DNA of 64,000 nucleotides from an uncultured Flaviramulus sp. (lineage in GTDB: Bacteria > Bacteroidota > Bacteroidia > Flavobacteriales > Flavobacteriaceae): the NCBI GenBank assembly GCA_947495125.1, contig CANLXL010000005.1, positions 124,001 through 188,000 on the forward strand, in the 5' to 3' direction. Position 1 is the first letter of the stretch, and every line of letters begins with the position of its first letter. The position numbers were made by a program, and so were the translations under genes. The notes below the pieces were generated by a model. The model was given only the letters and a program-made list of their open reading frames with translations. It was not told where the DNA came from and ran no database searches. Positions 1 to 64,000 of the stretch are shown piece after piece.

Positions 1-69
1 AGGTTGTCAGAGTCATTAAAAGCCCGACTTGTTGCCTTTATAGAAGATAATAAACCCAAAGAAAATTAA
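1..69 (+). CDS. 3' end of an upstream gene (partial)
   Basis: Frame 1 is open from the first base to a TAA at 67-69 and encodes 22 residues ending in DNKPKEN. The peptide is hydrophilic and helical-looking, as at the C-terminus of many enzymes of this cluster. The gap to the next start is only 12 bases, so it is probably the preceding gene of the same operon. The family cannot be told from so short a piece. Confidence 0.5.
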   Translation, partial: RLSESLKARLVAFIEDNKPKEN

Positions 70-81
70 AATCAAGATAAT

Positions 82-771
82 ATGATAAGAAGAGAATTTA
101 TAAAAAAGACGATACTCGGAGCTGGAGCTGTCATGGCTCCAAAGCTATTGTTGGCTAGGTCAATACAAAATTTGCCAAATATTATGTTAATGGGAGATTC
201 CATATCATTGGGTTATACCAATTACGTAAAGGAAAAACTTAATGGCAAAGTCAACTTTTTCAGACCTTTAAATTCAAAGGGAGGTTACGTCAATTGTGCC
301 GGAACAACCAACGGAATTAAGCATATAGACAATTGGTTGACCTTGGCTGCCAAATGGGACGTCATTCATTTTAATTTTGGATTGCACGATTTGAAGCATG
401 TTGACCCGGTGACTGGCAAGAACAGTAAAAAACAGGAAGACCCACAACAGGCCGACCTAAAGTCATACAAAAAAAACCTAACAGAAATTGTGAAGAAATT
501 GAAGGCAACAAATGCCAAACTCATCTTTGCAACAACAACCTCTTATCCTGATAAACTGGGGGGCCCACTGAGAAGGGCAGATCAACCCGAAAAATACAAT
601 AAAGTGGCGTTGAAAATTATGAAAAAATATAAAGTGGAAATCAATGATTTGAATGCATTGACCTTACCAAGATTGGCAGAATTACAGCCACCCAATAATG
701 TACATTTCACCAAAGAAGGGAGCGAAGTGCTTGGAAAACAGGTGGTTGAAAAAATTCTATCTGCACTTTAA
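82..771 (+). CDS. Exported SGNH/GDSL-family hydrolase
   Basis: A 229-residue protein with a twin-arginine-like leader (RREFIKKT, then a hydrophobic stretch to about residue 26). Block I is GDSIS with the candidate nucleophile Ser40. Block V is NNVHFTKEG with the candidate catalytic His. Block III reads GLHD where the family usually has G-x-N-D, and the Asp normally three residues before the His is Asn, so the active site is slightly atypical. Members of this superfamily commonly remove acetyl or other acyl groups from glycans in the periplasm, which fits its place at the head of a sulfatase run. It is followed after 22 bases by the first sulfatase. The exact substrate is unknown. Confidence 0.85.
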   Translation: MIRREFIKKTILGAGAVMAPKLLLARSIQNLPNIMLMGDSISLGYTNYVKEKLNGKVNFFRPLNSKGGYVNCAGTTNGIKHIDNWLTLAAKWDVIHFNFGLHDLKHVDPVTGKNSKKQEDPQQADLKSYKKNLTEIVKKLKATNAKLIFATTTSYPDKLGGPLRRADQPEKYNKVALKIMKKYKVEINDLNALTLPRLAELQPPNNVHFTKEGSEVLGKQVVEKILSAL

Positions 772-793
772 TATTTTTAAGACTACTTGAACT

Positions 794-2284
794 ATGATTA
801 CATATAAAATAAGGTTTTCGATTATTCTATTATTGATATTAATTGGTAACAGAATGGAATGTCAGGTAAAAACAGCCGAGAGCTCAAGCAAGCCGAATTT
901 TATTATAATTTATACGGATGATCTCGGTTATGGTGACTTGAGTTGCTTTGGATCAAAATTAATCAAGACGCCTCGGCTTGACCAAATGGCTAAAGAAGGT
1001 GCTAAGCTTACCAGCTTTTATGCAGGTGCCCCGCTTTGTGGACCTAGCAGGGTTTCCCTAATGACAGGTTGTTATCCATTGAGGCCATCAATCCCAAAAG
1101 TCGATCATCAAAGGAAATTCCACCCAATTTTACACAATGAGGAGGTGACCATAGCAGAAGTGCTGAAATCGGCTAATTATAGTACAATGGCCATAGGTAA
1201 GTGGCATTTGGCTGGTAGTGGACGTCAGGCTATCGGTGATTTAAAAGAAGATGAAGGCCTGGATCAGTTTTATATGAAGAACCCCAGATTGATGCCCAAC
1301 GCACAAGGATTTGATCAATATTACGGTATCCCATACAGCAATGATATGGGGCCGACTGTTATGATGCGCGATGACAAATTTGTAGAGTTTCCCGTAGATC
1401 AGACTGGGATTACTACCCGCTATACCGATGAGGCTATTGAGTTTATAAAGGCTAAAAAGGACCGCCCGTTCTTTCTTTACTTGGCACACAACATGCCACA
1501 TACTCCGCTTTATCCGTCGAAGCAATTTGAGGGTAAATCTAAATACGGTTTGTATGGGGATTGTGTTGAGGAAATCGATTTTAACGTAGGAAGGTTACTT
1601 GATTTATTGCAAGAATTGAAAATAGACAAGAATACGTTTGTGATTTTCACTTCGGACAATGGCCCTTGGATTGAGCCAAGGGTGAACCGTACACCGGATG
1701 TACGTGACTCACGGTTGCAATCTGGTACCGCCCTGCCACTTAGAGGTATGAAAATGACCAGTTGGGATGGGGGGCTCAGGGTGCCTTGTATTATCAGGTT
1801 TCCCGGTAAAATAAAACCAGGAATGGTATCGGACGAACTCGTTACCAATATGGATATCTATCCAACCTTTACCAAATTGGCAGGAGCAAACCTGCCAGGC
1901 GTAAAGATTGATGGTAAGGACATGATGCCCCTGTTGACAGGGCAAACAGATGAGAGTGCGCATGAGGCATTCTTTTACTATAAGTATACGCACCTCGACG
2001 CGGTACGGGATGGTCGGTTCAAGTTGGTGCTGGCTAAGCCTGAAAAACCATCGGACATTGGTTGGTACGGTCGATTGCAAGAAGAAATCAAAGAGCCCAT
2101 GCTTTTTGACTTAAAAAACGACATAGGTGAAACCACTAACGTGATAGATAAGTACCCAAAAGTAGCTAAGAAATTGCAACGGCTTGTTGACGAAATGAAA
2201 GATGACTTGGGTGTTCAAGGGGTTTCTGGAAAAGGTTGGAGAGGTGCTTATAGATGGGAATATGAAAATGCCCTCAAAAAATAA
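794..2284 (+). CDS. Family S1-type sulfatase (arylsulfatase A-like)
   Basis: A 496-residue secreted sulfatase with a Sec signal peptide ending near residue 24. The metal-binding DDLGYGD lies at residues 42-48. The formylglycine motif is C82-G-P-S-R followed by LMTG, GKWHLAG carries the catalytic Lys and His, and TSDNG supplies further metal ligands. S1 sulfatases hydrolyse sulfate esters after their Cys is oxidised to formylglycine. It is a close tandem paralogue of the next gene; the two align almost end to end, including the GIPYSNDM and PHTPLYPSKQFEGKS stretches. No maturase gene lies in the window. The sulfate position attacked cannot be predicted from the sequence alone. Confidence 0.95.
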   Translation: MITYKIRFSIILLLILIGNRMECQVKTAESSSKPNFIIIYTDDLGYGDLSCFGSKLIKTPRLDQMAKEGAKLTSFYAGAPLCGPSRVSLMTGCYPLRPSIPKVDHQRKFHPILHNEEVTIAEVLKSANYSTMAIGKWHLAGSGRQAIGDLKEDEGLDQFYMKNPRLMPNAQGFDQYYGIPYSNDMGPTVMMRDDKFVEFPVDQTGITTRYTDEAIEFIKAKKDRPFFLYLAHNMPHTPLYPSKQFEGKSKYGLYGDCVEEIDFNVGRLLDLLQELKIDKNTFVIFTSDNGPWIEPRVNRTPDVRDSRLQSGTALPLRGMKMTSWDGGLRVPCIIRFPGKIKPGMVSDELVTNMDIYPTFTKLAGANLPGVKIDGKDMMPLLTGQTDESAHEAFFYYKYTHLDAVRDGRFKLVLAKPEKPSDIGWYGRLQEEIKEPMLFDLKNDIGETTNVIDKYPKVAKKLQRLVDEMKDDLGVQGVSGKGWRGAYRWEYENALKK

Positions 2285-2328
2285 TATTTGGCTTTAGACT
2301 AAAAATTGACTAGGACTATTTTGAAACT

Positions 2329-3822
2329 ATGATTATACGTAAAATGAAATTTTGGATACTACTACTACTGACAATAATCGGTAACAGAATCGAAGGTCAG
2401 GCCAAAACGGCCGGAAGTACAATCAAGCCGAACTTTATTATAATTTATACGGACGATCTCGGTTATGGAGATATAGGTGCTTTTGGATCGAAGCTAATCA
2501 AGACACCACACATTGATAAAATGGCAGAAGAAGGGATAAAGCTGACAAGTTTTTATACTGGAGCGCCACTATGTGCGCCAAGCCGCCTTTCCTTGATGAC
2601 TGGCTGTTACCCGTTAAGACCGGCAATTGCAAAAATTAACAAGGACAAACAGTTCCATCCAATTTTGCACAATGAAGAGGTAACCCTTGCCGAGGTGTTA
2701 AAAGTAGCAGGCTATAGCACCATGGCAATTGGTAAGTGGCATCTTGCCGGAGGAGGAAGGCAATCAATAGGAGGTAAAAAAATAGAAGGGGGTGAAGGTA
2801 AATTTTACATGAAACGCCCCATTCTTATGCCCAATGCACAAGGTTTTGATAGCTACTATGGAATACCCTACAGCAATGATATGAACCCTGTAGTAATGAT
2901 GAGAGATGACAAATTTGTAGAATTTCCTGTTGACCAAGTCGGAATCTCTACGCGCTATACAGATGAAGCCATTGAGTTCATAAAAGCAAAAAGGGAACAA
3001 CCGTTTTTTCTTTACCTTGCTCATAGCATGCCACATACGCCGCTATATCCATCTAAGCAGTTTGAAGGAAAATCAGAATACGGACTTTATGGAGATTGTG
3101 TTGAGGAGATTGATTTCAACGTAGGTCGCCTACTGGATGTTTTGAAGGAATTGGATATTGATGAAAACACATTCGTAATTTTCACATCGGACAATGGTCC
3201 ATGGATAGAGCCTAGACTAAATAGAGTACCTGAGGCCAAAGATTCTCGGTTGCAATCGGGAACAGCCGATCCGTTAAGGGGTATGAAAATGACCAGTTGG
3301 GATGGAGGCGCGAGGGTACCGTGTATTATAAGATACCCTGGAAAAATTGGCAAAGGAATTATGTCCGATGAGATAGTTACCAATATGGATCTGTATCCCA
3401 CCTTCGCCAGGATGGCAGGGGTCGAGTTGCCCAGTAATAAAAAAATAGATGGTAAGGATATGATGCCTCTGTTGACTGCCCAAACTGATAAAAGCGCCCA
3501 TGAAACTTTTTTCTATTACAAATACACGCACATGGATGCCATCAGAGATACGCGGTTCAAACTAGTATTTGCAAGAGAAGCCAACCCTAAAGATATTGGT
3601 TGGTATGGCAGGTTTCAAACAGAGATTAAAAAACCGATACTATATGATCTGGACAATGACATCAGTGAAACAACAGATGTGAGTGCGAAGTACCCAGAAG
3701 TTGTCAAACACTTGGAAAAACTTGCAGAAGGCATGAGAGAAGACCTAGGAGACAAAGGGAAATGGGGCAAGGGCTGGAGAGGTTTATATCGTTGGGAGTA
3801 TGAAAACCCACCAAAAGAATAA
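2329..3822 (+). CDS. Family S1-type sulfatase, tandem paralogue
   Basis: A 497-residue secreted sulfatase, very similar to its upstream neighbour and separated from it by 44 bases. It has a signal peptide (to about residue 24), DDLGYGD, formylglycine motif C82-A-P-S-R, GKWHLAG and TSDNG, so all expected catalytic residues are visible. The ATG at 2344 (residue 6) is an alternative start. The pair is best explained by tandem duplication followed by divergence, perhaps to cover two regiochemically different sulfates or two residue contexts in the same glycan. It is followed after 12 bases by a third, unrelated sulfatase. Confidence 0.95.
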   Translation: MIIRKMKFWILLLLTIIGNRIEGQAKTAGSTIKPNFIIIYTDDLGYGDIGAFGSKLIKTPHIDKMAEEGIKLTSFYTGAPLCAPSRLSLMTGCYPLRPAIAKINKDKQFHPILHNEEVTLAEVLKVAGYSTMAIGKWHLAGGGRQSIGGKKIEGGEGKFYMKRPILMPNAQGFDSYYGIPYSNDMNPVVMMRDDKFVEFPVDQVGISTRYTDEAIEFIKAKREQPFFLYLAHSMPHTPLYPSKQFEGKSEYGLYGDCVEEIDFNVGRLLDVLKELDIDENTFVIFTSDNGPWIEPRLNRVPEAKDSRLQSGTADPLRGMKMTSWDGGARVPCIIRYPGKIGKGIMSDEIVTNMDLYPTFARMAGVELPSNKKIDGKDMMPLLTAQTDKSAHETFFYYKYTHMDAIRDTRFKLVFAREANPKDIGWYGRFQTEIKKPILYDLDNDISETTDVSAKYPEVVKHLEKLAEGMREDLGDKGKWGKGWRGLYRWEYENPPKE

Positions 3823-3834
3823 AAACAAGGATTT

Positions 3835-5343
3835 ATGAAAAATTATATTTACGTATTCGGGATAATGGTATGTATCGGTTTCAGCTTTAGTTGTACAGAT
3901 AAACAACCTGAAAACAAGAAACCCAATATCATTTTCATTATGCTCGATGATATGGGGAAAGAATGGGTGAGTGCCTACGGTGCTCAGGATATTCATACAC
4001 CTAATATTGATGCGCTGGCTGAAACAGGTATGCGATTTGAAAATGCCTATTCCATGCCGCAATGTACGCCAACAAGGATTACGCTTTTAACCGGACAATA
4101 CCCGTCACGTCATGGGTGGGTGAATCATTATGATGTACCGAGATTAGGACATGGTGCCAGATACGACCCTATTATGAATCCCTCTTTTGGGCGAATGATT
4201 CGAGATGCCGGGTATGCAACTTGTGCTGCCGGAAAATGGCAAATCAATGATTTTAGATTAGAACCGGAAGCTATGGTAGCAGCTGGTTTTGATGAATACT
4301 GTATGTGGACAGGTGGTGAAAACGGCGGGCCAAGTACTAAGGCAAGTCAATTGCGATATTGGGATCCCTATATTCATACTAAGGAAGGAAGCAAAACGTA
4401 TAAAGGTCAATTTGGAGAAGATATTTTTACTGATTTCATTATCAATTTTATGAGAGAGAATAAGGACAAACCAATGATGGTTTATTACCCTATGTGTTTG
4501 CCTCATGGACCTTTAACAACAACGCCGACAGAGAAAGATGCGCCCAGAGAGGAACAACATAAGGCCATGGCGAGATATACCGATATCATTCTAAAGAGAA
4601 TTACCGATGCTTTGGATGAATTGAAAATTAGAGATAATACAATTATCGTATGGACTACTGATAATGGCACGGGCGTTGGTCAAATTGGAAAAAGAAACAA
4701 TCATTATGTAAGAGGAGGTAAAATGCATCTTACCGAAAACGGATTAAATGCGCCATTTATAGTTAATGCTCCGGGAATAGTACCGGCCGGCATAGTAACT
4801 GATGCGTTGGTTGATTTTACAGATCTGTTACCAACCTTTTGTGATTTAGCAGGAGCCAAATTAGATGAGAAGTTTGTCTATGATGGGCATTCGTTTGCGC
4901 CCCTTATTCTGGGAGAAAAAACAGATTCAGATCGCAAATGGATTCAAGGCTTTGGAGGTCGATTTGCCATGCTGGTAAATGACCGCATTAAAAGTGTTCA
5001 CACATTTAGAGATAGAGTCATACGAGATAAAGACTATAAAGTATATGTAGATACGACAGGTCAGATTAACGAAATCATTGATTTTAAAAATGATTTGGAT
5101 GAACAAATCAATCTGATAAATTCGGATGACCCCAAAATTTTGGAGTCCATTAGGAAATTTCAAAAGGTAGTAAACCAATTGCCAAAGAAGGACAACAGTC
5201 CTATTTATAGACAATTGGATACCTCCTATTACGATCATCCTGCTAAAGCCCTAAATAAAGTGGCTTTGGGCGGAAAAAAGGGTGCCCAGAAAAGTAAACC
5301 GGTTACGGAAGAAGAATATATTGAGAAAACAGGAAAAAAATGA
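3835..5343 (+). CDS. Sulfatase-family lipoprotein with GKWQ in place of GKWH
   Basis: A 502-residue lipoprotein (lipobox ending at Cys20). Motifs: LDDMG near residue 37, formylglycine motif C77-T-P-T-R, and TTDNGTG. The usual GKWH, which provides a catalytic Lys and His, reads AAGKWQIND, so the His is replaced by Gln. Some S1 subfamilies may tolerate this, but it sets the protein apart from the other twelve sulfatases here. The last 30 residues are Lys-rich and lie outside the catalytic fold. Its stop overlaps the start of the GH29 gene as ATGA, implying translational coupling between the two enzymes, for example desulfation followed by fucose release. Confidence 0.9.
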   Translation: MKNYIYVFGIMVCIGFSFSCTDKQPENKKPNIIFIMLDDMGKEWVSAYGAQDIHTPNIDALAETGMRFENAYSMPQCTPTRITLLTGQYPSRHGWVNHYDVPRLGHGARYDPIMNPSFGRMIRDAGYATCAAGKWQINDFRLEPEAMVAAGFDEYCMWTGGENGGPSTKASQLRYWDPYIHTKEGSKTYKGQFGEDIFTDFIINFMRENKDKPMMVYYPMCLPHGPLTTTPTEKDAPREEQHKAMARYTDIILKRITDALDELKIRDNTIIVWTTDNGTGVGQIGKRNNHYVRGGKMHLTENGLNAPFIVNAPGIVPAGIVTDALVDFTDLLPTFCDLAGAKLDEKFVYDGHSFAPLILGEKTDSDRKWIQGFGGRFAMLVNDRIKSVHTFRDRVIRDKDYKVYVDTTGQINEIIDFKNDLDEQINLINSDDPKILESIRKFQKVVNQLPKKDNSPIYRQLDTSYYDHPAKALNKVALGGKKGAQKSKPVTEEEYIEKTGKK

Positions 5344-6872
5344 AGCTATTAAGATTGTATTCAATTATTACGTTAATTTTATTTTGTTCGGCGGGATTTG
5401 GTCAAAATGAGAAAAATGCTATTTCTGAAAAATCAAAACATTTTGAAGGAACAGTCGAATCATTGAGCAACTATAAATCTCCCGAATGGTTTAATGACGC
5501 CAAGTTTGGTATATACATTCATTGGGGGGTGTATTCGGTGGCAGAAATGAATGAATGGTACCCACGCAGAATGTATCAAGAAGGGTCGGGGGCATACAAG
5601 CATCACGTAAAGACCTATGGGCATCCATCTGAATTTGGATATAAAGATTTTATACCCATGTGGAAGGCGGAGAAATTTGATCCTGATGCAGCAGTGGCGA
5701 TGTTCAAAAAAGCTGGAGCAAAATACTTTACGCCTTGTGCCGTACACCATGATAATTTTGACCTCTGGGATTCCAAGCATCACAGATGGAACGCTGTCAA
5801 TATGGGCCCAAAAAAAGATTTGATCGGCATGTGGCGTGAAGCCACTTTAAAGCATGGTTTACGGTTCGGAGTGACCACACATGCGGCAAGAGCCTATAGC
5901 TGGATGAATACAGCAAACCAATCTGATAAAGAAGGACCCTTGGCCGGAGTGCCTTATGATGGTGATCATCCAGAGTACGATGATTTTTATTTCAAAAAGC
6001 ACGATGACTTGTCTTCTGCCGGCCCGGAAAACCCACCTAAAGCGTGGAAAGATCATTGGGTAAAAAGAATGAAAGATTTGATCGATAAATATCATCCCGA
6101 TCATTTTTATTTCGATGGAGCCATTCCTTTCAGAGGTGATTACGGCAAAGCGGGTATGGAAGTCATTGCACATTTGTACAATCATTCGATGGAAGTAAAT
6201 GGCGGAAAGCAGGAAGCTGTAATGTGCACCAAACCAAGGCCCTTTACAGGCTATTATGTCCCCGGTCTGACTACTTTGGACTATGAACGAGGCAAAGCTC
6301 CTGAAATTAGGGTAGACCCCTGGCAAACCGATGACACCATCGGCCCATGGGGGTATAAAAGTGGAGCAAAGTATAAGACAACCAATGCCGTAATTGACAA
6401 GTTGATCGATATTGTGAGTAAGAACGGAAACCTACTCCTTAATATACCAATCAAGGCAGATGGTACTTTTGATCAGGAGTCCATTGACCTGCTTAAAGAA
6501 GTGGGAGATTGGATGGACATAAACGGTGAGGGTATATACGGTACGCGACCTTGGATTGAATTTGGTGAAGGACAAATTAATAGTGTAGCTGAGATGTCCA
6601 GGATATCCCAATATACAGCTAAAGACTTTCGGTATACAACCAAAGGGGATACGCTTTATGCCTTTGTGATGGATTGGCCGGGTGCCGGTGAAGAAATCAG
6701 ATTTAAACTAATAACCCCATATAATGCAGCCATAAAGCCAATTGAATCAGTGACGATGTTGGGCGTTGGTGACATCAAATGGAAACAGGATGGGATGGGC
6801 TTATATGTAACTATGCCTGAGAATAAACCTTATAAGCATGCTTATGGGTTTAAAATTATCCCTAAAAAATAA
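5340..6872 (+). CDS. GH29 alpha-L-fucosidase-like glycoside hydrolase
   Basis: A 510-residue exported enzyme (signal peptide to about residue 22, ending AGFGQ). GH29 hallmarks: KFGIYIHWGVYSVAEMNEWYP near residues 55-75, the YFTPCAVHHDNFDLWDS strand, and HFYFDG with candidate nucleophile Asp259. The C-terminal 100 residues form the usual beta-sandwich. GH29 enzymes are retaining exo-alpha-L-fucosidases, with a few acting on other 6-deoxy or L-galactose substrates. It overlaps the preceding sulfatase gene by four bases. The N-terminal region aligns readily with the second GH29 protein further along the cluster, but that one has a longer C-terminus. Confidence 0.93.
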   Translation: MKLLRLYSIITLILFCSAGFGQNEKNAISEKSKHFEGTVESLSNYKSPEWFNDAKFGIYIHWGVYSVAEMNEWYPRRMYQEGSGAYKHHVKTYGHPSEFGYKDFIPMWKAEKFDPDAAVAMFKKAGAKYFTPCAVHHDNFDLWDSKHHRWNAVNMGPKKDLIGMWREATLKHGLRFGVTTHAARAYSWMNTANQSDKEGPLAGVPYDGDHPEYDDFYFKKHDDLSSAGPENPPKAWKDHWVKRMKDLIDKYHPDHFYFDGAIPFRGDYGKAGMEVIAHLYNHSMEVNGGKQEAVMCTKPRPFTGYYVPGLTTLDYERGKAPEIRVDPWQTDDTIGPWGYKSGAKYKTTNAVIDKLIDIVSKNGNLLLNIPIKADGTFDQESIDLLKEVGDWMDINGEGIYGTRPWIEFGEGQINSVAEMSRISQYTAKDFRYTTKGDTLYAFVMDWPGAGEEIRFKLITPYNAAIKPIESVTMLGVGDIKWKQDGMGLYVTMPENKPYKHAYGFKIIPKK

Positions 6873-6924
6873 TATAATAATATATCAAAAAGAAGTGAAA
6901 TATTTTTAAGAAACAATCAACGAT

Positions 6925-8421
6925 ATGACAAAACAAACGATTAATGCCGTTATTTTATTGGTTCTATTAACTATTGGAAGCAGTTGTGACAATTCTGTAA
7001 AAACAGTAGTGAAAGAAGTCGAAACACGACCAAATTTTCTTTTCATCTTTGCCGATGACCAGGCTTATAATACAATCAATTCATTAAATAATTCGGAAGT
7101 AAAAACACCGAATTTAGACAAACTTGCAGCATCAGGAACAGTATTTACACATTGTTTTAATCAAGGTGCCTGGGGAGGTGCTGTGTGCGCAGCCAGTCGT
7201 GCCATGTTGATTTCCGGGCAATATATGTTTGAAGCAAGAAATGGTGTCAATGTCAACCAACTTTGGGGAGAAACTTTCTCTAATGCCGGATATGAAACTT
7301 TTCTTACCGGAAAATGGCATAATGGTGATGCTACGGTATTAAAAAGTTTTAAACATGCAAAAAGCGTAGGGAAGGGTATGTTCGAAAGCATGCATCCGGA
7401 ACATAAATGGAAGCATGGCTATGGAAGACCAACTGCAGAAAACAATTCTTGGGACCCAACAGATCCCATATATACAGGACATTGGAGACCCAAAGTTAAA
7501 GATGTAGTATATGATGAAAAAGGAAATAAAAGTATCGGACCAGAATACGTGATAGAGCAACATTCTTCAGAATTGTATGCGGACAATGCTATTCATTTTC
7601 TACAAAACAAAGTGGTAGATTCAGACAATCCATTTTTTATGTATGTCGCGTTTAATGCACCACATGATCCTAGACAATCACCTAAAAAATATGTGGATAT
7701 GTATCCGCCGGAAAATATTAAAATTCCTGAGAATTACGTTCCGGAACATCCGTTTGATCAGGGGGATCACAAATTAAGGGATGAAAATTTAGCGCCATTT
7801 CCAAGAACAAAACATCAAGTTCAGGTACATAGAAGTGAATATTATGCAATTATTACGCATATGGATCATGAGATTGGACGTATTTTAACTGCCCTTGAAA
7901 AAAGTGGAAAAGCCGACAATACCTATATTATCTTTTCGGCTGATCATGGATTAGCTGTAGGTCATCATGGGCTTATGGGTAAACAAAACATGTACGATCA
8001 CAGTATTAGAATGCCTTTCTTTATCGCAGGACCCGGAATCAATCCCGGTAACCAAAGTGATGCTTTGGTCTACCTGCAAAGCCTTTATGCAACGACCTGT
8101 GAAATGGCAGGGCTTGAAATTCCTGAAACCGTCGATTTTCCAAGTTTAAAAGGAATATTAGATGGGAAAGAAGAAAAGGTTCATGACGCTATTTTTGGAA
8201 ATTATAGACATTTTCAAAGAATGGTACGGACTGATAAACACAAACTGATTTTATACCCTCATAATGATAATCAACAATTGTTCGATCTTGAAAAGGATCC
8301 TCATGAAATGGTGAATGTTATTAACGATGTTGAGTACAGTGAGGTTAAAACTGAAATGTACAAGAAGTTATTGGCACTTCAAACAGAAGTGGGAGACACA
8401 CTTAAGGTGTCACTTCATTAA
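6925..8421 (+). CDS. Sulfatase lipoprotein with CAASR formylglycine motif
   Basis: A 498-residue lipoprotein (lipobox IGSSC, Cys21). The metal site is FADDQAYN. The formylglycine motif is C88-A-A-S-R, with Ala instead of Pro at the third position, which the C-x-(P/A)-x-R consensus allows. GKWHNGD carries the Lys/His pair and SADHGLAVGHHG the C-terminal metal ligands. The layout resembles choline-sulfatase or iduronate-sulfatase-like members rather than arylsulfatase A-like ones. It follows the GH29 gene after 52 bases and precedes another sulfatase after 20 bases. The substrate is unknown. Confidence 0.92.
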   Translation: MTKQTINAVILLVLLTIGSSCDNSVKTVVKEVETRPNFLFIFADDQAYNTINSLNNSEVKTPNLDKLAASGTVFTHCFNQGAWGGAVCAASRAMLISGQYMFEARNGVNVNQLWGETFSNAGYETFLTGKWHNGDATVLKSFKHAKSVGKGMFESMHPEHKWKHGYGRPTAENNSWDPTDPIYTGHWRPKVKDVVYDEKGNKSIGPEYVIEQHSSELYADNAIHFLQNKVVDSDNPFFMYVAFNAPHDPRQSPKKYVDMYPPENIKIPENYVPEHPFDQGDHKLRDENLAPFPRTKHQVQVHRSEYYAIITHMDHEIGRILTALEKSGKADNTYIIFSADHGLAVGHHGLMGKQNMYDHSIRMPFFIAGPGINPGNQSDALVYLQSLYATTCEMAGLEIPETVDFPSLKGILDGKEEKVHDAIFGNYRHFQRMVRTDKHKLILYPHNDNQQLFDLEKDPHEMVNVINDVEYSEVKTEMYKKLLALQTEVGDTLKVSLH

Positions 8422-8441
8422 AATTTTTAAATCGACAAATC

Positions 8442-10064
8442 ATGAGGTATCAGATATTATTTCTACTACTGTCATTCGGAACGGTCAGCTTTATTAAAGC
8501 ACAGGACAAGCCCAATATACTGTATATCATGTCCGATGACCATACCTCTCAGGCATTTGGAGTCTATGGAAGCAGACTGTCCCAACTGAATCCAACACCC
8601 ACTATTGATCGTCTGGCACATGAAGGCATCTTGTTTGAAAACGCGTTTTGTACCAATTCCATCTGCACACCATCCAGAGCTACAATCATGACCGGACAAT
8701 ACAGTCAGACTAATGGTGTACAGGATTTGAACGGTAGATTGAAGGCCGAAAACCAATATCTGGCTCATGAAATGAAAAAACTGGGATATGAAACAGCGGT
8801 TATTGGAAAATGGCACTTAAAAGAAGCTCCGGAGGCATTTGACTATTATAATGTACTTTATGGACAAGGCAAGTATTTTAATTCCGTGCTTTATGAAAAA
8901 GGAACAGAGGAGACCGTTCAAATAAAACGCAGAAGCAAGGTAGAGACGTTACCAGGACATCAATATGAAGGCCATTCCAGTGATATCATTACAGATGCCT
9001 CATTAAAATGGCTAAAAGGCCGGGACAACACGAAACCATTTTTTCTGATGCACCAGTTTAAGGCACCTCATGATATGTTTGAGTTTGCGCCTAGATATGC
9101 CGACTACCTGGAAGATACCGAAATTCCGGAGCCAGCAAGTTTATACTATAACAGAAAGAACGGGTCTGTAGCCACCAGAGGGGAAAATGGAAATATGCTA
9201 CCTCATATAGGTTCTTCGGTTTCTCATCGAAATCAAAACCGAAATATGGGACAACATATGAAAATCGATCAAAGTATACCTGACCCAGAATACGCACATC
9301 TGGCCTACCAAGAATATCTTAAGCGTTATTTGAGATGTGTAAAAGGGGTAGATGACAATGTAAAGCGAATATTTGATTATCTGGAGAAGGAAGGGTTGAT
9401 GGATAATACAATAATCATCTATACAGGCGACCAAGGTTTTATGCTGGGTGAACATGACTATATCGATAAACGATGGATGTACGAAGAATCTATGCGTATG
9501 CCTTTTTTGGTAAGGTATCCGAAAATGATCAAAGCCGGTACTCGTACGGACGCCCTTGTTAACAATACGGATTTCGCTCCCACCATTATAGATTTGGCCG
9601 GAGGAAAAGCACCCAAATACATGCATGGGAAAAGTTTTAAAGAGATTTTATCCACCAACAAGGAACCAAAAGGCTGGAGAGACGCTACGTATTATCGTTA
9701 CTGGATGCATATGGCCCATGCCCATGCCAACCCAGCTCATTTTGGAGTGCGCACTAAAGAATATAAACTGATATTCTTCTATGGATGCGATTATATAAAG
9801 AGAAAGAAGGAAAGTAACTGGCCCAATGAGAAAATAGCCTTTAGTACCAAATTGCCTTTTGAATATTTTACTCCCCCGGGATGGGAGCTTTATGATTTGA
9901 AAAATGATCCGTTTGAAATGAATAATCTTTATGGTCAACCAGGATATGAAGATATTACCTCAAATATGAAAAAACAGTTGTTATCCTTGAGGTCAGAATT
10001 TAATGAAAATGACGAAAATTATCCACACATACAATCCATTATTAATGAGCACTGGAACAAATAA
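8442..10064 (+). CDS. Family S1-type sulfatase (iduronate/sulfoglucosamine sulfatase-like layout)
   Basis: A 540-residue secreted sulfatase with a signal peptide to about residue 20 (FIKAQ). Motifs: MSDDHTSQ metal site, formylglycine motif C75-T-P-S-R with IMTGQ, GKWHLKE, and TGDQGFMLGEHD. The DQG/LGEH arrangement is typical of the N-sulfoglucosamine and iduronate sulfatase-like branches of S1. A segment of about 60 residues between the GKWH and C-terminal metal motifs is specific to this protein. It lies 27 bases before the cytochrome-bearing dehydrogenase gene, so glycan desulfation and the redox module are probably co-transcribed. Confidence 0.93.
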   Translation: MRYQILFLLLSFGTVSFIKAQDKPNILYIMSDDHTSQAFGVYGSRLSQLNPTPTIDRLAHEGILFENAFCTNSICTPSRATIMTGQYSQTNGVQDLNGRLKAENQYLAHEMKKLGYETAVIGKWHLKEAPEAFDYYNVLYGQGKYFNSVLYEKGTEETVQIKRRSKVETLPGHQYEGHSSDIITDASLKWLKGRDNTKPFFLMHQFKAPHDMFEFAPRYADYLEDTEIPEPASLYYNRKNGSVATRGENGNMLPHIGSSVSHRNQNRNMGQHMKIDQSIPDPEYAHLAYQEYLKRYLRCVKGVDDNVKRIFDYLEKEGLMDNTIIIYTGDQGFMLGEHDYIDKRWMYEESMRMPFLVRYPKMIKAGTRTDALVNNTDFAPTIIDLAGGKAPKYMHGKSFKEILSTNKEPKGWRDATYYRYWMHMAHAHANPAHFGVRTKEYKLIFFYGCDYIKRKKESNWPNEKIAFSTKLPFEYFTPPGWELYDLKNDPFEMNNLYGQPGYEDITSNMKKQLLSLRSEFNENDENYPHIQSIINEHWNK

Positions 10065-10091
10065 TCAACTGAAATTAATACCAAATATTTT

Positions 10092-12311
10092 ATGAGTAGA
10101 ATAGGTGTCATATTTTTTACTATTATAGGGATTTCCGCTTGTGGGAAGAAGGAATACAAAGATAAAATTTACGAAAAGCCTGAAATTGTAAGGGAGGCAC
10201 CTGGAGACTATCTTTCTCCCGAAGAGAGCATGGAAAAGTTTTATTTGCCCGAAGGTTATAAAATTGAATTGGTAGCCAGTGAACCAATGGTCCGTGAACC
10301 CGTGGCAATAGCATGGGATGGAAATGGTAAAATGTATGTAGCTCAAATGGACACCTATATGCAGAATGTCGATGGAGATGGAACCGATGAAGCTATTAGC
10401 CAGGTAAAACTTTTGGAAGATTTGGATGGCGATGGGAAGATGGATAAAAGCACTGTTTTTATTGATAGTTTGGTTTTACCCAGAATGATTTTGACTTTAG
10501 ATGATCGTTTGATTGTAAATGAAACCTACTCTTACGATTTGCACAGCTATAGAGATACAAATGGAGATGGAGTTGCCGACGAGAAAATCGAGTTATATTC
10601 AAACCCCAACCGCCGCGGAGGAAATTTGGAACACCAGCAAAGTGGTTTACTTTGGAATTTAGACAATTGGCTTTATATGACCACACAGCCTTATAGATTG
10701 AGATTTACCAAGGGTGAAATGGAATTGGAAAAACTTGAAAATTATCCAGGAGGACAATGGGGCTTGACTCAGGATGATCTGGGACATATGTATTATTCAT
10801 CGGCGGGGGGAGAGAATCCGGCATATGGCTTTCAACAGCCGGCAGTTTACGGATACCATAACCCGGAAGGAAGATTGGCGGAAGGGTTTCAGGAGCCATT
10901 CCCTATCGTCGGAAATCCCGATGTTCAGGGAGGTATCGAAAGAAGAAATAAAGAAGATGGGACTTTGAATCATTTCACAGGAGTTGCCGGTCAAGCCATT
11001 TATAGAGGTGATAAATTACCACCTTCGGTAAATGGAGATCTGTTTATTCCCGAACCTGTGGGAAGATTGATTCGAAGAGCTAAAGTAAAAAATGAAAACG
11101 GAAAAAAAGTATTGTATAATGCCTATAATAATGCAGAATTTCTGGCATCCACCGATTTGAATTTTCGACCTGTTCAGGCACAAACAGGCCCAGATGGATG
11201 TTTGTATATTGTAGATATGTACAGAGGCATTATTCAGGAAAGTAATTGGACACGGGAAGGCAGTAAAATAAGACCTCATATTATTCGTAAAGGACTTGAC
11301 AAAAACTTTGGAAAAGGAAGAATTTATCGAATTGTTCATGAACAGATTAAGCCAGCTGAAAAACCAAATTTGCTTGATAAAACCGCTGAGCAATTATTGG
11401 ATTACCTGGGACATGCCAATGGATGGTACCGAGATACAGCTCAGAAATTAATCGTTTTAAAAGGTGATAAATCGGTGATACCTGCGCTTAAAAAGATGAC
11501 CGAAAACAACGAATCTTTTTGGACCGATATGTTTGGCGATAAGGATTATGCTCTCGAGAGAGTTCATGCTTTATGGACTTTGGAAGGACTTGGAATAGTA
11601 GACAAAGCATTGCTTATTGAAAAATTAAAAGACGTGGATCCCAGAGTCCGAATCACTGCCATTCGTTTGTGCGACGAATTATTAAAAAATGGAGATGTAG
11701 CAATAATACCCCATCTTAAACAGTTGCAATCAGATAAAGACATCAATGTTGTAAATCAGTTGGCTCTAAGCCTGAGATATAGCACAAGTTCTGACGCCAC
11801 AAAAATCTTAAAATCAATCGCTGAAAAATTTGATAAACACGAAATTATTTCAGTGTCGGCAACGGAAAGTTTGAAAAAAGACGATTCCGAATTACAAAAT
11901 CTTAAAAATAGCATTATCGATAGGCGTAATAGCGATAGAAATAGAATTTTAAAAGGATACGATACCTATAAAATGTTATGTGTCACCTGCCATGGCCCTG
12001 ATTTAAAAGGCGTTCCAAATGGTGAAAAATCCTTTATCGCACCTTCCTTGATGGGATCAGAGCGGGTTACCGGAGATAAGGAAGCTCTTATTAAAATAAT
12101 GTTGCATGGGCTTGTTGGGCCGATAGATGGTACAGATTATGGTATCATGCTACCCATGGGCAGCAATGATAATAATTGGATAGCTAATGTCACAAGTTAT
12201 ATTCGTGCTATGAATGACGCATCGGTTGTGAATGGATGGGAAGTAAATCAAGTTAGACAAGCAAACTCTGACAGAGATACCTATTGGACCTTAAAAGAAC
12301 TTGAGAAGTAA
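10092..12311 (+). CDS. PVC-type propeller dehydrogenase-like lipoprotein with HEAT repeats and cytochrome c domain
   Basis: A 739-residue lipoprotein (lipobox ISAC, Cys17). Residues about 50-430 are a beta-propeller of the putative membrane-bound dehydrogenase type common in Planctomycetes, with calcium-loop-like DGDGDGTDE and DLDGDGKMD segments. Residues about 440-590 are HEAT-like helical repeats. The C-terminus has a c-type heme motif C630-V-T-C-H634 and a candidate Met ligand in GIMLPMG. It is likely periplasmic or surface-anchored and could pass electrons from a sugar or alcohol to the respiratory chain. It is followed by a DUF1080 gene and a propeller-cupredoxin gene, which together look like one redox unit. 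The donor substrate is not known. Confidence 0.85.
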   Translation: MSRIGVIFFTIIGISACGKKEYKDKIYEKPEIVREAPGDYLSPEESMEKFYLPEGYKIELVASEPMVREPVAIAWDGNGKMYVAQMDTYMQNVDGDGTDEAISQVKLLEDLDGDGKMDKSTVFIDSLVLPRMILTLDDRLIVNETYSYDLHSYRDTNGDGVADEKIELYSNPNRRGGNLEHQQSGLLWNLDNWLYMTTQPYRLRFTKGEMELEKLENYPGGQWGLTQDDLGHMYYSSAGGENPAYGFQQPAVYGYHNPEGRLAEGFQEPFPIVGNPDVQGGIERRNKEDGTLNHFTGVAGQAIYRGDKLPPSVNGDLFIPEPVGRLIRRAKVKNENGKKVLYNAYNNAEFLASTDLNFRPVQAQTGPDGCLYIVDMYRGIIQESNWTREGSKIRPHIIRKGLDKNFGKGRIYRIVHEQIKPAEKPNLLDKTAEQLLDYLGHANGWYRDTAQKLIVLKGDKSVIPALKKMTENNESFWTDMFGDKDYALERVHALWTLEGLGIVDKALLIEKLKDVDPRVRITAIRLCDELLKNGDVAIIPHLKQLQSDKDINVVNQLALSLRYSTSSDATKILKSIAEKFDKHEIISVSATESLKKDDSELQNLKNSIIDRRNSDRNRILKGYDTYKMLCVTCHGPDLKGVPNGEKSFIAPSLMGSERVTGDKEALIKIMLHGLVGPIDGTDYGIMLPMGSNDNNWIANVTSYIRAMNDASVVNGWEVNQVRQANSDRDTYWTLKELEK

Positions 12312-12378
12312 GTAAGCATTAATTATTAATTTTATATGAAACGATATTTTGAATAAAAATAAATTATTAAACAAACAA

Positions 12379-14271
12379 ATGAAGAACGTATACCTATTTT
12401 TTGTGCTTGTCGTCGGAGCTCTTATGATTTCCTGTTCTGAAGGGAATTCGGAAACAGCGATTAAAAAAGAAAGACAACTAGAAGTTTTGCCGTTTAAAAC
12501 CATCGATTTAAATAGTTTGGAAGGTTTCAAACCGGTGGCTAAAAATTGGCAGATCGTTGGCGATGTTTATGTAGATCAATCGAAAAAAAGAACCTTTGTT
12601 TCGAAACCAGGCACTGGCATTTTATTGAATGTACCTGAAAAATCAATGAAAGAAAATCTTTTTACCGCATTTGAGCATGGCGATATTGAAATTGAATTGG
12701 ATGTCATGATGCCGATTCATTCCAATTCCGGACTTTATTTTCAAGGGCGCTATGAAGTCCAATTATTGGATAGCTGGGGAGTAAAAGACCCGAAACATTC
12801 TGATATTGGGGGAATATACCAACGTTGGGACAAAACCATAGAAGTTGTTCATGATAGGGGTTTTGAAGGCCACCCACCAAAGGTGAACGCGGCTAAAGCA
12901 CCCGGGCTATGGCAACATTTTAAAATAATTTTTCATGCCCCAAAATTTGATACTTCGGGGAATAAAATAAAAAATGCCTCGTTTGAAGAAGTATGGTTGA
13001 ATGGGGCACTGCTTCATAAAAACCAGGAAGTCACCGGCCCGACGCGTTCAGGCGCTTTTGAGGATGAAAAACCCATGGGACCCTTAATGATTCAGGGAGA
13101 TCATGCCGGCGTTGCTATTAGAAATATCAAATACAAATTGTATGGAAATGAAAAAGTTTCTTTTAACAATTTGAAAATGAAAGCGTATCAGAATACAAGT
13201 CAATCGATACCAAAACTTGATACATTAGCAGTTGAACGCGAAATTAGTTCCGACTCCATTTCATCTGCTATGGCCACTGGTCAAAACCCTCAAAAACTAT
13301 TAGTATATAATGGTAATTTGAACATCCCAAAAACAGGGGATTATTTATTTGAAATGAAAGTTCACAGAGGTGGCGGACTTCTGTTGATAGATAGGGATAC
13401 CATTGTGGATTTAGATGGTGATTACAGTATAGATCAGGCGAAGTTTGGACTCGTCTCACTACAACAGGGAAGTGTCCCGTTCACCTTCATTTATAATAAG
13501 CATAGACCGTATCAAAGAGGATTTGCGTTATCTGTTGAAGGGCCTGGAATAGCTAAGCAAGACCTCCATGCCCCTGGATCCTTGATTATAGGTGGAGGAG
13601 ATTCTCAATCTGTCGAAGTAGCTTTGTCCGAAGAAACAGTATTACAACGAGGGTTTTTTAATCACAAAAATCAAAAAAGAACACATGTAATTTCAGTTGG
13701 TTCACCAAAAGATATTCATTATGCCTTCGATTTGTCATTTGGTTCGCTCTTGCAAGTATGGAGTAATGGCTTCCTCGATGTTACCAAGATGTGGGTGGCA
13801 AGAGGAGGACAACAATTGAGTGTTCCTGTTGGAATTCCGGTCTCAATACATGGCGATCCGGATTTCGCTTATTTGGAAAACAAAAAATCCAAATGGCCAG
13901 ACAGCATAACCACAAACACGTCATACAGGCAATTAGGTTATGAATTAGATCGGTATGGTAACCCCGAATTCTCAACAGGAATGAACGGGTCGGTAATTAC
14001 CAACAAATTTATCCCTTCCGACACTTTAAGAAGATTAAAAAGAATGATTTCAATCCATTCAGATAAGGAAATCTGGCACAAACTAGGGGAAGGTAGTGTT
14101 ATTGAAGAACTACCGGATAATACCTATGCCATAAATGACAAAGATTATTTCGTGGACTTTTCAGGGAATGATCGATATAAACCAATCATCCGAAAATTGG
14201 AAGGCAAAGATGAGCTCGTTGTAAAAATACCGGAAGGAAATCAAAATATCACATACACCATTAGTTGGTAA
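12379..14271 (+). CDS. DUF1080 (3-keto-disaccharide hydrolase-like) lipoprotein with PA14-like and unknown C-terminal domain
   Basis: A 630-residue lipoprotein. The ATG at 12379 is preferred to an upstream in-frame TTG (12349) because it places the leader directly before lipobox LMISC (Cys19). Residues about 40-255 form a DUF1080/LamG-like jelly roll with the conserved SNSGLYFQGRYEVQLLDS. Residues about 300-390 look PA14-like. Residues about 425-620 are an unrecognised domain with the signature YAFDLSFGSLLQVWSNGFLD. DUF1080 proteins are known to cleave 3-keto-glycosides made by a sugar 3-oxidising enzyme, so pairing with redox proteins on both sides fits. The same three domain types recur in the 1197-residue fusion downstream. 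The specific reaction is inferred. Confidence 0.8.
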   Translation: MKNVYLFFVLVVGALMISCSEGNSETAIKKERQLEVLPFKTIDLNSLEGFKPVAKNWQIVGDVYVDQSKKRTFVSKPGTGILLNVPEKSMKENLFTAFEHGDIEIELDVMMPIHSNSGLYFQGRYEVQLLDSWGVKDPKHSDIGGIYQRWDKTIEVVHDRGFEGHPPKVNAAKAPGLWQHFKIIFHAPKFDTSGNKIKNASFEEVWLNGALLHKNQEVTGPTRSGAFEDEKPMGPLMIQGDHAGVAIRNIKYKLYGNEKVSFNNLKMKAYQNTSQSIPKLDTLAVEREISSDSISSAMATGQNPQKLLVYNGNLNIPKTGDYLFEMKVHRGGGLLLIDRDTIVDLDGDYSIDQAKFGLVSLQQGSVPFTFIYNKHRPYQRGFALSVEGPGIAKQDLHAPGSLIIGGGDSQSVEVALSEETVLQRGFFNHKNQKRTHVISVGSPKDIHYAFDLSFGSLLQVWSNGFLDVTKMWVARGGQQLSVPVGIPVSIHGDPDFAYLENKKSKWPDSITTNTSYRQLGYELDRYGNPEFSTGMNGSVITNKFIPSDTLRRLKRMISIHSDKEIWHKLGEGSVIEELPDNTYAINDKDYFVDFSGNDRYKPIIRKLEGKDELVVKIPEGNQNITYTISW

Positions 14272-14287
14272 CAAAAAAAATAGAAAC

Positions 14288-16255
14288 ATGAACATTATTA
14301 ATAGAACATTTAACTACTTCCTACTAATATTGATCTTGGGCGGTAGCCAATTTGGGATCGCACAATCTGGTATTGATATAAAAGAAAAAGAGTCTAAGTA
14401 TTACAAAATCGTGGATGTACCCATTCCTGAAGATGTTGTTTTGGAGGTTGGAGGGCTTGCGCTTACTAATGACGATCAACTTGGTGTTTCTACAAGAAGA
14501 GGGGAAGTCTGGTTAATAGATAAACCTTATGGCTCAAAACCTTCCTACAATAGATATGCCCATGGTTTGCATGAAGCACTTGGATTGGCTTATAAAGACA
14601 ACGGTTTCTATCTGGCTCAAAGAGGGGAGCTCACGCGACTTGAGGACAAGAATGGGGATGGAAAAGCGAATTTGTACAAAACTGTTTATTCCTGGCCTTT
14701 ATCCGGTAATTACCATGACTACTCGTATGGACCAAAATTTATGCCTAATGGTGATATGTTAGTAACCCTTAACCTTGGCTGGGAAGGAAAAGGTGTTAGT
14801 TTAGTCAAATGGAGGGGGTGGATGCTAAAAATTACTCCAGAGGGTAAAATGACTCCAATGGCTACAGGGTTGAGGTCTCCCGCAGGTTTTGGAGTCAACA
14901 ATGATGGTGCTGTTTTTTATACTGAAAACCAAGGAGACTGGGTTGGCTCAGGTAGAATGACGCATTTGGAATTGGGTGATTTTGCAGGGAATCCTTCTGG
15001 CCTAAAATGGACAGATGATCCTTTGTCTCCATTAAAATTGAAACCTGAAGATATCGAAAAGCAATCCGGATTAAGTTTATATGAATATGCCAAGAAGGTC
15101 CCGAACTTAAAGGCTCCTGCTATATGGTTGCCTCATACAATTCTTGGGATATCTACTTCCGATATTTTAATAGACGACAATAAAGGTAAATTTGGTCCTT
15201 TTGATGGTCAGATGTTTATTGGCGACCAAGGACATAGTAAAATTATGCGTGTGGCCATGGAGAAGGTAAATGGTGTATATCAGGGAGCGGCTTTTCCTTT
15301 TATTGAAGGGTTCTCTTCCGGAATACTAAGAATGATTTGGGGCAGTGATGCTAGTATGTTTGTGGGAATGACCAGCCGTGGATGGTCTTCTACAGGTAAA
15401 GAAGACTATGGCCTCCAACGATTGGTATGGACCGGCAAAACACCTTTCGAAATCAAAACGATAAAAGCTCAGGATGATGGATTTGTAGTAGAATTTACCA
15501 AGCCTGTAAACAAACAATTGGCAGGGCAAACTTCATCGTACAAACTCGCCACATTTACCTATCATTATCACAATACCTACGGAAGCCCAATCGTGGATCA
15601 ACAAGGAGGAATGGTACATGCGGCCAAGGTATCTGAAGATGGTTTATCTGTAAAATTGACAATCCATGGCATGAGATTGGGATTTATTCATCAATTAAAG
15701 ATGGCAGGTGTAAAATCGAAAACGGGAGAATCATTGCTGCATGATACAGGTTTTTATACCTTAAATGAAGTTCCTGGTGGCGTTTTGAAATCACCCCAAA
15801 TGCCTGCAATGATAAAATCAGGAAAGGGTATTCACCAGCCTAAAAGAGTAAACCAAATGCCTCTGACCTGGATGGATGGCCCGGAGAAAAAACTGATAAT
15901 TGGGACATTGCCGGGGCTGAAGTTTGACAAAGAAGAATTGGTAGTGGAACGCAATAGTTTGCTACAGCTTACTTTGAACAACAATGATGATATGTTGCAC
16001 AATCTGGTTATCATTCAATCTGGCCCGAATAATGCGGATATAGTAGGTCAACAGGCCATGGAACTTGGATTGAAAGGACCGGATATGAACTATGTGCCGG
16101 ATTCAGATTTGGTACTTTTCCATACAGGCATCATCCAGCCCGAAACTTCCGAATCCATCTACTTTCAAGTACCAAAAAGACGAGGTGAATATTGGATACT
16201 CTGTACGTTCCCTGGACATTCGCAGACCATGCGTGCTAAATTGATTGTGAAATAA
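14288..16255 (+). CDS. Propeller protein fused to a C-terminal cupredoxin (azurin/plastocyanin-like) domain
   Basis: A 655-residue exported protein (signal peptide to about residue 25). Residues about 40-400 form a PQQ/NHL-type beta-propeller like those of sugar dehydrogenases, followed by a small beta domain (400-510, ending FYTLNEVP). Residues about 555-655 are a cupredoxin whose type-1 copper ligands are visible: His571, Cys639, His644 and Met648. No heme motif is present. It probably couples a substrate-binding propeller with a built-in copper electron carrier in the periplasm. The propeller plus following domain align with residues about 535-985 of the fusion protein downstream, which carries cytochrome c instead of copper. 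The oxidised substrate is unknown. Confidence 0.85.
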   Translation: MNIINRTFNYFLLILILGGSQFGIAQSGIDIKEKESKYYKIVDVPIPEDVVLEVGGLALTNDDQLGVSTRRGEVWLIDKPYGSKPSYNRYAHGLHEALGLAYKDNGFYLAQRGELTRLEDKNGDGKANLYKTVYSWPLSGNYHDYSYGPKFMPNGDMLVTLNLGWEGKGVSLVKWRGWMLKITPEGKMTPMATGLRSPAGFGVNNDGAVFYTENQGDWVGSGRMTHLELGDFAGNPSGLKWTDDPLSPLKLKPEDIEKQSGLSLYEYAKKVPNLKAPAIWLPHTILGISTSDILIDDNKGKFGPFDGQMFIGDQGHSKIMRVAMEKVNGVYQGAAFPFIEGFSSGILRMIWGSDASMFVGMTSRGWSSTGKEDYGLQRLVWTGKTPFEIKTIKAQDDGFVVEFTKPVNKQLAGQTSSYKLATFTYHYHNTYGSPIVDQQGGMVHAAKVSEDGLSVKLTIHGMRLGFIHQLKMAGVKSKTGESLLHDTGFYTLNEVPGGVLKSPQMPAMIKSGKGIHQPKRVNQMPLTWMDGPEKKLIIGTLPGLKFDKEELVVERNSLLQLTLNNNDDMLHNLVIIQSGPNNADIVGQQAMELGLKGPDMNYVPDSDLVLFHTGIIQPETSESIYFQVPKRRGEYWILCTFPGHSQTMRAKLIVK

Positions 16256-16268
16256 AGAAGAGGTAATT

Positions 16269-17837
16269 ATGAAAAAACAAACTGCTATGCTCTCCTTGGT
16301 ACTGTTACTAGTACCGTTTCTGTCAAAAGCAGATATATGGTTGCCGTCAGTGCTGAGCGATAACATGGTACTGCAACAGAATACTACAGTCAAATTGTGG
16401 GGTAGAGCAGATAGTGGAGAGAAAATAAGTATAACAACCAGCTGGGGAGAACAAGCAGAAATCACTGCAAATAGTAAAGGGAAATGGTTGTTGGAAATAG
16501 CTACTCCAAAAGGAAACTACGTTCCACAGGCCATTATTCTAAAGGGTAAAAATGAGGTTTACCTTAGAAATATACTTATCGGAGAAGTATGGCTTTGTTC
16601 CGGACAATCCAATATGGGAACACCAGTCTCCAGAGCTAAGAATTCTTACCAGGAAATACAAAGCGCCAAATACCCAAATATGAGGTTCATTAAAGTCCCT
16701 CCAACTTTGGCGTGGAGCCCTGCCGATGATGTAGCAGCTCGTTGGGAAGCATGCAGTCCTGAAACGGTTCCTAATCTAAGTGCAGTAGCATATTATTATG
16801 GCAAAGAACTGCATCAAAATCTGGATGTACCAATTGGTCTTATTGTGGCACAATGGGGTGGATCAGATATACTGGCATGGATGAGTAAGGATGGGGCTGC
16901 AAAGCAAGATCTGCAGCAGGTTATTGATTGGCACGATAAATATGCCCAGTCAATTCAAGCCAAACGACTTAAGCAAATCAAGAATACTGTGGCATGGAGG
17001 GCAAGACAACCGGCCAACGGAGCGATGGATATAAGTACCCGCCCTAAACAATCGGTACCTCGGGACAATCATACTCCTTTTGGGCTATATAATGGGATGA
17101 TTAATCCGATAAAAAATTTCACCATCAAAGGAGTAATATGGTATCAAGGCGAGAGAAACGTATCAAGGGCACATCATTATCGCAAGCTGTTGCCAGCGTT
17201 GATAAACAATTGGAGGGACGAGAAGCGGCAAGGGAATTTTTCTTTCTATTTTGTGCAGCTAAGCCCATATCATTACAACGACTATGAAGGAGTGGCTTCA
17301 GCTGAATTGAGGGACGCCCAATTGAAGACCGTTGAATTGGTTGAAAATACCGGAATTGTGGTGACTATCGATATAGGTGATGTACAAGACATACACCCCA
17401 GTAATAAGCAGGAAGTAGGAAGAAGACTGTCATTGTTGGCTTTGCACAATGACTATAAGAGAATTGCCAAAGGCTATTCCAGTCCACTTTATAAGACAAG
17501 TGAAATTGCAGGTAAGAACGTGCTGATTTCGTTTCACCATGCCGAAAAGTTGAGTATTAGAGGGAAAGAAGTGGTAGGTGTTACAATTGCTGGCAAAGAC
17601 CAGAAATTTGTTAAAGCCAAAGCCAAAATTGTAAACGGTAATCAACTGGAAGTATGGGCGGATGAGATCAAGAAGCCAATGGCAGTGAGGTTCGGTTGGT
17701 CAAATGCCCTGATCACCAATTTATTCAATGCATCGGGATTGCCTGTTTCTCCCTTTAAGACTGACACTTGGAATGATACCACCGAAGGAACTTCTCAATT
17801 TGAGTTTCCTGGATTAGCCCCATCACAATATAAATAA
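16269..17837 (+). CDS. Sialate O-acetylesterase-like (SASA/SGNH) carbohydrate esterase
   Basis: A 522-residue secreted esterase (signal peptide to about residue 21, ending SKA). The active-site block is WLCSGQSNM with nucleophile Ser114. The late block DIHPSNKQE supplies the Asp-His pair, and WYQGERN is the other conserved loop. Despite the family name, such proteins in polysaccharide clusters usually remove acetyl groups from neutral or acidic sugars, as sialic acid genes are absent here. It is a tandem paralogue of the next gene; the two are similar along their whole length, including the C-terminal VNGNQLEVWADEIKKP stretch. Its start is 13 bases after the propeller-cupredoxin gene. Confidence 0.9.
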   Translation: MKKQTAMLSLVLLLVPFLSKADIWLPSVLSDNMVLQQNTTVKLWGRADSGEKISITTSWGEQAEITANSKGKWLLEIATPKGNYVPQAIILKGKNEVYLRNILIGEVWLCSGQSNMGTPVSRAKNSYQEIQSAKYPNMRFIKVPPTLAWSPADDVAARWEACSPETVPNLSAVAYYYGKELHQNLDVPIGLIVAQWGGSDILAWMSKDGAAKQDLQQVIDWHDKYAQSIQAKRLKQIKNTVAWRARQPANGAMDISTRPKQSVPRDNHTPFGLYNGMINPIKNFTIKGVIWYQGERNVSRAHHYRKLLPALINNWRDEKRQGNFSFYFVQLSPYHYNDYEGVASAELRDAQLKTVELVENTGIVVTIDIGDVQDIHPSNKQEVGRRLSLLALHNDYKRIAKGYSSPLYKTSEIAGKNVLISFHHAEKLSIRGKEVVGVTIAGKDQKFVKAKAKIVNGNQLEVWADEIKKPMAVRFGWSNALITNLFNASGLPVSPFKTDTWNDTTEGTSQFEFPGLAPSQYK

Positions 17838-17862
17838 CCATTAAAATATTAATAAAATCACT

Positions 17863-19419
17863 ATGAAGAAAAGTACACTCAACAGAATAGGATTGATATG
17901 TCTATTTGGTCTTCTACCTTTTTTGTCAAATGCCGATATCAAACTACCTTCACTATTTGGAGACAACATGGTGCTTCAACAAAATACAAAGGCCAGGATT
18001 TGGGGAAGTGCTGAGGCAAACGAAAAATTTAAGGTCATTGCCAGTTGGGGAGAAGAATTAGACGTGATCTCAGATCAATCAGGAAAGTGGGCGATAGAGA
18101 TTCCAACTACAAAAGGAAGCTATACACCCCACCAAATTATTTTTAAAGGCACCAATGTGGTATACTTGAGAAACGTTCTTATTGGCGAAGTTTGGCTTTG
18201 TTCCGGGCAATCAAACATGGGATGGTCAGTTAAGAATTCAAATAATGCCCATCAGGAAATTATCACCGCCAACCATCCGTCTATCAGGTTTTTTCATGTG
18301 CCCAATACCATGGCATGGGAACCCCAGGATGATGTCAATGCGCGTTGGGAAGTTTGTTCACCTGAAACTATTGTTTACAAGAGTGCTGTTGCCTATTTTT
18401 TTGGAAAAATATTGCTTCAGGAATTAGATGTACCCATTGGGTTAGTTGTTTCTGCCTGGGGGGGCTCCGGTGCTCAAGCCTGGATCGATAGAGAGACCGC
18501 CTCCAAAGAAGGACATCAAGACATTGTGGACTGGTACAATACCCACGAACAAAAAATGAAAGACATTAGATTCAATTGGATAAAAGAAACCGCAGTATGG
18601 AGGTCGAACCAAAAAGAAGGTGAACCAATTGATTATAGTACCAGGCCATCAAGACAAAAATTGCCAGGAGACAACCATATTCCTTTCGCACTTTTTAATG
18701 GGATGATCAATCCGCTAAAGGGCTATTCTATAAAAGGTGCTCTGTGGTACCAGGGTGAATCAAACGTTCAACGGGCGAACCAATATAGGACCTTGTTTCC
18801 CGCCATGATTAAAAGTTGGAGAAATGCGTGGGATCAGGGAGATTTTCCATTCTATTATGTGCAAATAGCACCGTTTCATTACAATGACTATGATGGGGTA
18901 AAGTCTGCTGAATTGCGGGATGCACAACTCAAGACCTTGGATCTTGTGAAGAATACGGGCATGGTATCGGTCACAGATATCAGTCCGATTAACGATATAC
19001 ATCCCAGAGGAAAACAGGAAGTAAGTAGGAGGTTGGCAATGCTGGCACTTCATAACGATTATAAAAAACTGGAAGGAGAATACACCAGCCCCGTATACAG
19101 TTCGCACAAAGTTGAAGGTAATAAAATAATTTTAAGCTTTGATCATGCCAAGGAATTGAAAGCGAAAGGTGCAGAGTTGATTGGTTTTACCATTGCTGGA
19201 AAAGATCAGAAATTTGTGAAGGCCAAGGCTGAGATCGTAAATGGTAATCAATTGCGGGTTTGGTCAGACAAAGTCAAAAAGCCGGTAGCAGTTAGGCATG
19301 GTTGGACAAATGCTGCAGTTATGAACCTGTTCAATGAGATCAGATTACCCTTATCTTCTTTTAAAACAGATAATTGGAAGGATACGACCGAAGGAAATAT
19401 CCATTTAGATTTTCCATAA
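17863..19419 (+). CDS. Sialate O-acetylesterase-like carbohydrate esterase, tandem paralogue
   Basis: A 518-residue secreted esterase (signal peptide to about residue 24, ending SNA). It has nucleophile Ser116 in WLCSGQSNM, WYQGESN, and DIHPRGKQE with the Asp/His dyad. Compared with its upstream paralogue, the first domain and active-site blocks are conserved while surface loops differ, so the pair may deacetylate different positions. It is followed after 15 bases by a sulfatase. Removal of acetyl groups would open the glycan to the sulfatases and exo-glycosidases encoded around it. Confidence 0.9.
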   Translation: MKKSTLNRIGLICLFGLLPFLSNADIKLPSLFGDNMVLQQNTKARIWGSAEANEKFKVIASWGEELDVISDQSGKWAIEIPTTKGSYTPHQIIFKGTNVVYLRNVLIGEVWLCSGQSNMGWSVKNSNNAHQEIITANHPSIRFFHVPNTMAWEPQDDVNARWEVCSPETIVYKSAVAYFFGKILLQELDVPIGLVVSAWGGSGAQAWIDRETASKEGHQDIVDWYNTHEQKMKDIRFNWIKETAVWRSNQKEGEPIDYSTRPSRQKLPGDNHIPFALFNGMINPLKGYSIKGALWYQGESNVQRANQYRTLFPAMIKSWRNAWDQGDFPFYYVQIAPFHYNDYDGVKSAELRDAQLKTLDLVKNTGMVSVTDISPINDIHPRGKQEVSRRLAMLALHNDYKKLEGEYTSPVYSSHKVEGNKIILSFDHAKELKAKGAELIGFTIAGKDQKFVKAKAEIVNGNQLRVWSDKVKKPVAVRHGWTNAAVMNLFNEIRLPLSSFKTDNWKDTTEGNIHLDFP

Positions 19420-19434
19420 TTAAACAACCATCAA

Positions 19435-20826
19435 ATGTTTCGATCATTAACCATAGTATTCATTTTTATCTTTTGTCAGGAACCTGTATTGGGTCAAAAA
19501 GGGAAATCCAAACCAAACATTATTGTCATTTTCTGTGATGATCTGGGGTATGGAGATTTGTCTTCTTATGGCTCTGTTTGGAACGAAACCCCGGAGATAG
19601 ACAAAATGGTTTCAGAGGGTGTTCGCTTTACGAATTTTTACGCAGGTGCCCCCGTGTGTACGCCTTCAAGGGCGGGTCTTCTAACCGGTTGCTATGCGCG
19701 TCGTGTAGATTTGGATTTGAATGCCACCAACTTTTGGGTGCTCAATCCGGTAGCAAAAAAAGGGATTAACCCTCAAGAAAAGATTCTCCCGGAAGTATTG
19801 AAAAAATCCGGATATGCCACGGCTATAATCGGAAAATGGCATTTAGGAGATCAGCCTGAATTCCTGCCAACAAGACATGGGTTTGATTACTGGTTTGGGA
19901 TACCATATTCAAATAATATGGAGGGCAAAAACGTCCCACCATTACCTCTAATGAGAAATGAAGACGTGTTTGAACAAAAAGAGAGAAAGAAGGCCTTCGA
20001 TCAATCCACATTAACTCAGCGGTATACCAATGAAGCCATAAAGTGGATAGATGAAAATAGAAAAAGTCCATTTTTTCTCTATTTAGCCCACACGATGCCG
20101 CACAATCCAGTCGCGGCACGCCCTGAGTTTTTTGAAAAGACCAATAATCCTATTGAAGCATTTGGAGCTTGTGTAGCCGAACTTAGTTGGTCGACCGGAG
20201 AGATATTGAATCACCTGAAAAGGCGAAAACTTGATAAAAATACCTTGGTGATTTTCACCTCAGACAATGGAGGTGCTTTAAGAAGAGGTGCCCACAATGG
20301 AATTCTTAAAGGCGCAAAGGGTAAGGTCGATGAAGGCGGAATTAGAGTACCATTTGTTGCCAGATGGCCGGGTAAAATACCAGCGGGTTCAACCTGTCAT
20401 GCTCCAGCTTCTGTGATTGATTTTTATGAAACTTTCGCGGCATTGTCCAATACACAAGTCGATAAAAATGCAAAACGAGATGGTACGGATATTTCAGATT
20501 ACTTATTTAACCCTAATATGAAACGCAAGGAACGGCCATACTTTTATTGGCATGTAGGATATCTGAGAGCAATAAGATATGGTAATTGGAAAATACACCT
20601 AACAGGAGCGTTTTCTAAAGAAGGTGATACGATGGCCTTATTCAACCTGCAAAAAGACCCTGGAGAGACTACTAACAGAGCTGAAGAAAACCCTGAAATA
20701 GTAGCAAAGTTGATGGCAATGGCCGAACAGGAACGAAGGGCTCTTGGAGAGTTTAACGATTATGGCCCCGAGGTGAGACGGACAATATTAGTAGAAAACC
20801 CCAAACCATTGGTAAAACGAAAATAG
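19435..20826 (+). CDS. Family S1-type sulfatase
   Basis: A 463-residue secreted sulfatase with signal peptide to about residue 20 (VLGQ). Motifs: CDDLGYGDLSSYG metal site, formylglycine motif C75-T-P-S-R with LLTGCY, GKWHLGD and TSDNGGA. All catalytic residues are present. It is compact, with only short insertions, like arylsulfatase A-type enzymes with GIPYSNNM after the GKWH region. Its TAG stop directly abuts the ATG of the next sulfatase with no spacer, indicating co-translation. Confidence 0.95.
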   Translation: MFRSLTIVFIFIFCQEPVLGQKGKSKPNIIVIFCDDLGYGDLSSYGSVWNETPEIDKMVSEGVRFTNFYAGAPVCTPSRAGLLTGCYARRVDLDLNATNFWVLNPVAKKGINPQEKILPEVLKKSGYATAIIGKWHLGDQPEFLPTRHGFDYWFGIPYSNNMEGKNVPPLPLMRNEDVFEQKERKKAFDQSTLTQRYTNEAIKWIDENRKSPFFLYLAHTMPHNPVAARPEFFEKTNNPIEAFGACVAELSWSTGEILNHLKRRKLDKNTLVIFTSDNGGALRRGAHNGILKGAKGKVDEGGIRVPFVARWPGKIPAGSTCHAPASVIDFYETFAALSNTQVDKNAKRDGTDISDYLFNPNMKRKERPYFYWHVGYLRAIRYGNWKIHLTGAFSKEGDTMALFNLQKDPGETTNRAEENPEIVAKLMAMAEQERRALGEFNDYGPEVRRTILVENPKPLVKRK

Positions 20827-22170
20827 ATGGCATTAAAGATTAATTACATATCGATATTTTTCATACTGTTTTATGCTGGACAAACATATAAGATATATGG
20901 GCAAGAAGTTAAAAATAAACCACCCAATATAATTATTTTGTTTTGTGATGACTTAGGTTATGGTGACCTGTCTGGTTATGGTCATCCAACTATCCAAACC
21001 CCAAATCTGGATAAGATGGCTGCAGAAGGAATTAAATTCACTAACTTCTATTCGGCCTCACCCAAATGTACGGCCAGCAGATATGCATTAATGACCGGAC
21101 GTTTGCCCGTTAGATCTGGATTGAATGCGGTCCTGGGACCTGCTTCTAAAAAAGGAATTCATCCTAAAGAAATTACTTTGGCCGAAGGCTTAAAAGAAAC
21201 TGGCTATGCCACCGCTATTTTTGGTAAATGGCATTTGGGACATTTATCCCAATACCTTCCATTACAACATGGATTTGACGAATATACCGGTTTTCCATAT
21301 AGCAACGATATGGATTGGAACCGTCCTATTCCACTTCTGCAAGGAAATGATACCTTGGAGTTAAATACCGATCAGCGCAAGTTGACCGCACTTTATACGG
21401 AGCGAACCATCGATTTTATAAAACGGAAAAAAGAACAACCCTTCTTTGTCTATTTACCTTATGCCATGCCGCATGTGCCTCTTCATCCAGGGGAAGCATT
21501 TGCTGGAAAATCCAAAAGGGGGACCTATGGTGATACGGTAGAGGAAATCGACTGGAGCGCTGGAATAATAATGAAGACTTTAAAAGCTTTGAATTTAGAA
21601 AAAAATACCTTGGTCTTTTTTACAAGTGACAATGGCCCATGGCTTCAAAAGAAAGAAAATGGCGGTTCAGCAGGATTACTAAGAGGAGGTAAGGGCAGTA
21701 TATGGGAAGGTGGTATGCGTGTACCAGGAATTGCGTGGTGGCCAGGAACTATTCTTCAGGGAGTAATTGAGACCGAAGTAGCTGGTACTATGGATTTATA
21801 TGTAACAGCGCTAAAACTCGCCGGGCAACCCATACCAAATGACCGGTCGATTGATGGTAGAGATATTCGCTCATTGTTGCTATCCAAAGATAAAGACATT
21901 GAAGACAGACCTTATTTCTTTTATCCACCAAATAATGATGCTCAAGCCATAAGAAAAGGACCGTGGAAATTGTACAACGAGATATCTGGCAAGGCGGATA
22001 TTGCCTATTTCGAGAACAAACTACCCTTGTTGTTTAATGTTGATGTTGACCCATCGGAAAAGTACAATGTGGCTAATGAAAACCAGAATATTGTTCAAGA
22101 ACTGCTGGCTGAGCTTGCTGAACATAAGAAACTTGTAAAGGAAGAATCAAACTATTTTGATAAAAACTAG
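20827..22170 (+). CDS. Family S1-type sulfatase with CTASR motif
   Basis: A 447-residue secreted sulfatase (hydrophobic leader to about residue 26, YGQ). Motifs: CDDLGYGDLSGYG, formylglycine motif C81-T-A-S-R with LMTGR, GKWHLGH and TSDNGPW. The Ala in the third motif position matches the consensus. The core is closest in layout to the sulfatase at 47956: both have IH-KEITLAEGLK before the GKWH motif and GDVMEEVD/GDTVEEID-like helices, suggesting two members of one subfamily. It starts immediately after the preceding sulfatase stop. Confidence 0.95.
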   Translation: MALKINYISIFFILFYAGQTYKIYGQEVKNKPPNIIILFCDDLGYGDLSGYGHPTIQTPNLDKMAAEGIKFTNFYSASPKCTASRYALMTGRLPVRSGLNAVLGPASKKGIHPKEITLAEGLKETGYATAIFGKWHLGHLSQYLPLQHGFDEYTGFPYSNDMDWNRPIPLLQGNDTLELNTDQRKLTALYTERTIDFIKRKKEQPFFVYLPYAMPHVPLHPGEAFAGKSKRGTYGDTVEEIDWSAGIIMKTLKALNLEKNTLVFFTSDNGPWLQKKENGGSAGLLRGGKGSIWEGGMRVPGIAWWPGTILQGVIETEVAGTMDLYVTALKLAGQPIPNDRSIDGRDIRSLLLSKDKDIEDRPYFFYPPNNDAQAIRKGPWKLYNEISGKADIAYFENKLPLLFNVDVDPSEKYNVANENQNIVQELLAELAEHKKLVKEESNYFDKN

Positions 22171-22188
22171 AAAGTAAACTGTTTAAAA

Positions 22189-23097
22189 ATGAAGAAACCA
22201 TTCAAATTATTAATTCCCCTTTTTCTTGTCATTGTTTCCCTTAGCTTTTCTGCTAAAGCTCAGAAATATGAAGCACTGATCATCACTGGTCAAAACAATC
22301 ACTATTGGCAAGGAAGCTCCGTAGTGATCGAAGGTATTTTGAACAACAGTGGGATGTTCAATGCTACTATTGTTACTACGCCTTCCAAAGGTGAGGACAT
22401 GTCTGGTTTTCAGCCCGATTTTAGCAAATATGACTTGATATGCCTTGATTATAATGGAGATCATTGGCCTGAGAACACAAAGGCGAATTTTGTTGATTTT
22501 ATCAAAAAAGGAGGTGGCTTGGTTGTCTTTCATGCTTCCGATAATTCATGGGGCGATTGGGAGGAATACAACCGAATGATCGGTGTTGGTGGTTGGGGTA
22601 ATCGTACCGAGGCGCATGGTCCCATTATTTATTGGGAAGACGGAAAATTCAAGAAAGACAAATCACCAGGTAAAGGAGGAAGACATGGAAAACAGGATGA
22701 ATTTATAGTTCATACCAGAATGCCGGATCACCCGATCATGAGAGGACTGCCAACGCAATGGTTGCATACGAAAGATGAATTGTATCATAGTTTGAGAGGG
22801 CCTGCAAAACGTATGAAGGTATTGGCCACCGCTTCTCAACCAAAAGACAGAGGAGGTTCTGGTCGTCAAGAACCTGTTTTGATGGTTATTAAATATGGCA
22901 AAGGCCGAGTCTTTCATTCCGTGATGGGGCACACTGGAAATAAACACAACAATACAACCCTTGATGCAGGATTTATGACAACTTATCTACGCGGTGCTGA
23001 GTGGGTGGTAACCGGAGATGTAACACAAAAGGTAAGTGGTGATTTTCCTGATGCGCAAACTGTCAAGATTTGGGAAGATATGAAAGTGCCAGAGTAA
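22189..23097 (+). CDS. ThuA-domain (trehalose-utilisation-like) exported protein
   Basis: A 302-residue protein with a clear signal peptide (to about residue 24, SAKAQ). The body is a ThuA fold, a class I glutamine amidotransferase-like domain, with KYDLICLDYNGDHWP, GGGLVVFHASDN and GKGRVFHSVMGHT. ThuA proteins recur beside Gfo/Idh oxidoreductases and DUF1080 proteins in saccharide clusters, but their reaction is poorly defined. Presence next to the DUF1080/redox genes is therefore suggestive and not proof of a shared pathway. It is followed by a 128-base gap, the first larger break in the operon, which contains a short decayed-looking ORF. Confidence 0.85.
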   Translation: MKKPFKLLIPLFLVIVSLSFSAKAQKYEALIITGQNNHYWQGSSVVIEGILNNSGMFNATIVTTPSKGEDMSGFQPDFSKYDLICLDYNGDHWPENTKANFVDFIKKGGGLVVFHASDNSWGDWEEYNRMIGVGGWGNRTEAHGPIIYWEDGKFKKDKSPGKGGRHGKQDEFIVHTRMPDHPIMRGLPTQWLHTKDELYHSLRGPAKRMKVLATASQPKDRGGSGRQEPVLMVIKYGKGRVFHSVMGHTGNKHNNTTLDAGFMTTYLRGAEWVVTGDVTQKVSGDFPDAQTVKIWEDMKVPE

Positions 23098-23103
23098 ATA
23101 TTA

Positions 23104-23193
23104 ATGGATTCACCTTGTAAGCGTTATCATGGGGCGCAAAAAAATAAAAAGACACTGGTGGCCGGTGCAGTTCCAACAGCCATAGGGATGTAA
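23104..23193 (+). pseudogene. Possible remnant of a Tat-signal leader (29 codons)
   Basis: A short ORF (ATG 23104 to TAA 23191-23193) whose last residues read KKTLVAGAVPTAIGM. That resembles the region after the twin arginines in Tat leaders of Bacteroidota oxidoreductases and SGNH hydrolases; compare RREFIKKTILGAGA in the first gene of this window. The preceding residues lack an RR pair and the frame stops at once. It could be the decayed start of a deleted gene, or chance. Confidence 0.25.
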
Positions 23194-23225
23194 TCCGTGT
23201 TTTTATTAGAAATCTAGCTTAACAA

Positions 23226-25559
23226 ATGAAAAATACACTTCTTATACTAGTCAGTTCGTTTTTTTTAATTACCAGCAGCCCCATTCTGGCCCAAAACAAG
23301 CTTTGGTACAAGCAACCGGCCCAAAACTGGTTGGAAGCTCTGCCACTTGGCAATGGACGGTTAGGAGCCATGGTGCACGGAGGCGTAGAGCAGGAGCATA
23401 TCCAGTTCAATGAAGAAACACTTTGGACGGGGAAGCCCAGAAATTATGCCCGAGAAGGAGCCAGCCAATATTTGGATGAGATTAGGCAATTATTGTTTGA
23501 TGGAAAGCAACGAGAAGCTCAGGAATTAATAGGAGAAAAATTTATGAGTGTGCCCAGATCGTTAATGGCTTATCAACCATTTGGTGATGTGATTATTGAT
23601 TTTCCTGGGCATAAGGAATATACAGACTATTACAGAGTGTTGAATATTGAAAATGCCATCAGTAAAATTTCCTATAACATTGATGGGATTAACTATACCC
23701 GTGAGTATTTCGTCAGCCATCCCGATCAACTGATAGCTATAAAATTAACAAGCGACAAATCGGGTACGCTCGATTTCAATGTGCATTTGGAATCTATTCA
23801 TTTCAAAAGTTCAGTACAGACCAACGGTGACCAGCAACGTCTGAACGTAAGACCTGACAGTGAACATCAGCGTTTTACAAATGAATTCGAGGAAAGCTTG
23901 TTATACGGAGAAGCTGGACTGAAAGTTATTACCGATGGAAAGGTTATTGGAAAATACAAAGAGATACAAGTGATAGGAGCAACAACCGCCACGATATATC
24001 TTGCTGCGCATACAAATTTTATTAACTATCAGGATATTAGCGGTAAGCCTAAAAGTGACATCAACAAGGCATTGAAAAAATTTGCAGCGTTGGATTATGA
24101 CCAAACCAAGCAGGATCATATTAAAGACTATCAAGCGCTTTTTAACAGGTTCAAAATTAAATTCGATGGAGAAAACAAAAACGACCTTCCAACGAACGAA
24201 CGAATTTATGCGTTTTGGAAGGCCCCTAACGATCCCGAATTTGTATCGCAATATGTTCAATTTGGTCGTTACCTGATGATTTCTTCAAGCCGATCTGGTA
24301 CCCAACCGGCAAACTTACAAGGCATCTGGAACCAGAACATCAATCCAGCTTGGAAAAGTAAATACACCACCAATATCAATGCAGAGATGAATTATTGGCC
24401 AGCGGAAGTCACCAACTTATCCGAATGCCACGAGCCCTTCATCAACATGATAAACGAGTGTGCTCAGACGGGAGAAAAGGTCGCTCGCGAACACTACAAG
24501 GCAAACGGTTGGGTACTTCACCATAATTCTGATATTTGGAGAGCTACAGCTCCGATCAACCTGCCTTTTATCGGACCTTGGGTTGGAGGATCGGGATGGG
24601 TTACCCATCATTTGTGGGAGAGGTTCTTATTTACTCAAGATGAAGACTTTCTCAGGAAAGAATATCCGGTGATTAAAAAAGCAGCCCGGTTTTATAGCGA
24701 ATTCTTGGTTAAAGATCCAAAAACGGGATGGTTGATCAGTACACCGTCTAATTCCCCTGAAATAGGAGGACTGGTCGCGGGCCCAACCATGGACCATCAG
24801 ATTATTCGATCACTTTTTAAAGTTTGTATTGAAGCCTCAGAAATTTTAAATACCGATCAGGAATTTGCAAGCAAATTAAAGCAACTGATCCCGAAAATTG
24901 CCCCGAACCAAATTGGTCGGCATGGACAACTTCAGGAATGGCTGGAAGATAAGGATGATCCTGAGGAACACCATAGGCATGTGTCACATTTGTGGGCCGT
25001 ACATCCGGGTAAGGACATCAATTGGGAGGAAACACCGGAAATGATGAAAGCGGCTCAACAGTCTTTGGAGTACAGAGGAGACAATGGTACGGGTTGGAGT
25101 TTGGCATGGAAAATTAATTTCTGGGCGAGATTTCGTGATGGTAATCGTGCCTACAGGTTGATCCATAATTTACTGAGCCCCGCAGAAGAGCCTCTAAAGA
25201 AAACGGGCGGTGGTTCTTATCCAAATTTATTCGATGCACATCCACCTTTTCAGATAGATGGAAATTTTGGAGGAGCGTCTGGGATTGTTGAAATGTTGAT
25301 TCAAAGTCATTTGGAGGCTATTGACCTGCTTCCCGCTTTACCGGATGCGCTGGATGACGGTCATATTTCTGGTGTTGTTGCCAGAGGAGGTTTCGAATTG
25401 TCATTCGACTGGAAAAAAGGGGAGCTGCAAAAAGTAAGCGTACTATCAAAAGCTGGTAAAAAATGTAAACTCAGGTACGAAAACAAAAGTATTGAGTTCA
25501 ATACAACGAAAGGTAAGACGTATACTTTCAATGGAAAATTAAAGAAGATTTATGAATAA
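23226..25559 (+). CDS. GH95 alpha-L-fucosidase/alpha-L-galactosidase-like enzyme
   Basis: A 777-residue exported enzyme (signal peptide to about residue 23, ILAQ). Domains: N-terminal beta-sandwich (about 25-270), (alpha/alpha)6 catalytic barrel (about 320-680) and C-terminal beta-domain. By comparison with characterised GH95 enzymes, candidate catalytic residues are Asn383 and Asn385 in TTNINAEMNYW, Glu571 in QEWLED and Asp678 in QIDGNFGG. GH95 enzymes are inverting exo-hydrolases of alpha-1,2-L-fucosyl or alpha-L-galactosyl residues. Thr381, two before the first Asn, falls where some fucosidases have His; a Thr there has been linked to L-galactose acceptance. It has a tandem paralogue 26 bases downstream. 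Confidence 0.93.
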   Translation: MKNTLLILVSSFFLITSSPILAQNKLWYKQPAQNWLEALPLGNGRLGAMVHGGVEQEHIQFNEETLWTGKPRNYAREGASQYLDEIRQLLFDGKQREAQELIGEKFMSVPRSLMAYQPFGDVIIDFPGHKEYTDYYRVLNIENAISKISYNIDGINYTREYFVSHPDQLIAIKLTSDKSGTLDFNVHLESIHFKSSVQTNGDQQRLNVRPDSEHQRFTNEFEESLLYGEAGLKVITDGKVIGKYKEIQVIGATTATIYLAAHTNFINYQDISGKPKSDINKALKKFAALDYDQTKQDHIKDYQALFNRFKIKFDGENKNDLPTNERIYAFWKAPNDPEFVSQYVQFGRYLMISSSRSGTQPANLQGIWNQNINPAWKSKYTTNINAEMNYWPAEVTNLSECHEPFINMINECAQTGEKVAREHYKANGWVLHHNSDIWRATAPINLPFIGPWVGGSGWVTHHLWERFLFTQDEDFLRKEYPVIKKAARFYSEFLVKDPKTGWLISTPSNSPEIGGLVAGPTMDHQIIRSLFKVCIEASEILNTDQEFASKLKQLIPKIAPNQIGRHGQLQEWLEDKDDPEEHHRHVSHLWAVHPGKDINWEETPEMMKAAQQSLEYRGDNGTGWSLAWKINFWARFRDGNRAYRLIHNLLSPAEEPLKKTGGGSYPNLFDAHPPFQIDGNFGGASGIVEMLIQSHLEAIDLLPALPDALDDGHISGVVARGGFELSFDWKKGELQKVSVLSKAGKKCKLRYENKSIEFNTTKGKTYTFNGKLKKIYE

Positions 25560-25585
25560 TTGATTAACAAAAAAACATTCAAATT

Positions 25586-27889
25586 ATGAAAAACTTAGTG
25601 TTATCTATGCTTACCATATTTCTTGTACTTACACAAGAGACGATTAAAGCTCAGTCTGATTATAGGTTATTCTACAATGAACCAGCCTTTAATTGGCTCG
25701 AAGCGCTCCCTCTTGGTAATGGGAGACTGGGAGCTATGGTTTACGGTGGTGTGACTCAGGAGCAAATCCAATTCAATGAAGAAACCTTATGGACGGGAGG
25801 ACCACATGATTATTCCCATAAAGGTGCGGGAAAACATCTCGATAAAATCAGACAGCTTCTTTTTGATGGAAAACAAGTTGAGGCGCAGAATCTGGCTAGC
25901 GAAGTTTTTATGAGCGAACCCCTACACCAGAAGGCTTATCAGCCATTCGGGGATTTGATTATTAATTTCCCGGGCCATAAAGCGTACTCAAAATATAATC
26001 GGAATTTAGATCTGGGGCGAGCTGTGTTAACTACTACGTACCAGGTGGATGGTGTGACCTATACCCGAGAAGTATTTATCAGCAAGCCTGATGACCTTAT
26101 GGCCATAAAGATTTCTGCTGATAAGGCTGGTGCACTCGAGTTTGACGTGGCAATGAATTCACCCCATTTTCAAAAATCAGTGTTGACCTACGGAGACAGA
26201 CAGGAGTTGGATGTAAAAGTATCCGACGGCGTTATGATTGGCAAAGCTTGGTTTAAACTCAAAACAGATGGAAAGGTTATCCCGGCATACGAAAAAATAG
26301 CTGTTACAGGTGCAACATCAGCGATCATATACTTAACGGCGAAAACGAACTTTGTCAACTTTAGGGATGTAAGTGATAAACCGAAACGCTATCTTAATTC
26401 TTCTATTAAGAATTTTGCTTCATTAGATTATGAAGAGGTGAAAAGAAAGCACATCGCTGACTATCAGTCTTTATATAACCGTTTTCAAATCAGCTTTAAT
26501 GGCGAAAGCAGAGGAGATGTGCCAACCAATGACAGGATTCAGAAATTCTGGAGAGATCCTAATGATCCGCAGTTTGTTTCCCAATACGTGCAATACTCCA
26601 GGTATTTGATGATTTCTTCAAGTCGTCCGGGAGGCCAGCCGGCCAACCTACAGGGCATCTGGAACAACAAATTGAACCCACCGTGGGAAAGTAAATGGAC
26701 GACCAATATTAATGCCGAAATGAACTACTGGCCGGTTGAGATCACCAACCTTTCCGAATGTCATGAACCTTTCTTCAATATGATTAAAGAAGTTTCACAA
26801 AGTGGAGCGATAGTGGCCAAGGAACATTACAATGCCGATGGCTGGGTATTGCACCACAATACAGACATATGGAGAGGTGCAGCTCCAATCAATGCTTCTA
26901 ATCACGGTATTTGGCCAACAGGAGGGGCATGGATTTCTACACATTTATGGGAGCATTACAGGTTTACACAGGATAAAGAATTTCTTGCTGAAAAATACCC
27001 ACTACTGAGGGGTGCAGCGTTATTCTTTAGCCAATCTTTAGTCAAAGACCCAAAAACCGGTTACTTAATTAGTTCTCCTAGTAATTCGCCGGAAATTGGT
27101 GGTCTGGTTGCTGGACCGACCATGGATCATCAATTAATCAGAAGTTTGTTTAGAATCTGTATTGAAGCTTCAGAAATTCTAAATACCGATAAAGTGTTTG
27201 CTGCTAAACTTAAAGATATGATTCCAAAAATAGCACCAAACCAAATTGGTAGGTTGGGGCAGTTGCAGGAATGGTTGGAAGATAAAGACGATCCTGAAGT
27301 GAAACACCGTCATGTGTCTCACCTATGGGGCATGTACCCCGGCTATGAAATCAATTGGAAAGAAACACCGGACCTTATGAAGGCGGCTAGACAATCTCTG
27401 GAATTTAGGGGAGATTTGGCAACTGGCTGGAGTCTGGGCTGGAAGATCAACTTTTGGGCAAGATTTCTAGATGGAAACCGAACCTACAAATTAATTACCA
27501 TGCTATTGAGTCCGGCTGAAGACCCGATTAGAAAAATCGGAGGAGGTTCGTATCCCAATCTTTTCGATTCACATCCGCCGTTTCAGATTGACGGTAATTT
27601 TGGTGGTGCTGCAGGAATTGTAGAAATGTTGATCCAAAGTCACCTCGACACGATAGATCTTTTACCAGCTCTACCGGATGCTTTACCTGATGGCAGTATT
27701 TCAGGTGTTGTAGCTCGTGGAGGTTTTGAATTGTCATTCAAATGGAAAGATGGAAAATTGCAAAGTGTGGATGTGACTTCAAAGGCAGGAAACAAATGCC
27801 AGTTGAGGTACGGAAATAAAAAAATGGATTTTAATACCCAAAAAGGAAAGACCTATAAATTTAATGGAAAGCTGAAGAAGATAAGTTAG
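25586..27889 (+). CDS. GH95 glycosidase, tandem paralogue
   Basis: A 767-residue exported enzyme (signal peptide to about residue 23, IKAQ), co-linear with its upstream GH95 neighbour and similar throughout. The same catalytic signature is present: Asn374 and Asn376 in TTNINAEMNYW, Glu562 in QEWLED and Asp669 in QIDGNFGG, with Thr372 in the position discussed for fucose versus L-galactose. It is ten residues shorter, chiefly in the loop after the second beta-sandwich strand set. Two adjacent GH95 copies suggest a glycan with two kinds of terminal alpha-L-linked residue, or different sulfation or acetylation neighbours. Confidence 0.93.
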   Translation: MKNLVLSMLTIFLVLTQETIKAQSDYRLFYNEPAFNWLEALPLGNGRLGAMVYGGVTQEQIQFNEETLWTGGPHDYSHKGAGKHLDKIRQLLFDGKQVEAQNLASEVFMSEPLHQKAYQPFGDLIINFPGHKAYSKYNRNLDLGRAVLTTTYQVDGVTYTREVFISKPDDLMAIKISADKAGALEFDVAMNSPHFQKSVLTYGDRQELDVKVSDGVMIGKAWFKLKTDGKVIPAYEKIAVTGATSAIIYLTAKTNFVNFRDVSDKPKRYLNSSIKNFASLDYEEVKRKHIADYQSLYNRFQISFNGESRGDVPTNDRIQKFWRDPNDPQFVSQYVQYSRYLMISSSRPGGQPANLQGIWNNKLNPPWESKWTTNINAEMNYWPVEITNLSECHEPFFNMIKEVSQSGAIVAKEHYNADGWVLHHNTDIWRGAAPINASNHGIWPTGGAWISTHLWEHYRFTQDKEFLAEKYPLLRGAALFFSQSLVKDPKTGYLISSPSNSPEIGGLVAGPTMDHQLIRSLFRICIEASEILNTDKVFAAKLKDMIPKIAPNQIGRLGQLQEWLEDKDDPEVKHRHVSHLWGMYPGYEINWKETPDLMKAARQSLEFRGDLATGWSLGWKINFWARFLDGNRTYKLITMLLSPAEDPIRKIGGGSYPNLFDSHPPFQIDGNFGGAAGIVEMLIQSHLDTIDLLPALPDALPDGSISGVVARGGFELSFKWKDGKLQSVDVTSKAGNKCQLRYGNKKMDFNTQKGKTYKFNGKLKKIS

Positions 27890-27934
27890 CCACTAACTTT
27901 TGACTTAGCTATTGACCTTATAAAATTTAATAAA

Positions 27935-29641
27935 ATGAGATACTTGCTTGTACTTACAGTCACCTTACTATTTTTTTCTTGTGCTGAAAAAACAGTGCTG
28001 AAAAGCAAACCCAATGTATTGGTTATCCTTATCGACAATCAGGGATATTATGAATTGAGTCGGAATGGGAATGAAATTGTTCAAACACCAAGGATAGATG
28101 CACTATCAACTACAGCAGTTAATTTTACCGATTTTTATGCACCTCCATTTTGTTCTCCTAGCAGATCGGCACTTTTGACTGGTCGATATGCGCTGAGGGC
28201 TGGTATACACAATACGGTAGGTGGGGTTTCCATTCTCCATAAGGATGAGATTACAATGGCGGACATACTAAAAAAGGAAGGTTACAGCACAGGAGTATTT
28301 GGTAAATGGCACTTGGGGTCGTCCTATCCTTACGCTCCAAAATTTAGAGGTTTTGATGAAGTCTTTGTACATGGAGGAGGAGGTGTAAGCCAGCTTGGTG
28401 ATTATTATGGCAACAATCATATAGATGCTACTTACTCGCATAATGGGAAATTTGTAAAATCCAATGGATTCTCAACAGATGTTCTTTTTGATGAAGCCAT
28501 AAAATATATGGATGGAAAGAAAAGATCAGATGAGCCTTTCTACTGTTATCTAACTACCCCAGCGGTTCATTTTCCGACCAATAGGCATCCCGAAACAACG
28601 CGGCGATTACTTGATCGGGGAGTGGAAGATTCCAAGTACATGGCATTATATTCCATGATTGAAAACGTGGATGATAATATCGGAAAAATAATGGATTATT
28701 TGGAATCTTCAGGTTTAAAGGAAAATACTATAGTCGTTTTGGCATCAGATCAGGGCGTAAATGATCGTGGTGCGCCAATGCACCGCTCGGGCGAATTTCA
28801 GAACAGGGGATTGTCTTTTGATGAAAAGCACCATGTGTACTGCATGATCCAATATCCTAAGCTGACAGACAAGAATCCTGGTGATAATGATAAATTAACA
28901 GGAATGGTGGATGTACTGCCCACAATATTGGATATCTGTGGTATTGAGGAACCATTGAACCTTGATGGGGAGTCATTAAAACCACTATTGGTTGGTTCTA
29001 GCGATTGGAACGATGAACGTAAGCTTATTGTACAATGTCCGCGTTCGCGCGTGAGAAAAAAATGGGAAAACACGGCAGTAAAATATAAAAAGTGGCGTTT
29101 GGTGGATGGCAAAGAACTTTATAATATTGAAAATGACTTTGGGCAAAAGACTGATGTTGCGGGAGACTATCCTGAAATTGTAAAAGAACTTACCAATACT
29201 TATGAAACTTTTTGGAATTCTCTGGCACCGGCGGAGTCATTAATTTCAGCTCATATATTGGGCGCGGACGAGGCACCCGAAATAAGGTTAGTAGGTATGG
29301 ATTGGTATCAGGGCGATGCGCCTTGGACACAGCAAGGACTTGTAAACAGAAAAAGTCAAGGGAAGTGGCGCGTACATATTGAAAATGATGGAAAATATCA
29401 GTTTGAGCTGAGAAGATATCCCCGAGAAAAAATTATGCCTATTGAAGCGGTTTCAGCGTCGATCAAAATTGGAGATGTAGAAGCTAAGGTGGACATTGAC
29501 AAAGCCGATAGTGACGCCATTTTATATCTCGAATTGAAGAAAGGCTCCTATGACATGATTACCACCTTTAAAGATCCTGAGCATACGGAAAGTAAAGATG
29601 GATGGGGTGCGAATTTTGTGCATGTAAGCTATTTAGATTAA
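27935..29641 (+). CDS. Sulfatase lipoprotein with altered metal motif and C-terminal extension
   Basis: A 568-residue lipoprotein (lipobox FFSC, Cys16). Formylglycine motif C73-S-P-S-R with LLTGR, and GKWHLGS, are canonical. The first metal motif reads LIDNQGYYEL instead of the usual DDxGxGD, so the second Asp is Asn. The late motif is ASDQGVND, with Gln where Asn is common. About 130 C-terminal residues beyond the catalytic core form an extra beta-rich domain (from LISAHILGAD to the end). Asn or Gln can still coordinate calcium, so it may be active. It follows the GH95 pair after 45 bases and precedes the 1197-residue fusion gene. Confidence 0.9.
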   Translation: MRYLLVLTVTLLFFSCAEKTVLKSKPNVLVILIDNQGYYELSRNGNEIVQTPRIDALSTTAVNFTDFYAPPFCSPSRSALLTGRYALRAGIHNTVGGVSILHKDEITMADILKKEGYSTGVFGKWHLGSSYPYAPKFRGFDEVFVHGGGGVSQLGDYYGNNHIDATYSHNGKFVKSNGFSTDVLFDEAIKYMDGKKRSDEPFYCYLTTPAVHFPTNRHPETTRRLLDRGVEDSKYMALYSMIENVDDNIGKIMDYLESSGLKENTIVVLASDQGVNDRGAPMHRSGEFQNRGLSFDEKHHVYCMIQYPKLTDKNPGDNDKLTGMVDVLPTILDICGIEEPLNLDGESLKPLLVGSSDWNDERKLIVQCPRSRVRKKWENTAVKYKKWRLVDGKELYNIENDFGQKTDVAGDYPEIVKELTNTYETFWNSLAPAESLISAHILGADEAPEIRLVGMDWYQGDAPWTQQGLVNRKSQGKWRVHIENDGKYQFELRRYPREKIMPIEAVSASIKIGDVEAKVDIDKADSDAILYLELKKGSYDMITTFKDPEHTESKDGWGANFVHVSYLD

Positions 29642-29727
29642 TAGTAAACAAATCGATGTTGGATCAACAATAAAAAATGAAAACAAAAAGAGCACATATA
29701 TTTCTATTCTAAATTAAGCCCATATTG

Positions 29728-32700
29728 ATGAACTCTATAAGAATATTTATTCCACGCATATTATTATGCCTAACCGTTTTTTCATTATCCTGCGAATCAG
29801 TTGTAAAATATGAACGTCCTACAGATAATTGGGCCTTTCGTTCGGTACTGGATGGAAAACCACGAATGTTGAATTTGATGTTAAATACGAATCTATATGT
29901 TAGTTACGATTTGCAACGGGGTAAACTTTATAAGGCATGGCACGGAGGTATTAAACTTGACGGAGCTGTATATACTACAGCTCATGGCGTACAACCTACG
30001 AGTTATGGTCATACGTATTATGAAGACAATAGTACTACTAACCAGTGGAGGTTAAGAAAAGATGGATTAGATGAAAAACCAGAGATAAACTATATCGGTC
30101 ATCAGTTTAAACGGGGACAAGTAGTCATTGAATATGAATTGATTTCTAAATCCGGTGAGAAAATAAGAATTAAAGAGACTCCTGAATATTTGTTTGAAAA
30201 TGAAAAAACGGGTCTTGTCAGAAAATTTGAATTGGTAAATAATTCGAGTGATTATACACCAGTATTATCATTTTTTCTTGATGAAGAACAACAGCCTTTT
30301 ATTGAAATGCGTAGAGGGAAACTAAATAAAAGTGAAACAATTGGTTCCATTGAATTAACTAATAAAAAGGTAGTCTTTGAATCAATGTTTCAACCAGTTG
30401 CTTTTCAGCTTGAAAAAAACATAGAACCTGCGATGACGGAAGTCGATAGAGGGGCTATTTTCATGAAAAGTAATGATTGCAAAATATGTCATTTAAAGCA
30501 TGATAATTTAGTAGGGCCTTCTTATGAGGCCATTGCTAAAAAATACCCATATACTATTGGAGAAGTAACAAGGCTTGCGGATAAAATAATAAACGGAGGA
30601 TCTGGTGCATGGGGTGAAACTATGATGACACCTCATAAAGATTTACCAAAAGGAAGAGCGGAGCAAATGGCGCATTATATTCTGTCTTTAGATGGAGAAA
30701 CGAAACCGAAAACAAAAGTTTCTCAATTGTTTTTAGATGTGCCTTCCATAGAATTTAAACTGGATGATAGATCTAGAAAGACAAAGGAAAAAATTAGTGG
30801 TAAAGGTGTCGTTGTAAATTATTATATGCTGGATAATGATGACATTCTTTATAAAGAATTAACTAAAAAATCGTTGCCTGCGTACAACGGAATTGCGCCT
30901 GCTATTCACCTTGCTGGAAATGACAGTGTATTTAAAAAAGGAAGTAGAACTTTTTATGCTGAGTTTAAGGGATATATTAAATCTGAAAGGGCACAAAATA
31001 AATATTTTAGAATAATAAGTAAAGACGGTTCTAAGTTACACTTAAACGGTAAAGAAGTTATAGATAATGGCGAAAGACATTGGCACAAAGCAAAGGATGC
31101 ACAAGGACATTTAAAGAAAGGGTTGAATGAATTCAAAGTTCAACATTTTTGTGTGGGAACGAATTATGCAATCTCTTTACAATGGTCTGATGATGGTAAA
31201 AATTTCTCTATAGTTCCTGAATCGGTACTTTCTTATAGCTCTGATCAATTCGAAGATATTTTACCCTATGTATCCAAAGACAAACTTATAAGATATATCC
31301 CGGGCGATACCAAACCTTTAAATGCTGTTCATCCGTCTTTTGATGTCGCAACAGTTAGACCCGAAGGATTTAATCCTAGAATAGGCGGCATTGATTTTCT
31401 TTCGGAAGAAGAAATGATAATTTGCACTTGGGATTCTATCGGAGCGGTATACGTTGTGAAAAATTATCAGTCTAAGAATCCGGAGAATATTAAAATAAAG
31501 CAAATAGCCAAGGGGTTGGCAGAACCATTAGGAATAAAAGTAGTAGATGATGAAATCTACGTGCTTCAAAAGCAGGAACTTACCAAGTTAATTGATAATG
31601 ATGGTGATGAAATTATAGATGAATATCAAAAAGTGGCCAACTCATGGGCGGTTACAGACCATTATCATGAATTCGCTTTTGGATTGGTTTATAAAGAAGG
31701 GAGTTTCTACGCAACACTAGCCACCGATCTCGGAAAAGAATACAGTGCTGTAAAAGATAGAGGTCGTGTTATAAAAATAGACAAAGAAACAGGTGACGTT
31801 GAATTTGTCGCCAAAGGTTTCAGAACACCCAATGGCATTGCCGAGGGACCAGATGGCGCAATGTATGTTGCTGATAATCAAGGAAATTGGATTCCGACAA
31901 GTAAAATTATACGTGTAGAGAAAGATAAATTTTATGGCTTTAAATTTGCCGATTTTGAAGAAGTCAAAGATTTAAAAGAAGATCCACCATTGGTTTGGTT
32001 ACCACATGGCGAAATTAGTAATTCACCGAGTCAACCCGCCATACTTAATATTGGTCCATTTAAAGACCAAATGATTCATGGAGATGTAACTCATGGAGGT
32101 ATTAAGCGGGTGTTTATTGATGAAGTAGCGGGTATAAAACAAGGAGCCGTCTTTAGGTTTATTCAAGGTTTGGATGCTGGTATAAACAGAATTATGTGGG
32201 GGCCAGATGGAAGTTTATATGCAGGTGGAATTGGATCTGGTGGAAATTGGAATACCCCTGGGATTTCTTGGTATGCACTTCATAGGCTTAGTTATAACCA
32301 AAAATCAACATTTGAAATGTTGGCGGTTCGTGCGAAAAGCAACGGAATGGAAATAGAATTAACGGAAGCAGTGAGTGAATCGGTTCAATTAAGAATTGAA
32401 GATTTTGTCGCACAACAATACTATTATCAGGCGACAGAAAAGTACGGTGGTCCGAAAATGGGCGTTGAAGATCTGGCGATAGCGGCAGTGCATTTATCTG
32501 ATGATCGGAAAAAAATATTTCTAGAGTTAGATGATATGAAAGAAGGTTATGTAATATATCTCCGTATCAAGAACCCATTTGTAAGTAAAAAAGAACAGTC
32601 ACTTTGGTCAACCGAAACATGGTATACTCTAAATAAAAAGCCTGTTAATACCCCCGGATTTAAACAGAAACAGAAACATTTAGGACATAATATATTGAGT

Positions 32701-33321
32701 AAGGTAGAAATTGAGAAAGGTTGGAAACTCTTATTTGATGGAAAAACTACGAATAATTGGCATAATTATCTTGATGAAAGTGTAAATGAAAAGTGGATTG
32801 TTACAAATAAAGGTGAATTGCACTTGACCGGAAAGGGTGGCGGTCATATAGTTTCTGATAAAGAATATGAGAACTTCGAGTTAACATTGGATTGGAAAAT
32901 TGACGAAGGAGGTAATTCTGGTTTGATGTTTAATGTAGTAGAAGATAAAAAGTATAAAACACCATGGCTTACAGGTCCAGAAATGCAAATGTTAGATAAT
33001 CAAAGACACAAAGGTGGGAGACATGAAAAGCATAGAGCGGGAGATTTATATGATATGATTGCATGTGAGTTTGTAACGGCAAATGAAGGCGGACAATGGA
33101 ATACTATCAAATTAAAAATAAAGGATGGTCACGTTGAACATTGGCAGAACGGCTACAAGGTAGTGGAGTATCAATTGCACGGCGAGGATTGGAGCAAATT
33201 AATTTCTAATTCTAAGTTTAAGAAAATGAAAGATTTTGGAAAAGCAACAAAAGGGAAATTATGTATTCAAGATCATGGCGATAAATTGTGGCTCAGAAAT
33301 ATAAAAATTCGAGAATTGTAG
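29728..33321 (+). CDS. Multidomain lipoprotein: unknown domain, cytochrome c, PA14-like, propeller dehydrogenase-like, DUF1080
   Basis: A 1197-residue lipoprotein (lipobox LSC, Cys22); the ATG at 29728 is preferred to a TTG one codon earlier. Order: residues 25-230 share the YDL-x2-G-x-L-x3-W-x-G signature with the C-terminus of the DUF1080 protein at 12379. A class I cytochrome c follows (C251-K-I-C-H255; Met ligand near 299-300). A PA14-like region spans about 395-505. A propeller and linked beta domain (about 535-985) align with the propeller-cupredoxin protein at 14288. DUF1080 fills about 1000-1197 (NSGLMFNV, GPEMQMLDN). One chain thus joins electron transfer, a dehydrogenase-like propeller and a 3-keto-glycoside-cleaving-type domain. 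The activity is unproven. Confidence 0.85.
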   Translation: MNSIRIFIPRILLCLTVFSLSCESVVKYERPTDNWAFRSVLDGKPRMLNLMLNTNLYVSYDLQRGKLYKAWHGGIKLDGAVYTTAHGVQPTSYGHTYYEDNSTTNQWRLRKDGLDEKPEINYIGHQFKRGQVVIEYELISKSGEKIRIKETPEYLFENEKTGLVRKFELVNNSSDYTPVLSFFLDEEQQPFIEMRRGKLNKSETIGSIELTNKKVVFESMFQPVAFQLEKNIEPAMTEVDRGAIFMKSNDCKICHLKHDNLVGPSYEAIAKKYPYTIGEVTRLADKIINGGSGAWGETMMTPHKDLPKGRAEQMAHYILSLDGETKPKTKVSQLFLDVPSIEFKLDDRSRKTKEKISGKGVVVNYYMLDNDDILYKELTKKSLPAYNGIAPAIHLAGNDSVFKKGSRTFYAEFKGYIKSERAQNKYFRIISKDGSKLHLNGKEVIDNGERHWHKAKDAQGHLKKGLNEFKVQHFCVGTNYAISLQWSDDGKNFSIVPESVLSYSSDQFEDILPYVSKDKLIRYIPGDTKPLNAVHPSFDVATVRPEGFNPRIGGIDFLSEEEMIICTWDSIGAVYVVKNYQSKNPENIKIKQIAKGLAEPLGIKVVDDEIYVLQKQELTKLIDNDGDEIIDEYQKVANSWAVTDHYHEFAFGLVYKEGSFYATLATDLGKEYSAVKDRGRVIKIDKETGDVEFVAKGFRTPNGIAEGPDGAMYVADNQGNWIPTSKIIRVEKDKFYGFKFADFEEVKDLKEDPPLVWLPHGEISNSPSQPAILNIGPFKDQMIHGDVTHGGIKRVFIDEVAGIKQGAVFRFIQGLDAGINRIMWGPDGSLYAGGIGSGGNWNTPGISWYALHRLSYNQKSTFEMLAVRAKSNGMEIELTEAVSESVQLRIEDFVAQQYYYQATEKYGGPKMGVEDLAIAAVHLSDDRKKIFLELDDMKEGYVIYLRIKNPFVSKKEQSLWSTETWYTLNKKPVNTPGFKQKQKHLGHNILSKVEIEKGWKLLFDGKTTNNWHNYLDESVNEKWIVTNKGELHLTGKGGGHIVSDKEYENFELTLDWKIDEGGNSGLMFNVVEDKKYKTPWLTGPEMQMLDNQRHKGGRHEKHRAGDLYDMIACEFVTANEGGQWNTIKLKIKDGHVEHWQNGYKVVEYQLHGEDWSKLISNSKFKKMKDFGKATKGKLCIQDHGDKLWLRNIKIREL

Positions 33322-33548
33322 AAGAATCTAAAGAATTCTTCGAGGTTCTATCACGAGGAATAAGGTGATGTCGCATCTGTCAAAATTTACAATAGCTTGG
33401 TACATGATAATAAAAAAAAATATACTGATTTTTAGATGATTGCATTTTTTTGAGTGTCTTATTAGCGTCTAAAAACAGACCCAAATATTACAGACACAAC
33501 AGAAGTGCTTTTGTTATTATGTTATCAAATTTAAATAAACATAAAATT

Positions 33549-34922
33549 ATGAAGAAATTATATACACTATTTTCCCTTTTTGTTACAATAGGTATACATG
33601 GAATTGCGCAAACATCAGAGCGTCCAAATGTGATACTAATTTTAGCCGATGATTTAGGGGCTGGTGATCTACAAATTACCGGACATCCATATGCCCAAAC
33701 ACCAAATTTGGATAAATTGGCATCTGAAGGGATTCTATTCGATAGAGCTTATGTGTCCGCTGCTTGGTGTGCACCTAGTCGATATGGGATTATGAGTGGG
33801 CAATATCCTGCAAGAGATTTCAACACATCTAGAAATTTAAAGCCTGACGAACCAACAATTACAAAGATTTTAAAAGATGCCGGTTACACTACCGCACATT
33901 TTGGGAAATGGCATTTGAACAAAGGGATGAATTATATTGATACTCCAGGCGATTTTGGTATTGATGACCATTTCACTTACAGTCATAATGGAAATGGTAA
34001 GACATGGTCAAATGAAGAAATGAGTGCAGAACATTGGAGAGAAGAATCTACGGATGCCTATGTAGATATGGCCATTAATTTTATGGACAACAATACATCT
34101 TCAAATACTCCAAAGCCATTTTATATGAATCTTTGGATATTTCCTACCCATTCCTATATCGATCCTACTCCGGAAATGCTTGCTGTTTATGACGGTTTAA
34201 AGGTTGATATGAATGATTTTAGCAAACAACAACAGGAGTTTTTAACCTTTGTTTCGAAACATGGTGACATCAATAAAGCGATGCAAGCTTATTGTGCAGA
34301 CGTTACAGCCATGGATAAGGCGTTGGGTCGATTGTTTGATCATTTAAAAAAGACAGGTTTAGATAAAAATACCATTGTTGTATTTTCGAGTGATAATGGG
34401 CCAGGGCCTTTAGCGTATCAAGTGAAAACCGAAGCACTCGTAAAAAGATATAAAGAAAAACCAACTTTGTTGAACAGTGTGGGGTTTGCAAAAAATTATA
34501 GAGATCGTAAAATAAGTTTTCATGAAGGAGGAATTCGAGTACCTTATATCATTTCTTGGCCAGGTCATTTCCCAGAAGGGATAAAGGATGATAAAACCGT
34601 AATTCAAGGTGTAGACTGGTTACCTACAATTGCGTCCTTGTGTAATGTAGAATTGCCTAAGAGTACTTTTGATGGCATGGATGTTAAATCGGCTTTTTAT
34701 GGAGAAGGAACTAAACGAAAAGACCCGTTGTTTTGGTCTGAAAATGAAAATTCAGTTATACTAAAGGGTAATTGGAAAGGCGTACTAATGAAAAAGGAAT
34801 TCGCTTTATATGATATTATCAAAGATCCTTCGGAAGAGCATGATTTGAAAAGTTCATATACGGATATTGCAAAGAACATGAAAAGTGAATTAAGGGCATG
34901 GCATCAAAGTTTGAAAAACTAA
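33549..34922 (+). CDS. Family S1-type sulfatase
   Basis: A 457-residue secreted sulfatase. The ATG at 33549 is chosen over an in-frame TTG at 33450 because it begins the signal peptide (MKKLYTLFSL, cleavage near residue 21, IAQ). Motifs: ADDLGAGDLQITG, formylglycine motif C74-A-P-S-R with IMSGQ, GKWHLNK and SSDNGPG. All catalytic residues are present. The 227-base gap upstream is larger than most in the cluster and may carry its own promoter, although no clear -7 element was seen. The gene ends just before a palindrome and a decayed DUF1080 fragment. Confidence 0.95.
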   Translation: MKKLYTLFSLFVTIGIHGIAQTSERPNVILILADDLGAGDLQITGHPYAQTPNLDKLASEGILFDRAYVSAAWCAPSRYGIMSGQYPARDFNTSRNLKPDEPTITKILKDAGYTTAHFGKWHLNKGMNYIDTPGDFGIDDHFTYSHNGNGKTWSNEEMSAEHWREESTDAYVDMAINFMDNNTSSNTPKPFYMNLWIFPTHSYIDPTPEMLAVYDGLKVDMNDFSKQQQEFLTFVSKHGDINKAMQAYCADVTAMDKALGRLFDHLKKTGLDKNTIVVFSSDNGPGPLAYQVKTEALVKRYKEKPTLLNSVGFAKNYRDRKISFHEGGIRVPYIISWPGHFPEGIKDDKTVIQGVDWLPTIASLCNVELPKSTFDGMDVKSAFYGEGTKRKDPLFWSENENSVILKGNWKGVLMKKEFALYDIIKDPSEEHDLKSSYTDIAKNMKSELRAWHQSLKN

Positions 34923-34933
34923 TATTTTGTAAA

Positions 34934-34949
34934 TTCTAAATATTTAGAA
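34934..34949. repeat. Perfect 16-bp palindrome
   Basis: TTCTAAATATTTAGAA reads identically on both strands and begins 12 bases after the sulfatase stop. It could fold into an AT-rich hairpin or be a regulator site. No T-run follows, so it is not a convincing intrinsic terminator. Confidence 0.35.
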
Positions 34950-34992
34950 AGTACATCAATCATTCTTTTTGGAGTGAATTTCATTGTTTTGG

Positions 34993-35215
34993 GGAATGCT
35001 ATCAAATTAAAAATAAGGATGGTCACGTTGAGCATTGGCAGAACGGCTACAAGGTAGTGGAGTATCAATTGCACGATGGGCGCTGGGATAAATTGGTTTC
35101 CAATTCTAAATTCAAGAAAATGAAAGATTTTGGAAAAGCAACAAAGGGAAAATTGTGTATTCAAGATCATGGCGATAAATTGTGGCTCAGAAATATAAAA
35201 ATTCGAGAATTGTAG
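34993..35215 (+). pseudogene. Remnant of a third DUF1080 gene (3' end only)
   Basis: These 223 bases match the last 224 bases of the 1197-residue fusion gene (33098-33321), ending at the equivalent stop codon. One base is missing in the A-rich run near 35012, which breaks the frame. Part of the middle has diverged while still encoding conservative changes (HDGRWDKLVSNSKFKK versus HGEDWSKLISNSKFKK). It therefore looks like the tail of a once-functional, diverged paralogue and not a fresh copy. No start or upstream domain survives. Confidence 0.8.
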
Positions 35216-35244
35216 ATGAATTAGGTAAATAAAGACAACAGCAA

Positions 35245-37191
35245 ATGAAAACAACTAAGCGTACAACTCTGTTCAGTAAAATAATATTTTTTTATACTAC
35301 CCGTGTAAACGGTCTGTTCTTATTCTTTGCAATGGCTATACTGTTATTGTATTCCTGCTCGGGAACTAAAGAAGGTGATATTTCCATGTCGTCTTCGGAT
35401 AAGTTTACGCCTAACTGGGAGTCCTTGTCCACATATGAAATTCCAGAATGGTTCCGCGATGCCAAATTCGGAATATTTATCCATTGGGGTGTATACAGCG
35501 TTCCGGCCTATCGCAATGAATGGTATCCAAGAAATATATATAGAAAGCAAAGTCCGGAACACAAATATCATGTAGAGACCTATGGGTTTCCTAAGGAATT
35601 TGGCTATAAGAATTTTATAACTGATTTTAGAGCCGAAAACTGGATCCCAAAAGAATGGGCAAAACTGTTTAAAGAAACCGGTGCAAAATATGTTGTGCCG
35701 GTTGCCGAACACCACGATGGCTTTCCTATGTACGATTGCTCATTTACAAAGTACAATGCGGTGAACATGGGACCAAAACGAGATGTTATTGGTGACTTGC
35801 TTATAGCTTGCCGTGATCTTGGTTTAAAAACAGGCGTATCATCTCATCGGGCGTTTAATTGGGAATTTTATGCCCAGGAGGAGGATTTTGATACCTGGGA
35901 TACTGCGTATGAACAACTTTATGGAAAAAGAAGAACACAAAAGTGGCCCGATCAGGAATTTGCAAAAGACTGGTACGGCCGTACAAAAGAACTGGCCCTT
36001 AAATATGAACCAGATATTTTTTGGTTTGATTTTTATCTGGATCAACCGGAACTTCGCGATGTGAGATATCAATTCGCAGCAGATTATTATAACGCATCCC
36101 TGAAATGGGAGAAGGATGTGGTCTTGCAGTACAAATACGATATTTACGATCCACGGGTAGGTCTGCTTGATATAGAAAGAGGTAAACTTAGTGGCATACG
36201 AAGATTGCCATGGCAGACCGACACCTCCATTAGCTTTAGAGGCTGGAGCTATATTCAAAATCCGGATTACAAACCAGCGGGGTTACTTATCGATGATCTC
36301 ATTGACATCGTAAGTAAAAATGGCAATTTATTACTGAACATTGGTCCAAAACCTGACGGGACTATTCCTGAGGAACAACAAGCGATCTTGCTTGAAATGG
36401 GTAAATGGCTTAAGGTAAATGGTGAATCGATCTATGGTACCAGACCTTGGGTGAAATATGGTGAAGGTCCAACGAAAACAAAAGAAGGCGCCCATCAAGA
36501 GGGAGACAACAAGGGTGGTACCTCCAAGGATTATCGTTTCACAGTCAAGGGAGACATTCTGTATGTGACCTGTATGGGGTGGCCGGAAGACGATTTTTCC
36601 ATTGCGTCGTTGGGAAAAGATACCACTGAAAAATTTGAAATCCAAATCAAGGATCTGGCACTCCTGGGCTATGATGGGACATTGAAATGGAAACAAACCC
36701 CCGGGAATTTGACTATTGAACGCCCGGCAGAGAAGACCGGAGATCATGCCTTTGTTTTTAAAATCAATATGAACGGCCTTACCAAACAAATGTCCGACTA
36801 TGAAAGTAGCATCCCTGAAGAACCAGAGACTGTATATTGCCTTCCTGGCAACAGTTTACGTAATGGTGAAGGATACGGTGTTAGGGATGGAAATATTAAC
36901 AACTGGGATAAAGATGTGGTATTGAGGTGGAATATAAAAATTAGAAAAGCGGGGAAATATCAGATAAGTATAGAACAAAGAAACCATATGGGTGAAAAAT
37001 ATATACTAGAAGTTAATGGACAACAATTAACCAATCCGGCGGAAAATACTGAACAAGCGTTTTTTGATCTTATTTTAGGGGAAGTTCAATTCGATCGGCC
37101 AGGCAACTACGAATTAACCATGAAGGCACTTCCGGATGAAGAATGGCATAAAAAACTTTTATTAAAACAAATTAAACTCATTGGTATATGA
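35245..37191 (+). CDS. GH29 alpha-L-fucosidase-like enzyme with long C-terminal extension
   Basis: A 648-residue enzyme. The N-terminus has a hydrophobic segment ending in a lipobox-like LLYSC at about residue 38, so it is probably a lipoprotein. GH29 motifs: KFGIFIHWGVYSVPAYRNEWYP, the YVVPVAEHHDGFPMYD strand, and IFWFDFYLD with candidate nucleophile Asp262. After the catalytic and beta-sandwich domains (to about 510) there are about 130 extra residues with a galactose-binding-like or CBM-like look (YQISIEQRNHMGEKYILEVNG). It is the last gene of the long plus-strand cluster, and a strong hairpin terminator lies about 280 bases downstream. Confidence 0.92.
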   Translation: MKTTKRTTLFSKIIFFYTTRVNGLFLFFAMAILLLYSCSGTKEGDISMSSSDKFTPNWESLSTYEIPEWFRDAKFGIFIHWGVYSVPAYRNEWYPRNIYRKQSPEHKYHVETYGFPKEFGYKNFITDFRAENWIPKEWAKLFKETGAKYVVPVAEHHDGFPMYDCSFTKYNAVNMGPKRDVIGDLLIACRDLGLKTGVSSHRAFNWEFYAQEEDFDTWDTAYEQLYGKRRTQKWPDQEFAKDWYGRTKELALKYEPDIFWFDFYLDQPELRDVRYQFAADYYNASLKWEKDVVLQYKYDIYDPRVGLLDIERGKLSGIRRLPWQTDTSISFRGWSYIQNPDYKPAGLLIDDLIDIVSKNGNLLLNIGPKPDGTIPEEQQAILLEMGKWLKVNGESIYGTRPWVKYGEGPTKTKEGAHQEGDNKGGTSKDYRFTVKGDILYVTCMGWPEDDFSIASLGKDTTEKFEIQIKDLALLGYDGTLKWKQTPGNLTIERPAEKTGDHAFVFKINMNGLTKQMSDYESSIPEEPETVYCLPGNSLRNGEGYGVRDGNINNWDKDVVLRWNIKIRKAGKYQISIEQRNHMGEKYILEVNGQQLTNPAENTEQAFFDLILGEVQFDRPGNYELTMKALPDEEWHKKLLLKQIKLIGI

Positions 37192-37467
37192 AATAAGTAG
37201 TGCAGATGGTTCTGTTTCAATAAATAGAAAAGGCTGTGTTTTTTTAAAAGAGAATCTGATTTCAAGAAGCTAGAGCACAGGAAGTTTTAAACGTTTAATA
37301 TATAGGTTTCAAGATTTGATTATTTATAATCGGACCGCGGTTCGAACGCTATTTTAAACAGCTGATATTCAAAAGTTAATTTGTGCTTAAAAATCTAGGT
37401 ACCAATTAACACACCTTATTGTATTTTAAAAATTAAATGAACTTATTCAAAATTATAGTTAAAAGCA

Positions 37468-37499
37468 AAAAAGTGGGCGTTATAAAACACTCACTTTTT
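37468..37499. terminator. Bidirectional intrinsic terminator
   Basis: A 14-bp arm AAAAAGTGGGCGTT pairs with AACACTCACTTTTT across a four-base loop, with one mismatch and one G-U pair. The arms are A-rich on the left and T-rich on the right. It sits between a plus-strand operon ending at 37191 and a minus-strand operon ending at 37642, where a shared terminator is expected. Confidence 0.7.
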
Positions 37500-37533
37500 C
37501 ACCATTTAACTTATACTTACGATTTATTTTTTC

Positions 37534-37629
37534 TTATAATTTTTTTAATTCTTCTACAACTTCTTTCGTTGTGAAAACGTGACTGGATATCATTATGAAA
37601 TTTACTAGAGCTCCTTCACTTAAACCATC
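37534..37629 (-). pseudogene. Possible gene remnant downstream of the DoxX-like gene
   Basis: On the minus strand 31 codons between two stops read as a protein-like peptide beginning DGLSEGALVNF and ending KEVVEELKKL. It directly follows the DoxX-like gene without a proper start. It looks like the C-terminal scrap of a deleted gene, but the family is not recognised and chance cannot be excluded. Confidence 0.25.
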
Positions 37630-37641
37630 TTAAAAATATTC

Positions 37642-38034
37642 CTAATGTGATGAATTGACTGGTTGATCATTAACATCGACATATACTTTGCGATAGAAAA
37701 TATATGAACCAGCTAGAAAAACAAGAGCGATAAGTGGCCCAAAATATTGGTTGTCGTTTGTAGCAAGATGTGCTTCAAATGCTAACAAAAAATTAAAAAG
37801 AAATCCAGCGTAAGCCCATTCTTTAAGAAATCGAATTTTGTTACTTAGAATTGCTATTATGCCTAATATTTTGGCAATTGCCAGAGGGATTACAATACGT
37901 CCATTGTATCCAAAATTTACAAAATAAGAACGAAACGCCTCTAAATCTAATAAGTATCTAGTAACAGATGTTAGCATCAATGCTGATAGTAATCCTGTAA
38001 AAATCCAGTAAATTGTTTTATTTGATATTTTCAT
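37642..38034 (-). CDS. DoxX-like small membrane protein
   Basis: A 130-residue protein with four predicted membrane segments (about 8-26, 45-63, 72-90 and 98-116), matching DoxX-like proteins in size and layout. DoxX-family members are often found with quinone or thiol detoxification enzymes. The gene lies 23 bases downstream of the nitroreductase gene on the same strand, so the two are probably one operon controlled by the divergent HxlR regulator. No catalytic residue is visible and the precise role is unknown. Confidence 0.75.
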   Translation of the reverse strand: MKISNKTIYWIFTGLLSALMLTSVTRYLLDLEAFRSYFVNFGYNGRIVIPLAIAKILGIIAILSNKIRFLKEWAYAGFLFNFLLAFEAHLATNDNQYFGPLIALVFLAGSYIFYRKVYVDVNDQPVNSSH

Positions 38035-38057
38035 TTTTTTGTTATTTTGATGAATTA

Positions 38058-38687
38058 TTAATTGATTTCGGTTACCAGTTCAGTTAACGGCAATCGAACT
38101 TTCTTTTGATTGGCTAAAAAATCATTTTCAGCATCTCTATAACCCAAAGCCAATAGTAATACACTTTTTAGCCCTTTTTCTTTCAGGTTCAGCAATTCGT
38201 CCAAAGTTTCTGAATGGAAACCTTCCATTGGCGTGGCATCTACTTTAGCATTGGCAGCAGCAATCAATCCAGTGCCTAAAGCAATGTATGCCTGTTGTGA
38301 TGACCAGATAAAGTTTTCGTCATCCGTTTTAGTCAATAGGTGGTTCTCAAGTGTGTTTTTGTATTCTGCCAAGGCAGTTTCAGGCAGTCCTCTTTCCTTT
38401 GCCATAAATTGAATAAAATCTGAGATATGTTCTTTGGTTATGCTATCGAAAGCAGCAAAAGCAATAAGATGTGAAGCTTCCGATATCTGTGCGTTAAAAG
38501 AATCTTTTGCCAGCTCTTGCCGTATTTGCTTATTATTGATTATAAAAACGCGATAAGGCTGGATGCCTGCCGAGGAAGCCGATAAGGAAATGGCCTTTAA
38601 TATTTGTTCTACATTTTCATTCGATACTTTTTGAGGAGTATATTTTTTTACCGCATATCGCCAATTTAGTGTGTCAATTAAATTCAT
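38058..38687 (-). CDS. Nitroreductase-family NAD(P)H-dependent flavin oxidoreductase
   Basis: A 209-residue cytoplasmic protein of the NfsB/nitroreductase type. It begins with the typical helix LNWRYAVKKYTPQKVS (FMN phosphate contact), followed by SASSAGIQPYRVFII and the C-terminal LLALGYRDAENDF. Such enzymes reduce nitro compounds, quinones or related electrophiles using FMN. It is divergent from an HxlR-family regulator over a 110-base region with candidate promoters and GTAAC repeats, a common arrangement for a detoxification pair. It has no evident link to glycan use. Confidence 0.9.
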   Translation of the reverse strand: MNLIDTLNWRYAVKKYTPQKVSNENVEQILKAISLSASSAGIQPYRVFIINNKQIRQELAKDSFNAQISEASHLIAFAAFDSITKEHISDFIQFMAKERGLPETALAEYKNTLENHLLTKTDDENFIWSSQQAYIALGTGLIAAANAKVDATPMEGFHSETLDELLNLKEKGLKSVLLLALGYRDAENDFLANQKKVRLPLTELVTEIN

Positions 38688-38717
38688 TTTTTATTGATTT
38701 ATATTGTGAATATTCGT

Positions 38718-38725
38718 CAAATATA
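38718..38725 (-). promoter_or_regulatory. Candidate -7 element for the nitroreductase operon
   Basis: On the minus strand this reads TATATTTG, a full match to the Bacteroidota TAnnTTTG consensus. It lies 30 bases before the nitroreductase start. A TTG on the same strand 21 bases further upstream could be the -33 element. Confidence 0.5.
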
Positions 38726-38727
38726 AT

Positions 38728-38735
38728 TACTTTTG
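38728..38735 (+). promoter_or_regulatory. Candidate -7 element for the HxlR gene
   Basis: TACTTTTG matches TAnnTTTG on the plus strand, 62 bases before the HxlR start. It almost touches the opposite-strand element, so the two divergent promoters overlap and a regulator bound here could control both. Confidence 0.4.
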
Positions 38736-38752
38736 ACAGTAAGTGACAAAAA

Positions 38753-38792
38753 GTAACTTAAAATTTCAGTAACATTGAGGTAACAAAGTAAC
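38753..38792 (+). repeat. Four GTAAC direct repeats, possible HxlR operator
   Basis: GTAAC occurs at 38753, 38769, 38780 and 38788, just upstream of the HxlR start. A looser inverted repeat, TTACTTTT with AAAAGTAA, spans about 38727-38756. Repeats in the leader of an autoregulated winged-helix gene are plausible operators, but the spacing is irregular (16, 11, 8). Confidence 0.4.
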
Positions 38793-38797
38793 CTATC

Positions 38798-39157
38798 ATG
38801 AGTAAAGACAAAGAAAAGATTAAGGCCTGTAAGCATAAGATTCGTGCCATTTCGGATACCATGTACGTTTTAGGCGGGAAATGGAAAATGCATATTTTAG
38901 TGGCACTCTACTTTGGTAGCAAGCGCTACACGGATTTACTAGAGGATGTAGAAGGAATTTCTGGAAAGATGCTGAGCCGAGAATTGAAAGAAATGGAAAC
39001 GAATCTATTGATAAGTAGGACGATAATGGATACCAGGCCCATCACGGTAAAGTATGAATTGACCGAGTATTGCGAAAAACTTGTTCCGGTAATTAGTAAT
39101 CTGGCGGATTGGGGTTCTTCTCACCGCAAAGAAATTATTAAAAGAGCTCACGTGTGA
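38798..39157 (+). CDS. HxlR-family winged-helix transcriptional regulator
   Basis: A 119-residue DNA-binding protein with the HxlR signature: Cys11 near the N-terminus, VLGGKWKMHILVAL, GSKRYTDLLEDVEGISGKMLSRELKEME as the recognition-helix region, and YELTEYCEKLVPVI in the wing and dimer helix. HxlR regulators often sense aldehydes, quinones or oxidants, sometimes through the conserved Cys. The divergent nitroreductase/DoxX-like operon is the likely target. It ends before a 369-base convergent gap. Confidence 0.93.
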   Translation: MSKDKEKIKACKHKIRAISDTMYVLGGKWKMHILVALYFGSKRYTDLLEDVEGISGKMLSRELKEMETNLLISRTIMDTRPITVKYELTEYCEKLVPVISNLADWGSSHRKEIIKRAHV

Positions 39158-39526
39158 TGCTTACAAGTGCAAAGAATTTTTTACACTGATTCTTATTGTA
39201 CACAATCTCTTTAGAGAATTTAAAAACTCATCTTATATTATATAATGCCCACTTTAATACCTCTAATCGCTAGAAGCCCTTCAACATCACGATAGCTTAG
39301 CGTGAATCTTAGTTTGAAATAGACAGCTTATTTGATCATAATAGGAGACTAGCGGAGGTGTTTGTACATTGAGTTGAAGAAAGTAGGTATATTTAAAAAG
39401 AAGGAATTAATGCGACAGAACCGCCTTTGGAAAGTTTTTCAATAAAATTTATTTCTACTAGTGCTCCTCCTTATCATTGGAAGCCACCTTCAGTATGTAA
39501 AATAAATCAAAATGTCCAGCGTATAG
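39158..39526. other. Convergent intergenic region
   Basis: A 369-base gap between the HxlR gene and the 3' end of a minus-strand sulfatase gene. No intact gene or strong terminator is visible. A minus-strand open stretch at about 39393-39470 encodes a protein-like string beginning GGALVEINF and ending in a stop; it may be a vestige. Confidence 0.4.
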
Positions 39527-41014
39527 TTAGTCTACGGGCATATTTTTACTGCTCTTTTCTTTTTTCCACCAATCTGGTCCTTCAGCTAAAACCTCCTTGT
39601 CATAGGCAATCAATATTTTTTTCATTTTTTCAAATATTTTAGGTTCAAATTTTGACCAGTCGCTGGTCTCACGTGGGTCTTTTACAATATTGTATAGTTT
39701 AAATTCTGTTCTCAAAGAATTACCTATCAATTTCCAGTCGCCATCGCGCAATGCAATGCGCTCATCAGAGAAATTATTTCTCCAAAAAAGTGGACGCTTT
39801 CTTTTTAGTTTTTTTCCATAGATTAAAGGTGCGAGTGAAGTACCGTCAATATTGACGTCCTTAGGTAGGTCTATTCCAGCCAAATCTAAAAACGTAGGGA
39901 ATATGTCTGAACCAATAATAGGTTCAGCGATAATGCTACCTTGCTTTAGACTACCCGATCTCATTCCTTTGGGCCATTTTATAATACCCGGAACTCTAAT
40001 TCCTCCTTCATGAGTATGTCTTTTTCTACCTCTCAAACCACCAGTACTTCCGCGAAATCGGCTCCCTCCGAAAACATGATCCTTTTTGTTGAAATGTCCT
40101 AGTTCATGTTTGCCCTCAGGGCCATTATCGCTCGTATACCAAATCAAGGTGTTGTCTGTTTCTTTAACTTCTTCCAATGCCTTCACGATAGTTCCTACAG
40201 CATCATCAATTTGCGTAACGTTTCCTAAATATTGTTTTAAACTTTCATCATCCAAATCTTTATAGAGATTAGTGAATTTTGGGTCTGAAGCGATTGGCCC
40301 ATGTGGCTCATGAAACCAGACAGTTATAAAAAACGGAGCATCCTTTTTTCGATGAACTTTTATCCAATCCACAATATACTTTGCCAATATTTGAGCTGAA
40401 AAACCTTTAATTTCACCTAATGCTCGTCCGTTGAGAAAGAAATTTTGTGGGTTTTTGTGTGATGGTCTTGCAACATTACCTGTAGCCATATAGTAGTCGT
40501 ACCCATAGTCAGCCATATTGGGTTGATCAGGATTGGTATCATAACCGTAATTTTCGAACTGTTCGTGTGCGTCTTTAATTCGTTCTTCATAATAATTACC
40601 CAAATGCCATTTACCAAAATGAGCAGTTTCGTAACCATGTTGTTTTAACAAATTTGGAAGTGTGATTTCGGAAGCTGGTAAATGACAAAAATGACTGGCA
40701 GGTACCCACCTATAAACACCGTTGCGATATGGTGTTCTTCCTGTCATTATGGAGGCTCTAGACGGGGAACAAACTGACGCGGCGGCGTAACATTGTGTAA
40801 ACTTAATACCTTCTTTTGCCAAATTATCAATATTTGGAGATTGTATAAACTCATGACCAAAAGTACCTAAATCACCCCATCCTTGATCGTCCGTTAATAT
40901 TTGAATAAAGTTAACTTTGTCAGTACTTTGTGCGTTAGATAGTATTGATGTCAATAACAGCGACATCATTAACATCTTAGTGAATGTTTTATTTGGCATT
41001 TTTATACTACCCAT
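39527..41014 (-). CDS. Family S1-type sulfatase
   Basis: A 495-residue secreted sulfatase (signal peptide ending near residue 29, SNAQ; the Met at residue 6 is an alternative start). Motifs: TDDQGWGDLGTFG, formylglycine motif C82-S-P-S-R with IMTGR, GKWHLGN and TSDNGPEG. All expected residues are present. It is the second gene of a two-sulfatase minus-strand unit, 15 bases after its neighbour. The orientation, opposite to the main cluster, implies separate transcription. The substrate position is unknown. Confidence 0.95.
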   Translation of the reverse strand: MGSIKMPNKTFTKMLMMSLLLTSILSNAQSTDKVNFIQILTDDQGWGDLGTFGHEFIQSPNIDNLAKEGIKFTQCYAAASVCSPSRASIMTGRTPYRNGVYRWVPASHFCHLPASEITLPNLLKQHGYETAHFGKWHLGNYYEERIKDAHEQFENYGYDTNPDQPNMADYGYDYYMATGNVARPSHKNPQNFFLNGRALGEIKGFSAQILAKYIVDWIKVHRKKDAPFFITVWFHEPHGPIASDPKFTNLYKDLDDESLKQYLGNVTQIDDAVGTIVKALEEVKETDNTLIWYTSDNGPEGKHELGHFNKKDHVFGGSRFRGSTGGLRGRKRHTHEGGIRVPGIIKWPKGMRSGSLKQGSIIAEPIIGSDIFPTFLDLAGIDLPKDVNIDGTSLAPLIYGKKLKRKRPLFWRNNFSDERIALRDGDWKLIGNSLRTEFKLYNIVKDPRETSDWSKFEPKIFEKMKKILIAYDKEVLAEGPDWWKKEKSSKNMPVD

Positions 41015-41029
41015 AATGGTTTATTGAAT

Positions 41030-42559
41030 TTATTTCCGAGGCCTTAATTTATTAATTTTTTCTTGTTCTACAGCCAATAATCGAGCCATTTCTATTTTAT
41101 CGTTTCTAACTTCAAAAAATACCAAAGCAGGGTCGTTTACTTTCTCCATCCAAAGTTTCATATCTACTCTATATTTATTAATGATTTCTGTATATTTGGG
41201 ATCCTCAATTAAATTATGTAATGCATTAGGATCATTTTCAAAATCATAAAACTCCTCTACTTCCCTATTATCAAATAGTTTTACTCGGGCGGCAATTTCA
41301 GGATTCGTTTTACCCGCTTCTACCATTGCTTTGTAGGTATACCCGCTTTGAGATTCGTTTCTAAACTTTGTTTCACCATCTGACCATGCGTTAAAAATAT
41401 ATCCATATTTAGCATCTTGTATACAGCGCATCGGAAATTGTTTTTTGGCACTTGTTTCAAAAAACTGAGTAAATACTTTGTCTCTTCCTTTTTGTTTTTG
41501 CCCTAATAAAGTGGGAACAAACGAAGTTCCATCCAGGCCATTAGGCGTTTGCAAACCTGTAGCTTCTAAAATCGTTGGAAAAAAATCGATCGCTGAAATA
41601 AAATCTTTTGTATTGATTGTATTTGGCCTTACTTTTCCTGGCCAGCGTACAATCCAAGGTGTGTTTGTTGAATGTAAATAACAGTTGGTTTTAGAAAACG
41701 GAAAGGCCATGCCGTTATCAGATAAAAACATGACAATGGTATTATCTACAAGGCCTTCTTCTTCTAAAATATCTAAAATTCTACCGACTGTATCGTCTAA
41801 TCTTCTAACCGAGTTAAAATATTGGGTTACTTCTTTACGCACCAATGGTAATTCAGGTAAAAAGCCCGGAATAGCAACTTGGTTTTCATTGTAAATTCGA
41901 GAAGGTTTTAAAATGTCATGCCCTTCACTCATCCATTTTTCTTCTCTTTTTGTAAATACAAACGGTCGATGAGGATCATGAGAGTTTGCCATCATATAAA
42001 ATGGTTTCCCTTCTTGTTTTGCATTTTTAATTATGTTTTTAGCTTCGGTATAATAACGTTCTTTATTGCGTCCCATACCTAAGTCCTTCATATCCAGCTG
42101 AAAATCCCATGGTGTTAATTCTTTGGGAGATGAATGTCTTACTTTTCCTAAAATACCTGTGTAATATCCGTTTGTTTTTAAGGTCGTAACAATATCTGGA
42201 ATCTCTTTTTTGGTATGAAAAAAACCTTCTATACCACTATTGTGAGAATATTTACCGGTAGCTAAAATTCCTCTTGAGGGTTGGCATACAGCTACGTTTA
42301 CATGCCCGTTTTTAAAACGAACTCCCTGTGAAGCTAATTTATCAATGTTAGGCGTGATATTTGCAACTACGGAACCAAAAGCACCAACTGAATTTTTATT
42401 TAAATCATCAGCTGTTATTAATAATATATTTAACCTTTCAGTGTTGTTTTCTCCTTGTACGAAAACTCCTTTCTCTTCCTTTTTTTTTGCTGACTCACAT
42501 GCTATTAAAACAATTAAAGATCCCAAAAATAATAATTTATGCATTGTAGTTTTCTTCAT
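41030..42559 (-). CDS. Sulfatase lipoprotein (iduronate-2-sulfatase-like layout)
   Basis: A 509-residue lipoprotein (lipobox LIAC, Cys21). Motifs: TADDLNKNSVGAFG, formylglycine motif C92-Q-P-S-R with LATGK, and LSDNGMAFPFSKTN. The Lys motif reads GKVRHSS, as in iduronate-sulfatase-like enzymes with GK-x2-H spacing rather than GKWH. The C-terminal ENDPNALHNL element is typical of this S1 branch. It is the first gene of the minus-strand pair; upstream lies a 150-base gap with a possible gene remnant. Confidence 0.92.
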   Translation of the reverse strand: MKKTTMHKLLFLGSLIVLIACESAKKKEEKGVFVQGENNTERLNILLITADDLNKNSVGAFGSVVANITPNIDKLASQGVRFKNGHVNVAVCQPSRGILATGKYSHNSGIEGFFHTKKEIPDIVTTLKTNGYYTGILGKVRHSSPKELTPWDFQLDMKDLGMGRNKERYYTEAKNIIKNAKQEGKPFYMMANSHDPHRPFVFTKREEKWMSEGHDILKPSRIYNENQVAIPGFLPELPLVRKEVTQYFNSVRRLDDTVGRILDILEEEGLVDNTIVMFLSDNGMAFPFSKTNCYLHSTNTPWIVRWPGKVRPNTINTKDFISAIDFFPTILEATGLQTPNGLDGTSFVPTLLGQKQKGRDKVFTQFFETSAKKQFPMRCIQDAKYGYIFNAWSDGETKFRNESQSGYTYKAMVEAGKTNPEIAARVKLFDNREVEEFYDFENDPNALHNLIEDPKYTEIINKYRVDMKLWMEKVNDPALVFFEVRNDKIEMARLLAVEQEKINKLRPRK

Positions 42560-42599
42560 AATATTTCAAAATATAATATCCATTAAATATAAAGAATAA

Positions 42600-42703
42600 A
42601 TCGCGGCTCTTAATTTGGGAGGAGATCACTTTAAAAAGTATGCGAATCGGTGTATGCATTTCTCCGTGATGGCTTACCTATTGAAGGATTTGAAAATTAT
42701 TAG
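42600..42703 (+). pseudogene. Possible frameshifted gene remnant
   Basis: In frame from 42600 the plus strand reads IAALNLGGDHFKKYANR. A shift near 42640 gives a continuing peptide FLRDGLPIEGFENY, ended by TAG at 42701-42703. The two halves together look like the tail of a real protein broken by one indel, lying between two minus-strand operons. The family is not recognised. Confidence 0.3.
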
Positions 42704-42710
42704 GAGATGA

Positions 42711-44687
42711 TCAGTTATTAAAATCATTGGAAATTTTAAAGTAAAACTTAGCATTTAAAAAATCATAAATAGTTTCTCTTAAATCCAATATTTTACTCCA
42801 ATGCGAGGACTCAAATTCGGCCTTCTCTAAGTTTAATTTTACAGAAGTTTCAAGTTTATTGTTGTTATAAGTATATGTCGTATTGGCACTTCCAAATTCA
42901 TTAATCATTGAAGCCTTTAGCAGTTTGTTTTCTTGCCATGAACAATTACCTTCAAAACTGAAAAGATAAACCGTATTGAATTCATTTGTAAAATAGCCTT
43001 TATTGATTCGTTTGTTTTTTAAATAATATGGTGTAAAAAAGTCTTTCTCAAAAAAGTCATTAGGACTAATACTGAAATAGGGCGAATTCGATGTTATTGG
43101 TTTTGAAACATTATATTGGTAGTCAATCGTGAATAAGTCCTCTTTTTTAGAATAGTTTAGATTATAAATTGAATCTGTTTTATTATTAAGTACTATTTGA
43201 TTTTCAACAAAAGATTTAAGTTTTTTATTCACGGTTAAGGAATCCTTTATCATATAAGAAATTAGGGGCTTGATTTCCAGCCAACTATGACCATTAAACT
43301 TTAAAGACTCATTAATTGTAAATTTTAAAGTATCGTATATTATTTCGTTCAAAGTGATGTGCACCTTTTTTTGAAAATTACCAGTTTTTAATAAAGGAAT
43401 TAAATCAAATCCATGTGTTCTTTTTCCATTTAAGTCTTGCTTAATGGTGAAGCATTCTGTTTGCTGATATTCCTTTCTTATATCATTTAAGTTCGAATAA
43501 GGCTCGAGTAATGGAAAGTAGACCGTCGATCCATCTTCATTTTGAAAGGAACAAATAATGGTATCAAATTGGTATAAACTTACAAGTGATTTCTCAAGTT
43601 TACCATTGTTTTTACTTATTACAAAGTGAAAGTTTATAGGTAAATTAAGTTTCTTAGCCGTTTTTGAGATGACTTTAGCATAACTCCAAGCCACTTCGAT
43701 ATCATCTTTAATATCTTCATAAACATGAAAATCGTTTTCAATGGGTTTATTAATATGACTTAAAATATTTTGATATTTCTTTTGAGTACCGGGAGTCATA
43801 TTCAATTCATCAAGAGCATTTTCTACGGATTGGCCATTTAAAACGTAATTTTTTTTGATGTCCTGCCTTTTAGGCTTAAAATATTTGGCAAAATCTTCCC
43901 AGGTATCATTTAGCTCTTTATTTTCAGTACTTTTAATTTCATAAAATAAATAGGGGTTATGTAAATTGGCTTGACTATATATCTCATGAAAATTTGGTTG
44001 AATATTTTTAAGACTCACTTTATATCCATTTTCATATAAAAAATCACTATTTCTGGTGGTTCCATCATGAAAATTATAGGGCCATATGTTTACATTAAGA
44101 TGCTTCTTAGTATTAATGAATAGTGATTTTTCAAGGCAGTAGATATTATTTCCAAATTCAATTTTATCTGCTTTGTAAAAATAATCATCAGAATCATAAG
44201 TTTGTTTTGTAGTATATATGTACTCTATTTCATCTCCAATGTTCACGTCCTTAATAGCCAACATTTTAACTTTCCCCTTCACTTTATAAAGGAATGGAGC
44301 ATTTGCCGGGAGTGTAGTCGTGACTATGTTTTCATTATTTGTAGCTACGGTGTTTTTATTTTTTTTTAAGGTTTTAGCTTTGCATGCAACAAATTCTAGT
44401 TTATTGTTGAGATCATTAAAGATTGGTATGTATAGTTTGTTGTAGTGCTCTAAACCAAATAGTGAATGAATTTTTATTTTTCTATGAACGGTAGTATAAA
44501 CTTCACTTACTTTCTTCCCTTTTATTTCAACATAAGTTCTATCGAAAATAATCGTAACATCACTATCATCTCTTTGATTTATATCTTGAAAAGCAGAATT
44601 GGCAAAATTATCTAGAGCTTCGTCATTAATTTGAGCATTAACTGAAAAGCTTAAGCAAATAAACCCAAATAATAATTTTTTAATCAT
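42711..44687 (-). CDS. Exported DUF3857-like protein without transglutaminase catalytic Cys
   Basis: A 658-residue exported protein (signal peptide to about residue 18, SVNAQ). The N-terminal half has the DUF3857 pattern (YTTVHRKIKIHSLFGLEHYNKL, then DVNIGDEIEYIY). The central part corresponds to a transglutaminase-like region, but no Cys-His-Asp triad of the YGDCKG type is visible, so it is probably non-catalytic. It overlaps the upstream gene by eight bases and is likely translationally coupled to it. Such pairs are common in Bacteroidota and of unknown function. Confidence 0.75.
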   Translation of the reverse strand: MIKKLLFGFICLSFSVNAQINDEALDNFANSAFQDINQRDDSDVTIIFDRTYVEIKGKKVSEVYTTVHRKIKIHSLFGLEHYNKLYIPIFNDLNNKLEFVACKAKTLKKNKNTVATNNENIVTTTLPANAPFLYKVKGKVKMLAIKDVNIGDEIEYIYTTKQTYDSDDYFYKADKIEFGNNIYCLEKSLFINTKKHLNVNIWPYNFHDGTTRNSDFLYENGYKVSLKNIQPNFHEIYSQANLHNPYLFYEIKSTENKELNDTWEDFAKYFKPKRQDIKKNYVLNGQSVENALDELNMTPGTQKKYQNILSHINKPIENDFHVYEDIKDDIEVAWSYAKVISKTAKKLNLPINFHFVISKNNGKLEKSLVSLYQFDTIICSFQNEDGSTVYFPLLEPYSNLNDIRKEYQQTECFTIKQDLNGKRTHGFDLIPLLKTGNFQKKVHITLNEIIYDTLKFTINESLKFNGHSWLEIKPLISYMIKDSLTVNKKLKSFVENQIVLNNKTDSIYNLNYSKKEDLFTIDYQYNVSKPITSNSPYFSISPNDFFEKDFFTPYYLKNKRINKGYFTNEFNTVYLFSFEGNCSWQENKLLKASMINEFGSANTTYTYNNNKLETSVKLNLEKAEFESSHWSKILDLRETIYDFLNAKFYFKISNDFNN

Positions 44688-46590
44688 AAGTTAAGGGGAG
44701 ATTATTAAATGAATTGATTTGATCGAAAAATGTATTCCATGAATCATTTTCAATTAATGATGAGTTCAATGCATTAAACGAAATTTTTTGTTTCACTATA
44801 AATTTGCCATTCATCTTTTCGGTAAAATAGAAAGCACTGAAGTTTTCGTTGTCAATTATTTTTGAATTGTAATTTTCTTTTGGAAACCTTCCGGCATTGT
44901 AAACTTCAATTTTTGAATCAATTATTTGTGGGTAATCGATATAATTTGGTGGGTTTTGCTTAGAAATTCTTGGGTATACTAAGACGTCTAAGAATGGGAA
45001 AATGACTTTTTGATTTCCTAAGGCTACATGGTTAAAAGTCCCGGATAAATTGAAAGTTACTGTTTCATTTGAGGTCTCTATCGAAGAGATGGTATTCACT
45101 TTTATACCATTAAGATAATCACTTAAAAAATAATAAGGGATGTGCTCTTTAGTTTTATTAGAAGCGTAAGTAACACTGCTTAAAAAATCTCTGTAAAAAT
45201 GCCCTGTTAATTTTAACTTTAGATTAATTTTGGGTATTGGTTTACTAAGATCTATTTTTCCGGTAATTGTAAATGTATTGCTTTTCGGATCAGATTTAGC
45301 AACGGTTTGTATCGTAAATGTATCATTATTTGATACCAAAGCTTGTTTTCCTTCTAAGTGGGCAGGTGTTTTGTCCCAGGTAGCTGATTTACTTGTAGCA
45401 TCCAAAAAGTAACGTTGGTTTTTAAAATTTAAGGCGCAAATCATATGATTGTCAACAGCTAAAGAAGGGATACTGTAATTATAATTATTAGCCCTTGTAC
45501 CTATCCAAGTATGCCTGGCATCAAAACCTTGGGTTTTTAGTAAGTTGACTAACAGGTTTGCCATGCCTTTACAATCACCATATTTTAATGAGGCTACCTC
45601 ATGTGCTTCAGCGGGTTTAAAGCCTGCAATTCCATTTTCAAATGCAACGTATTGAATGTTATTTTGAACCCACTTAAATAGTTTTTCTATTTTTTTGGGA
45701 TCGCTGGTTTCACTTTCAAGTATTGATTCTGCTAATTTTTTTAATATTTCGTTATCGGGCTTTAATTCATCTATTAGTGTTTTGTACCATGCGTAAAGAT
45801 CATCTGTTGTTTTTAAAATTTGGGTAGTTGACTTTTTAGTTTTTATTTCGGCAACCGATAAAATAATGTGAGGAAGGTAATAATTGCTGTTAACAGAAGT
45901 GTTTAAAGCTTTGAATCTTTTTAAGTTGGTACCTTTAAATCTAATATAACTTTCATCCTCAGTTTTTGTGATACCATTCAAATTAAATTCAAAAATCGAA
46001 AATTTAACATTTGGATTTTTTTTAATGGAAATTTCAACTTCTTCAACGGCTTCATTCAAGTTTTGGAAATAAAAGCTGGTTAAAAACTTTAAATCATGGT
46101 ATTTAACATGGTATGCGTAATTTATAAGATAGTTTTCAGGTAAATCTACTGAGCAATTAAACTGTTTTACTTTTAAATCTGAATAAAAAATATTGTTGAT
46201 ATAGTAATCTTTGACATCGGCATATTTCACTTTCACATTTTCGATCAATTTTTTATTTCCAATAGAATCAAGCTTGTAAAATCTTGCTTTTTCTAAGCTT
46301 AGTTTTTGAAAATCATTAAAAGGAACTTGTATTAAACTGTTAGAACTTTCATGCCCCAAATGAAGCTTTTCATATTTATGCGAAACTTTAGCAAAGTATT
46401 GCTTAGAAGTTTCGTTGTAAATGAATTCTATATTGATCTTATTTTTTAAAGATGTAAGTCCCTTTCCAAATTTTTCTTCGTAAATCTTAACATCAATTTG
46501 CCCTATCAGTTTACAACTGAATAGGGTAAATAACAATATCGTAATAATTTTAAAAAAGTTACTTGGCAAGCTGCTTTTTATATCTTTCAA
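44680..46590 (-). CDS. DUF3857/transglutaminase-like exported protein
   Basis: A 636-residue protein with a hydrophobic leader (about residues 12-30, ending LIGQ). Residues about 60-250 are DUF3857. The transglutaminase-like core has an intact triad: Cys340 in KYGDCKGMANLL, His382 in DNHMICAL and Asp397 in YFLDATS. The fold suggests cysteine-protease or cross-linking chemistry on a periplasmic or surface substrate, but the true substrate is unknown. Its start lies inside the 3' end of the preceding gene (32-base overlap) and its stop overlaps the next start, so the three genes form a tight operon. Confidence 0.85.
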   Translation of the reverse strand: MKDIKSSLPSNFFKIITILLFTLFSCKLIGQIDVKIYEEKFGKGLTSLKNKINIEFIYNETSKQYFAKVSHKYEKLHLGHESSNSLIQVPFNDFQKLSLEKARFYKLDSIGNKKLIENVKVKYADVKDYYINNIFYSDLKVKQFNCSVDLPENYLINYAYHVKYHDLKFLTSFYFQNLNEAVEEVEISIKKNPNVKFSIFEFNLNGITKTEDESYIRFKGTNLKRFKALNTSVNSNYYLPHIILSVAEIKTKKSTTQILKTTDDLYAWYKTLIDELKPDNEILKKLAESILESETSDPKKIEKLFKWVQNNIQYVAFENGIAGFKPAEAHEVASLKYGDCKGMANLLVNLLKTQGFDARHTWIGTRANNYNYSIPSLAVDNHMICALNFKNQRYFLDATSKSATWDKTPAHLEGKQALVSNNDTFTIQTVAKSDPKSNTFTITGKIDLSKPIPKINLKLKLTGHFYRDFLSSVTYASNKTKEHIPYYFLSDYLNGIKVNTISSIETSNETVTFNLSGTFNHVALGNQKVIFPFLDVLVYPRISKQNPPNYIDYPQIIDSKIEVYNAGRFPKENYNSKIIDNENFSAFYFTEKMNGKFIVKQKISFNALNSSLIENDSWNTFFDQINSFNNLPLTYD

Positions 46591-47512
46591 CTTTTGCAGT
46601 TATTTTGTTTTGAATTAAATCTAAAGTTGCTGGTTTTAAACGTTTTTTTCCCATAAACCCAACAATGACATCATCACTATCTGTGGATAGCAACACGTTG
46701 TAATTGAAAACAATTAGACCATTGGTGTGAATTTTGAAGGTTCTCCAGTAAAATGAGCTGTCGTCTCCTTCAATTCTTCTATTGTTTATGTCTTCTTCAG
46801 TTGTAAATTCGTAGCTAGTCAACTTCCAGTTTTTAAGTGCCGCTTTTAAATCAGCATTTCGGTTAGCCGCTTTCTTCTCATTTTTATGTTCACTTTTAGG
46901 AATTAAAAACGTTTTACTATCCATATTTTCAGCCCATTCAACAAGGGCCGTTTTATATTTACTTCTAAAGTTTTTCATGGATTTTTTTCCGCCTTCATTT
47001 TGAATTTCAGCAGCTGTATTCATGGAATCGTTTAACATATTCATCATTAAGCGAATATCATTTTTATCACTTAAATCCAACCCTGTAATTATTGTTCTTG
47101 CAATAACTCTTTTCTTAGGTCCGGTTACGACTAACATGGCTTGCTCATTGCCATATTTATCAAAATAATACTGAAGTAAAAGAGCGTTTGGATCTTTGCT
47201 TTTAAATAGTTTTTTGTATTCAAAACCTTTAATTTCATAATCAGTGGCATCATAAGATGATTCTGCCATAGCTTCTTTCCATGCTTTGTTGTAGACTTCA
47301 ACTTTGGCTTTGGCATCCGCAATTTTATCATACTTACCACGCTTACTCATTTTGGCTATATATTTTTTACTTGTTTCATAAGTAGGGATATAGAGTACCT
47401 TATCTTTCAAAATAGAGAAATCGAACTTTTTGACACCTCCTAATTGGCCAAAACAAACATTCGCGATTAGTGCCAATGTTAAAGTTAAAATAATGTTTTT
47501 TACTTGTTTCAT
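46559..47512 (-). CDS. Exported protein of unknown function
   Basis: A 317-residue protein with a signal peptide (to about residue 22, CFGQ). The mature part is Lys-rich and mixed alpha/beta with no motif I recognise. It contains NGLIVFNYNVLLSTDSDDVIVGFMGKKRL near the C-terminus. It is the first gene of the trio with the DUF3857/transglutaminase proteins and overlaps the next gene by 32 bases, so it may be a partner or substrate of that enzyme. This is an inference from position only. Confidence 0.6.
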   Translation of the reverse strand: MKQVKNIILTLTLALIANVCFGQLGGVKKFDFSILKDKVLYIPTYETSKKYIAKMSKRGKYDKIADAKAKVEVYNKAWKEAMAESSYDATDYEIKGFEYKKLFKSKDPNALLLQYYFDKYGNEQAMLVVTGPKKRVIARTIITGLDLSDKNDIRLMMNMLNDSMNTAAEIQNEGGKKSMKNFRSKYKTALVEWAENMDSKTFLIPKSEHKNEKKAANRNADLKAALKNWKLTSYEFTTEEDINNRRIEGDDSSFYWRTFKIHTNGLIVFNYNVLLSTDSDDVIVGFMGKKRLKPATLDLIQNKITAKVERYKKQLAK

Positions 47513-47955
47513 AAATAGCGTTGAATATGTTGATTAATTTTCGGGCACTAATATCGTATTTTAGCCACATTAATTCAATATTTTTAATATAATTAATCAA
47601 CAATTTTTGAGCTGGCTAATTTTTTGTGATCCATTTTATAAAAATAGAGTTCAAATGCATGGTGTTAAGTTGTTGATTATAAAAAAGTTGTAAAAAATAA
47701 TTGTATTATTTGGATGAATTTTATTAGATTTTTAGTTTTAAATTAAATTTATTCGCGAAGAAATTAGAACAGAGAAGACGGTTCGGCGTGTACTCCTTAA
47801 AACGGAAATTTGTAAACGTATGCTACATTTATAAAAGTTTTACCTTAGCTCGTTTCCCGAAAAACGTTAAATTTGAAGTCAACCGTAGAATAGCGCCACT
47901 TTAATACTAACTGTAAGCGCTCAATTAGAACATATTTTATTAAGTATCGTTTATC
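47513..47955. other. Divergent intergenic region
   Basis: A 443-base AT-rich region between the minus-strand DUF3857 operon and a plus-strand sulfatase gene. It should hold both promoters. TACATTTA near 47823 is a one-mismatch fit to TAnnTTTG on the plus strand, but too far from the start to be compelling. No gene or strong repeat is visible. Confidence 0.5.
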
Positions 47956-49410
47956 ATGAATTTAACCCATTTGAGAATAACAGCAATCGTTTTACTAATG
48001 GTTGTTACCAGTTTAAAAGGACATAGTCAACAAGCAGAATCAAGCATAAAACCTAATGTGATTCTCATATATCTTGATGACAGTGGTTATGGCGATTACG
48101 AGCACAATGGTAACCCTACGATAAAAACACCAAATATTTCCAAATTAAAAGATAGTGGTGTGAATTTTACACAGTTTTACGTGACTTCTCCTGCTTGTTC
48201 GGCATCCCGTTATTCTTTATTAACAGGACGTTACCCCGGTCGATCAGGCTTAGGTTCCTGGGTTATTGGCCCAACGTCAAAAAGACATATTCATGATAAA
48301 GAAATAACCCTGGCGGAAGGATTAAAATCTGTTGGCTATAAAACAGGGATGTTTGGAAAATGGCATTTAGGAACCCCAAATGAGAAAAACGGTTTTTCAC
48401 AAAAGACCTTACCTCTGGCTCATGGTTTTGACGAATGGATAGGTACTAACGTGTCTCACGATTATAATGATGCCATGCTTTTAAAAAGCAAACCTAAAGG
48501 ACAACAACCTATTGCAGGATACGAAGTATTAGCTAAGAATTTACCATCAAATAATAAGGCATCGGAATCTTTAACAGGAATCTGTACCAAAACAGCCATA
48601 GATTTTATAAAACGAAATAAAGATGTTCCATTTTTTGCATACATACCTTATAATATGCCGCATTTAGGTTTGTTCGTTAGTGATAAATTTAAAGGTAAGT
48701 CGCGGCGAGGTGAGCTAGGAGATGTGATGGAAGAGGTCGATGCCTCCATAGGAGATATCATTCGAACGCTCGAAGAAGAGGAGATAAGGGAAAATACAAT
48801 TGTCGTATTTTCATCAGATAATGGTCCTTGGATTGTGTATGAAAATAGAATGGATAATGTGAAATACGGGGATACCCGTTTGAAGGTTGGTTATGCAACA
48901 CCATTTAGAGATGGCAAGGGATCAACCTGGGAGGGTGGTCATCGTGTCCCCGGAATAATAAGTTGGCCGGCAAAGATCAAAGGGAACCGCAATGAGCAAA
49001 CACCAATAAGTACTTTGGATATTTTACCAACTATTTTTTCAATTGCCGGTGTAAAATTACCTGGCGACAGAACAATTGATGGTAGAGACATAAGATCAAT
49101 ATTGATGCCTGAAAGTTTTCCGAAATTGACAGAGTCATTTACGTTTTACTATAACTATACCGATAATTTTCCATCAGCAATAAGGAAGGATGCCTGGAAA
49201 TTGCATATTCGTATAGGTTCACAAACTAAAAACAATTATGGCTTTGTGGCGTCCAAAGAAACACCTTTATTGTTTCAGGTTGAACAGGATTTGGGAGAAC
49301 GCATTAATTTAGCTGATGAATATACGGATAAGCGTTCTGGATTACTTGCTGAATTAGAGAGCTTTGAAACTCATTTAAAAAATGAAGGCTCTTTTTGGGA
49401 TGAAAACTGA
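47956..49410 (+). CDS. Family S1-type sulfatase with CSASR motif
   Basis: A 484-residue secreted sulfatase (signal peptide to about residue 25, GHSQ). Motifs: LDDSGYGDYEHNG, formylglycine motif C81-S-A-S-R with LLTGR, GKWHLGT and SSDNGPW. The sequence is closest within the window to the sulfatase at 20827 (shared IH-KEITLAEGLK, KGKSRRGELGD/KGTYGD, DGRDIRS), suggesting the same subfamily and perhaps the same linkage. It opens a second plus-strand glycan unit with another sulfatase 15 bases downstream. Confidence 0.95.
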   Translation: MNLTHLRITAIVLLMVVTSLKGHSQQAESSIKPNVILIYLDDSGYGDYEHNGNPTIKTPNISKLKDSGVNFTQFYVTSPACSASRYSLLTGRYPGRSGLGSWVIGPTSKRHIHDKEITLAEGLKSVGYKTGMFGKWHLGTPNEKNGFSQKTLPLAHGFDEWIGTNVSHDYNDAMLLKSKPKGQQPIAGYEVLAKNLPSNNKASESLTGICTKTAIDFIKRNKDVPFFAYIPYNMPHLGLFVSDKFKGKSRRGELGDVMEEVDASIGDIIRTLEEEEIRENTIVVFSSDNGPWIVYENRMDNVKYGDTRLKVGYATPFRDGKGSTWEGGHRVPGIISWPAKIKGNRNEQTPISTLDILPTIFSIAGVKLPGDRTIDGRDIRSILMPESFPKLTESFTFYYNYTDNFPSAIRKDAWKLHIRIGSQTKNNYGFVASKETPLLFQVEQDLGERINLADEYTDKRSGLLAELESFETHLKNEGSFWDEN

Positions 49411-49425
49411 TATAACGTAGTTGAT

Positions 49426-50760
49426 ATGAAGAAATATAAGAATAAAATCATGGCTAGAGTTTTTTATGTTATACTTCTGGTGAGTTTGATAGGTTGTGCT
49501 GAAGTAAATAGTGAACGATCAAAACCGAATTTTGTGATCATTATGGCGGACGACCTGGGCTATGCTGATTTGGGGTGTTATGGAAGCGAAACCATAAAAA
49601 CGCCAAATATTGATAGATTGGCTAAAGAAGGTATTCGTTTTACCGACTTCCATTCTAATGGCACCGTTTGCAGCCCAACCAGAGCTGCTCTTCTAACAGG
49701 AAAATATCAGCAACGCACGGGAATTTCCGGAGTTGTAACTGCCAAAAGTCACCGGGATGTAGGTTTAGATTTAAATGAAACGACGTTTGCAGATATGTTG
49801 AAGGAAGCCGGATATACCACCGGAATGTTTGGGAAATGGCATGTTGGTTATCCAGAAAAATATAACCCTGTTTATCAGGGATTCGATGAATATATTGGAT
49901 ATGTTAGCGGTAACGTTGATTATCATGCGCATATCGATCAGGAGGGTTATGAAGACTGGTGGCATCAGAACGAGCTTCAAAAAGAAGAAGGGTATTCGAC
50001 AGACCTTATTACCGAACATGCGGTAAATTTTATTAAGAAACACCGCGAAGAACCCTTTCTCCTTTATATCCCCCATGAGTCTCCCCATGGTCCATTTCAG
50101 GGGCGAAATACACCGGCATTTCGAAAGATTGGAGAAGTTATTCCCGATAAAAAACGTACTTCAGAGGAAACCAAAGTATTGTTAAAAGAGATGATTGAGG
50201 TCATGGATGAAGGTATTGGTAAAGTATTACAAACTTTGGAAGAATTAAATCTAGACGAAAATACTTTTATTGTATTTTGCTCCGACAATGGAGGCGCCCG
50301 TTATGGTAATAACTTTCCTTTGCGAGCTGGTAAGGCGTCCGTTTATGAAGGTGGGCATAGAGTGGCAGGAATATTCCGTTGGAAGGGGAAAATTCAACCC
50401 GGTGAATCTGCAGAAACCGCCATGACTATGGATATTTTGCCAACCTTGGCAGAGTTGACTGGAGTAGAAGCCCCTTTGGATTTGGACGGTACCAGTCTTA
50501 AAAGTCTTTTGCTGCAAAATAAAAGTATGAAGGATCGTGATCTTTACTGGGAATTCGGAAATAGAATGGCCATGAGAAGAGGACAATGGAAATTGGTTCT
50601 GGCTGAAGATAATAAGAATCCTGAATTATATGATTTGGAAGCAGACATTAGTGAAAAAAATGATTTGTCTGATGAATTTCCAGAAAAAACCGCGGCAATG
50701 AAGTCTAGTTTATTAGAATGGTTTGATGAGGTTACAAAAAATGTAGAAAGGAAGTCTTAA
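49426..50760 (+). CDS. Family S1-type sulfatase lipoprotein
   Basis: A 444-residue lipoprotein (lipobox LIGC, Cys24). Motifs: ADDLGYADLGCYG, formylglycine motif C82-S-P-T-R with LLTGK, GKWHVGY and CSDNGGA. The layout is that of compact arylsulfatase A-like enzymes. The metal motif reads GYAD instead of GYGD, a harmless-looking variation. It lies 15 bases after the previous sulfatase and 146 bases before the double esterase gene. Confidence 0.95.
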   Translation: MKKYKNKIMARVFYVILLVSLIGCAEVNSERSKPNFVIIMADDLGYADLGCYGSETIKTPNIDRLAKEGIRFTDFHSNGTVCSPTRAALLTGKYQQRTGISGVVTAKSHRDVGLDLNETTFADMLKEAGYTTGMFGKWHVGYPEKYNPVYQGFDEYIGYVSGNVDYHAHIDQEGYEDWWHQNELQKEEGYSTDLITEHAVNFIKKHREEPFLLYIPHESPHGPFQGRNTPAFRKIGEVIPDKKRTSEETKVLLKEMIEVMDEGIGKVLQTLEELNLDENTFIVFCSDNGGARYGNNFPLRAGKASVYEGGHRVAGIFRWKGKIQPGESAETAMTMDILPTLAELTGVEAPLDLDGTSLKSLLLQNKSMKDRDLYWEFGNRMAMRRGQWKLVLAEDNKNPELYDLEADISEKNDLSDEFPEKTAAMKSSLLEWFDEVTKNVERKS

Positions 50761-50906
50761 GACAAGAATAACCATTTTAGGAATTAGGCGATTCGAGGTA
50801 TGAAGACCTTTGTTTTTTGTTATTTTGAGGTGCTCAAACATATTTAAATTAAGATCTTTCGCTTAGGCATGGATAATAGAGAGTGATTTAAAAAGGATTC
50901 CCTTGT

Positions 50907-52949
50907 ATGATGATTAAAAGGTTATATTTTATACCAATTGCTATAATAATTTCGTTGAACATTACATTCGCACAAGATTATGTTCCACATGATAAAGTCT
51001 TATACAAACAGACCCCTCAGGGTGAATTAAAACTTCATATTTTCTACCCTGAAGATTTTTCAGTGAACGATAATAGAACGACAATTGTCTCTTTTTTTGG
51101 AGGCGGTTGGGTTGGAGGAAACCCAAGACAATTCTACCAGCAAAGTACCTTCTATGCGAAACTGGGGATGGTAGCTATTTCTGCAGAGTATCGCGTAAAA
51201 CGATTTCACAAAACCTCTCCTTTCGAATCTGTTCAAGATGGCAAATCTGCTATTCGTTGGGTACGCCAGAATGCCAGCAGATTAGGGATAGATCCGAATA
51301 AAATTGTAGCATCCGGTGGTTCGGCAGGGGGACATGTGGCCGCTTGTACCGGTGTGGTTTCAGGTCATGAAGAACCTGGAGAAAATTTATCTGTGAGTTC
51401 AGTTCCCAATGTTATGATTCTGTTTAACCCAGTTTTAGATACCACGGAAAAAGGGTACGGTGCTGAAAAAGTAAAAGGCCGCGAAACGGAAATTTCACCA
51501 TGTCATCAAGTCCGTGAAGATCTACCACCATGTTTGATTTTTCATGGTACCGAAGATACCACGGTACCTTATGAAAATGCTGCTCGATTTGAACAATTGA
51601 TGAAACAAAATGGAAACGATTGTCTGCTTATTCCTGCATTTGGTACCGGACATGGTTTCTTTAATAGCAGTTGGTTTCGAAAATCAAATACCGATGCATT
51701 TTTTAAATATACCATGTATGAATCCGAGGTTTTTCTATGGAAACGTGGTTTTATTGAAAAGGAACCGTTGGGTTGGGAATTTGATTTTAATAGTCCGTTG
51801 TTTCCAAAACCAAAGTTGGACTCCAAGACTTATCATAAATTGCGAGGCGGTCTTAAGAATAGTCAGATTAAGTTTGTCAAAGATAAAAAAGGAACGGTAG
51901 CATTTTTAGGAGGCTCTATTACATTCAATAGGGGATGGCGAAATATGATTTGTGATTACCTCAAGCAAAAATTTCCGGAAACCGATTTTACATTCATTAC
52001 AGCCGGTATTCCTTCGGAAGGATCAACATCGGGAGCATTCCGTTTAGTTCGCGACGTGCTATCTAAAGGCCAAGTCGATTTACTTTTTGAAGAAGCCGCT
52101 GTAAACGATCGCTCGCCCGCGTTACGTCGAAATAGTACCGACCGTGTACGTGGTATGGAAGGTATTGTACGTCATGCTCGGAAGGTCAACCCAACAATGG
52201 ATATTGTTTTGATGCATTTCGTAGATCCTTCAAAAATGAAAGCCTATCGTAATGGGGAAATTCCTCAGGAAATCATGGATCACGAACGTGTAGCGGAGCA
52301 CTATAATGTGCCCTCAATAAATCTAGCCAAAGAAGTTACCGATCGTATCGATGCCGGAGAGTTTACCTGGGAAGCCGATTTTAAGAACTTGCACCCGTCT
52401 CCATTTGGTCAGGATATTTATGCCCATTCCATGAAAACTTTACTAAACAATGCTTACTTCGGTTTTGTTGCTGATGATGATAAAGTTTTAGCGCATGCCT
52501 TACCTGAAAAACTGGATCACTTCGCTTATGATACCGGGAGGTTCCTTAGCATTGATCATGCAAGATTTAAAGGAGGGTGGGAGCTTGACCCATTGTGGGA
52601 ACCCAAAAATGAAGAACGCGTAAGAAAGGGGTATACAAAAATTCCACTTTTAGTCGCCAATGGTGAGAAAGGTTGGTTGAAACTCAGGTTCAAGGGAAGT
52701 GCCATTGGGATGGTCGCATTATCGGGACCTGATGCCGGAACTATCGAATACAGCATTGATGGCGGTGAATATCAATTATTCGACCAATACACAGCCAATA
52801 GTTATTATCAGCATTTACCTCGTTATTTTGTTTTGGGAGCAGAGCTTGATCCTAGAAAAAATCATACAATTAAGATCAGAATGGCCGAAAAGGCAAATCC
52901 AATGAGCAAAGGGAATGCTTGTCGAATTTATTCGTTTTTTGTTAATTAG
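50907..52949 (+). CDS. Two-domain esterase: alpha/beta hydrolase fused to SGNH hydrolase
   Basis: A 680-residue exported protein (signal peptide to about residue 22, TFAQ). Residues about 25-275 are an alpha/beta hydrolase of the BD-FAE type with nucleophile Ser139 in GGSAGG, Asp217 in HGTEDTTVP and His249 in GTGHGF. The oxyanion HGGG motif reads FGGGW. Residues about 325-510 are an SGNH hydrolase with Ser337 in FLGGSITF, Asn in AAVNDRSP and His in NLHPSPFG. A C-terminal beta-domain (about 530-680) may bind carbohydrate. Two different esterase folds in one chain suggest removal of two acyl groups, or an acyl group at two positions, from the same glycan. It follows two sulfatases. Confidence 0.88.
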   Translation: MMIKRLYFIPIAIIISLNITFAQDYVPHDKVLYKQTPQGELKLHIFYPEDFSVNDNRTTIVSFFGGGWVGGNPRQFYQQSTFYAKLGMVAISAEYRVKRFHKTSPFESVQDGKSAIRWVRQNASRLGIDPNKIVASGGSAGGHVAACTGVVSGHEEPGENLSVSSVPNVMILFNPVLDTTEKGYGAEKVKGRETEISPCHQVREDLPPCLIFHGTEDTTVPYENAARFEQLMKQNGNDCLLIPAFGTGHGFFNSSWFRKSNTDAFFKYTMYESEVFLWKRGFIEKEPLGWEFDFNSPLFPKPKLDSKTYHKLRGGLKNSQIKFVKDKKGTVAFLGGSITFNRGWRNMICDYLKQKFPETDFTFITAGIPSEGSTSGAFRLVRDVLSKGQVDLLFEEAAVNDRSPALRRNSTDRVRGMEGIVRHARKVNPTMDIVLMHFVDPSKMKAYRNGEIPQEIMDHERVAEHYNVPSINLAKEVTDRIDAGEFTWEADFKNLHPSPFGQDIYAHSMKTLLNNAYFGFVADDDKVLAHALPEKLDHFAYDTGRFLSIDHARFKGGWELDPLWEPKNEERVRKGYTKIPLLVANGEKGWLKLRFKGSAIGMVALSGPDAGTIEYSIDGGEYQLFDQYTANSYYQHLPRYFVLGAELDPRKNHTIKIRMAEKANPMSKGNACRIYSFFVN

Positions 52950-53180
52950 AGCGCGTTTTAGGATTTCATTAAGGCATTTAAAAACGGTCATGGAAAGGGA
53001 ATTGACACAAATTTAAACCCAGAAAGGATTATAATCCGTTTTTGGCCTTATAAAATTATACCATAAAAATTATGAATTCAATTTGTTTTTTCAAATAACC
53101 CCTATTCGACATAATCATTTAAATTTATCTATTAATAAAAACTGTTGATAACTTATTAGTAAGGATTTGTTCAAAAATTC

Positions 53181-53188
53181 TACTTTTG
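53181..53188 (+). promoter_or_regulatory. Candidate -7 element of trxB
   Basis: TACTTTTG matches the Bacteroidota TAnnTTTG consensus and lies 24 bases before the trxB start. A well-spaced -33 TTTG was not found; the nearest TTTG is only about 12 bases upstream. Confidence 0.5.
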
Positions 53189-53212
53189 CTTAACTAAATT
53201 TAAAATAAGATT

Positions 53213-54163
53213 ATGTCCGATACAATAGAAAAAGTAAAATGTCTTATTATAGGCTCAGGCCCTGCCGGGTATACTGCGGCTATATATGCAGCCAGAGCAA
53301 ATATGTTTCCTGTTTTATATCAGGGAACACAGCCGGGAGGACAATTAACGACGACTAATGAAGTAGAGAACTTTCCAGGTTACCCGGACGGTGTAACAGG
53401 ACCGGAAATGATGATTCAATTGCAAGCCCAAGCACAGCGTTTTGAAACTGACGTACGTGATGGATGGGTTACAAAAGTTGACTTTTCCGGGGATGTTCAT
53501 AAAGTTTGGGTTAATGACACCAAAGAGATTCATTGTGATACCGTTATAATTTCCACAGGAGCTTCAGCGAAATACTTAGGATTGGAATCTGAACAAAAAT
53601 ATCTAAAGTTGGGAGGCGGTGTTTCGGCATGTGCGGTATGTGACGGGTTCTTTTATAGAAACCAGGAGGTCGTGATAGTAGGAGCTGGAGATTCGGCATG
53701 CGAAGAAGCGCATTACCTTTCTAAACTTTGTACTAAAGTAACCATGTTAGTGAGGCGTGACGAGTTTCGAGCATCTAAAATTATGGCAGCTCGTGTAAAA
53801 AACACTGAGAATATTGAAATCCTTTTTAATACTGAAACCGATGAAGTTTTAGGAGATGGTCAAGTAGTAACAGGAGTTTGTGTTTTCAATAATAAAACGA
53901 ATGAAAAGCATGAGATTCCGGCTACCGGTTTTTTTGTAGCTATTGGTCATAAACCAAATACTGATATTTTTAAAGATTATTTAAATCTGGATGAGACAGG
54001 TTATATTATAAATGTCCCTGGAACGTCTAAAACAAATGTTGCCGGTGTTTTTGTATCCGGAGATGCTGCCGATCATGTTTACAGACAAGCGGTAACAGCT
54101 GCCGGAACTGGTTGTATGGCGGCTTTAGATGCGGAACGTTATTTAGCTGCAAAAGAGCATTAA
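53213..54163 (+). CDS. trxB: Thioredoxin reductase
   Basis: A 316-residue cytoplasmic flavoprotein that reduces thioredoxin with NADPH. It shows the FAD-binding GSGPAG at residues 14-19, the redox-active C140-A-V-C143, the NADPH-binding GAGDSACEEA near residue 157, and the C-terminal FAD motif GVFVSGDAADHVYRQ. Length and motif order are those of the low-molecular-weight bacterial enzyme. It is a typical core gene, so the accessory glycan region probably ends just before it. Confidence 0.97.
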   Translation: MSDTIEKVKCLIIGSGPAGYTAAIYAARANMFPVLYQGTQPGGQLTTTNEVENFPGYPDGVTGPEMMIQLQAQAQRFETDVRDGWVTKVDFSGDVHKVWVNDTKEIHCDTVIISTGASAKYLGLESEQKYLKLGGGVSACAVCDGFFYRNQEVVIVGAGDSACEEAHYLSKLCTKVTMLVRRDEFRASKIMAARVKNTENIEILFNTETDEVLGDGQVVTGVCVFNNKTNEKHEIPATGFFVAIGHKPNTDIFKDYLNLDETGYIINVPGTSKTNVAGVFVSGDAADHVYRQAVTAAGTGCMAALDAERYLAAKEH

Positions 54164-54180
54164 TTTTTTAAATATATTTT

Positions 54181-54188
54181 TATATTTG
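54181..54188 (+). promoter_or_regulatory. Candidate -7 element of the tRNA-Pro gene
   Basis: TATATTTG fits TAnnTTTG exactly and lies 34 bases before the tRNA, just after the trxB stop. It would give the tRNA its own promoter. Confidence 0.5.
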
Positions 54189-54222
54189 CGGCCTGGATTA
54201 ATTAATCTAGGCTTTAATATTT

Positions 54223-54297
54223 CGGGATGTGGCGCAGTCCGGTTAGCGTACACGGCTGGGGGCCGTGTGGTCGCAGGTTCAAATCCTGTCATCCCGA
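54223..54297 (+). tRNA. tRNA-Pro (anticodon GGG)
   Basis: A full cloverleaf can be folded. The acceptor stem CGGGATG pairs with CATCCCG, the D stem is GCGC/GCGT, the anticodon stem CACGG/CCGTG encloses loop CTGGGGG (anticodon GGG), and the T arm is GCAGG-TTCAAAT-CCTGT. The discriminator base is A and CCA is not encoded. It reads CCC/CCU proline codons. Confidence 0.95.
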
Positions 54298-54299
54298 CT

Positions 54300-54360
54300 A
54301 AATAAAAGCTTTAGTTTTTATAGAAAGTTTACTTTCTTTATGAAACTAGAGCTTTTATTT
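54300..54360 (+). terminator. Long hairpin terminator after tRNA-Pro
   Basis: Outer arms at 54300-54317 and 54343-54360 pair over 18 bp with one G-U pair (AAATAAAAGCT with AGCTTTTATTT-type ends, interrupted near the G-U). An inner AGAAAGT/ACTTTCT hairpin lies at 54322-54337. The outer right arm ends in a T-rich stretch. It begins three bases after the tRNA and probably ends its transcript. Confidence 0.7.
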
Positions 54361-54515
54361 TTAATAGAGTAAAGCTCTATTTGCAACAAAACGTTTTAAG
54401 GATTATTTAAATTCTCTCATCCCAAAAAAAATGATATCAATAGATCTTAAAAAATAGAACTTCATGTACCATCATAGTATTACTTTTTTTGATAAAACTC
54501 TAATTCAATTACTTC

Positions 54516-57500
54516 TTATTTGTCTCTTTCTAATGTCCTATCACCGTAGAAATATCGAAACTTTACGATTTCTTTATTAAATAATAAGGCTTCCTTTTCG
54601 ACAAAATCTACATTATCATGCTTAATGAGGGTTTCTAAGTTCCTCCGATAGGCCTCAATGCTTGATATAATCGTTTCTATCTTATGATATTGTTCATCTA
54701 ACGGAATACTGGCATAATAGTTAAGTCTTTCCTGATATACTTTTTTCAATTTTCTAAATAGGTCTCTGGCCTTGGTCATTTCTCCAACTTGGTAGTAGCT
54801 GTCAACATAGGGTTCCAGAAATGTATAATAACCAAAATAGTCTACTGGAATGTTTGTCATAGCGATATCAATGACCTCCTTGGCCTTATCCATTTTATCT
54901 TCCTCTATCAACTTTTCTATCAATTTTGCTAAAGCCATGCGTAATGAAACTCCACCCTGTTTCCGTGTCTGTGGATCATGATATATGTCGGGACTGCTGG
55001 AATTACCCCAATCTAAATTCTTAACTATGCTATACCCTAGGTCTTCATCCACTCTTCCCATGTATAACCCACCGTCATACTCAGTTTTTATCGGCACTAA
55101 TTTATAAGCAATGCCATCTAATTGCAAGTAGTCTTTCATCCATATATATTCTTCGTCTTCATAACTACCCCCCGAAAAGTAGATAGGGCGTTCCCAATCA
55201 TTATTAGCAATTATATCCAGCATCATAATTCTATTTTTGGTTAATGCTGTTTTTGGTAGATCGATATCAATATAATCAACGATGTGTGCAGTGTCTTTCT
55301 CTTTTACCAAACCATTATTCAATACGGTGTTTTTGTTAACATCTATACGAATTTTGTTAGTAGGATAGTAAACAAGATTTAGTGTGCTTTCAGAATATTG
55401 ACTTAAGTCAGCGCCTTGTTTTTTTAAGAAATATTTGAATTTTGTTTGAGGTTTATCGCTTCCTACCCAATTCATAAAATCGTTAATATTCCAGCGTTTT
55501 TCTGCTATTCCTGGAAGGCCCTGATAATAAATGGCATCTCTTGTGCCATATTTGTACTTATCATGAGTCAACTGGGATGGAATGGGATCACTTTCATACG
55601 ATTTTCGTTTTGCCTGATCAATATACCAATCCGTTGCGAAGTAACTGGTAACAATAATTCGAACATCGGTGCGGTAACCCTCAATTTCCTGGATATACCA
55701 AAGGGGGAAATTATCGTTGTCTCCGATGGTAAATAGGATGGCTCCTGAGTTTTCCTGAGTAGAATCCAGATAAGATTTAGCAGAAGATCGAGCGGTATAT
55801 CGATTAGATCTGTCATGGTCGTCCCAATTCTGATATGCCATCACGCCGGGAACTGCTAAAAAGCAGATTACCAAAACAACAGGTGCTAATAGTTTTGGTC
55901 GAATTATTTTTTTTAACGTATTGAACACCCCATAGATCCCCATACCAATCCAAACCGCAAAAATATAAAATGAACCGACCAATGAATAGTCTCGCTCACG
56001 AGGTTGAAATATTGCAGGGTTGGTATAAAACTGGATAGCGATACCTGTAAATATGAAGAATACAAAAAGCACCCAAAATTGTTTGAGGTTTCTCGAAATC
56101 TGAAATACCAGACCAATAAAACCTAATAGAAGAGGTAAAAAGTAATAGGTGTTTCTACCTTTATTATGCTTTACTTCATCTGGTAAATTATTCTGACTGC
56201 CATGGTGTAAACGATCTATAAAGCCAATTCCGCTTATCCAATTCCCATGACCGTTATAACGCCCTTGAATATCATCCTGTCTTCCAACAAAATTCCACAT
56301 AAAATAACGCCAATACATGTATCCAAATTGAAATTTAAACATGTATTCCAAGTTGTTCCATACCGAGGGTGGCTTGACCTCAATAAAGTTGCTGAACTTA
56401 TTTAAGAACTTTATGTATTGCGATTCATCGACCTCACCATCTGCATACCTCTTTCTAAGTTGGTTTACATTATTTATAAGTTCTTTATTCGATCTATATC
56501 GAGATTTAATTTCAAATTCTAATGCACCGAAATATTTCATATAATTTTCGGCATTCATTTGACTCCACATACGAGGTAAAATTCCAATATGTTTTTTATT
56601 TGGACCTTGTAATGCTTTTTTATAAAGATTTACGATTTCGTAGTTATTCAATTTCTTATTGCGTTCATACTTTGGATAATCATCTTTATCTTCTCCGGGC
56701 GGAGCAAATCGATCAGAGTAATAAGCGCCGTAAAATGGGCTATCAGTGCTTGGGTATTGTTCACGATTATAATAAGCAAGGAGTGCTCTGGCGTCTGAAG
56801 GGTCATTCTCGTTAATAGTAACATGAGCATTAGCCCTTAGCGGTAAAACAAGCCATGAAGAAAAGCCTATGCATAAAAACATTAATGTAAGAACCAATGT
56901 ATTTGCTATTGGATATCGATACTTATGAGAATGTCTCAAAGCAAAAATGAAGGAGAATATTAAAACAAGCCCAACCATAATAGTTCCTGAATTAAAAGGG
57001 AGGCCAAAGCTATTTACAAAAAATACTTCACCCCATCCAAAAAACTTAAGTATATAAGTTAAAGGAAACTTGAAAACCAGCATAAGTATAGCTACTGCTA
57101 CTATATTGCCTAGAATAAAATTTCTTATTGTGATAATCTTTTGTCTTTTAAAATAATAGAGTAGTATGATCGAAGGAATAGCCAGAAAGCCCATGAACTG
57201 GATACCAAATGTTAAACCAACCACAAAAGCAATGAGAATTAGCCATTTGTTATTTCTAGGTTCGTTCAAGTTATCCGTCCATTTTAACCCTAGCCATAGT
57301 AATAATGCCATGACTAAACTAGCCATAGAATATACCTCTGTTTCTAAAGCATTAAACCAAAAACTATCTGAAAATGTAAAGGTTAAGGATCCGATGAGTC
57401 CACTTCCTAACACAGCAATAGCCCTATCATTTGTGAGCTTTCTTTCTTTAAAACAGAGTTTTCTGGTCAAATTGGTTATTGTCCAGAACATGAAAAGGAT

Positions 57501-57809
57501 GGTAAAGGCGCTAGATATGCAAGACACATAGTTTACCATAAAGGCTATGTTATCTGGTGCTGGGGCAAATAAAGCAGAAAATGCCCCTATCATTTGAAAC
57601 AAAGGCGCTCCTGGGGGGTGTGCAACTTCCAATTTGGCAGAGGTAGCAATATACTCTCCGGAATCCCAAAAACTTACCGTAGGCTCAACGGTGACCGAAT
57701 AGGTGAAAAGAGCAATAAGGAAAACACCCCAAGCAAGCCATTTATTCCAAAATTCGAATTCCTGTGATGGGGTAGAAAACAATCGTTTTAATCGTGAAAG
57801 GTTTTGCAT
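54516..57809 (-). CDS. DUF2723-family polytopic membrane protein (glycosyltransferase-like)
   Basis: A 1097-residue protein. The N-terminal half has about 12 or more membrane segments and the DUF2723 signature near residues 30-80 (TVSFWDSGEYIATSAKLEVAH, PPGAPLF). The C-terminal part (from about residue 620) is soluble and contains SGAILFTIGDNDNFPLWYIQE. DUF2723 proteins resemble GT-C protein mannosyltransferases, the human relative TMEM260 being an O-mannosyltransferase, so a role in protein or lipid glycosylation at the inner membrane is likely. The donor and acceptor are unknown. It is a common core gene in Bacteroidota. A LuxR-type regulator gene lies 81 bases upstream on the same strand. 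Confidence 0.88.
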   Translation of the reverse strand: MQNLSRLKRLFSTPSQEFEFWNKWLAWGVFLIALFTYSVTVEPTVSFWDSGEYIATSAKLEVAHPPGAPLFQMIGAFSALFAPAPDNIAFMVNYVSCISSAFTILFMFWTITNLTRKLCFKERKLTNDRAIAVLGSGLIGSLTFTFSDSFWFNALETEVYSMASLVMALLLWLGLKWTDNLNEPRNNKWLILIAFVVGLTFGIQFMGFLAIPSIILLYYFKRQKIITIRNFILGNIVAVAILMLVFKFPLTYILKFFGWGEVFFVNSFGLPFNSGTIMVGLVLIFSFIFALRHSHKYRYPIANTLVLTLMFLCIGFSSWLVLPLRANAHVTINENDPSDARALLAYYNREQYPSTDSPFYGAYYSDRFAPPGEDKDDYPKYERNKKLNNYEIVNLYKKALQGPNKKHIGILPRMWSQMNAENYMKYFGALEFEIKSRYRSNKELINNVNQLRKRYADGEVDESQYIKFLNKFSNFIEVKPPSVWNNLEYMFKFQFGYMYWRYFMWNFVGRQDDIQGRYNGHGNWISGIGFIDRLHHGSQNNLPDEVKHNKGRNTYYFLPLLLGFIGLVFQISRNLKQFWVLFVFFIFTGIAIQFYTNPAIFQPRERDYSLVGSFYIFAVWIGMGIYGVFNTLKKIIRPKLLAPVVLVICFLAVPGVMAYQNWDDHDRSNRYTARSSAKSYLDSTQENSGAILFTIGDNDNFPLWYIQEIEGYRTDVRIIVTSYFATDWYIDQAKRKSYESDPIPSQLTHDKYKYGTRDAIYYQGLPGIAEKRWNINDFMNWVGSDKPQTKFKYFLKKQGADLSQYSESTLNLVYYPTNKIRIDVNKNTVLNNGLVKEKDTAHIVDYIDIDLPKTALTKNRIMMLDIIANNDWERPIYFSGGSYEDEEYIWMKDYLQLDGIAYKLVPIKTEYDGGLYMGRVDEDLGYSIVKNLDWGNSSSPDIYHDPQTRKQGGVSLRMALAKLIEKLIEEDKMDKAKEVIDIAMTNIPVDYFGYYTFLEPYVDSYYQVGEMTKARDLFRKLKKVYQERLNYYASIPLDEQYHKIETIISSIEAYRRNLETLIKHDNVDFVEKEALLFNKEIVKFRYFYGDRTLERDK

Positions 57810-57874
57810 TGTTTCTTTTGAAATGCAAATACGGCCTTATCGATATGAAAAAAGGGGAGAAGAGGTAGGATTTA

Positions 57875-57891
57875 GGTACTAGTACCGGTAC
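57875..57891. repeat. Two overlapping palindromes upstream of the DUF2723 gene
   Basis: GGTACTAGTACC (57875-57886) overlaps GTACCGGTAC (57882-57891), the second reaching the stop codon of the LuxR-type gene. They lie 66-82 bases upstream of the DUF2723 start on the minus strand. They could form a dimer-binding operator or a small hairpin; no T-run follows on either strand. Confidence 0.35.
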
Positions 57892-58856
57892 TAATTATAT
57901 GTTTTTTGCAGAAGTTCCTGCCTATTGGATACTTTTAACTTACTATAAATATTGGTGATGTGCGTTTTTACCGTACTGAGACTAATAAAAAGCTCGTTCG
58001 CAATCTCCTTATTAGATTTTCCCTCAAGAATCAATTTTTTGATAGCTCGTTCTTGTTTGCTAAGTTCAGGTAAAGCTTCAACGTACTTTCTATTAAAGAG
58101 CGTAAAACAAATCAGTCCAAAAACAATTAATGCTAGAATAATATTTATAGCCTTGCTCCAAGCATATTTTTGCTCCACGACCTCTTTGGTCAAAAAGGCC
58201 AGTTTCTTTTCGAAAAATTGGTATTGAGCAGATGGTAGTTCGCTTTCTTGAAGCTCTTCCAATAGCATTAAATAGTACTCTGAGTTTTTAGCAATGTCTT
58301 GATCTAATAAATTTTTATCTTCTAGCTCTTGAACGGCTATCAATTTTACTATTAAAATACGCAGGGAGTCTTTGAAATAGGATTTTCTTTCTTGGTCATT
58401 ATGCTCAAACTTATTATTTGCTTTTTGCAATCTTTGTTCAAAACCGCGTAAACGTGTCCATTCCTTATCTGCTATATTTGTGGTACTATATTTTTCAAAA
58501 TGCTGAATCCCCGATTTAAAATTAATGCTATCGCGACTTGAAAGTATAAAGGGATTACTTTTGGCAATAGTATCGTTATGTGTTATTCCTAAGCGATTTA
58601 AATGTAATTGATAAAAAGCATCCTGATTTGAGAGTAGATTACTCTTAAAAGAAAATGATCCGTCAGCCCCAAGAGGTGACCATGCAATTTCCTTAGCCAT
58701 TTTGGAACCTCTAATATCTTCAAGACTCAATTTGTATAGATATACTTTGTGCTCCTTTGTAATCTCATTCCTTAAATCAAGTTCACCCGATATGGCGATT
58801 TGCGCATGCATTCCACAGCAGAATAGAAGGACATATATAAGGAGCTTTTTATGCAA
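57891..58856 (-). CDS. Membrane-tethered LuxR-family transcriptional regulator
   Basis: A 321-residue protein with a signal-peptide-like start (MHKKLLIYVLLFCCGMHAQ) and a periplasmic segment of about 210 residues, coiled-coil-rich near 135-230. One membrane helix spans about 236-254. A cytoplasmic LuxR/NarL-type helix-turn-helix lies at about 265-320 (LSKQERAIKKLILEGKSNKE, then STVKTHITNIYSKL). Such proteins sense periplasmic or envelope state and bind DNA directly, without a separate kinase. No receiver domain is present. The target may be the following DUF2723 gene, though this is only inferred from position. Confidence 0.88.
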   Translation of the reverse strand: MHKKLLIYVLLFCCGMHAQIAISGELDLRNEITKEHKVYLYKLSLEDIRGSKMAKEIAWSPLGADGSFSFKSNLLSNQDAFYQLHLNRLGITHNDTIAKSNPFILSSRDSINFKSGIQHFEKYSTTNIADKEWTRLRGFEQRLQKANNKFEHNDQERKSYFKDSLRILIVKLIAVQELEDKNLLDQDIAKNSEYYLMLLEELQESELPSAQYQFFEKKLAFLTKEVVEQKYAWSKAINIILALIVFGLICFTLFNRKYVEALPELSKQERAIKKLILEGKSNKEIANELFISLSTVKTHITNIYSKLKVSNRQELLQKTYN

Positions 58857-59147
58857 AATAATTACTTATGAAAAAGAGGGTTATTAATGAGCTTAAATTT
58901 ACTCAAAATATTTTTTATTATAGCGCTTCGGTTGATTGACTTTTTGGGGTATTAATCCCCTTTTGGTTAATCCGTTAAAAGCTTTTATGAGGATATCTAA
59001 ATATTATCTTTCTCCTATTTGTGATTTAGCATTCATGGTATAGTCTACATTTTAGGGAAGGCTACTTTTGTATATAAGATAACCGGTATGTATTATTTAT
59101 TGGAGATAGAGATTAAAAATAATGGAACAGTAGCTTTCGGGATAGTT

Positions 59148-60587
59148 TTATTTTATTATTCGTTCTAAAGCGATTTTCATTCCTTTATTTATAATGTCAT
59201 TTAAATATTCAGCAACGATGTCTTGTAAACCATTGAATTGTGTTAAGTCCACATCCCAAAATGTGGTATTTGATAAAACCGTTTGACATATTTCATCTAT
59301 ATTATCAGAATTGCACCACAGAGCATCGAAAAAATCTAAAATATGTTTATCATCTTTTAATGCAATCGGGGTGTCATTTCTATCGCCTTTATAAAAGGCA
59401 ATTAGTGCTGCTAATGAAAATAATAACCCTTTGGGTAATGCCTCTTTTCTTTTTATATATTCTAAAACCGAAGGTAGAACACGAGTTTTAAATTTAGAGA
59501 TAGAATTCAATGAAATACTCATTAAGGCATGCTCTAAGTATGGGTTTCTAAACCGGTCTAAGACATCATTTGCAAATTGATTTAATTCTTCTTTAGGCAA
59601 ATCTAATGTTGGACAAATCTCATTAAAAATAATATCCCTTATAAACCCTCCAACGTCCTTATTTTCTATAGATTCTCTTACAGTATCAATACCGTATAAG
59701 TAGCCCACAGGGACTAAACTTGTATGCGCGCCATTTAGAATTCTTACCTTTCGAGTTCTGTAGGGTTCCATATTGTCGGTAAAAACAATATTTAGCCCAC
59801 AGGATTTAGAAGGGATTTCTTCTTGAACAGCCTTGGGACCTTCTATCACCCAGAGGTGAAATTGTTCTCCTTCAACAACTAAATTATCTTTATAGCCTAG
59901 TTCTTCGGTAATCGCATCTATTCTGCTTCTTGGGTATCCGGGAACAATTCTATCAACTAAAGTATTACAGAAGGTATTATGATTATTGATCCATTTAACA
60001 AATTCATGACCCAAATTCCAATCGTCTGCGTATTGTAAAATAATATCTTTTAAGTGCTCCCCGTTTTTATCAATTAATTCACAAGGAATAAGGATCATAC
60101 CTTTATCAGGAGCTCCATTAAACGTTTGAAACCTTTTAAATAATAAGGCGGTTAACTTCCCAGGGTAACTGGACTGTGGGGTATTGTCTAATCTGTCATT
60201 TGCATTATATGTTATACCCGCTTCCGTGGTATTGGATATTACAAAGCGTAAATTAGGGTTCTCAGCATTGGCTAAATAGCCTGTATAATTTTCATAAGGA
60301 TTGATTCCTCTTTGAATGCAATCTATAATCTTATATTCGCTAATAACTTTGCCGCCTCTAATACCATTAAGATATAATGTATACAAACCGTTTTGTTCAT
60401 TTAGCATTTTAACCAATCCTTGATCAATAGGCTGCACTACAACAACCCCGGCATCAAAACCGACCTTTTTATTCATTTCGTGAATCATCCAGTTTGCAAA
60501 GGCTCTTAAAAAATTGCCTTCTCCAAATTGTATAACTCTCTCGGTATAGGGAGGCGTACTTACTAAGTTTCTATTTAATGAATTCAT
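59148..60587 (-). CDS. uxaB: Tagaturonate reductase-like (altronate oxidoreductase) dehydrogenase
   Basis: A 479-residue cytoplasmic member of the polyol-specific long-chain dehydrogenase family, close in length and sequence layout to UxaB (IQFGEGNFLRAFANWMIHEMN, VRILNGAHTSLVPVGYLYG). UxaB reduces D-tagaturonate to D-altronate with NADH, feeding galacturonate-type acids into the 2-keto-3-deoxygluconate route. It is encoded 95 bases downstream of a zinc dehydrogenase that could produce tagaturonate from L-galactonate. UxaC and UxaA are not in the window. A related mannonate or mannitol dehydrogenase cannot be fully ruled out. Confidence 0.85.
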   Translation of the reverse strand: MNSLNRNLVSTPPYTERVIQFGEGNFLRAFANWMIHEMNKKVGFDAGVVVVQPIDQGLVKMLNEQNGLYTLYLNGIRGGKVISEYKIIDCIQRGINPYENYTGYLANAENPNLRFVISNTTEAGITYNANDRLDNTPQSSYPGKLTALLFKRFQTFNGAPDKGMILIPCELIDKNGEHLKDIILQYADDWNLGHEFVKWINNHNTFCNTLVDRIVPGYPRSRIDAITEELGYKDNLVVEGEQFHLWVIEGPKAVQEEIPSKSCGLNIVFTDNMEPYRTRKVRILNGAHTSLVPVGYLYGIDTVRESIENKDVGGFIRDIIFNEICPTLDLPKEELNQFANDVLDRFRNPYLEHALMSISLNSISKFKTRVLPSVLEYIKRKEALPKGLLFSLAALIAFYKGDRNDTPIALKDDKHILDFFDALWCNSDNIDEICQTVLSNTTFWDVDLTQFNGLQDIVAEYLNDIINKGMKIALERIIK

Positions 60588-60682
60588 GTTTATTTTATAA
60601 TAAAGTATTACTTTTCAAAGTATCAAGTTGCTTATGTTAATGGAATTTAACTTTTGATAAGCCACCTCTTAAAAATGCTATT

Positions 60683-61702
60683 TTAGGAATGTAATTTGAA
60701 ATCTACAGTTGCTTTTATAACTCCGGTCTCAGGATTCAACCAGCTATCAAAATGGCTAATCATCTCTGTAAATGGAACGTTATGCGTAATAAAAGACTCT
60801 GTTGGAAATTGGTTAAGAATACTTATGACATGCTCAAAGTCTTCGATTGTTGCATTTCTGCTACACATCAAGGTCATTTCCTTGGAGTGGACTGCCGGAT
60901 GATTATAGGTTAAATCTCCTTTTGAAAGCCCTACAAGTACAAAACGCCCTCCATGCGACATATAGTTAGGACCCGATTCCAATGCACCTTTATGCCCGGA
61001 AGCATCAAACACGACGGTAGCTAAATCTCCATTCGTGATTTCTAAAATTTGCTCTATCGGGTTGTTTTCAACATTTACGGTGTAATCTATTCCTATTTCT
61101 TTTTTTGCATATTCTAAGCGCTGATCGTTCATGTCTATAGCGATTACTTTGGCGCCTTCAATTTGTGCTAATTTCATTATTCCGATGCCTATGGGACCAC
61201 AACCAATAACAACAACATATTCGCCCGATTTTACAGAAGCTCTTCTCACGGCATGAGCACCAATAGCCAACGGTTCAACAATAGCCATTTGGTCATTTGA
61301 CAAATCGTTTGCTGGTAATAGGAGGTCCACCGGTACGGTTATTTGTTCCTGCATTCCACCATCTTTGTGAACACCTAAAACCTTAATATTAGTGCAACAG
61401 TTTGTCTTTCCATTTTTACAGGCAATACATGCGCCACAACTAACATAAGGCATTACTACTACTTTATCACCAGCTTCAATGCCCCTTGAGTTTTCTCCAA
61501 TTTCTAAAACTTCAGAGGCCAATTCATGACCTAAAATTCTTGGATATTTAAAGAAAGCTTGATTGCCTCCATATGCATGTAAATCGGTTCCGCAAATACC
61601 AACTTTATTTATTTGTAATAGCGCTTCGTCTTTTTTTCTTGTCGGAGCTTTTTTTTCTTTCAGAATAAATTCTCCCGGCTTTTCGCAAACAATATATTTC
61701 AT
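60683..61702 (-). CDS. Zinc-dependent alcohol dehydrogenase (L-galactonate 5-dehydrogenase-like)
   Basis: A 339-residue medium-chain dehydrogenase. Catalytic zinc ligands are Cys37 in GICGTD and His59-Glu60 in GHE. The structural zinc lobe has Cys89, Cys92, Cys95 and Cys103, and the NAD motif is GCGPIGIG. The family includes sorbitol, threonine and sugar-acid dehydrogenases such as LgoD, which oxidises L-galactonate to D-tagaturonate. Placement upstream of a UxaB-like gene and under a LacI operator makes L-galactonate or a similar aldonate a sensible substrate, but the sequence alone does not fix it. Translation starts 25 bases from the palindrome at 61728. Confidence 0.85.
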   Translation of the reverse strand: MKYIVCEKPGEFILKEKKAPTRKKDEALLQINKVGICGTDLHAYGGNQAFFKYPRILGHELASEVLEIGENSRGIEAGDKVVVMPYVSCGACIACKNGKTNCCTNIKVLGVHKDGGMQEQITVPVDLLLPANDLSNDQMAIVEPLAIGAHAVRRASVKSGEYVVVIGCGPIGIGIMKLAQIEGAKVIAIDMNDQRLEYAKKEIGIDYTVNVENNPIEQILEITNGDLATVVFDASGHKGALESGPNYMSHGGRFVLVGLSKGDLTYNHPAVHSKEMTLMCSRNATIEDFEHVISILNQFPTESFITHNVPFTEMISHFDSWLNPETGVIKATVDFKLHS

Positions 61703-61727
61703 TGCTAGTTAATATATTTTTATTTAT

Positions 61728-61743
61728 GTTCAATCGATTGAAC
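61728..61743. promoter_or_regulatory. LacI-type operator upstream of the zinc dehydrogenase
   Basis: GTTCAATCGATTGAAC is a perfect 16-bp palindrome centred on ATCGAT, 25 bases before the dehydrogenase start. The same core recurs at the start of the divergent LacI gene, so both are probably bound by that regulator. Confidence 0.75.
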
Positions 61744-61844
61744 AGTTCTTTGTAAAAAAAAGATTAAGTGGTTTTAACCTTTTGATTTAATCATTTATAT
61801 ACAATGTACATGCTTGCCGATATTTCTGTATGAAAAAAAAGCAA

Positions 61845-61852
61845 TACATTTG
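61845..61852 (+). promoter_or_regulatory. Candidate -7 element of the LacI-family gene
   Basis: TACATTTG fits TAnnTTTG and overlaps the left end of the second operator. Repressor binding here would block transcription initiation of its own gene. The leader to the ATG at 61870 would be only about 10 bases. Confidence 0.5.
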
Positions 61853-61872
61853 TTCCATCGATTGAACAAATG
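61847..61872. promoter_or_regulatory. LacI-type operator overlapping its own start codon
   Basis: A 26-bp palindrome with a single mismatched pair (positions 61856/61863), centred on ATCGAT like the operator at 61728. Its right end is the ATG of the LacI-family gene. The arrangement predicts negative autoregulation. Confidence 0.75.
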
Positions 61873-62910
61873 TATAAAAACTTGGTAAATAAAAAAAAAT
61901 ATACCATAAAAGACATTGCGGATGTATTAGGAATTACACCCTCTGCCGTTTCCAAAGCGCTAAATGATCATCCCAGAATTAGTAAAAAGACTAAAGGAGC
62001 GGTCATTGAGGTTGCAAAAAGTTTAAACTACCAACCTAACTATTTAGCTACTGCTTTAAGAAAAGGGAAGAGTAATCTGGTTGGTGTTATTATACCAAGA
62101 GCTAAGAGTAACTTCTTTTCGTCTGTGGTAGAAAAAATGGAGGAGGTCCTAAATGAAAACGGTTATAACGTTATTATGACGCAATCTAATGAGTCTTACG
62201 AAAAGGAATGCAGAAATATTAATGCGTTATTATTTACCCAAGTTGATGGTATTATTGCCTCTATAGCAAATGAAACTACCAAATTGGATGCTTATCATAA
62301 AATTAAATCCAGGGGAATTCCTTTAATTCTTTTTGATAGAGGTGATAATAATTTAGAGGTTGATTATGTTGGTATCGATGATTATAAGAGTAGTCAAATG
62401 GTTGTTGAGCATTTGGTCGATCAAGGTTGTAAGCGCATTGCTCATATTGCCGGATTTAACCAATCTCCAATTTATAGAAACAGGATTCTAGGATATAAAG
62501 ACGCTCTTGTTAAATACAATTTACCAGTTGATGATAATTTAATTATTGAAAGTAATTTGCGCATAACTGATGGACAAAGAATTATGAAACAATTACTAAA
62601 TTCGCCAACCCGGCCGGATGCTGTTTATGCTGCAGGAGATTTAGCTGCTTTAGGTGCTCTTCAGGTTTTGAAAGAGGAGAATATAAAGGTCCCTGATGAA
62701 ATGGCTTTGGTAGGGTTTAGTAATGAGCCCTTTACATCATTTGTAACACCTTCTATATCTACTGTTAATCAGCATAATTCTGAAATTGGCAGGATCGCAG
62801 CGGAAACGTTTTTGAAGCGGATGAATCACCCATTAAAAGAAATGACATTAAATAAAATCATATTAGAGGCGGAACTTATAGTTCGGGATTCTTCTAATAG
62901 ATTGACATAG
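61870..62910 (+). CDS. LacI-family transcriptional regulator
   Basis: A 346-residue regulator. The N-terminal helix-turn-helix reads YTIKDIADVLGITPSAVSKALN with the hinge helix RISKKTKGAVIEVAKSLNYQPN. It is followed by a periplasmic-binding-protein-like sugar domain (LVGVIIPRAKSNFFSSVVEKME, DYVGIDDYKSSQMVVEHL, ALVGFSNEPFTSFVTPSIST). LacI proteins of this type release DNA or bind it on sugar or sugar-acid binding. Two palindromes with the core ATCGAT lie in the divergent region, one covering its own start codon. The likely regulon is itself plus the dehydrogenase/UxaB-like genes, and possibly glycan genes elsewhere. The effector is unknown. Confidence 0.95.
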   Translation: MYKNLVNKKKYTIKDIADVLGITPSAVSKALNDHPRISKKTKGAVIEVAKSLNYQPNYLATALRKGKSNLVGVIIPRAKSNFFSSVVEKMEEVLNENGYNVIMTQSNESYEKECRNINALLFTQVDGIIASIANETTKLDAYHKIKSRGIPLILFDRGDNNLEVDYVGIDDYKSSQMVVEHLVDQGCKRIAHIAGFNQSPIYRNRILGYKDALVKYNLPVDDNLIIESNLRITDGQRIMKQLLNSPTRPDAVYAAGDLAALGALQVLKEENIKVPDEMALVGFSNEPFTSFVTPSISTVNQHNSEIGRIAAETFLKRMNHPLKEMTLNKIILEAELIVRDSSNRLT

Positions 62911-62997
62911 AGCTGACTATTCATTTAAACCTTGTGTTGAGTGATTAACCACCAACTATTTTATGCCTTGATTAATCCAAAAATCTAAATGATTAGA

Positions 62998-63132
62998 TTA
63001 GCTATGGTTATAGCTTTCTGCGTTTTCTTCAAGGACTTCCTCTTTGATCACTTTAATTATTCTAAAACAAAAATATACGAGCAGAACAATTAATGAGAAC
63101 ATTATAAAAAAGAAGATGATTTTTAGTTCCAT
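62998..63132 (-). CDS. Small single-pass membrane protein (44 residues)
   Basis: On the minus strand an ATG at 63132 opens a 44-residue ORF. A hydrophobic helix (about residues 4-24, MELKIIFFFIMFSLIV onwards) is followed by a basic patch (FRIIKVIKEE) and a short acidic tail. That is a sensible small inner-membrane protein with positive-inside topology. No homologue is recognised and no clear promoter element was seen, so it remains a candidate. Confidence 0.45.
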   Translation of the reverse strand: MELKIIFFFIMFSLIVLLVYFCFRIIKVIKEEVLEENAESYNHS

Positions 63133-63425
63133 TTGAGATAGCCTAAGCACCATTTTAAAAGTATATAAATTATTAACCGAGCAAATGCTCTACGTTTTTA
63201 AACTACAGCTAAATTAGGTATAGATGATATACCTCATAATCGTAAAGTAATAACTGTTTTTTATATCTGGTTAACTTATTAATTGCTCTCTTTTGCTATT
63301 TGAAACAGTATGAATTTAAGTTAAGATCCGTCGCGCGAGACTTTTTTTTAATCATCTCTTTAGCGTCACAATTATATTTAGAGTGTCTGTTAATTTTAGG
63401 TATACGAGCTTGGCTGTCCGTTTAT

Positions 63426-63433
63426 TACTTTTG
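63426..63433 (+). promoter_or_regulatory. Candidate -7 element of the CAP-domain gene
   Basis: TACTTTTG fits TAnnTTTG and lies 50 bases before the ATG at 63484. No well-spaced -33 element was identified. Confidence 0.4.
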
Positions 63434-63483
63434 TAATTCAGAACTCAGTTTTTGTTATCAATTTGTATGGCAAAACTGAGTTT

Positions 63484-63993
63484 ATGCGTTTAACTGAAAC
63501 ATTACTAAATAGGTTAGCAACTTTCCTTATAATACTGTCTATGTCATCATGCAGCACAAACAAAATAAAGGATGATAACAATTTTTATGACGATTTTGAT
63601 TTAGATATTGTACATCAAAACGATTGGGTAATGTCTGATGATATTCTATATTTTATTAATGAGCACAGAATTCATGAAGGTAAAAAACCACTTATAAAGG
63701 ACACTCTGTATGCAACGGCATATGCGGTTAAACATAGTCAATATATGATTTCCAAAAGTGATGTTAATCATGATTTATTTTTCTTAAGAAGTAATGGTTT
63801 AAAGGCAAAAGGCGCAATTCGGGTAAGCGAAAATGTGGCATATGGGTATACGTCCGCCCAATCTGTTGTTAACGCATGGCTCAATAGTGAATCACATAAA
63901 AAAGTAATAGAAAGTGATTATTCCAATATTGGTTTTGGAGTATTGAAATCATTGGATGACAAATATTATTTTACAACACTATTTTATAAATGA
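63484..63993 (+). CDS. CAP-domain (SCP/PR-1-like) lipoprotein
   Basis: A 169-residue lipoprotein. The ATG at 63484 is preferred to an in-frame TTG at 63463 because it directly precedes the leader ending in lipobox MSSC (Cys20 or so). The mature part is a CAP domain: FINEHRIHEGKKPLI, then AVKHSQYM, SENVAYGYTSAQSVVNAWLNS and SESHKKVI, and IGFGV. The conserved His, Glu and His of the CAP cavity are visible. Bacterial CAP proteins are secreted and of mostly unknown role, some binding lipids or acting on peptidoglycan or proteins. No functional link to the adjacent LacI gene is evident. Confidence 0.88.
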   Translation: MRLTETLLNRLATFLIILSMSSCSTNKIKDDNNFYDDFDLDIVHQNDWVMSDDILYFINEHRIHEGKKPLIKDTLYATAYAVKHSQYMISKSDVNHDLFFLRSNGLKAKGAIRVSENVAYGYTSAQSVVNAWLNSESHKKVIESDYSNIGFGVLKSLDDKYYFTTLFYK

Positions 63994-64000
63994 GTTTTTC

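Follow-up and report, generated by a model that had tools for sequence, protein, structure and literature searches.

A probable lipoprotein of an uncultured Flaviramulus sp. that joins a cytochrome c, a sugar-dehydrogenase-like propeller and a DUF1080 domain on one chain

Glycan cleavage by way of 3-keto intermediates is a recently described, non-hydrolytic route of gut bacteria, and Gfo/Idh enzymes are a source of 3-keto sugars in Bacteroides. A related arrangement involves LacABC, a flavoprotein-cytochrome complex. The cluster BT2156-58 of B. thetaiotaomicron comprises a TIM-barrel, a DUF1080 and a Gfo/Idh gene (PMC10434189), the same three gene types that lie near many homologues of the protein described here; the cited passages name neither a propeller nor a cytochrome there. 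In Caulobacter crescentus, a DUF1080 protein and the membrane-bound LacABC have been proposed to cooperate in the periplasm on lactose (PMC9007349). Periplasmic oxidation followed by DUF1080 action resembles the scheme that we propose, but the LacABC system, as that source presents it, has separate genes and a membrane-bound dehydrogenase, whereas our protein is one lipoprotein with a propeller. The solved DUF1080 eliminase/hydratases (BT2157, AL2; structures 8rr2, 9fbe, 8tda and 8v31) share their fold and conserved positions with the DUF1080 domain studied here; their chains have about 240–256 residues and no carrier or propeller, whereas ours makes up the last sixth of a putative redox protein of 1197 residues.

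Two other kinds of protein likewise place a carrier and a sugar-dehydrogenase propeller on one chain. CcPDH of Coprinopsis cinerea combines an AA8 cytochrome b with a six-bladed AA12 PQQ propeller (PMC6881789), and its catalytic His and Arg have likely equivalents in our protein. It differs in having heme b, a PQQ that is contacted by an Asn, and a CBM1, with no lyase in the passages cited, where our protein has heme c, a Thr and an added DUF1080 domain. The ThuA-GSDH-PKD-cytochrome c-CBM6 proteins have a true GSDH (PF07995) propeller with the RNP motif and, in some, ThuA in place of DUF1080; GSDH-cytochrome c proteins, with or without ThuA, are encoded within 4 kb and on the same strand at 8 of 80 homologous loci. 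Searches of an open-licence library gave no publication on the present architecture.

Layout of the 1197-residue chain

The window, by which we mean the whole 64,000-nucleotide stretch of DNA analysed, contains an open reading frame at 29725/29728–33321 encoding 1197 amino acids counted from the ATG; this frame and the features below lie on the + strand. The product is a probable exported lipoprotein, with a putative signal peptide ending in a lipobox-like Cys22 (29728–29793; ...FSLSC; model helix at residues 2–20), and a cysteine occupies the Cys22 column in 70 of 81 alignment rows. The chain then runs through a beta-sandwich, a class I cytochrome c, a PA14 domain, a six-bladed propeller, a further beta domain and a DUF1080 domain. 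An earlier sequence-only reading had proposed this order in a single lipoprotein, apart from the further beta domain, and Pfam, the family profile and an AlphaFold2 model of the whole chain (pLDDT 86.5, pTM 0.78), which is consistent with the order, agree on it.

That reading had left the N-terminal domain (residues 23–235; 29794–30432) as unknown. As a fold search with the whole model hardly probes this part, we modelled it separately, and residues 21–235 folded alone gave a beta-sandwich with a pLDDT of 90.9. Its similarity to mutarotase-like sandwiches is modest (best VIA-align Z 10.7), and its VIA-align rows include GH38 sandwich domains, the YidC periplasmic domain, heparinase-type lyases and mutarotases; the absence of a family from such a list is uninformative and was not used. 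Foldseek returned nothing for this domain at E 0.001 or better. DUF6797 was matched weakly in 17 of 60 members (best E 3.4e-4), the window member not being among them.

The cytochrome c (residues 240–321; 30445–30690) reached 19.3 bits with the Pfam model Cytochrom_C (E 0.0029), under the cut-off of 21.3, when the window protein was searched alone. At the level of sequence the assignment is nevertheless secure, because the family profile finds solved c-type cytochromes (2d0s, E 4e-23; c-552 1ayg, E 2e-21; other c551/c552 structures more weakly) and because C251, C254 and H255 of the intact CxxCH motif (C251xxC254H255) and the distal axial ligand M300 are each present in 81/81 rows. The PA14 domain that follows (residues 402–503; 30931–31236; PF07691, E 1.7e-7) is putatively carbohydrate-binding, and Foldseek matches it to carbohydrate-bound PA14 structures. 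After the propeller (residues ~535–857; 31330–32298), a separate beta domain (residues ~860–975; 32305–32652; model strands 864–968) sits in the model between the propeller and DUF1080.

The C-terminal DUF1080, or 3-keto-disaccharide hydrolase, domain (residues 998–1197; 32719–33318) matches PF06439 at 998–1195 with E 1.8e-44 and 152.4 bits against a cut-off of 26.8. VIA-align placed it closest to 3hbk (Z 31.9), followed by 8rr2, 9fbe, 8tda and 8v31 (Z 29.2–29.4), among which 8rr2 and 9fbe (Z 29.3–29.4) are eliminase/hydratases solved with ligand. Its identity to 3-keto-glycoside eliminase/hydratases is 34% across 206 residues, and it has the positions E, Q, LDN, H, WN, SKF and QDHGD in common with 8v31. 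Nine residues (E1085, Q1087, L1089, H1094, N1125, K1163, Q1181, D1182 and H1183) are invariant in 71/71 fused DUF1080 domains. The positions common to the solved 3-keto-2-hydroxy-glucal hydratase are present, and the loss of active-site residues that would have told against a 3-keto-glycoside-cleaving domain was not seen. We predict that this domain cleaves 3-keto-glycosides, as its solved relatives do. A truncated and frame-shifted remnant of a DUF1080 3′ end lies downstream (35004–35221), 89% identical to 33110–33327.

The chain had also been likened to three separate genes at 10092–16255. Two bear the likeness out by Pfam, namely 12349–14271 (DUF1080 and PA14) and 14288–16255 (propeller and cupredoxin, with the beta domain after the propeller also matched), but the third, 10092–12311, consists of DUF7133 and HEAT plus a cytochrome c of its own.

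Recurrence of the fusion and its gene neighbours

A first single-protein scan of genome contigs found no relative, and a plasmid search with the N-terminal half gave matches confined to cytochrome c stretches. From one later scan we kept 80 relatives, which were ranked by the fused query and are thus a sample biased toward fused proteins: 70 have a whole DUF1080 domain, in one (L106) the contig stops within the domain, and nine have none. The 70 span several families and two phyla, and in 68 each of the six domain probes found a match, the exceptions being L099 and L100, where PA14 went undetected. The idea that the fusion is peculiar to this window was rejected, since the same chain recurs in so many relatives. 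One relative, L146, retains the N-terminal, PA14 and propeller domains and gives no cytochrome c match.

In the DUF1080 tree the window protein groups with L041 (100/97) and then L042 (100/99), and in the core tree its group again contains L041 and L042, together with 11 unfused rows from Flavobacteriaceae. The nearest fused relatives thus coincide in the two trees, which argues that the fusion is not recent.

The same parts also occur as separate genes. In two other genera (G026 and G514), the core stands unfused and a DUF1080 gene comes 14 and 34 bp after it; the two DUF1080 proteins are 73–76% identical to each other and 35–37% identical to the best fused domains among the matches listed. 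That these genes are fragments of the fusion was considered and rejected, as they belong to another lineage, in a region where the tree warns of long branches. In six two-gene versions (the window, L012, L037, L038, a Runella plasmid and L054), a DUF1080 gene stands ahead of a shorter propeller gene; DUF1080 was not seen at three (L039, L040 and L153) of the nine loci with the shorter gene. The C-terminal carrier of the shorter gene is a cupredoxin in the window and L037 and a cytochrome c in L012, L038 and Runella; judged by these sequences, one propeller type is combined with two kinds of electron carrier.

Genes for the keto route cluster around the homologues: the 502 ORFs within 4 kb include 36 Gfo/Idh and 31 TIM-barrel matches, the 351 ORFs farther out one of each. 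A pathway gene within 4 kb and on the same strand was found at only 32 of 80 loci, however, and a Gfo/Idh gene at 25 of 80. The proposal that the parts act in one reaction sequence, made from the single fusion, is therefore better supported than its author knew, because the fusion recurs, the split genes adjoin and the pathway genes cluster. It is tempered by the relatives without the domain, since for 17 of the 21 examined the retrieved stretch contains no DUF1080 gene; the core can therefore work without DUF1080. Two further long homologues in the same genome both lack the domain.

The propeller and its cofactor

VIA-align on the model gave the propeller a six-bladed sugar-dehydrogenase fold, with 2ism (Z 29.1), 3a9g (29.0) and 3das (28.4) as the best matches. 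The 2ism/3a9g/3das/2g8s group of sugar dehydrogenases scored 27.5–29.1 and lactonases about 23.5; the PQQ-proven AA12 (24.8) and sGDH (24.4) fall in the range 23–25, level with Diels-Alderases (23.7–24.1) and near the lactonases. A local BLASTP match to a sorbosone dehydrogenase family protein points the same way as the best structural matches. Curated models say little: no Pfam or NCBIfam model is above cut-off on this propeller type, DUF7133 reaches 24.5 bits at 594–720 (cut-off 27), the PVC-type heme-binding model TIGR02604 23.8 bits against 122.2, and GSDH/PF07995 has no match in the window protein at E 0.1. Profile-profile alignment with GSDH proteins gave no useful result.

Six residues (H647, R699, D716, N717, G719 and W721) are each present in 81/81 rows. 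R699 pairs with Arg in 8/8 GSDH rows under three MAFFT modes, and T700, which is Thr in 81/81 family rows, occupies the Asn position of the same 8/8; we take this Arg-Asn motif pair to be the quinone-contacting pair of CcPDH. H647 starts the hairpin preceding the RxP blade. In the MAFFT alignment it falls opposite a Glu from a different blade, and BLASTP placed it one residue off the dehydrogenase His; on the hairpin argument, it is probably the equivalent of the sugar dehydrogenase catalytic His.

Membership among PQQ enzymes outright was rejected because Thr700 replaces the Asn and PF07995 is unmatched. The search for PqqC adds to this, with no match in 31/31 chosen host genomes, where scavenging of PQQ is possible; the model was above cut-off in 8 of 75 Gammaproteobacteria, and the own controls of the 31-host scans gave no match. 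The PqqE model was uninformative, with matches below and none above cut-off in 25/25 genomes and 14/14 controls. We regard the propeller as sugar-dehydrogenase-like and predict dehydrogenase activity. A bolder proposal, which we hold only tentatively and think unlikely as a whole, is a propeller family that dispenses with PQQ, using another cofactor or direct heme coupling, and that together with the cytochrome c and the eliminase would carry out respiration-coupled glycosidic cleavage on one chain, in the breakdown of algal sulfated fucans alongside glycoside hydrolases.

Readings of the combined activity

In the explanation that we favour, and to which we give an even chance, the exported lipoprotein unites on one chain the two steps that open the 3-keto-glycoside route, a heme-coupled oxidation and then a beta-elimination. 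PA14 and the N-terminal sandwich would hold the carbohydrate while the propeller oxidises a sugar hydroxyl, probably at C3 of a glycoside; this substrate and the C3 position are what we infer. The built-in heme c would take up the electrons and deliver them to a periplasmic acceptor, as the architecture and the exchange of carriers between relatives suggest. The 3-keto-glycoside would go to DUF1080, whose fold and conserved residues point to beta-elimination and/or hydration as the means by which the glycosidic bond is cut. The released keto sugar may then be processed by the Gfo/Idh and TIM-barrel enzymes whose genes lie close to many homologues.

Aldose dehydrogenases, which act at C1, are among the fold neighbours of the propeller. 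The propeller could be a heme-coupled dehydrogenase acting elsewhere on the sugar, for instance converting a reducing-end C1 to a lactone, while DUF1080 cleaves 3-keto-glycosides that a different enzyme, for example a Gfo/Idh protein, has produced; the fusion would then unite two members of a single pathway that pass no substrate to each other. The Gfo/Idh genes at 25 of the 80 loci and the many core proteins without DUF1080 fit such a division, but direct coupling is favoured by the recurrence of the fusion in two phyla, by the different DUF1080 gene directly downstream in two genera and by the repeated two-gene pairs, and we find the division doubtful.

A non-redox propeller, of binding or isomerase/hydrolase type, with the heme c in another electron-transfer or sensing role, seems to us improbable to a similar degree. 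The Thr in place of the quinone-contacting Asn, the failure to find PqqC in the 31 hosts, the lactonases and Diels-Alderases on the hit list and the persistence of the propeller in L146 would suit it; however, propellers of this type repeatedly carry a cupredoxin or cytochrome c at one end or the other, the charged residue set is invariant with two members at dehydrogenase-like positions, and the best Z scores belong to dehydrogenases.

Our favoured explanation is weakened because a characterised DUF1080 protein, THTE_1561 of Thermogutta, is reported as an endo-xanthanase/lichenase (PMC9007349, PMC10881899) that hydrolyses xanthan, CMC, lichenan and other glucans and is described as GH16-like except for its catalytic cleft (PMC10881899); the former source also reports no lactose phenotype for ten DUF1080 proteins from one Pedobacter. 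The window domain might by analogy be a plain endo-glycanase, the redox part serving a separate step, but its identity and common positions with the eliminase/hydratases and the Gfo/Idh and TIM-barrel neighbours, which suit the keto route, make this a very improbable reading. Chance or artefact, such as a wrong assembly join or an annotation mistake that brought DUF1080 into frame with a neighbour, to which the remnant 1.9 kb downstream as a sign of local rearrangement and the two long homologues without the domain might have pointed, is already refuted by the recurrence of the architecture in 70 of the 80 kept records and by the like placement of the window protein, L041 and L042 in both trees.

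If oxidation and elimination do take place on this chain as proposed, a single protein with oxidation, an electron outlet and cleavage would reveal the way in which Bacteroidota and some Gammaproteobacteria operate the 3-keto route outside the cytoplasm, where it may act on sulfated fucans. One expressible protein would also allow dehydrogenase, electron-transfer and lyase activities to be tested side by side, and the arrangement hints at what a propeller type that the curated models leave unclaimed may do.

Domain architecture and spread of the fusion

The reading frame at 29725/29728–33321 encodes 1197 residues, which the sequence-only reading had described as a single-chain fusion with cytochrome c, propeller and DUF1080 domains. 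Pfam, a family profile and an AlphaFold2 model agree that this fusion is real. Pfam placed DUF1080 (PF06439) at residues 998–1195 (E 1.8e-44) and PA14 at residues 402–503 (E 1.7e-7); its matches to DUF7133 and Cytochrom_C were both sub-threshold, as were all NCBIfam matches. The family profile (81 rows: the window protein and 80 relatives) matched solved DUF1080 proteins, c-type cytochromes and PA14 domains, and for the propeller part just designed 'Pizza' propellers among the matches listed. The whole-chain model was confident overall (pLDDT 86.5, pTM 0.78; weak at 226–235 and 292–299) and ran from signal peptide through beta-sandwich, cytochrome c, PA14, propeller and an extra beta domain to DUF1080. 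The order proposed earlier is thus borne out, apart from the beta domain between propeller and DUF1080, which it did not include. The lipobox Cys22 column is cysteine in 70 of the 81 rows, which makes lipoprotein export likely and largely conserved.

Folded alone, the N-terminal domain reached a pLDDT of 90.9, and Foldseek matched this model to nothing at E ≤ 0.001. VIA-align Z scores were 8.6–10.7 to carbohydrate-enzyme sandwiches (mutarotases 9.0–9.1) and 10.3 to the YidC periplasmic domain, a modest likeness since Z 7–8 is already typical of models without a clear match. In a family search this domain weakly matched DUF6797 in 17 of 60 members (best E 3.4e-4), with no match for the window member.

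A scan with the window protein alone as query returned no relatives, and one with a five-row alignment returned 252; the top 80 were retained. In this domain-architecture search, which the earlier reading had proposed, the fusion recurs: 68 of the best 80 of 252 match all six domain probes at full length, a share that is no prevalence because the ranking favours fused proteins. L099 and L100 miss the PA14 match only, the chain of L106 is cut by a contig end, and nine relatives, every one from Flavobacteriaceae, are DUF1080-less. Searching 395 Bacteroidota genomes with the N-terminal domain gave 13 matches in 10 genomes, six of them in frames of 1202 aa or more (domains checked in three: window, L147 and L148); in 199 genomes of the window's family there were 10 matches in 8 genomes, the window's being the sole frame above 1001 aa. 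Further fused relatives came from Paraglaciecola, Gilvimarinus and a Steroidobacter MAG. The contig of relative L057, titled a Rickettsiales MAG, is probably misbinned; L057 adjoins Marinoscillum pacificum in the tree on very short branches. Two relatives of ~780–800 residues (L141:8440–10851, L142:9055–11388) have the N-terminal domain, cytochrome c and propeller, with neither PA14 nor DUF1080 matched, and L146:3431–6184 has the N-terminal domain, PA14 and propeller, with cytochrome c not matched and Gfo/Idh and TIM-barrel genes just upstream.

The propeller, its putative cofactor and its electron carriers

By VIA-align, where Z differences below 1 are ties, the propeller scored Z 27.5–29.1 against the sugar dehydrogenases 2ism, 3a9g, 3das and 2g8s (rmsd 2.9–3.0 over 286–290), 24.8 against AA12, 24.4 against sGDH, 23.7–24.1 against Diels-Alderases and about 23.5 against lactonases. 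A tblastn search of plasmids with the propeller region matched 11 records, with features including 'c-type cytochrome', 'plastocyanin/azurin family' and 'sorbosone dehydrogenase family'. One protein of the last kind, aligned to the propeller by BLASTP (172 columns, 26%), matches GSDH (PF07995) as well as DUF7133 and bridges the two. In the same alignments R699 pairs with the Arg, and T700 with the Asn, of a G-x-R-N-P motif, which we take to be the quinone-contacting pair Arg430/Asn431 of Coprinopsis cinerea pyranose dehydrogenase (CcPDH); shorter carrier-bearing propellers have Ser at the T700 position. H647, invariant in all 81 rows, stands at the start of the hairpin that precedes the RxP blade, like the catalytic His, though the aligners never paired the two directly. 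The source on CcPDH assigns Arg430 and Asn431 to the quinone and equates His363 with His144 of sGDH (PMC6881789). Residues 623–631 (about 31594–31620) form a calcium-loop-like DxDGDxxxD motif, with D623, D627 and D631 in 81/81 rows. PqqC turned up in none of 31 host genomes (that of the window plus 30 chosen ones), and the same model exceeded its cut-off in 8 of 75 Gammaproteobacteria; PQQ as cofactor is therefore unproven and perhaps unlikely unless scavenged.

The propeller C-terminus carries a cupredoxin in window gene 14288 and in L037, and a cytochrome c in L012, L038 and a Runella plasmid; in the fusion (29728–33321) cytochrome c lies on the N-terminal side of the same propeller type. 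That one kind of carrier can stand in for the other speaks most strongly for a propeller that gives electrons to them. A DUF1080 gene precedes the short propeller gene in the window, L037, L012, L038, the Runella plasmid and L054 (carrier type checked in the five pairs other than L054), and L039, L040 and L153 have the propeller gene with no DUF1080 in the stretch fetched. At L054:6283–13036 the DUF1080 and short-propeller pair immediately precedes a long core gene without fusion (the fusion chain minus DUF1080), both kinds side by side. The Runella rosea plasmid (L152, 6967–10845) has a two-gene version, a DUF1080-PA14 gene annotated 'family 16 glycoside hydrolase' and then propeller-cytochrome c. 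Four loci (L048, L050, L051:7923–8270; L058:7839–8276), the first three of them close relatives of each other, encode a small separate cytochrome c upstream of the fused gene. These proteins, 50–53% identical to the window's cytochrome domain, are candidate electron acceptors; in L058 a lone DUF1080 gene lies between the cytochrome gene and the fused one.

The DUF1080 domain and its genomic setting

The DUF1080 domain gave VIA-align Z 31.9 with 3hbk (rmsd 1.2 over 211) and 29.2–29.4 with 8rr2, 9fbe, 8tda and 8v31 (rmsd 1.8–1.9 over 206), structures titled 3-keto-glycoside eliminase/hydratases and 3-keto-2-hydroxy-glucal hydratases. Nasseri et al. (Nature, 2024) reportedly treat this bacterial 3-keto-glycoside pathway. 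Loss of the active-site residues, which the sequence-only reading had thought would count against it, is not apparent: the 8v31 positions E, Q, LDN, H, WN, SKF and QDHGD are present, and E1085, Q1087, L1089, H1094, N1125, K1163 and Q1181–H1183 are invariant in 71/71 fused domains, window included. As described in PMC9007349, BT2157 is a 3-ketotrehalose hydrolase, a periplasmic DUF1080 partner is proposed for a lactose 3-dehydrogenase, and no phenotype on lactose was seen for ten such proteins from a Pedobacter. Because the one other characterised DUF1080 protein named there, THTE_1561, is an endo-xanthanase/lichenase (PMC9007349; the hydrolase is described in PMC10881899), DUF1080 by itself does not prove keto chemistry. 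For plant glycosides, C3 oxidation followed by beta-elimination is described with another protein fold (PMC10628242).

Pfam, run on 28 of the 36 window ORFs of at least 200 aa, revealed a polysaccharide locus rich in sulfatases (794, 2329, 3835, 6925, 8442, 19435, 20827, 39527, 41030, 47956, 49426), with GH29 fucosidases (5340, 35245), GH95 (23226, 25586), SASA esterases (16269, 17863) and ThuA (22189), a content that would fit a sulfated fucan as the target; sulfatase-like proteins at 27935 and 33450 were read by eye outside the scan. The proposed correspondence with three separate genes holds for DUF1080-PA14 (12349) and propeller-cupredoxin (14288), but the gene at 10092 is by Pfam DUF7133-HEAT with its own cytochrome c. 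A truncated and frame-shifted DUF1080 3'-end copy (35004–35221; DNA 89% identical to the fused one) sits between the sulfatase-like gene and a GH29 gene, a sign of local duplication.

Neighbour HMMs were built from the same 80 loci (families identified by Pfam on representatives), so the near/far contrast, not the raw count, is the evidence. Within 4 kb versus farther, matches fell in 36/502 versus 1/351 ORFs for Gfo/Idh, 31/502 versus 1/351 for TIM barrels (PF01261) and 29/502 versus 2/351 for MFS transporters. When just same-strand genes within 4 kb are counted, 25 of the 80 loci have Gfo/Idh, 20 have a TIM barrel and 8 have a GSDH-PKD-cytochrome c-CBM6 protein (ThuA present or absent); 32 have at least one of Gfo/Idh, TIM, ThuA-GSDH and lone DUF1080 (30/71 fused, L106 included; 2/9 unfused), with 2 kb on both sides of the gene in just 60 of the 80. 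The TIM-barrel, DUF1080 and Gfo/Idh grouping is shared with BT2156-58, listed as such a cluster (PMC10434189). Long redox fusions of this ThuA-GSDH-PKD-cytochrome c-CBM6 kind include L043:11684–15052, L014:9152–12508 and L059:11626–14223 (without ThuA); those of L043 and L059 lie directly downstream of the homologue, and that of L014 is on contig C24 of the window's own genome.

History of the fusion

In a core tree (85 rows, quick method, SH-aLRT support only, midpoint root), the window protein, L041 and 11 unfused Flavobacteriaceae rows formed one clade (support 100), adjoined by L042 (97). The DUF1080 tree (76 rows) paired window and L041 (100/97), with L042 next (100/99). Fusion first and loss afterwards would be the simplest reading, under a root that is not fixed. 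Horizontal transfer of the fusion is possible, because the window holds the sole fused case found in its family.

In genomes G026 (L036) and G514 (L139) an unfused core is followed on the same strand, after 14 and 34 bp respectively, by a DUF1080 gene and then a Gfo/Idh gene. These DUF1080 proteins are 73–76% identical to each other, 66–71% to that of L012 elsewhere in the window's genome and 35–37% to the best fused domains among the matches listed; they are therefore no broken-off fusion pieces, and the partnership of core and DUF1080 was put together a second way. Across 21 DUF1080-less loci (L009, L010, L035, L036, L044–L047, L049, L052–L054, L064, L139–L146), DUF1080 is directly downstream only in L036 and L139 and within 4 kb upstream in L046 and L054. 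The other 17 have no DUF1080 gene in the stretch fetched (L010 stops at a contig edge), which counts against the partnership.

Among the matches listed from open-licence literature (subscription papers fell mostly outside this scope), no DUF1080-cytochrome-propeller protein was described, and nothing joined DUF1080 with cytochrome, dehydrogenase and 3-keto. The parts are of known kinds and their union on a single chain is new within that literature; the fusion is recurrent and mechanistically plausible.
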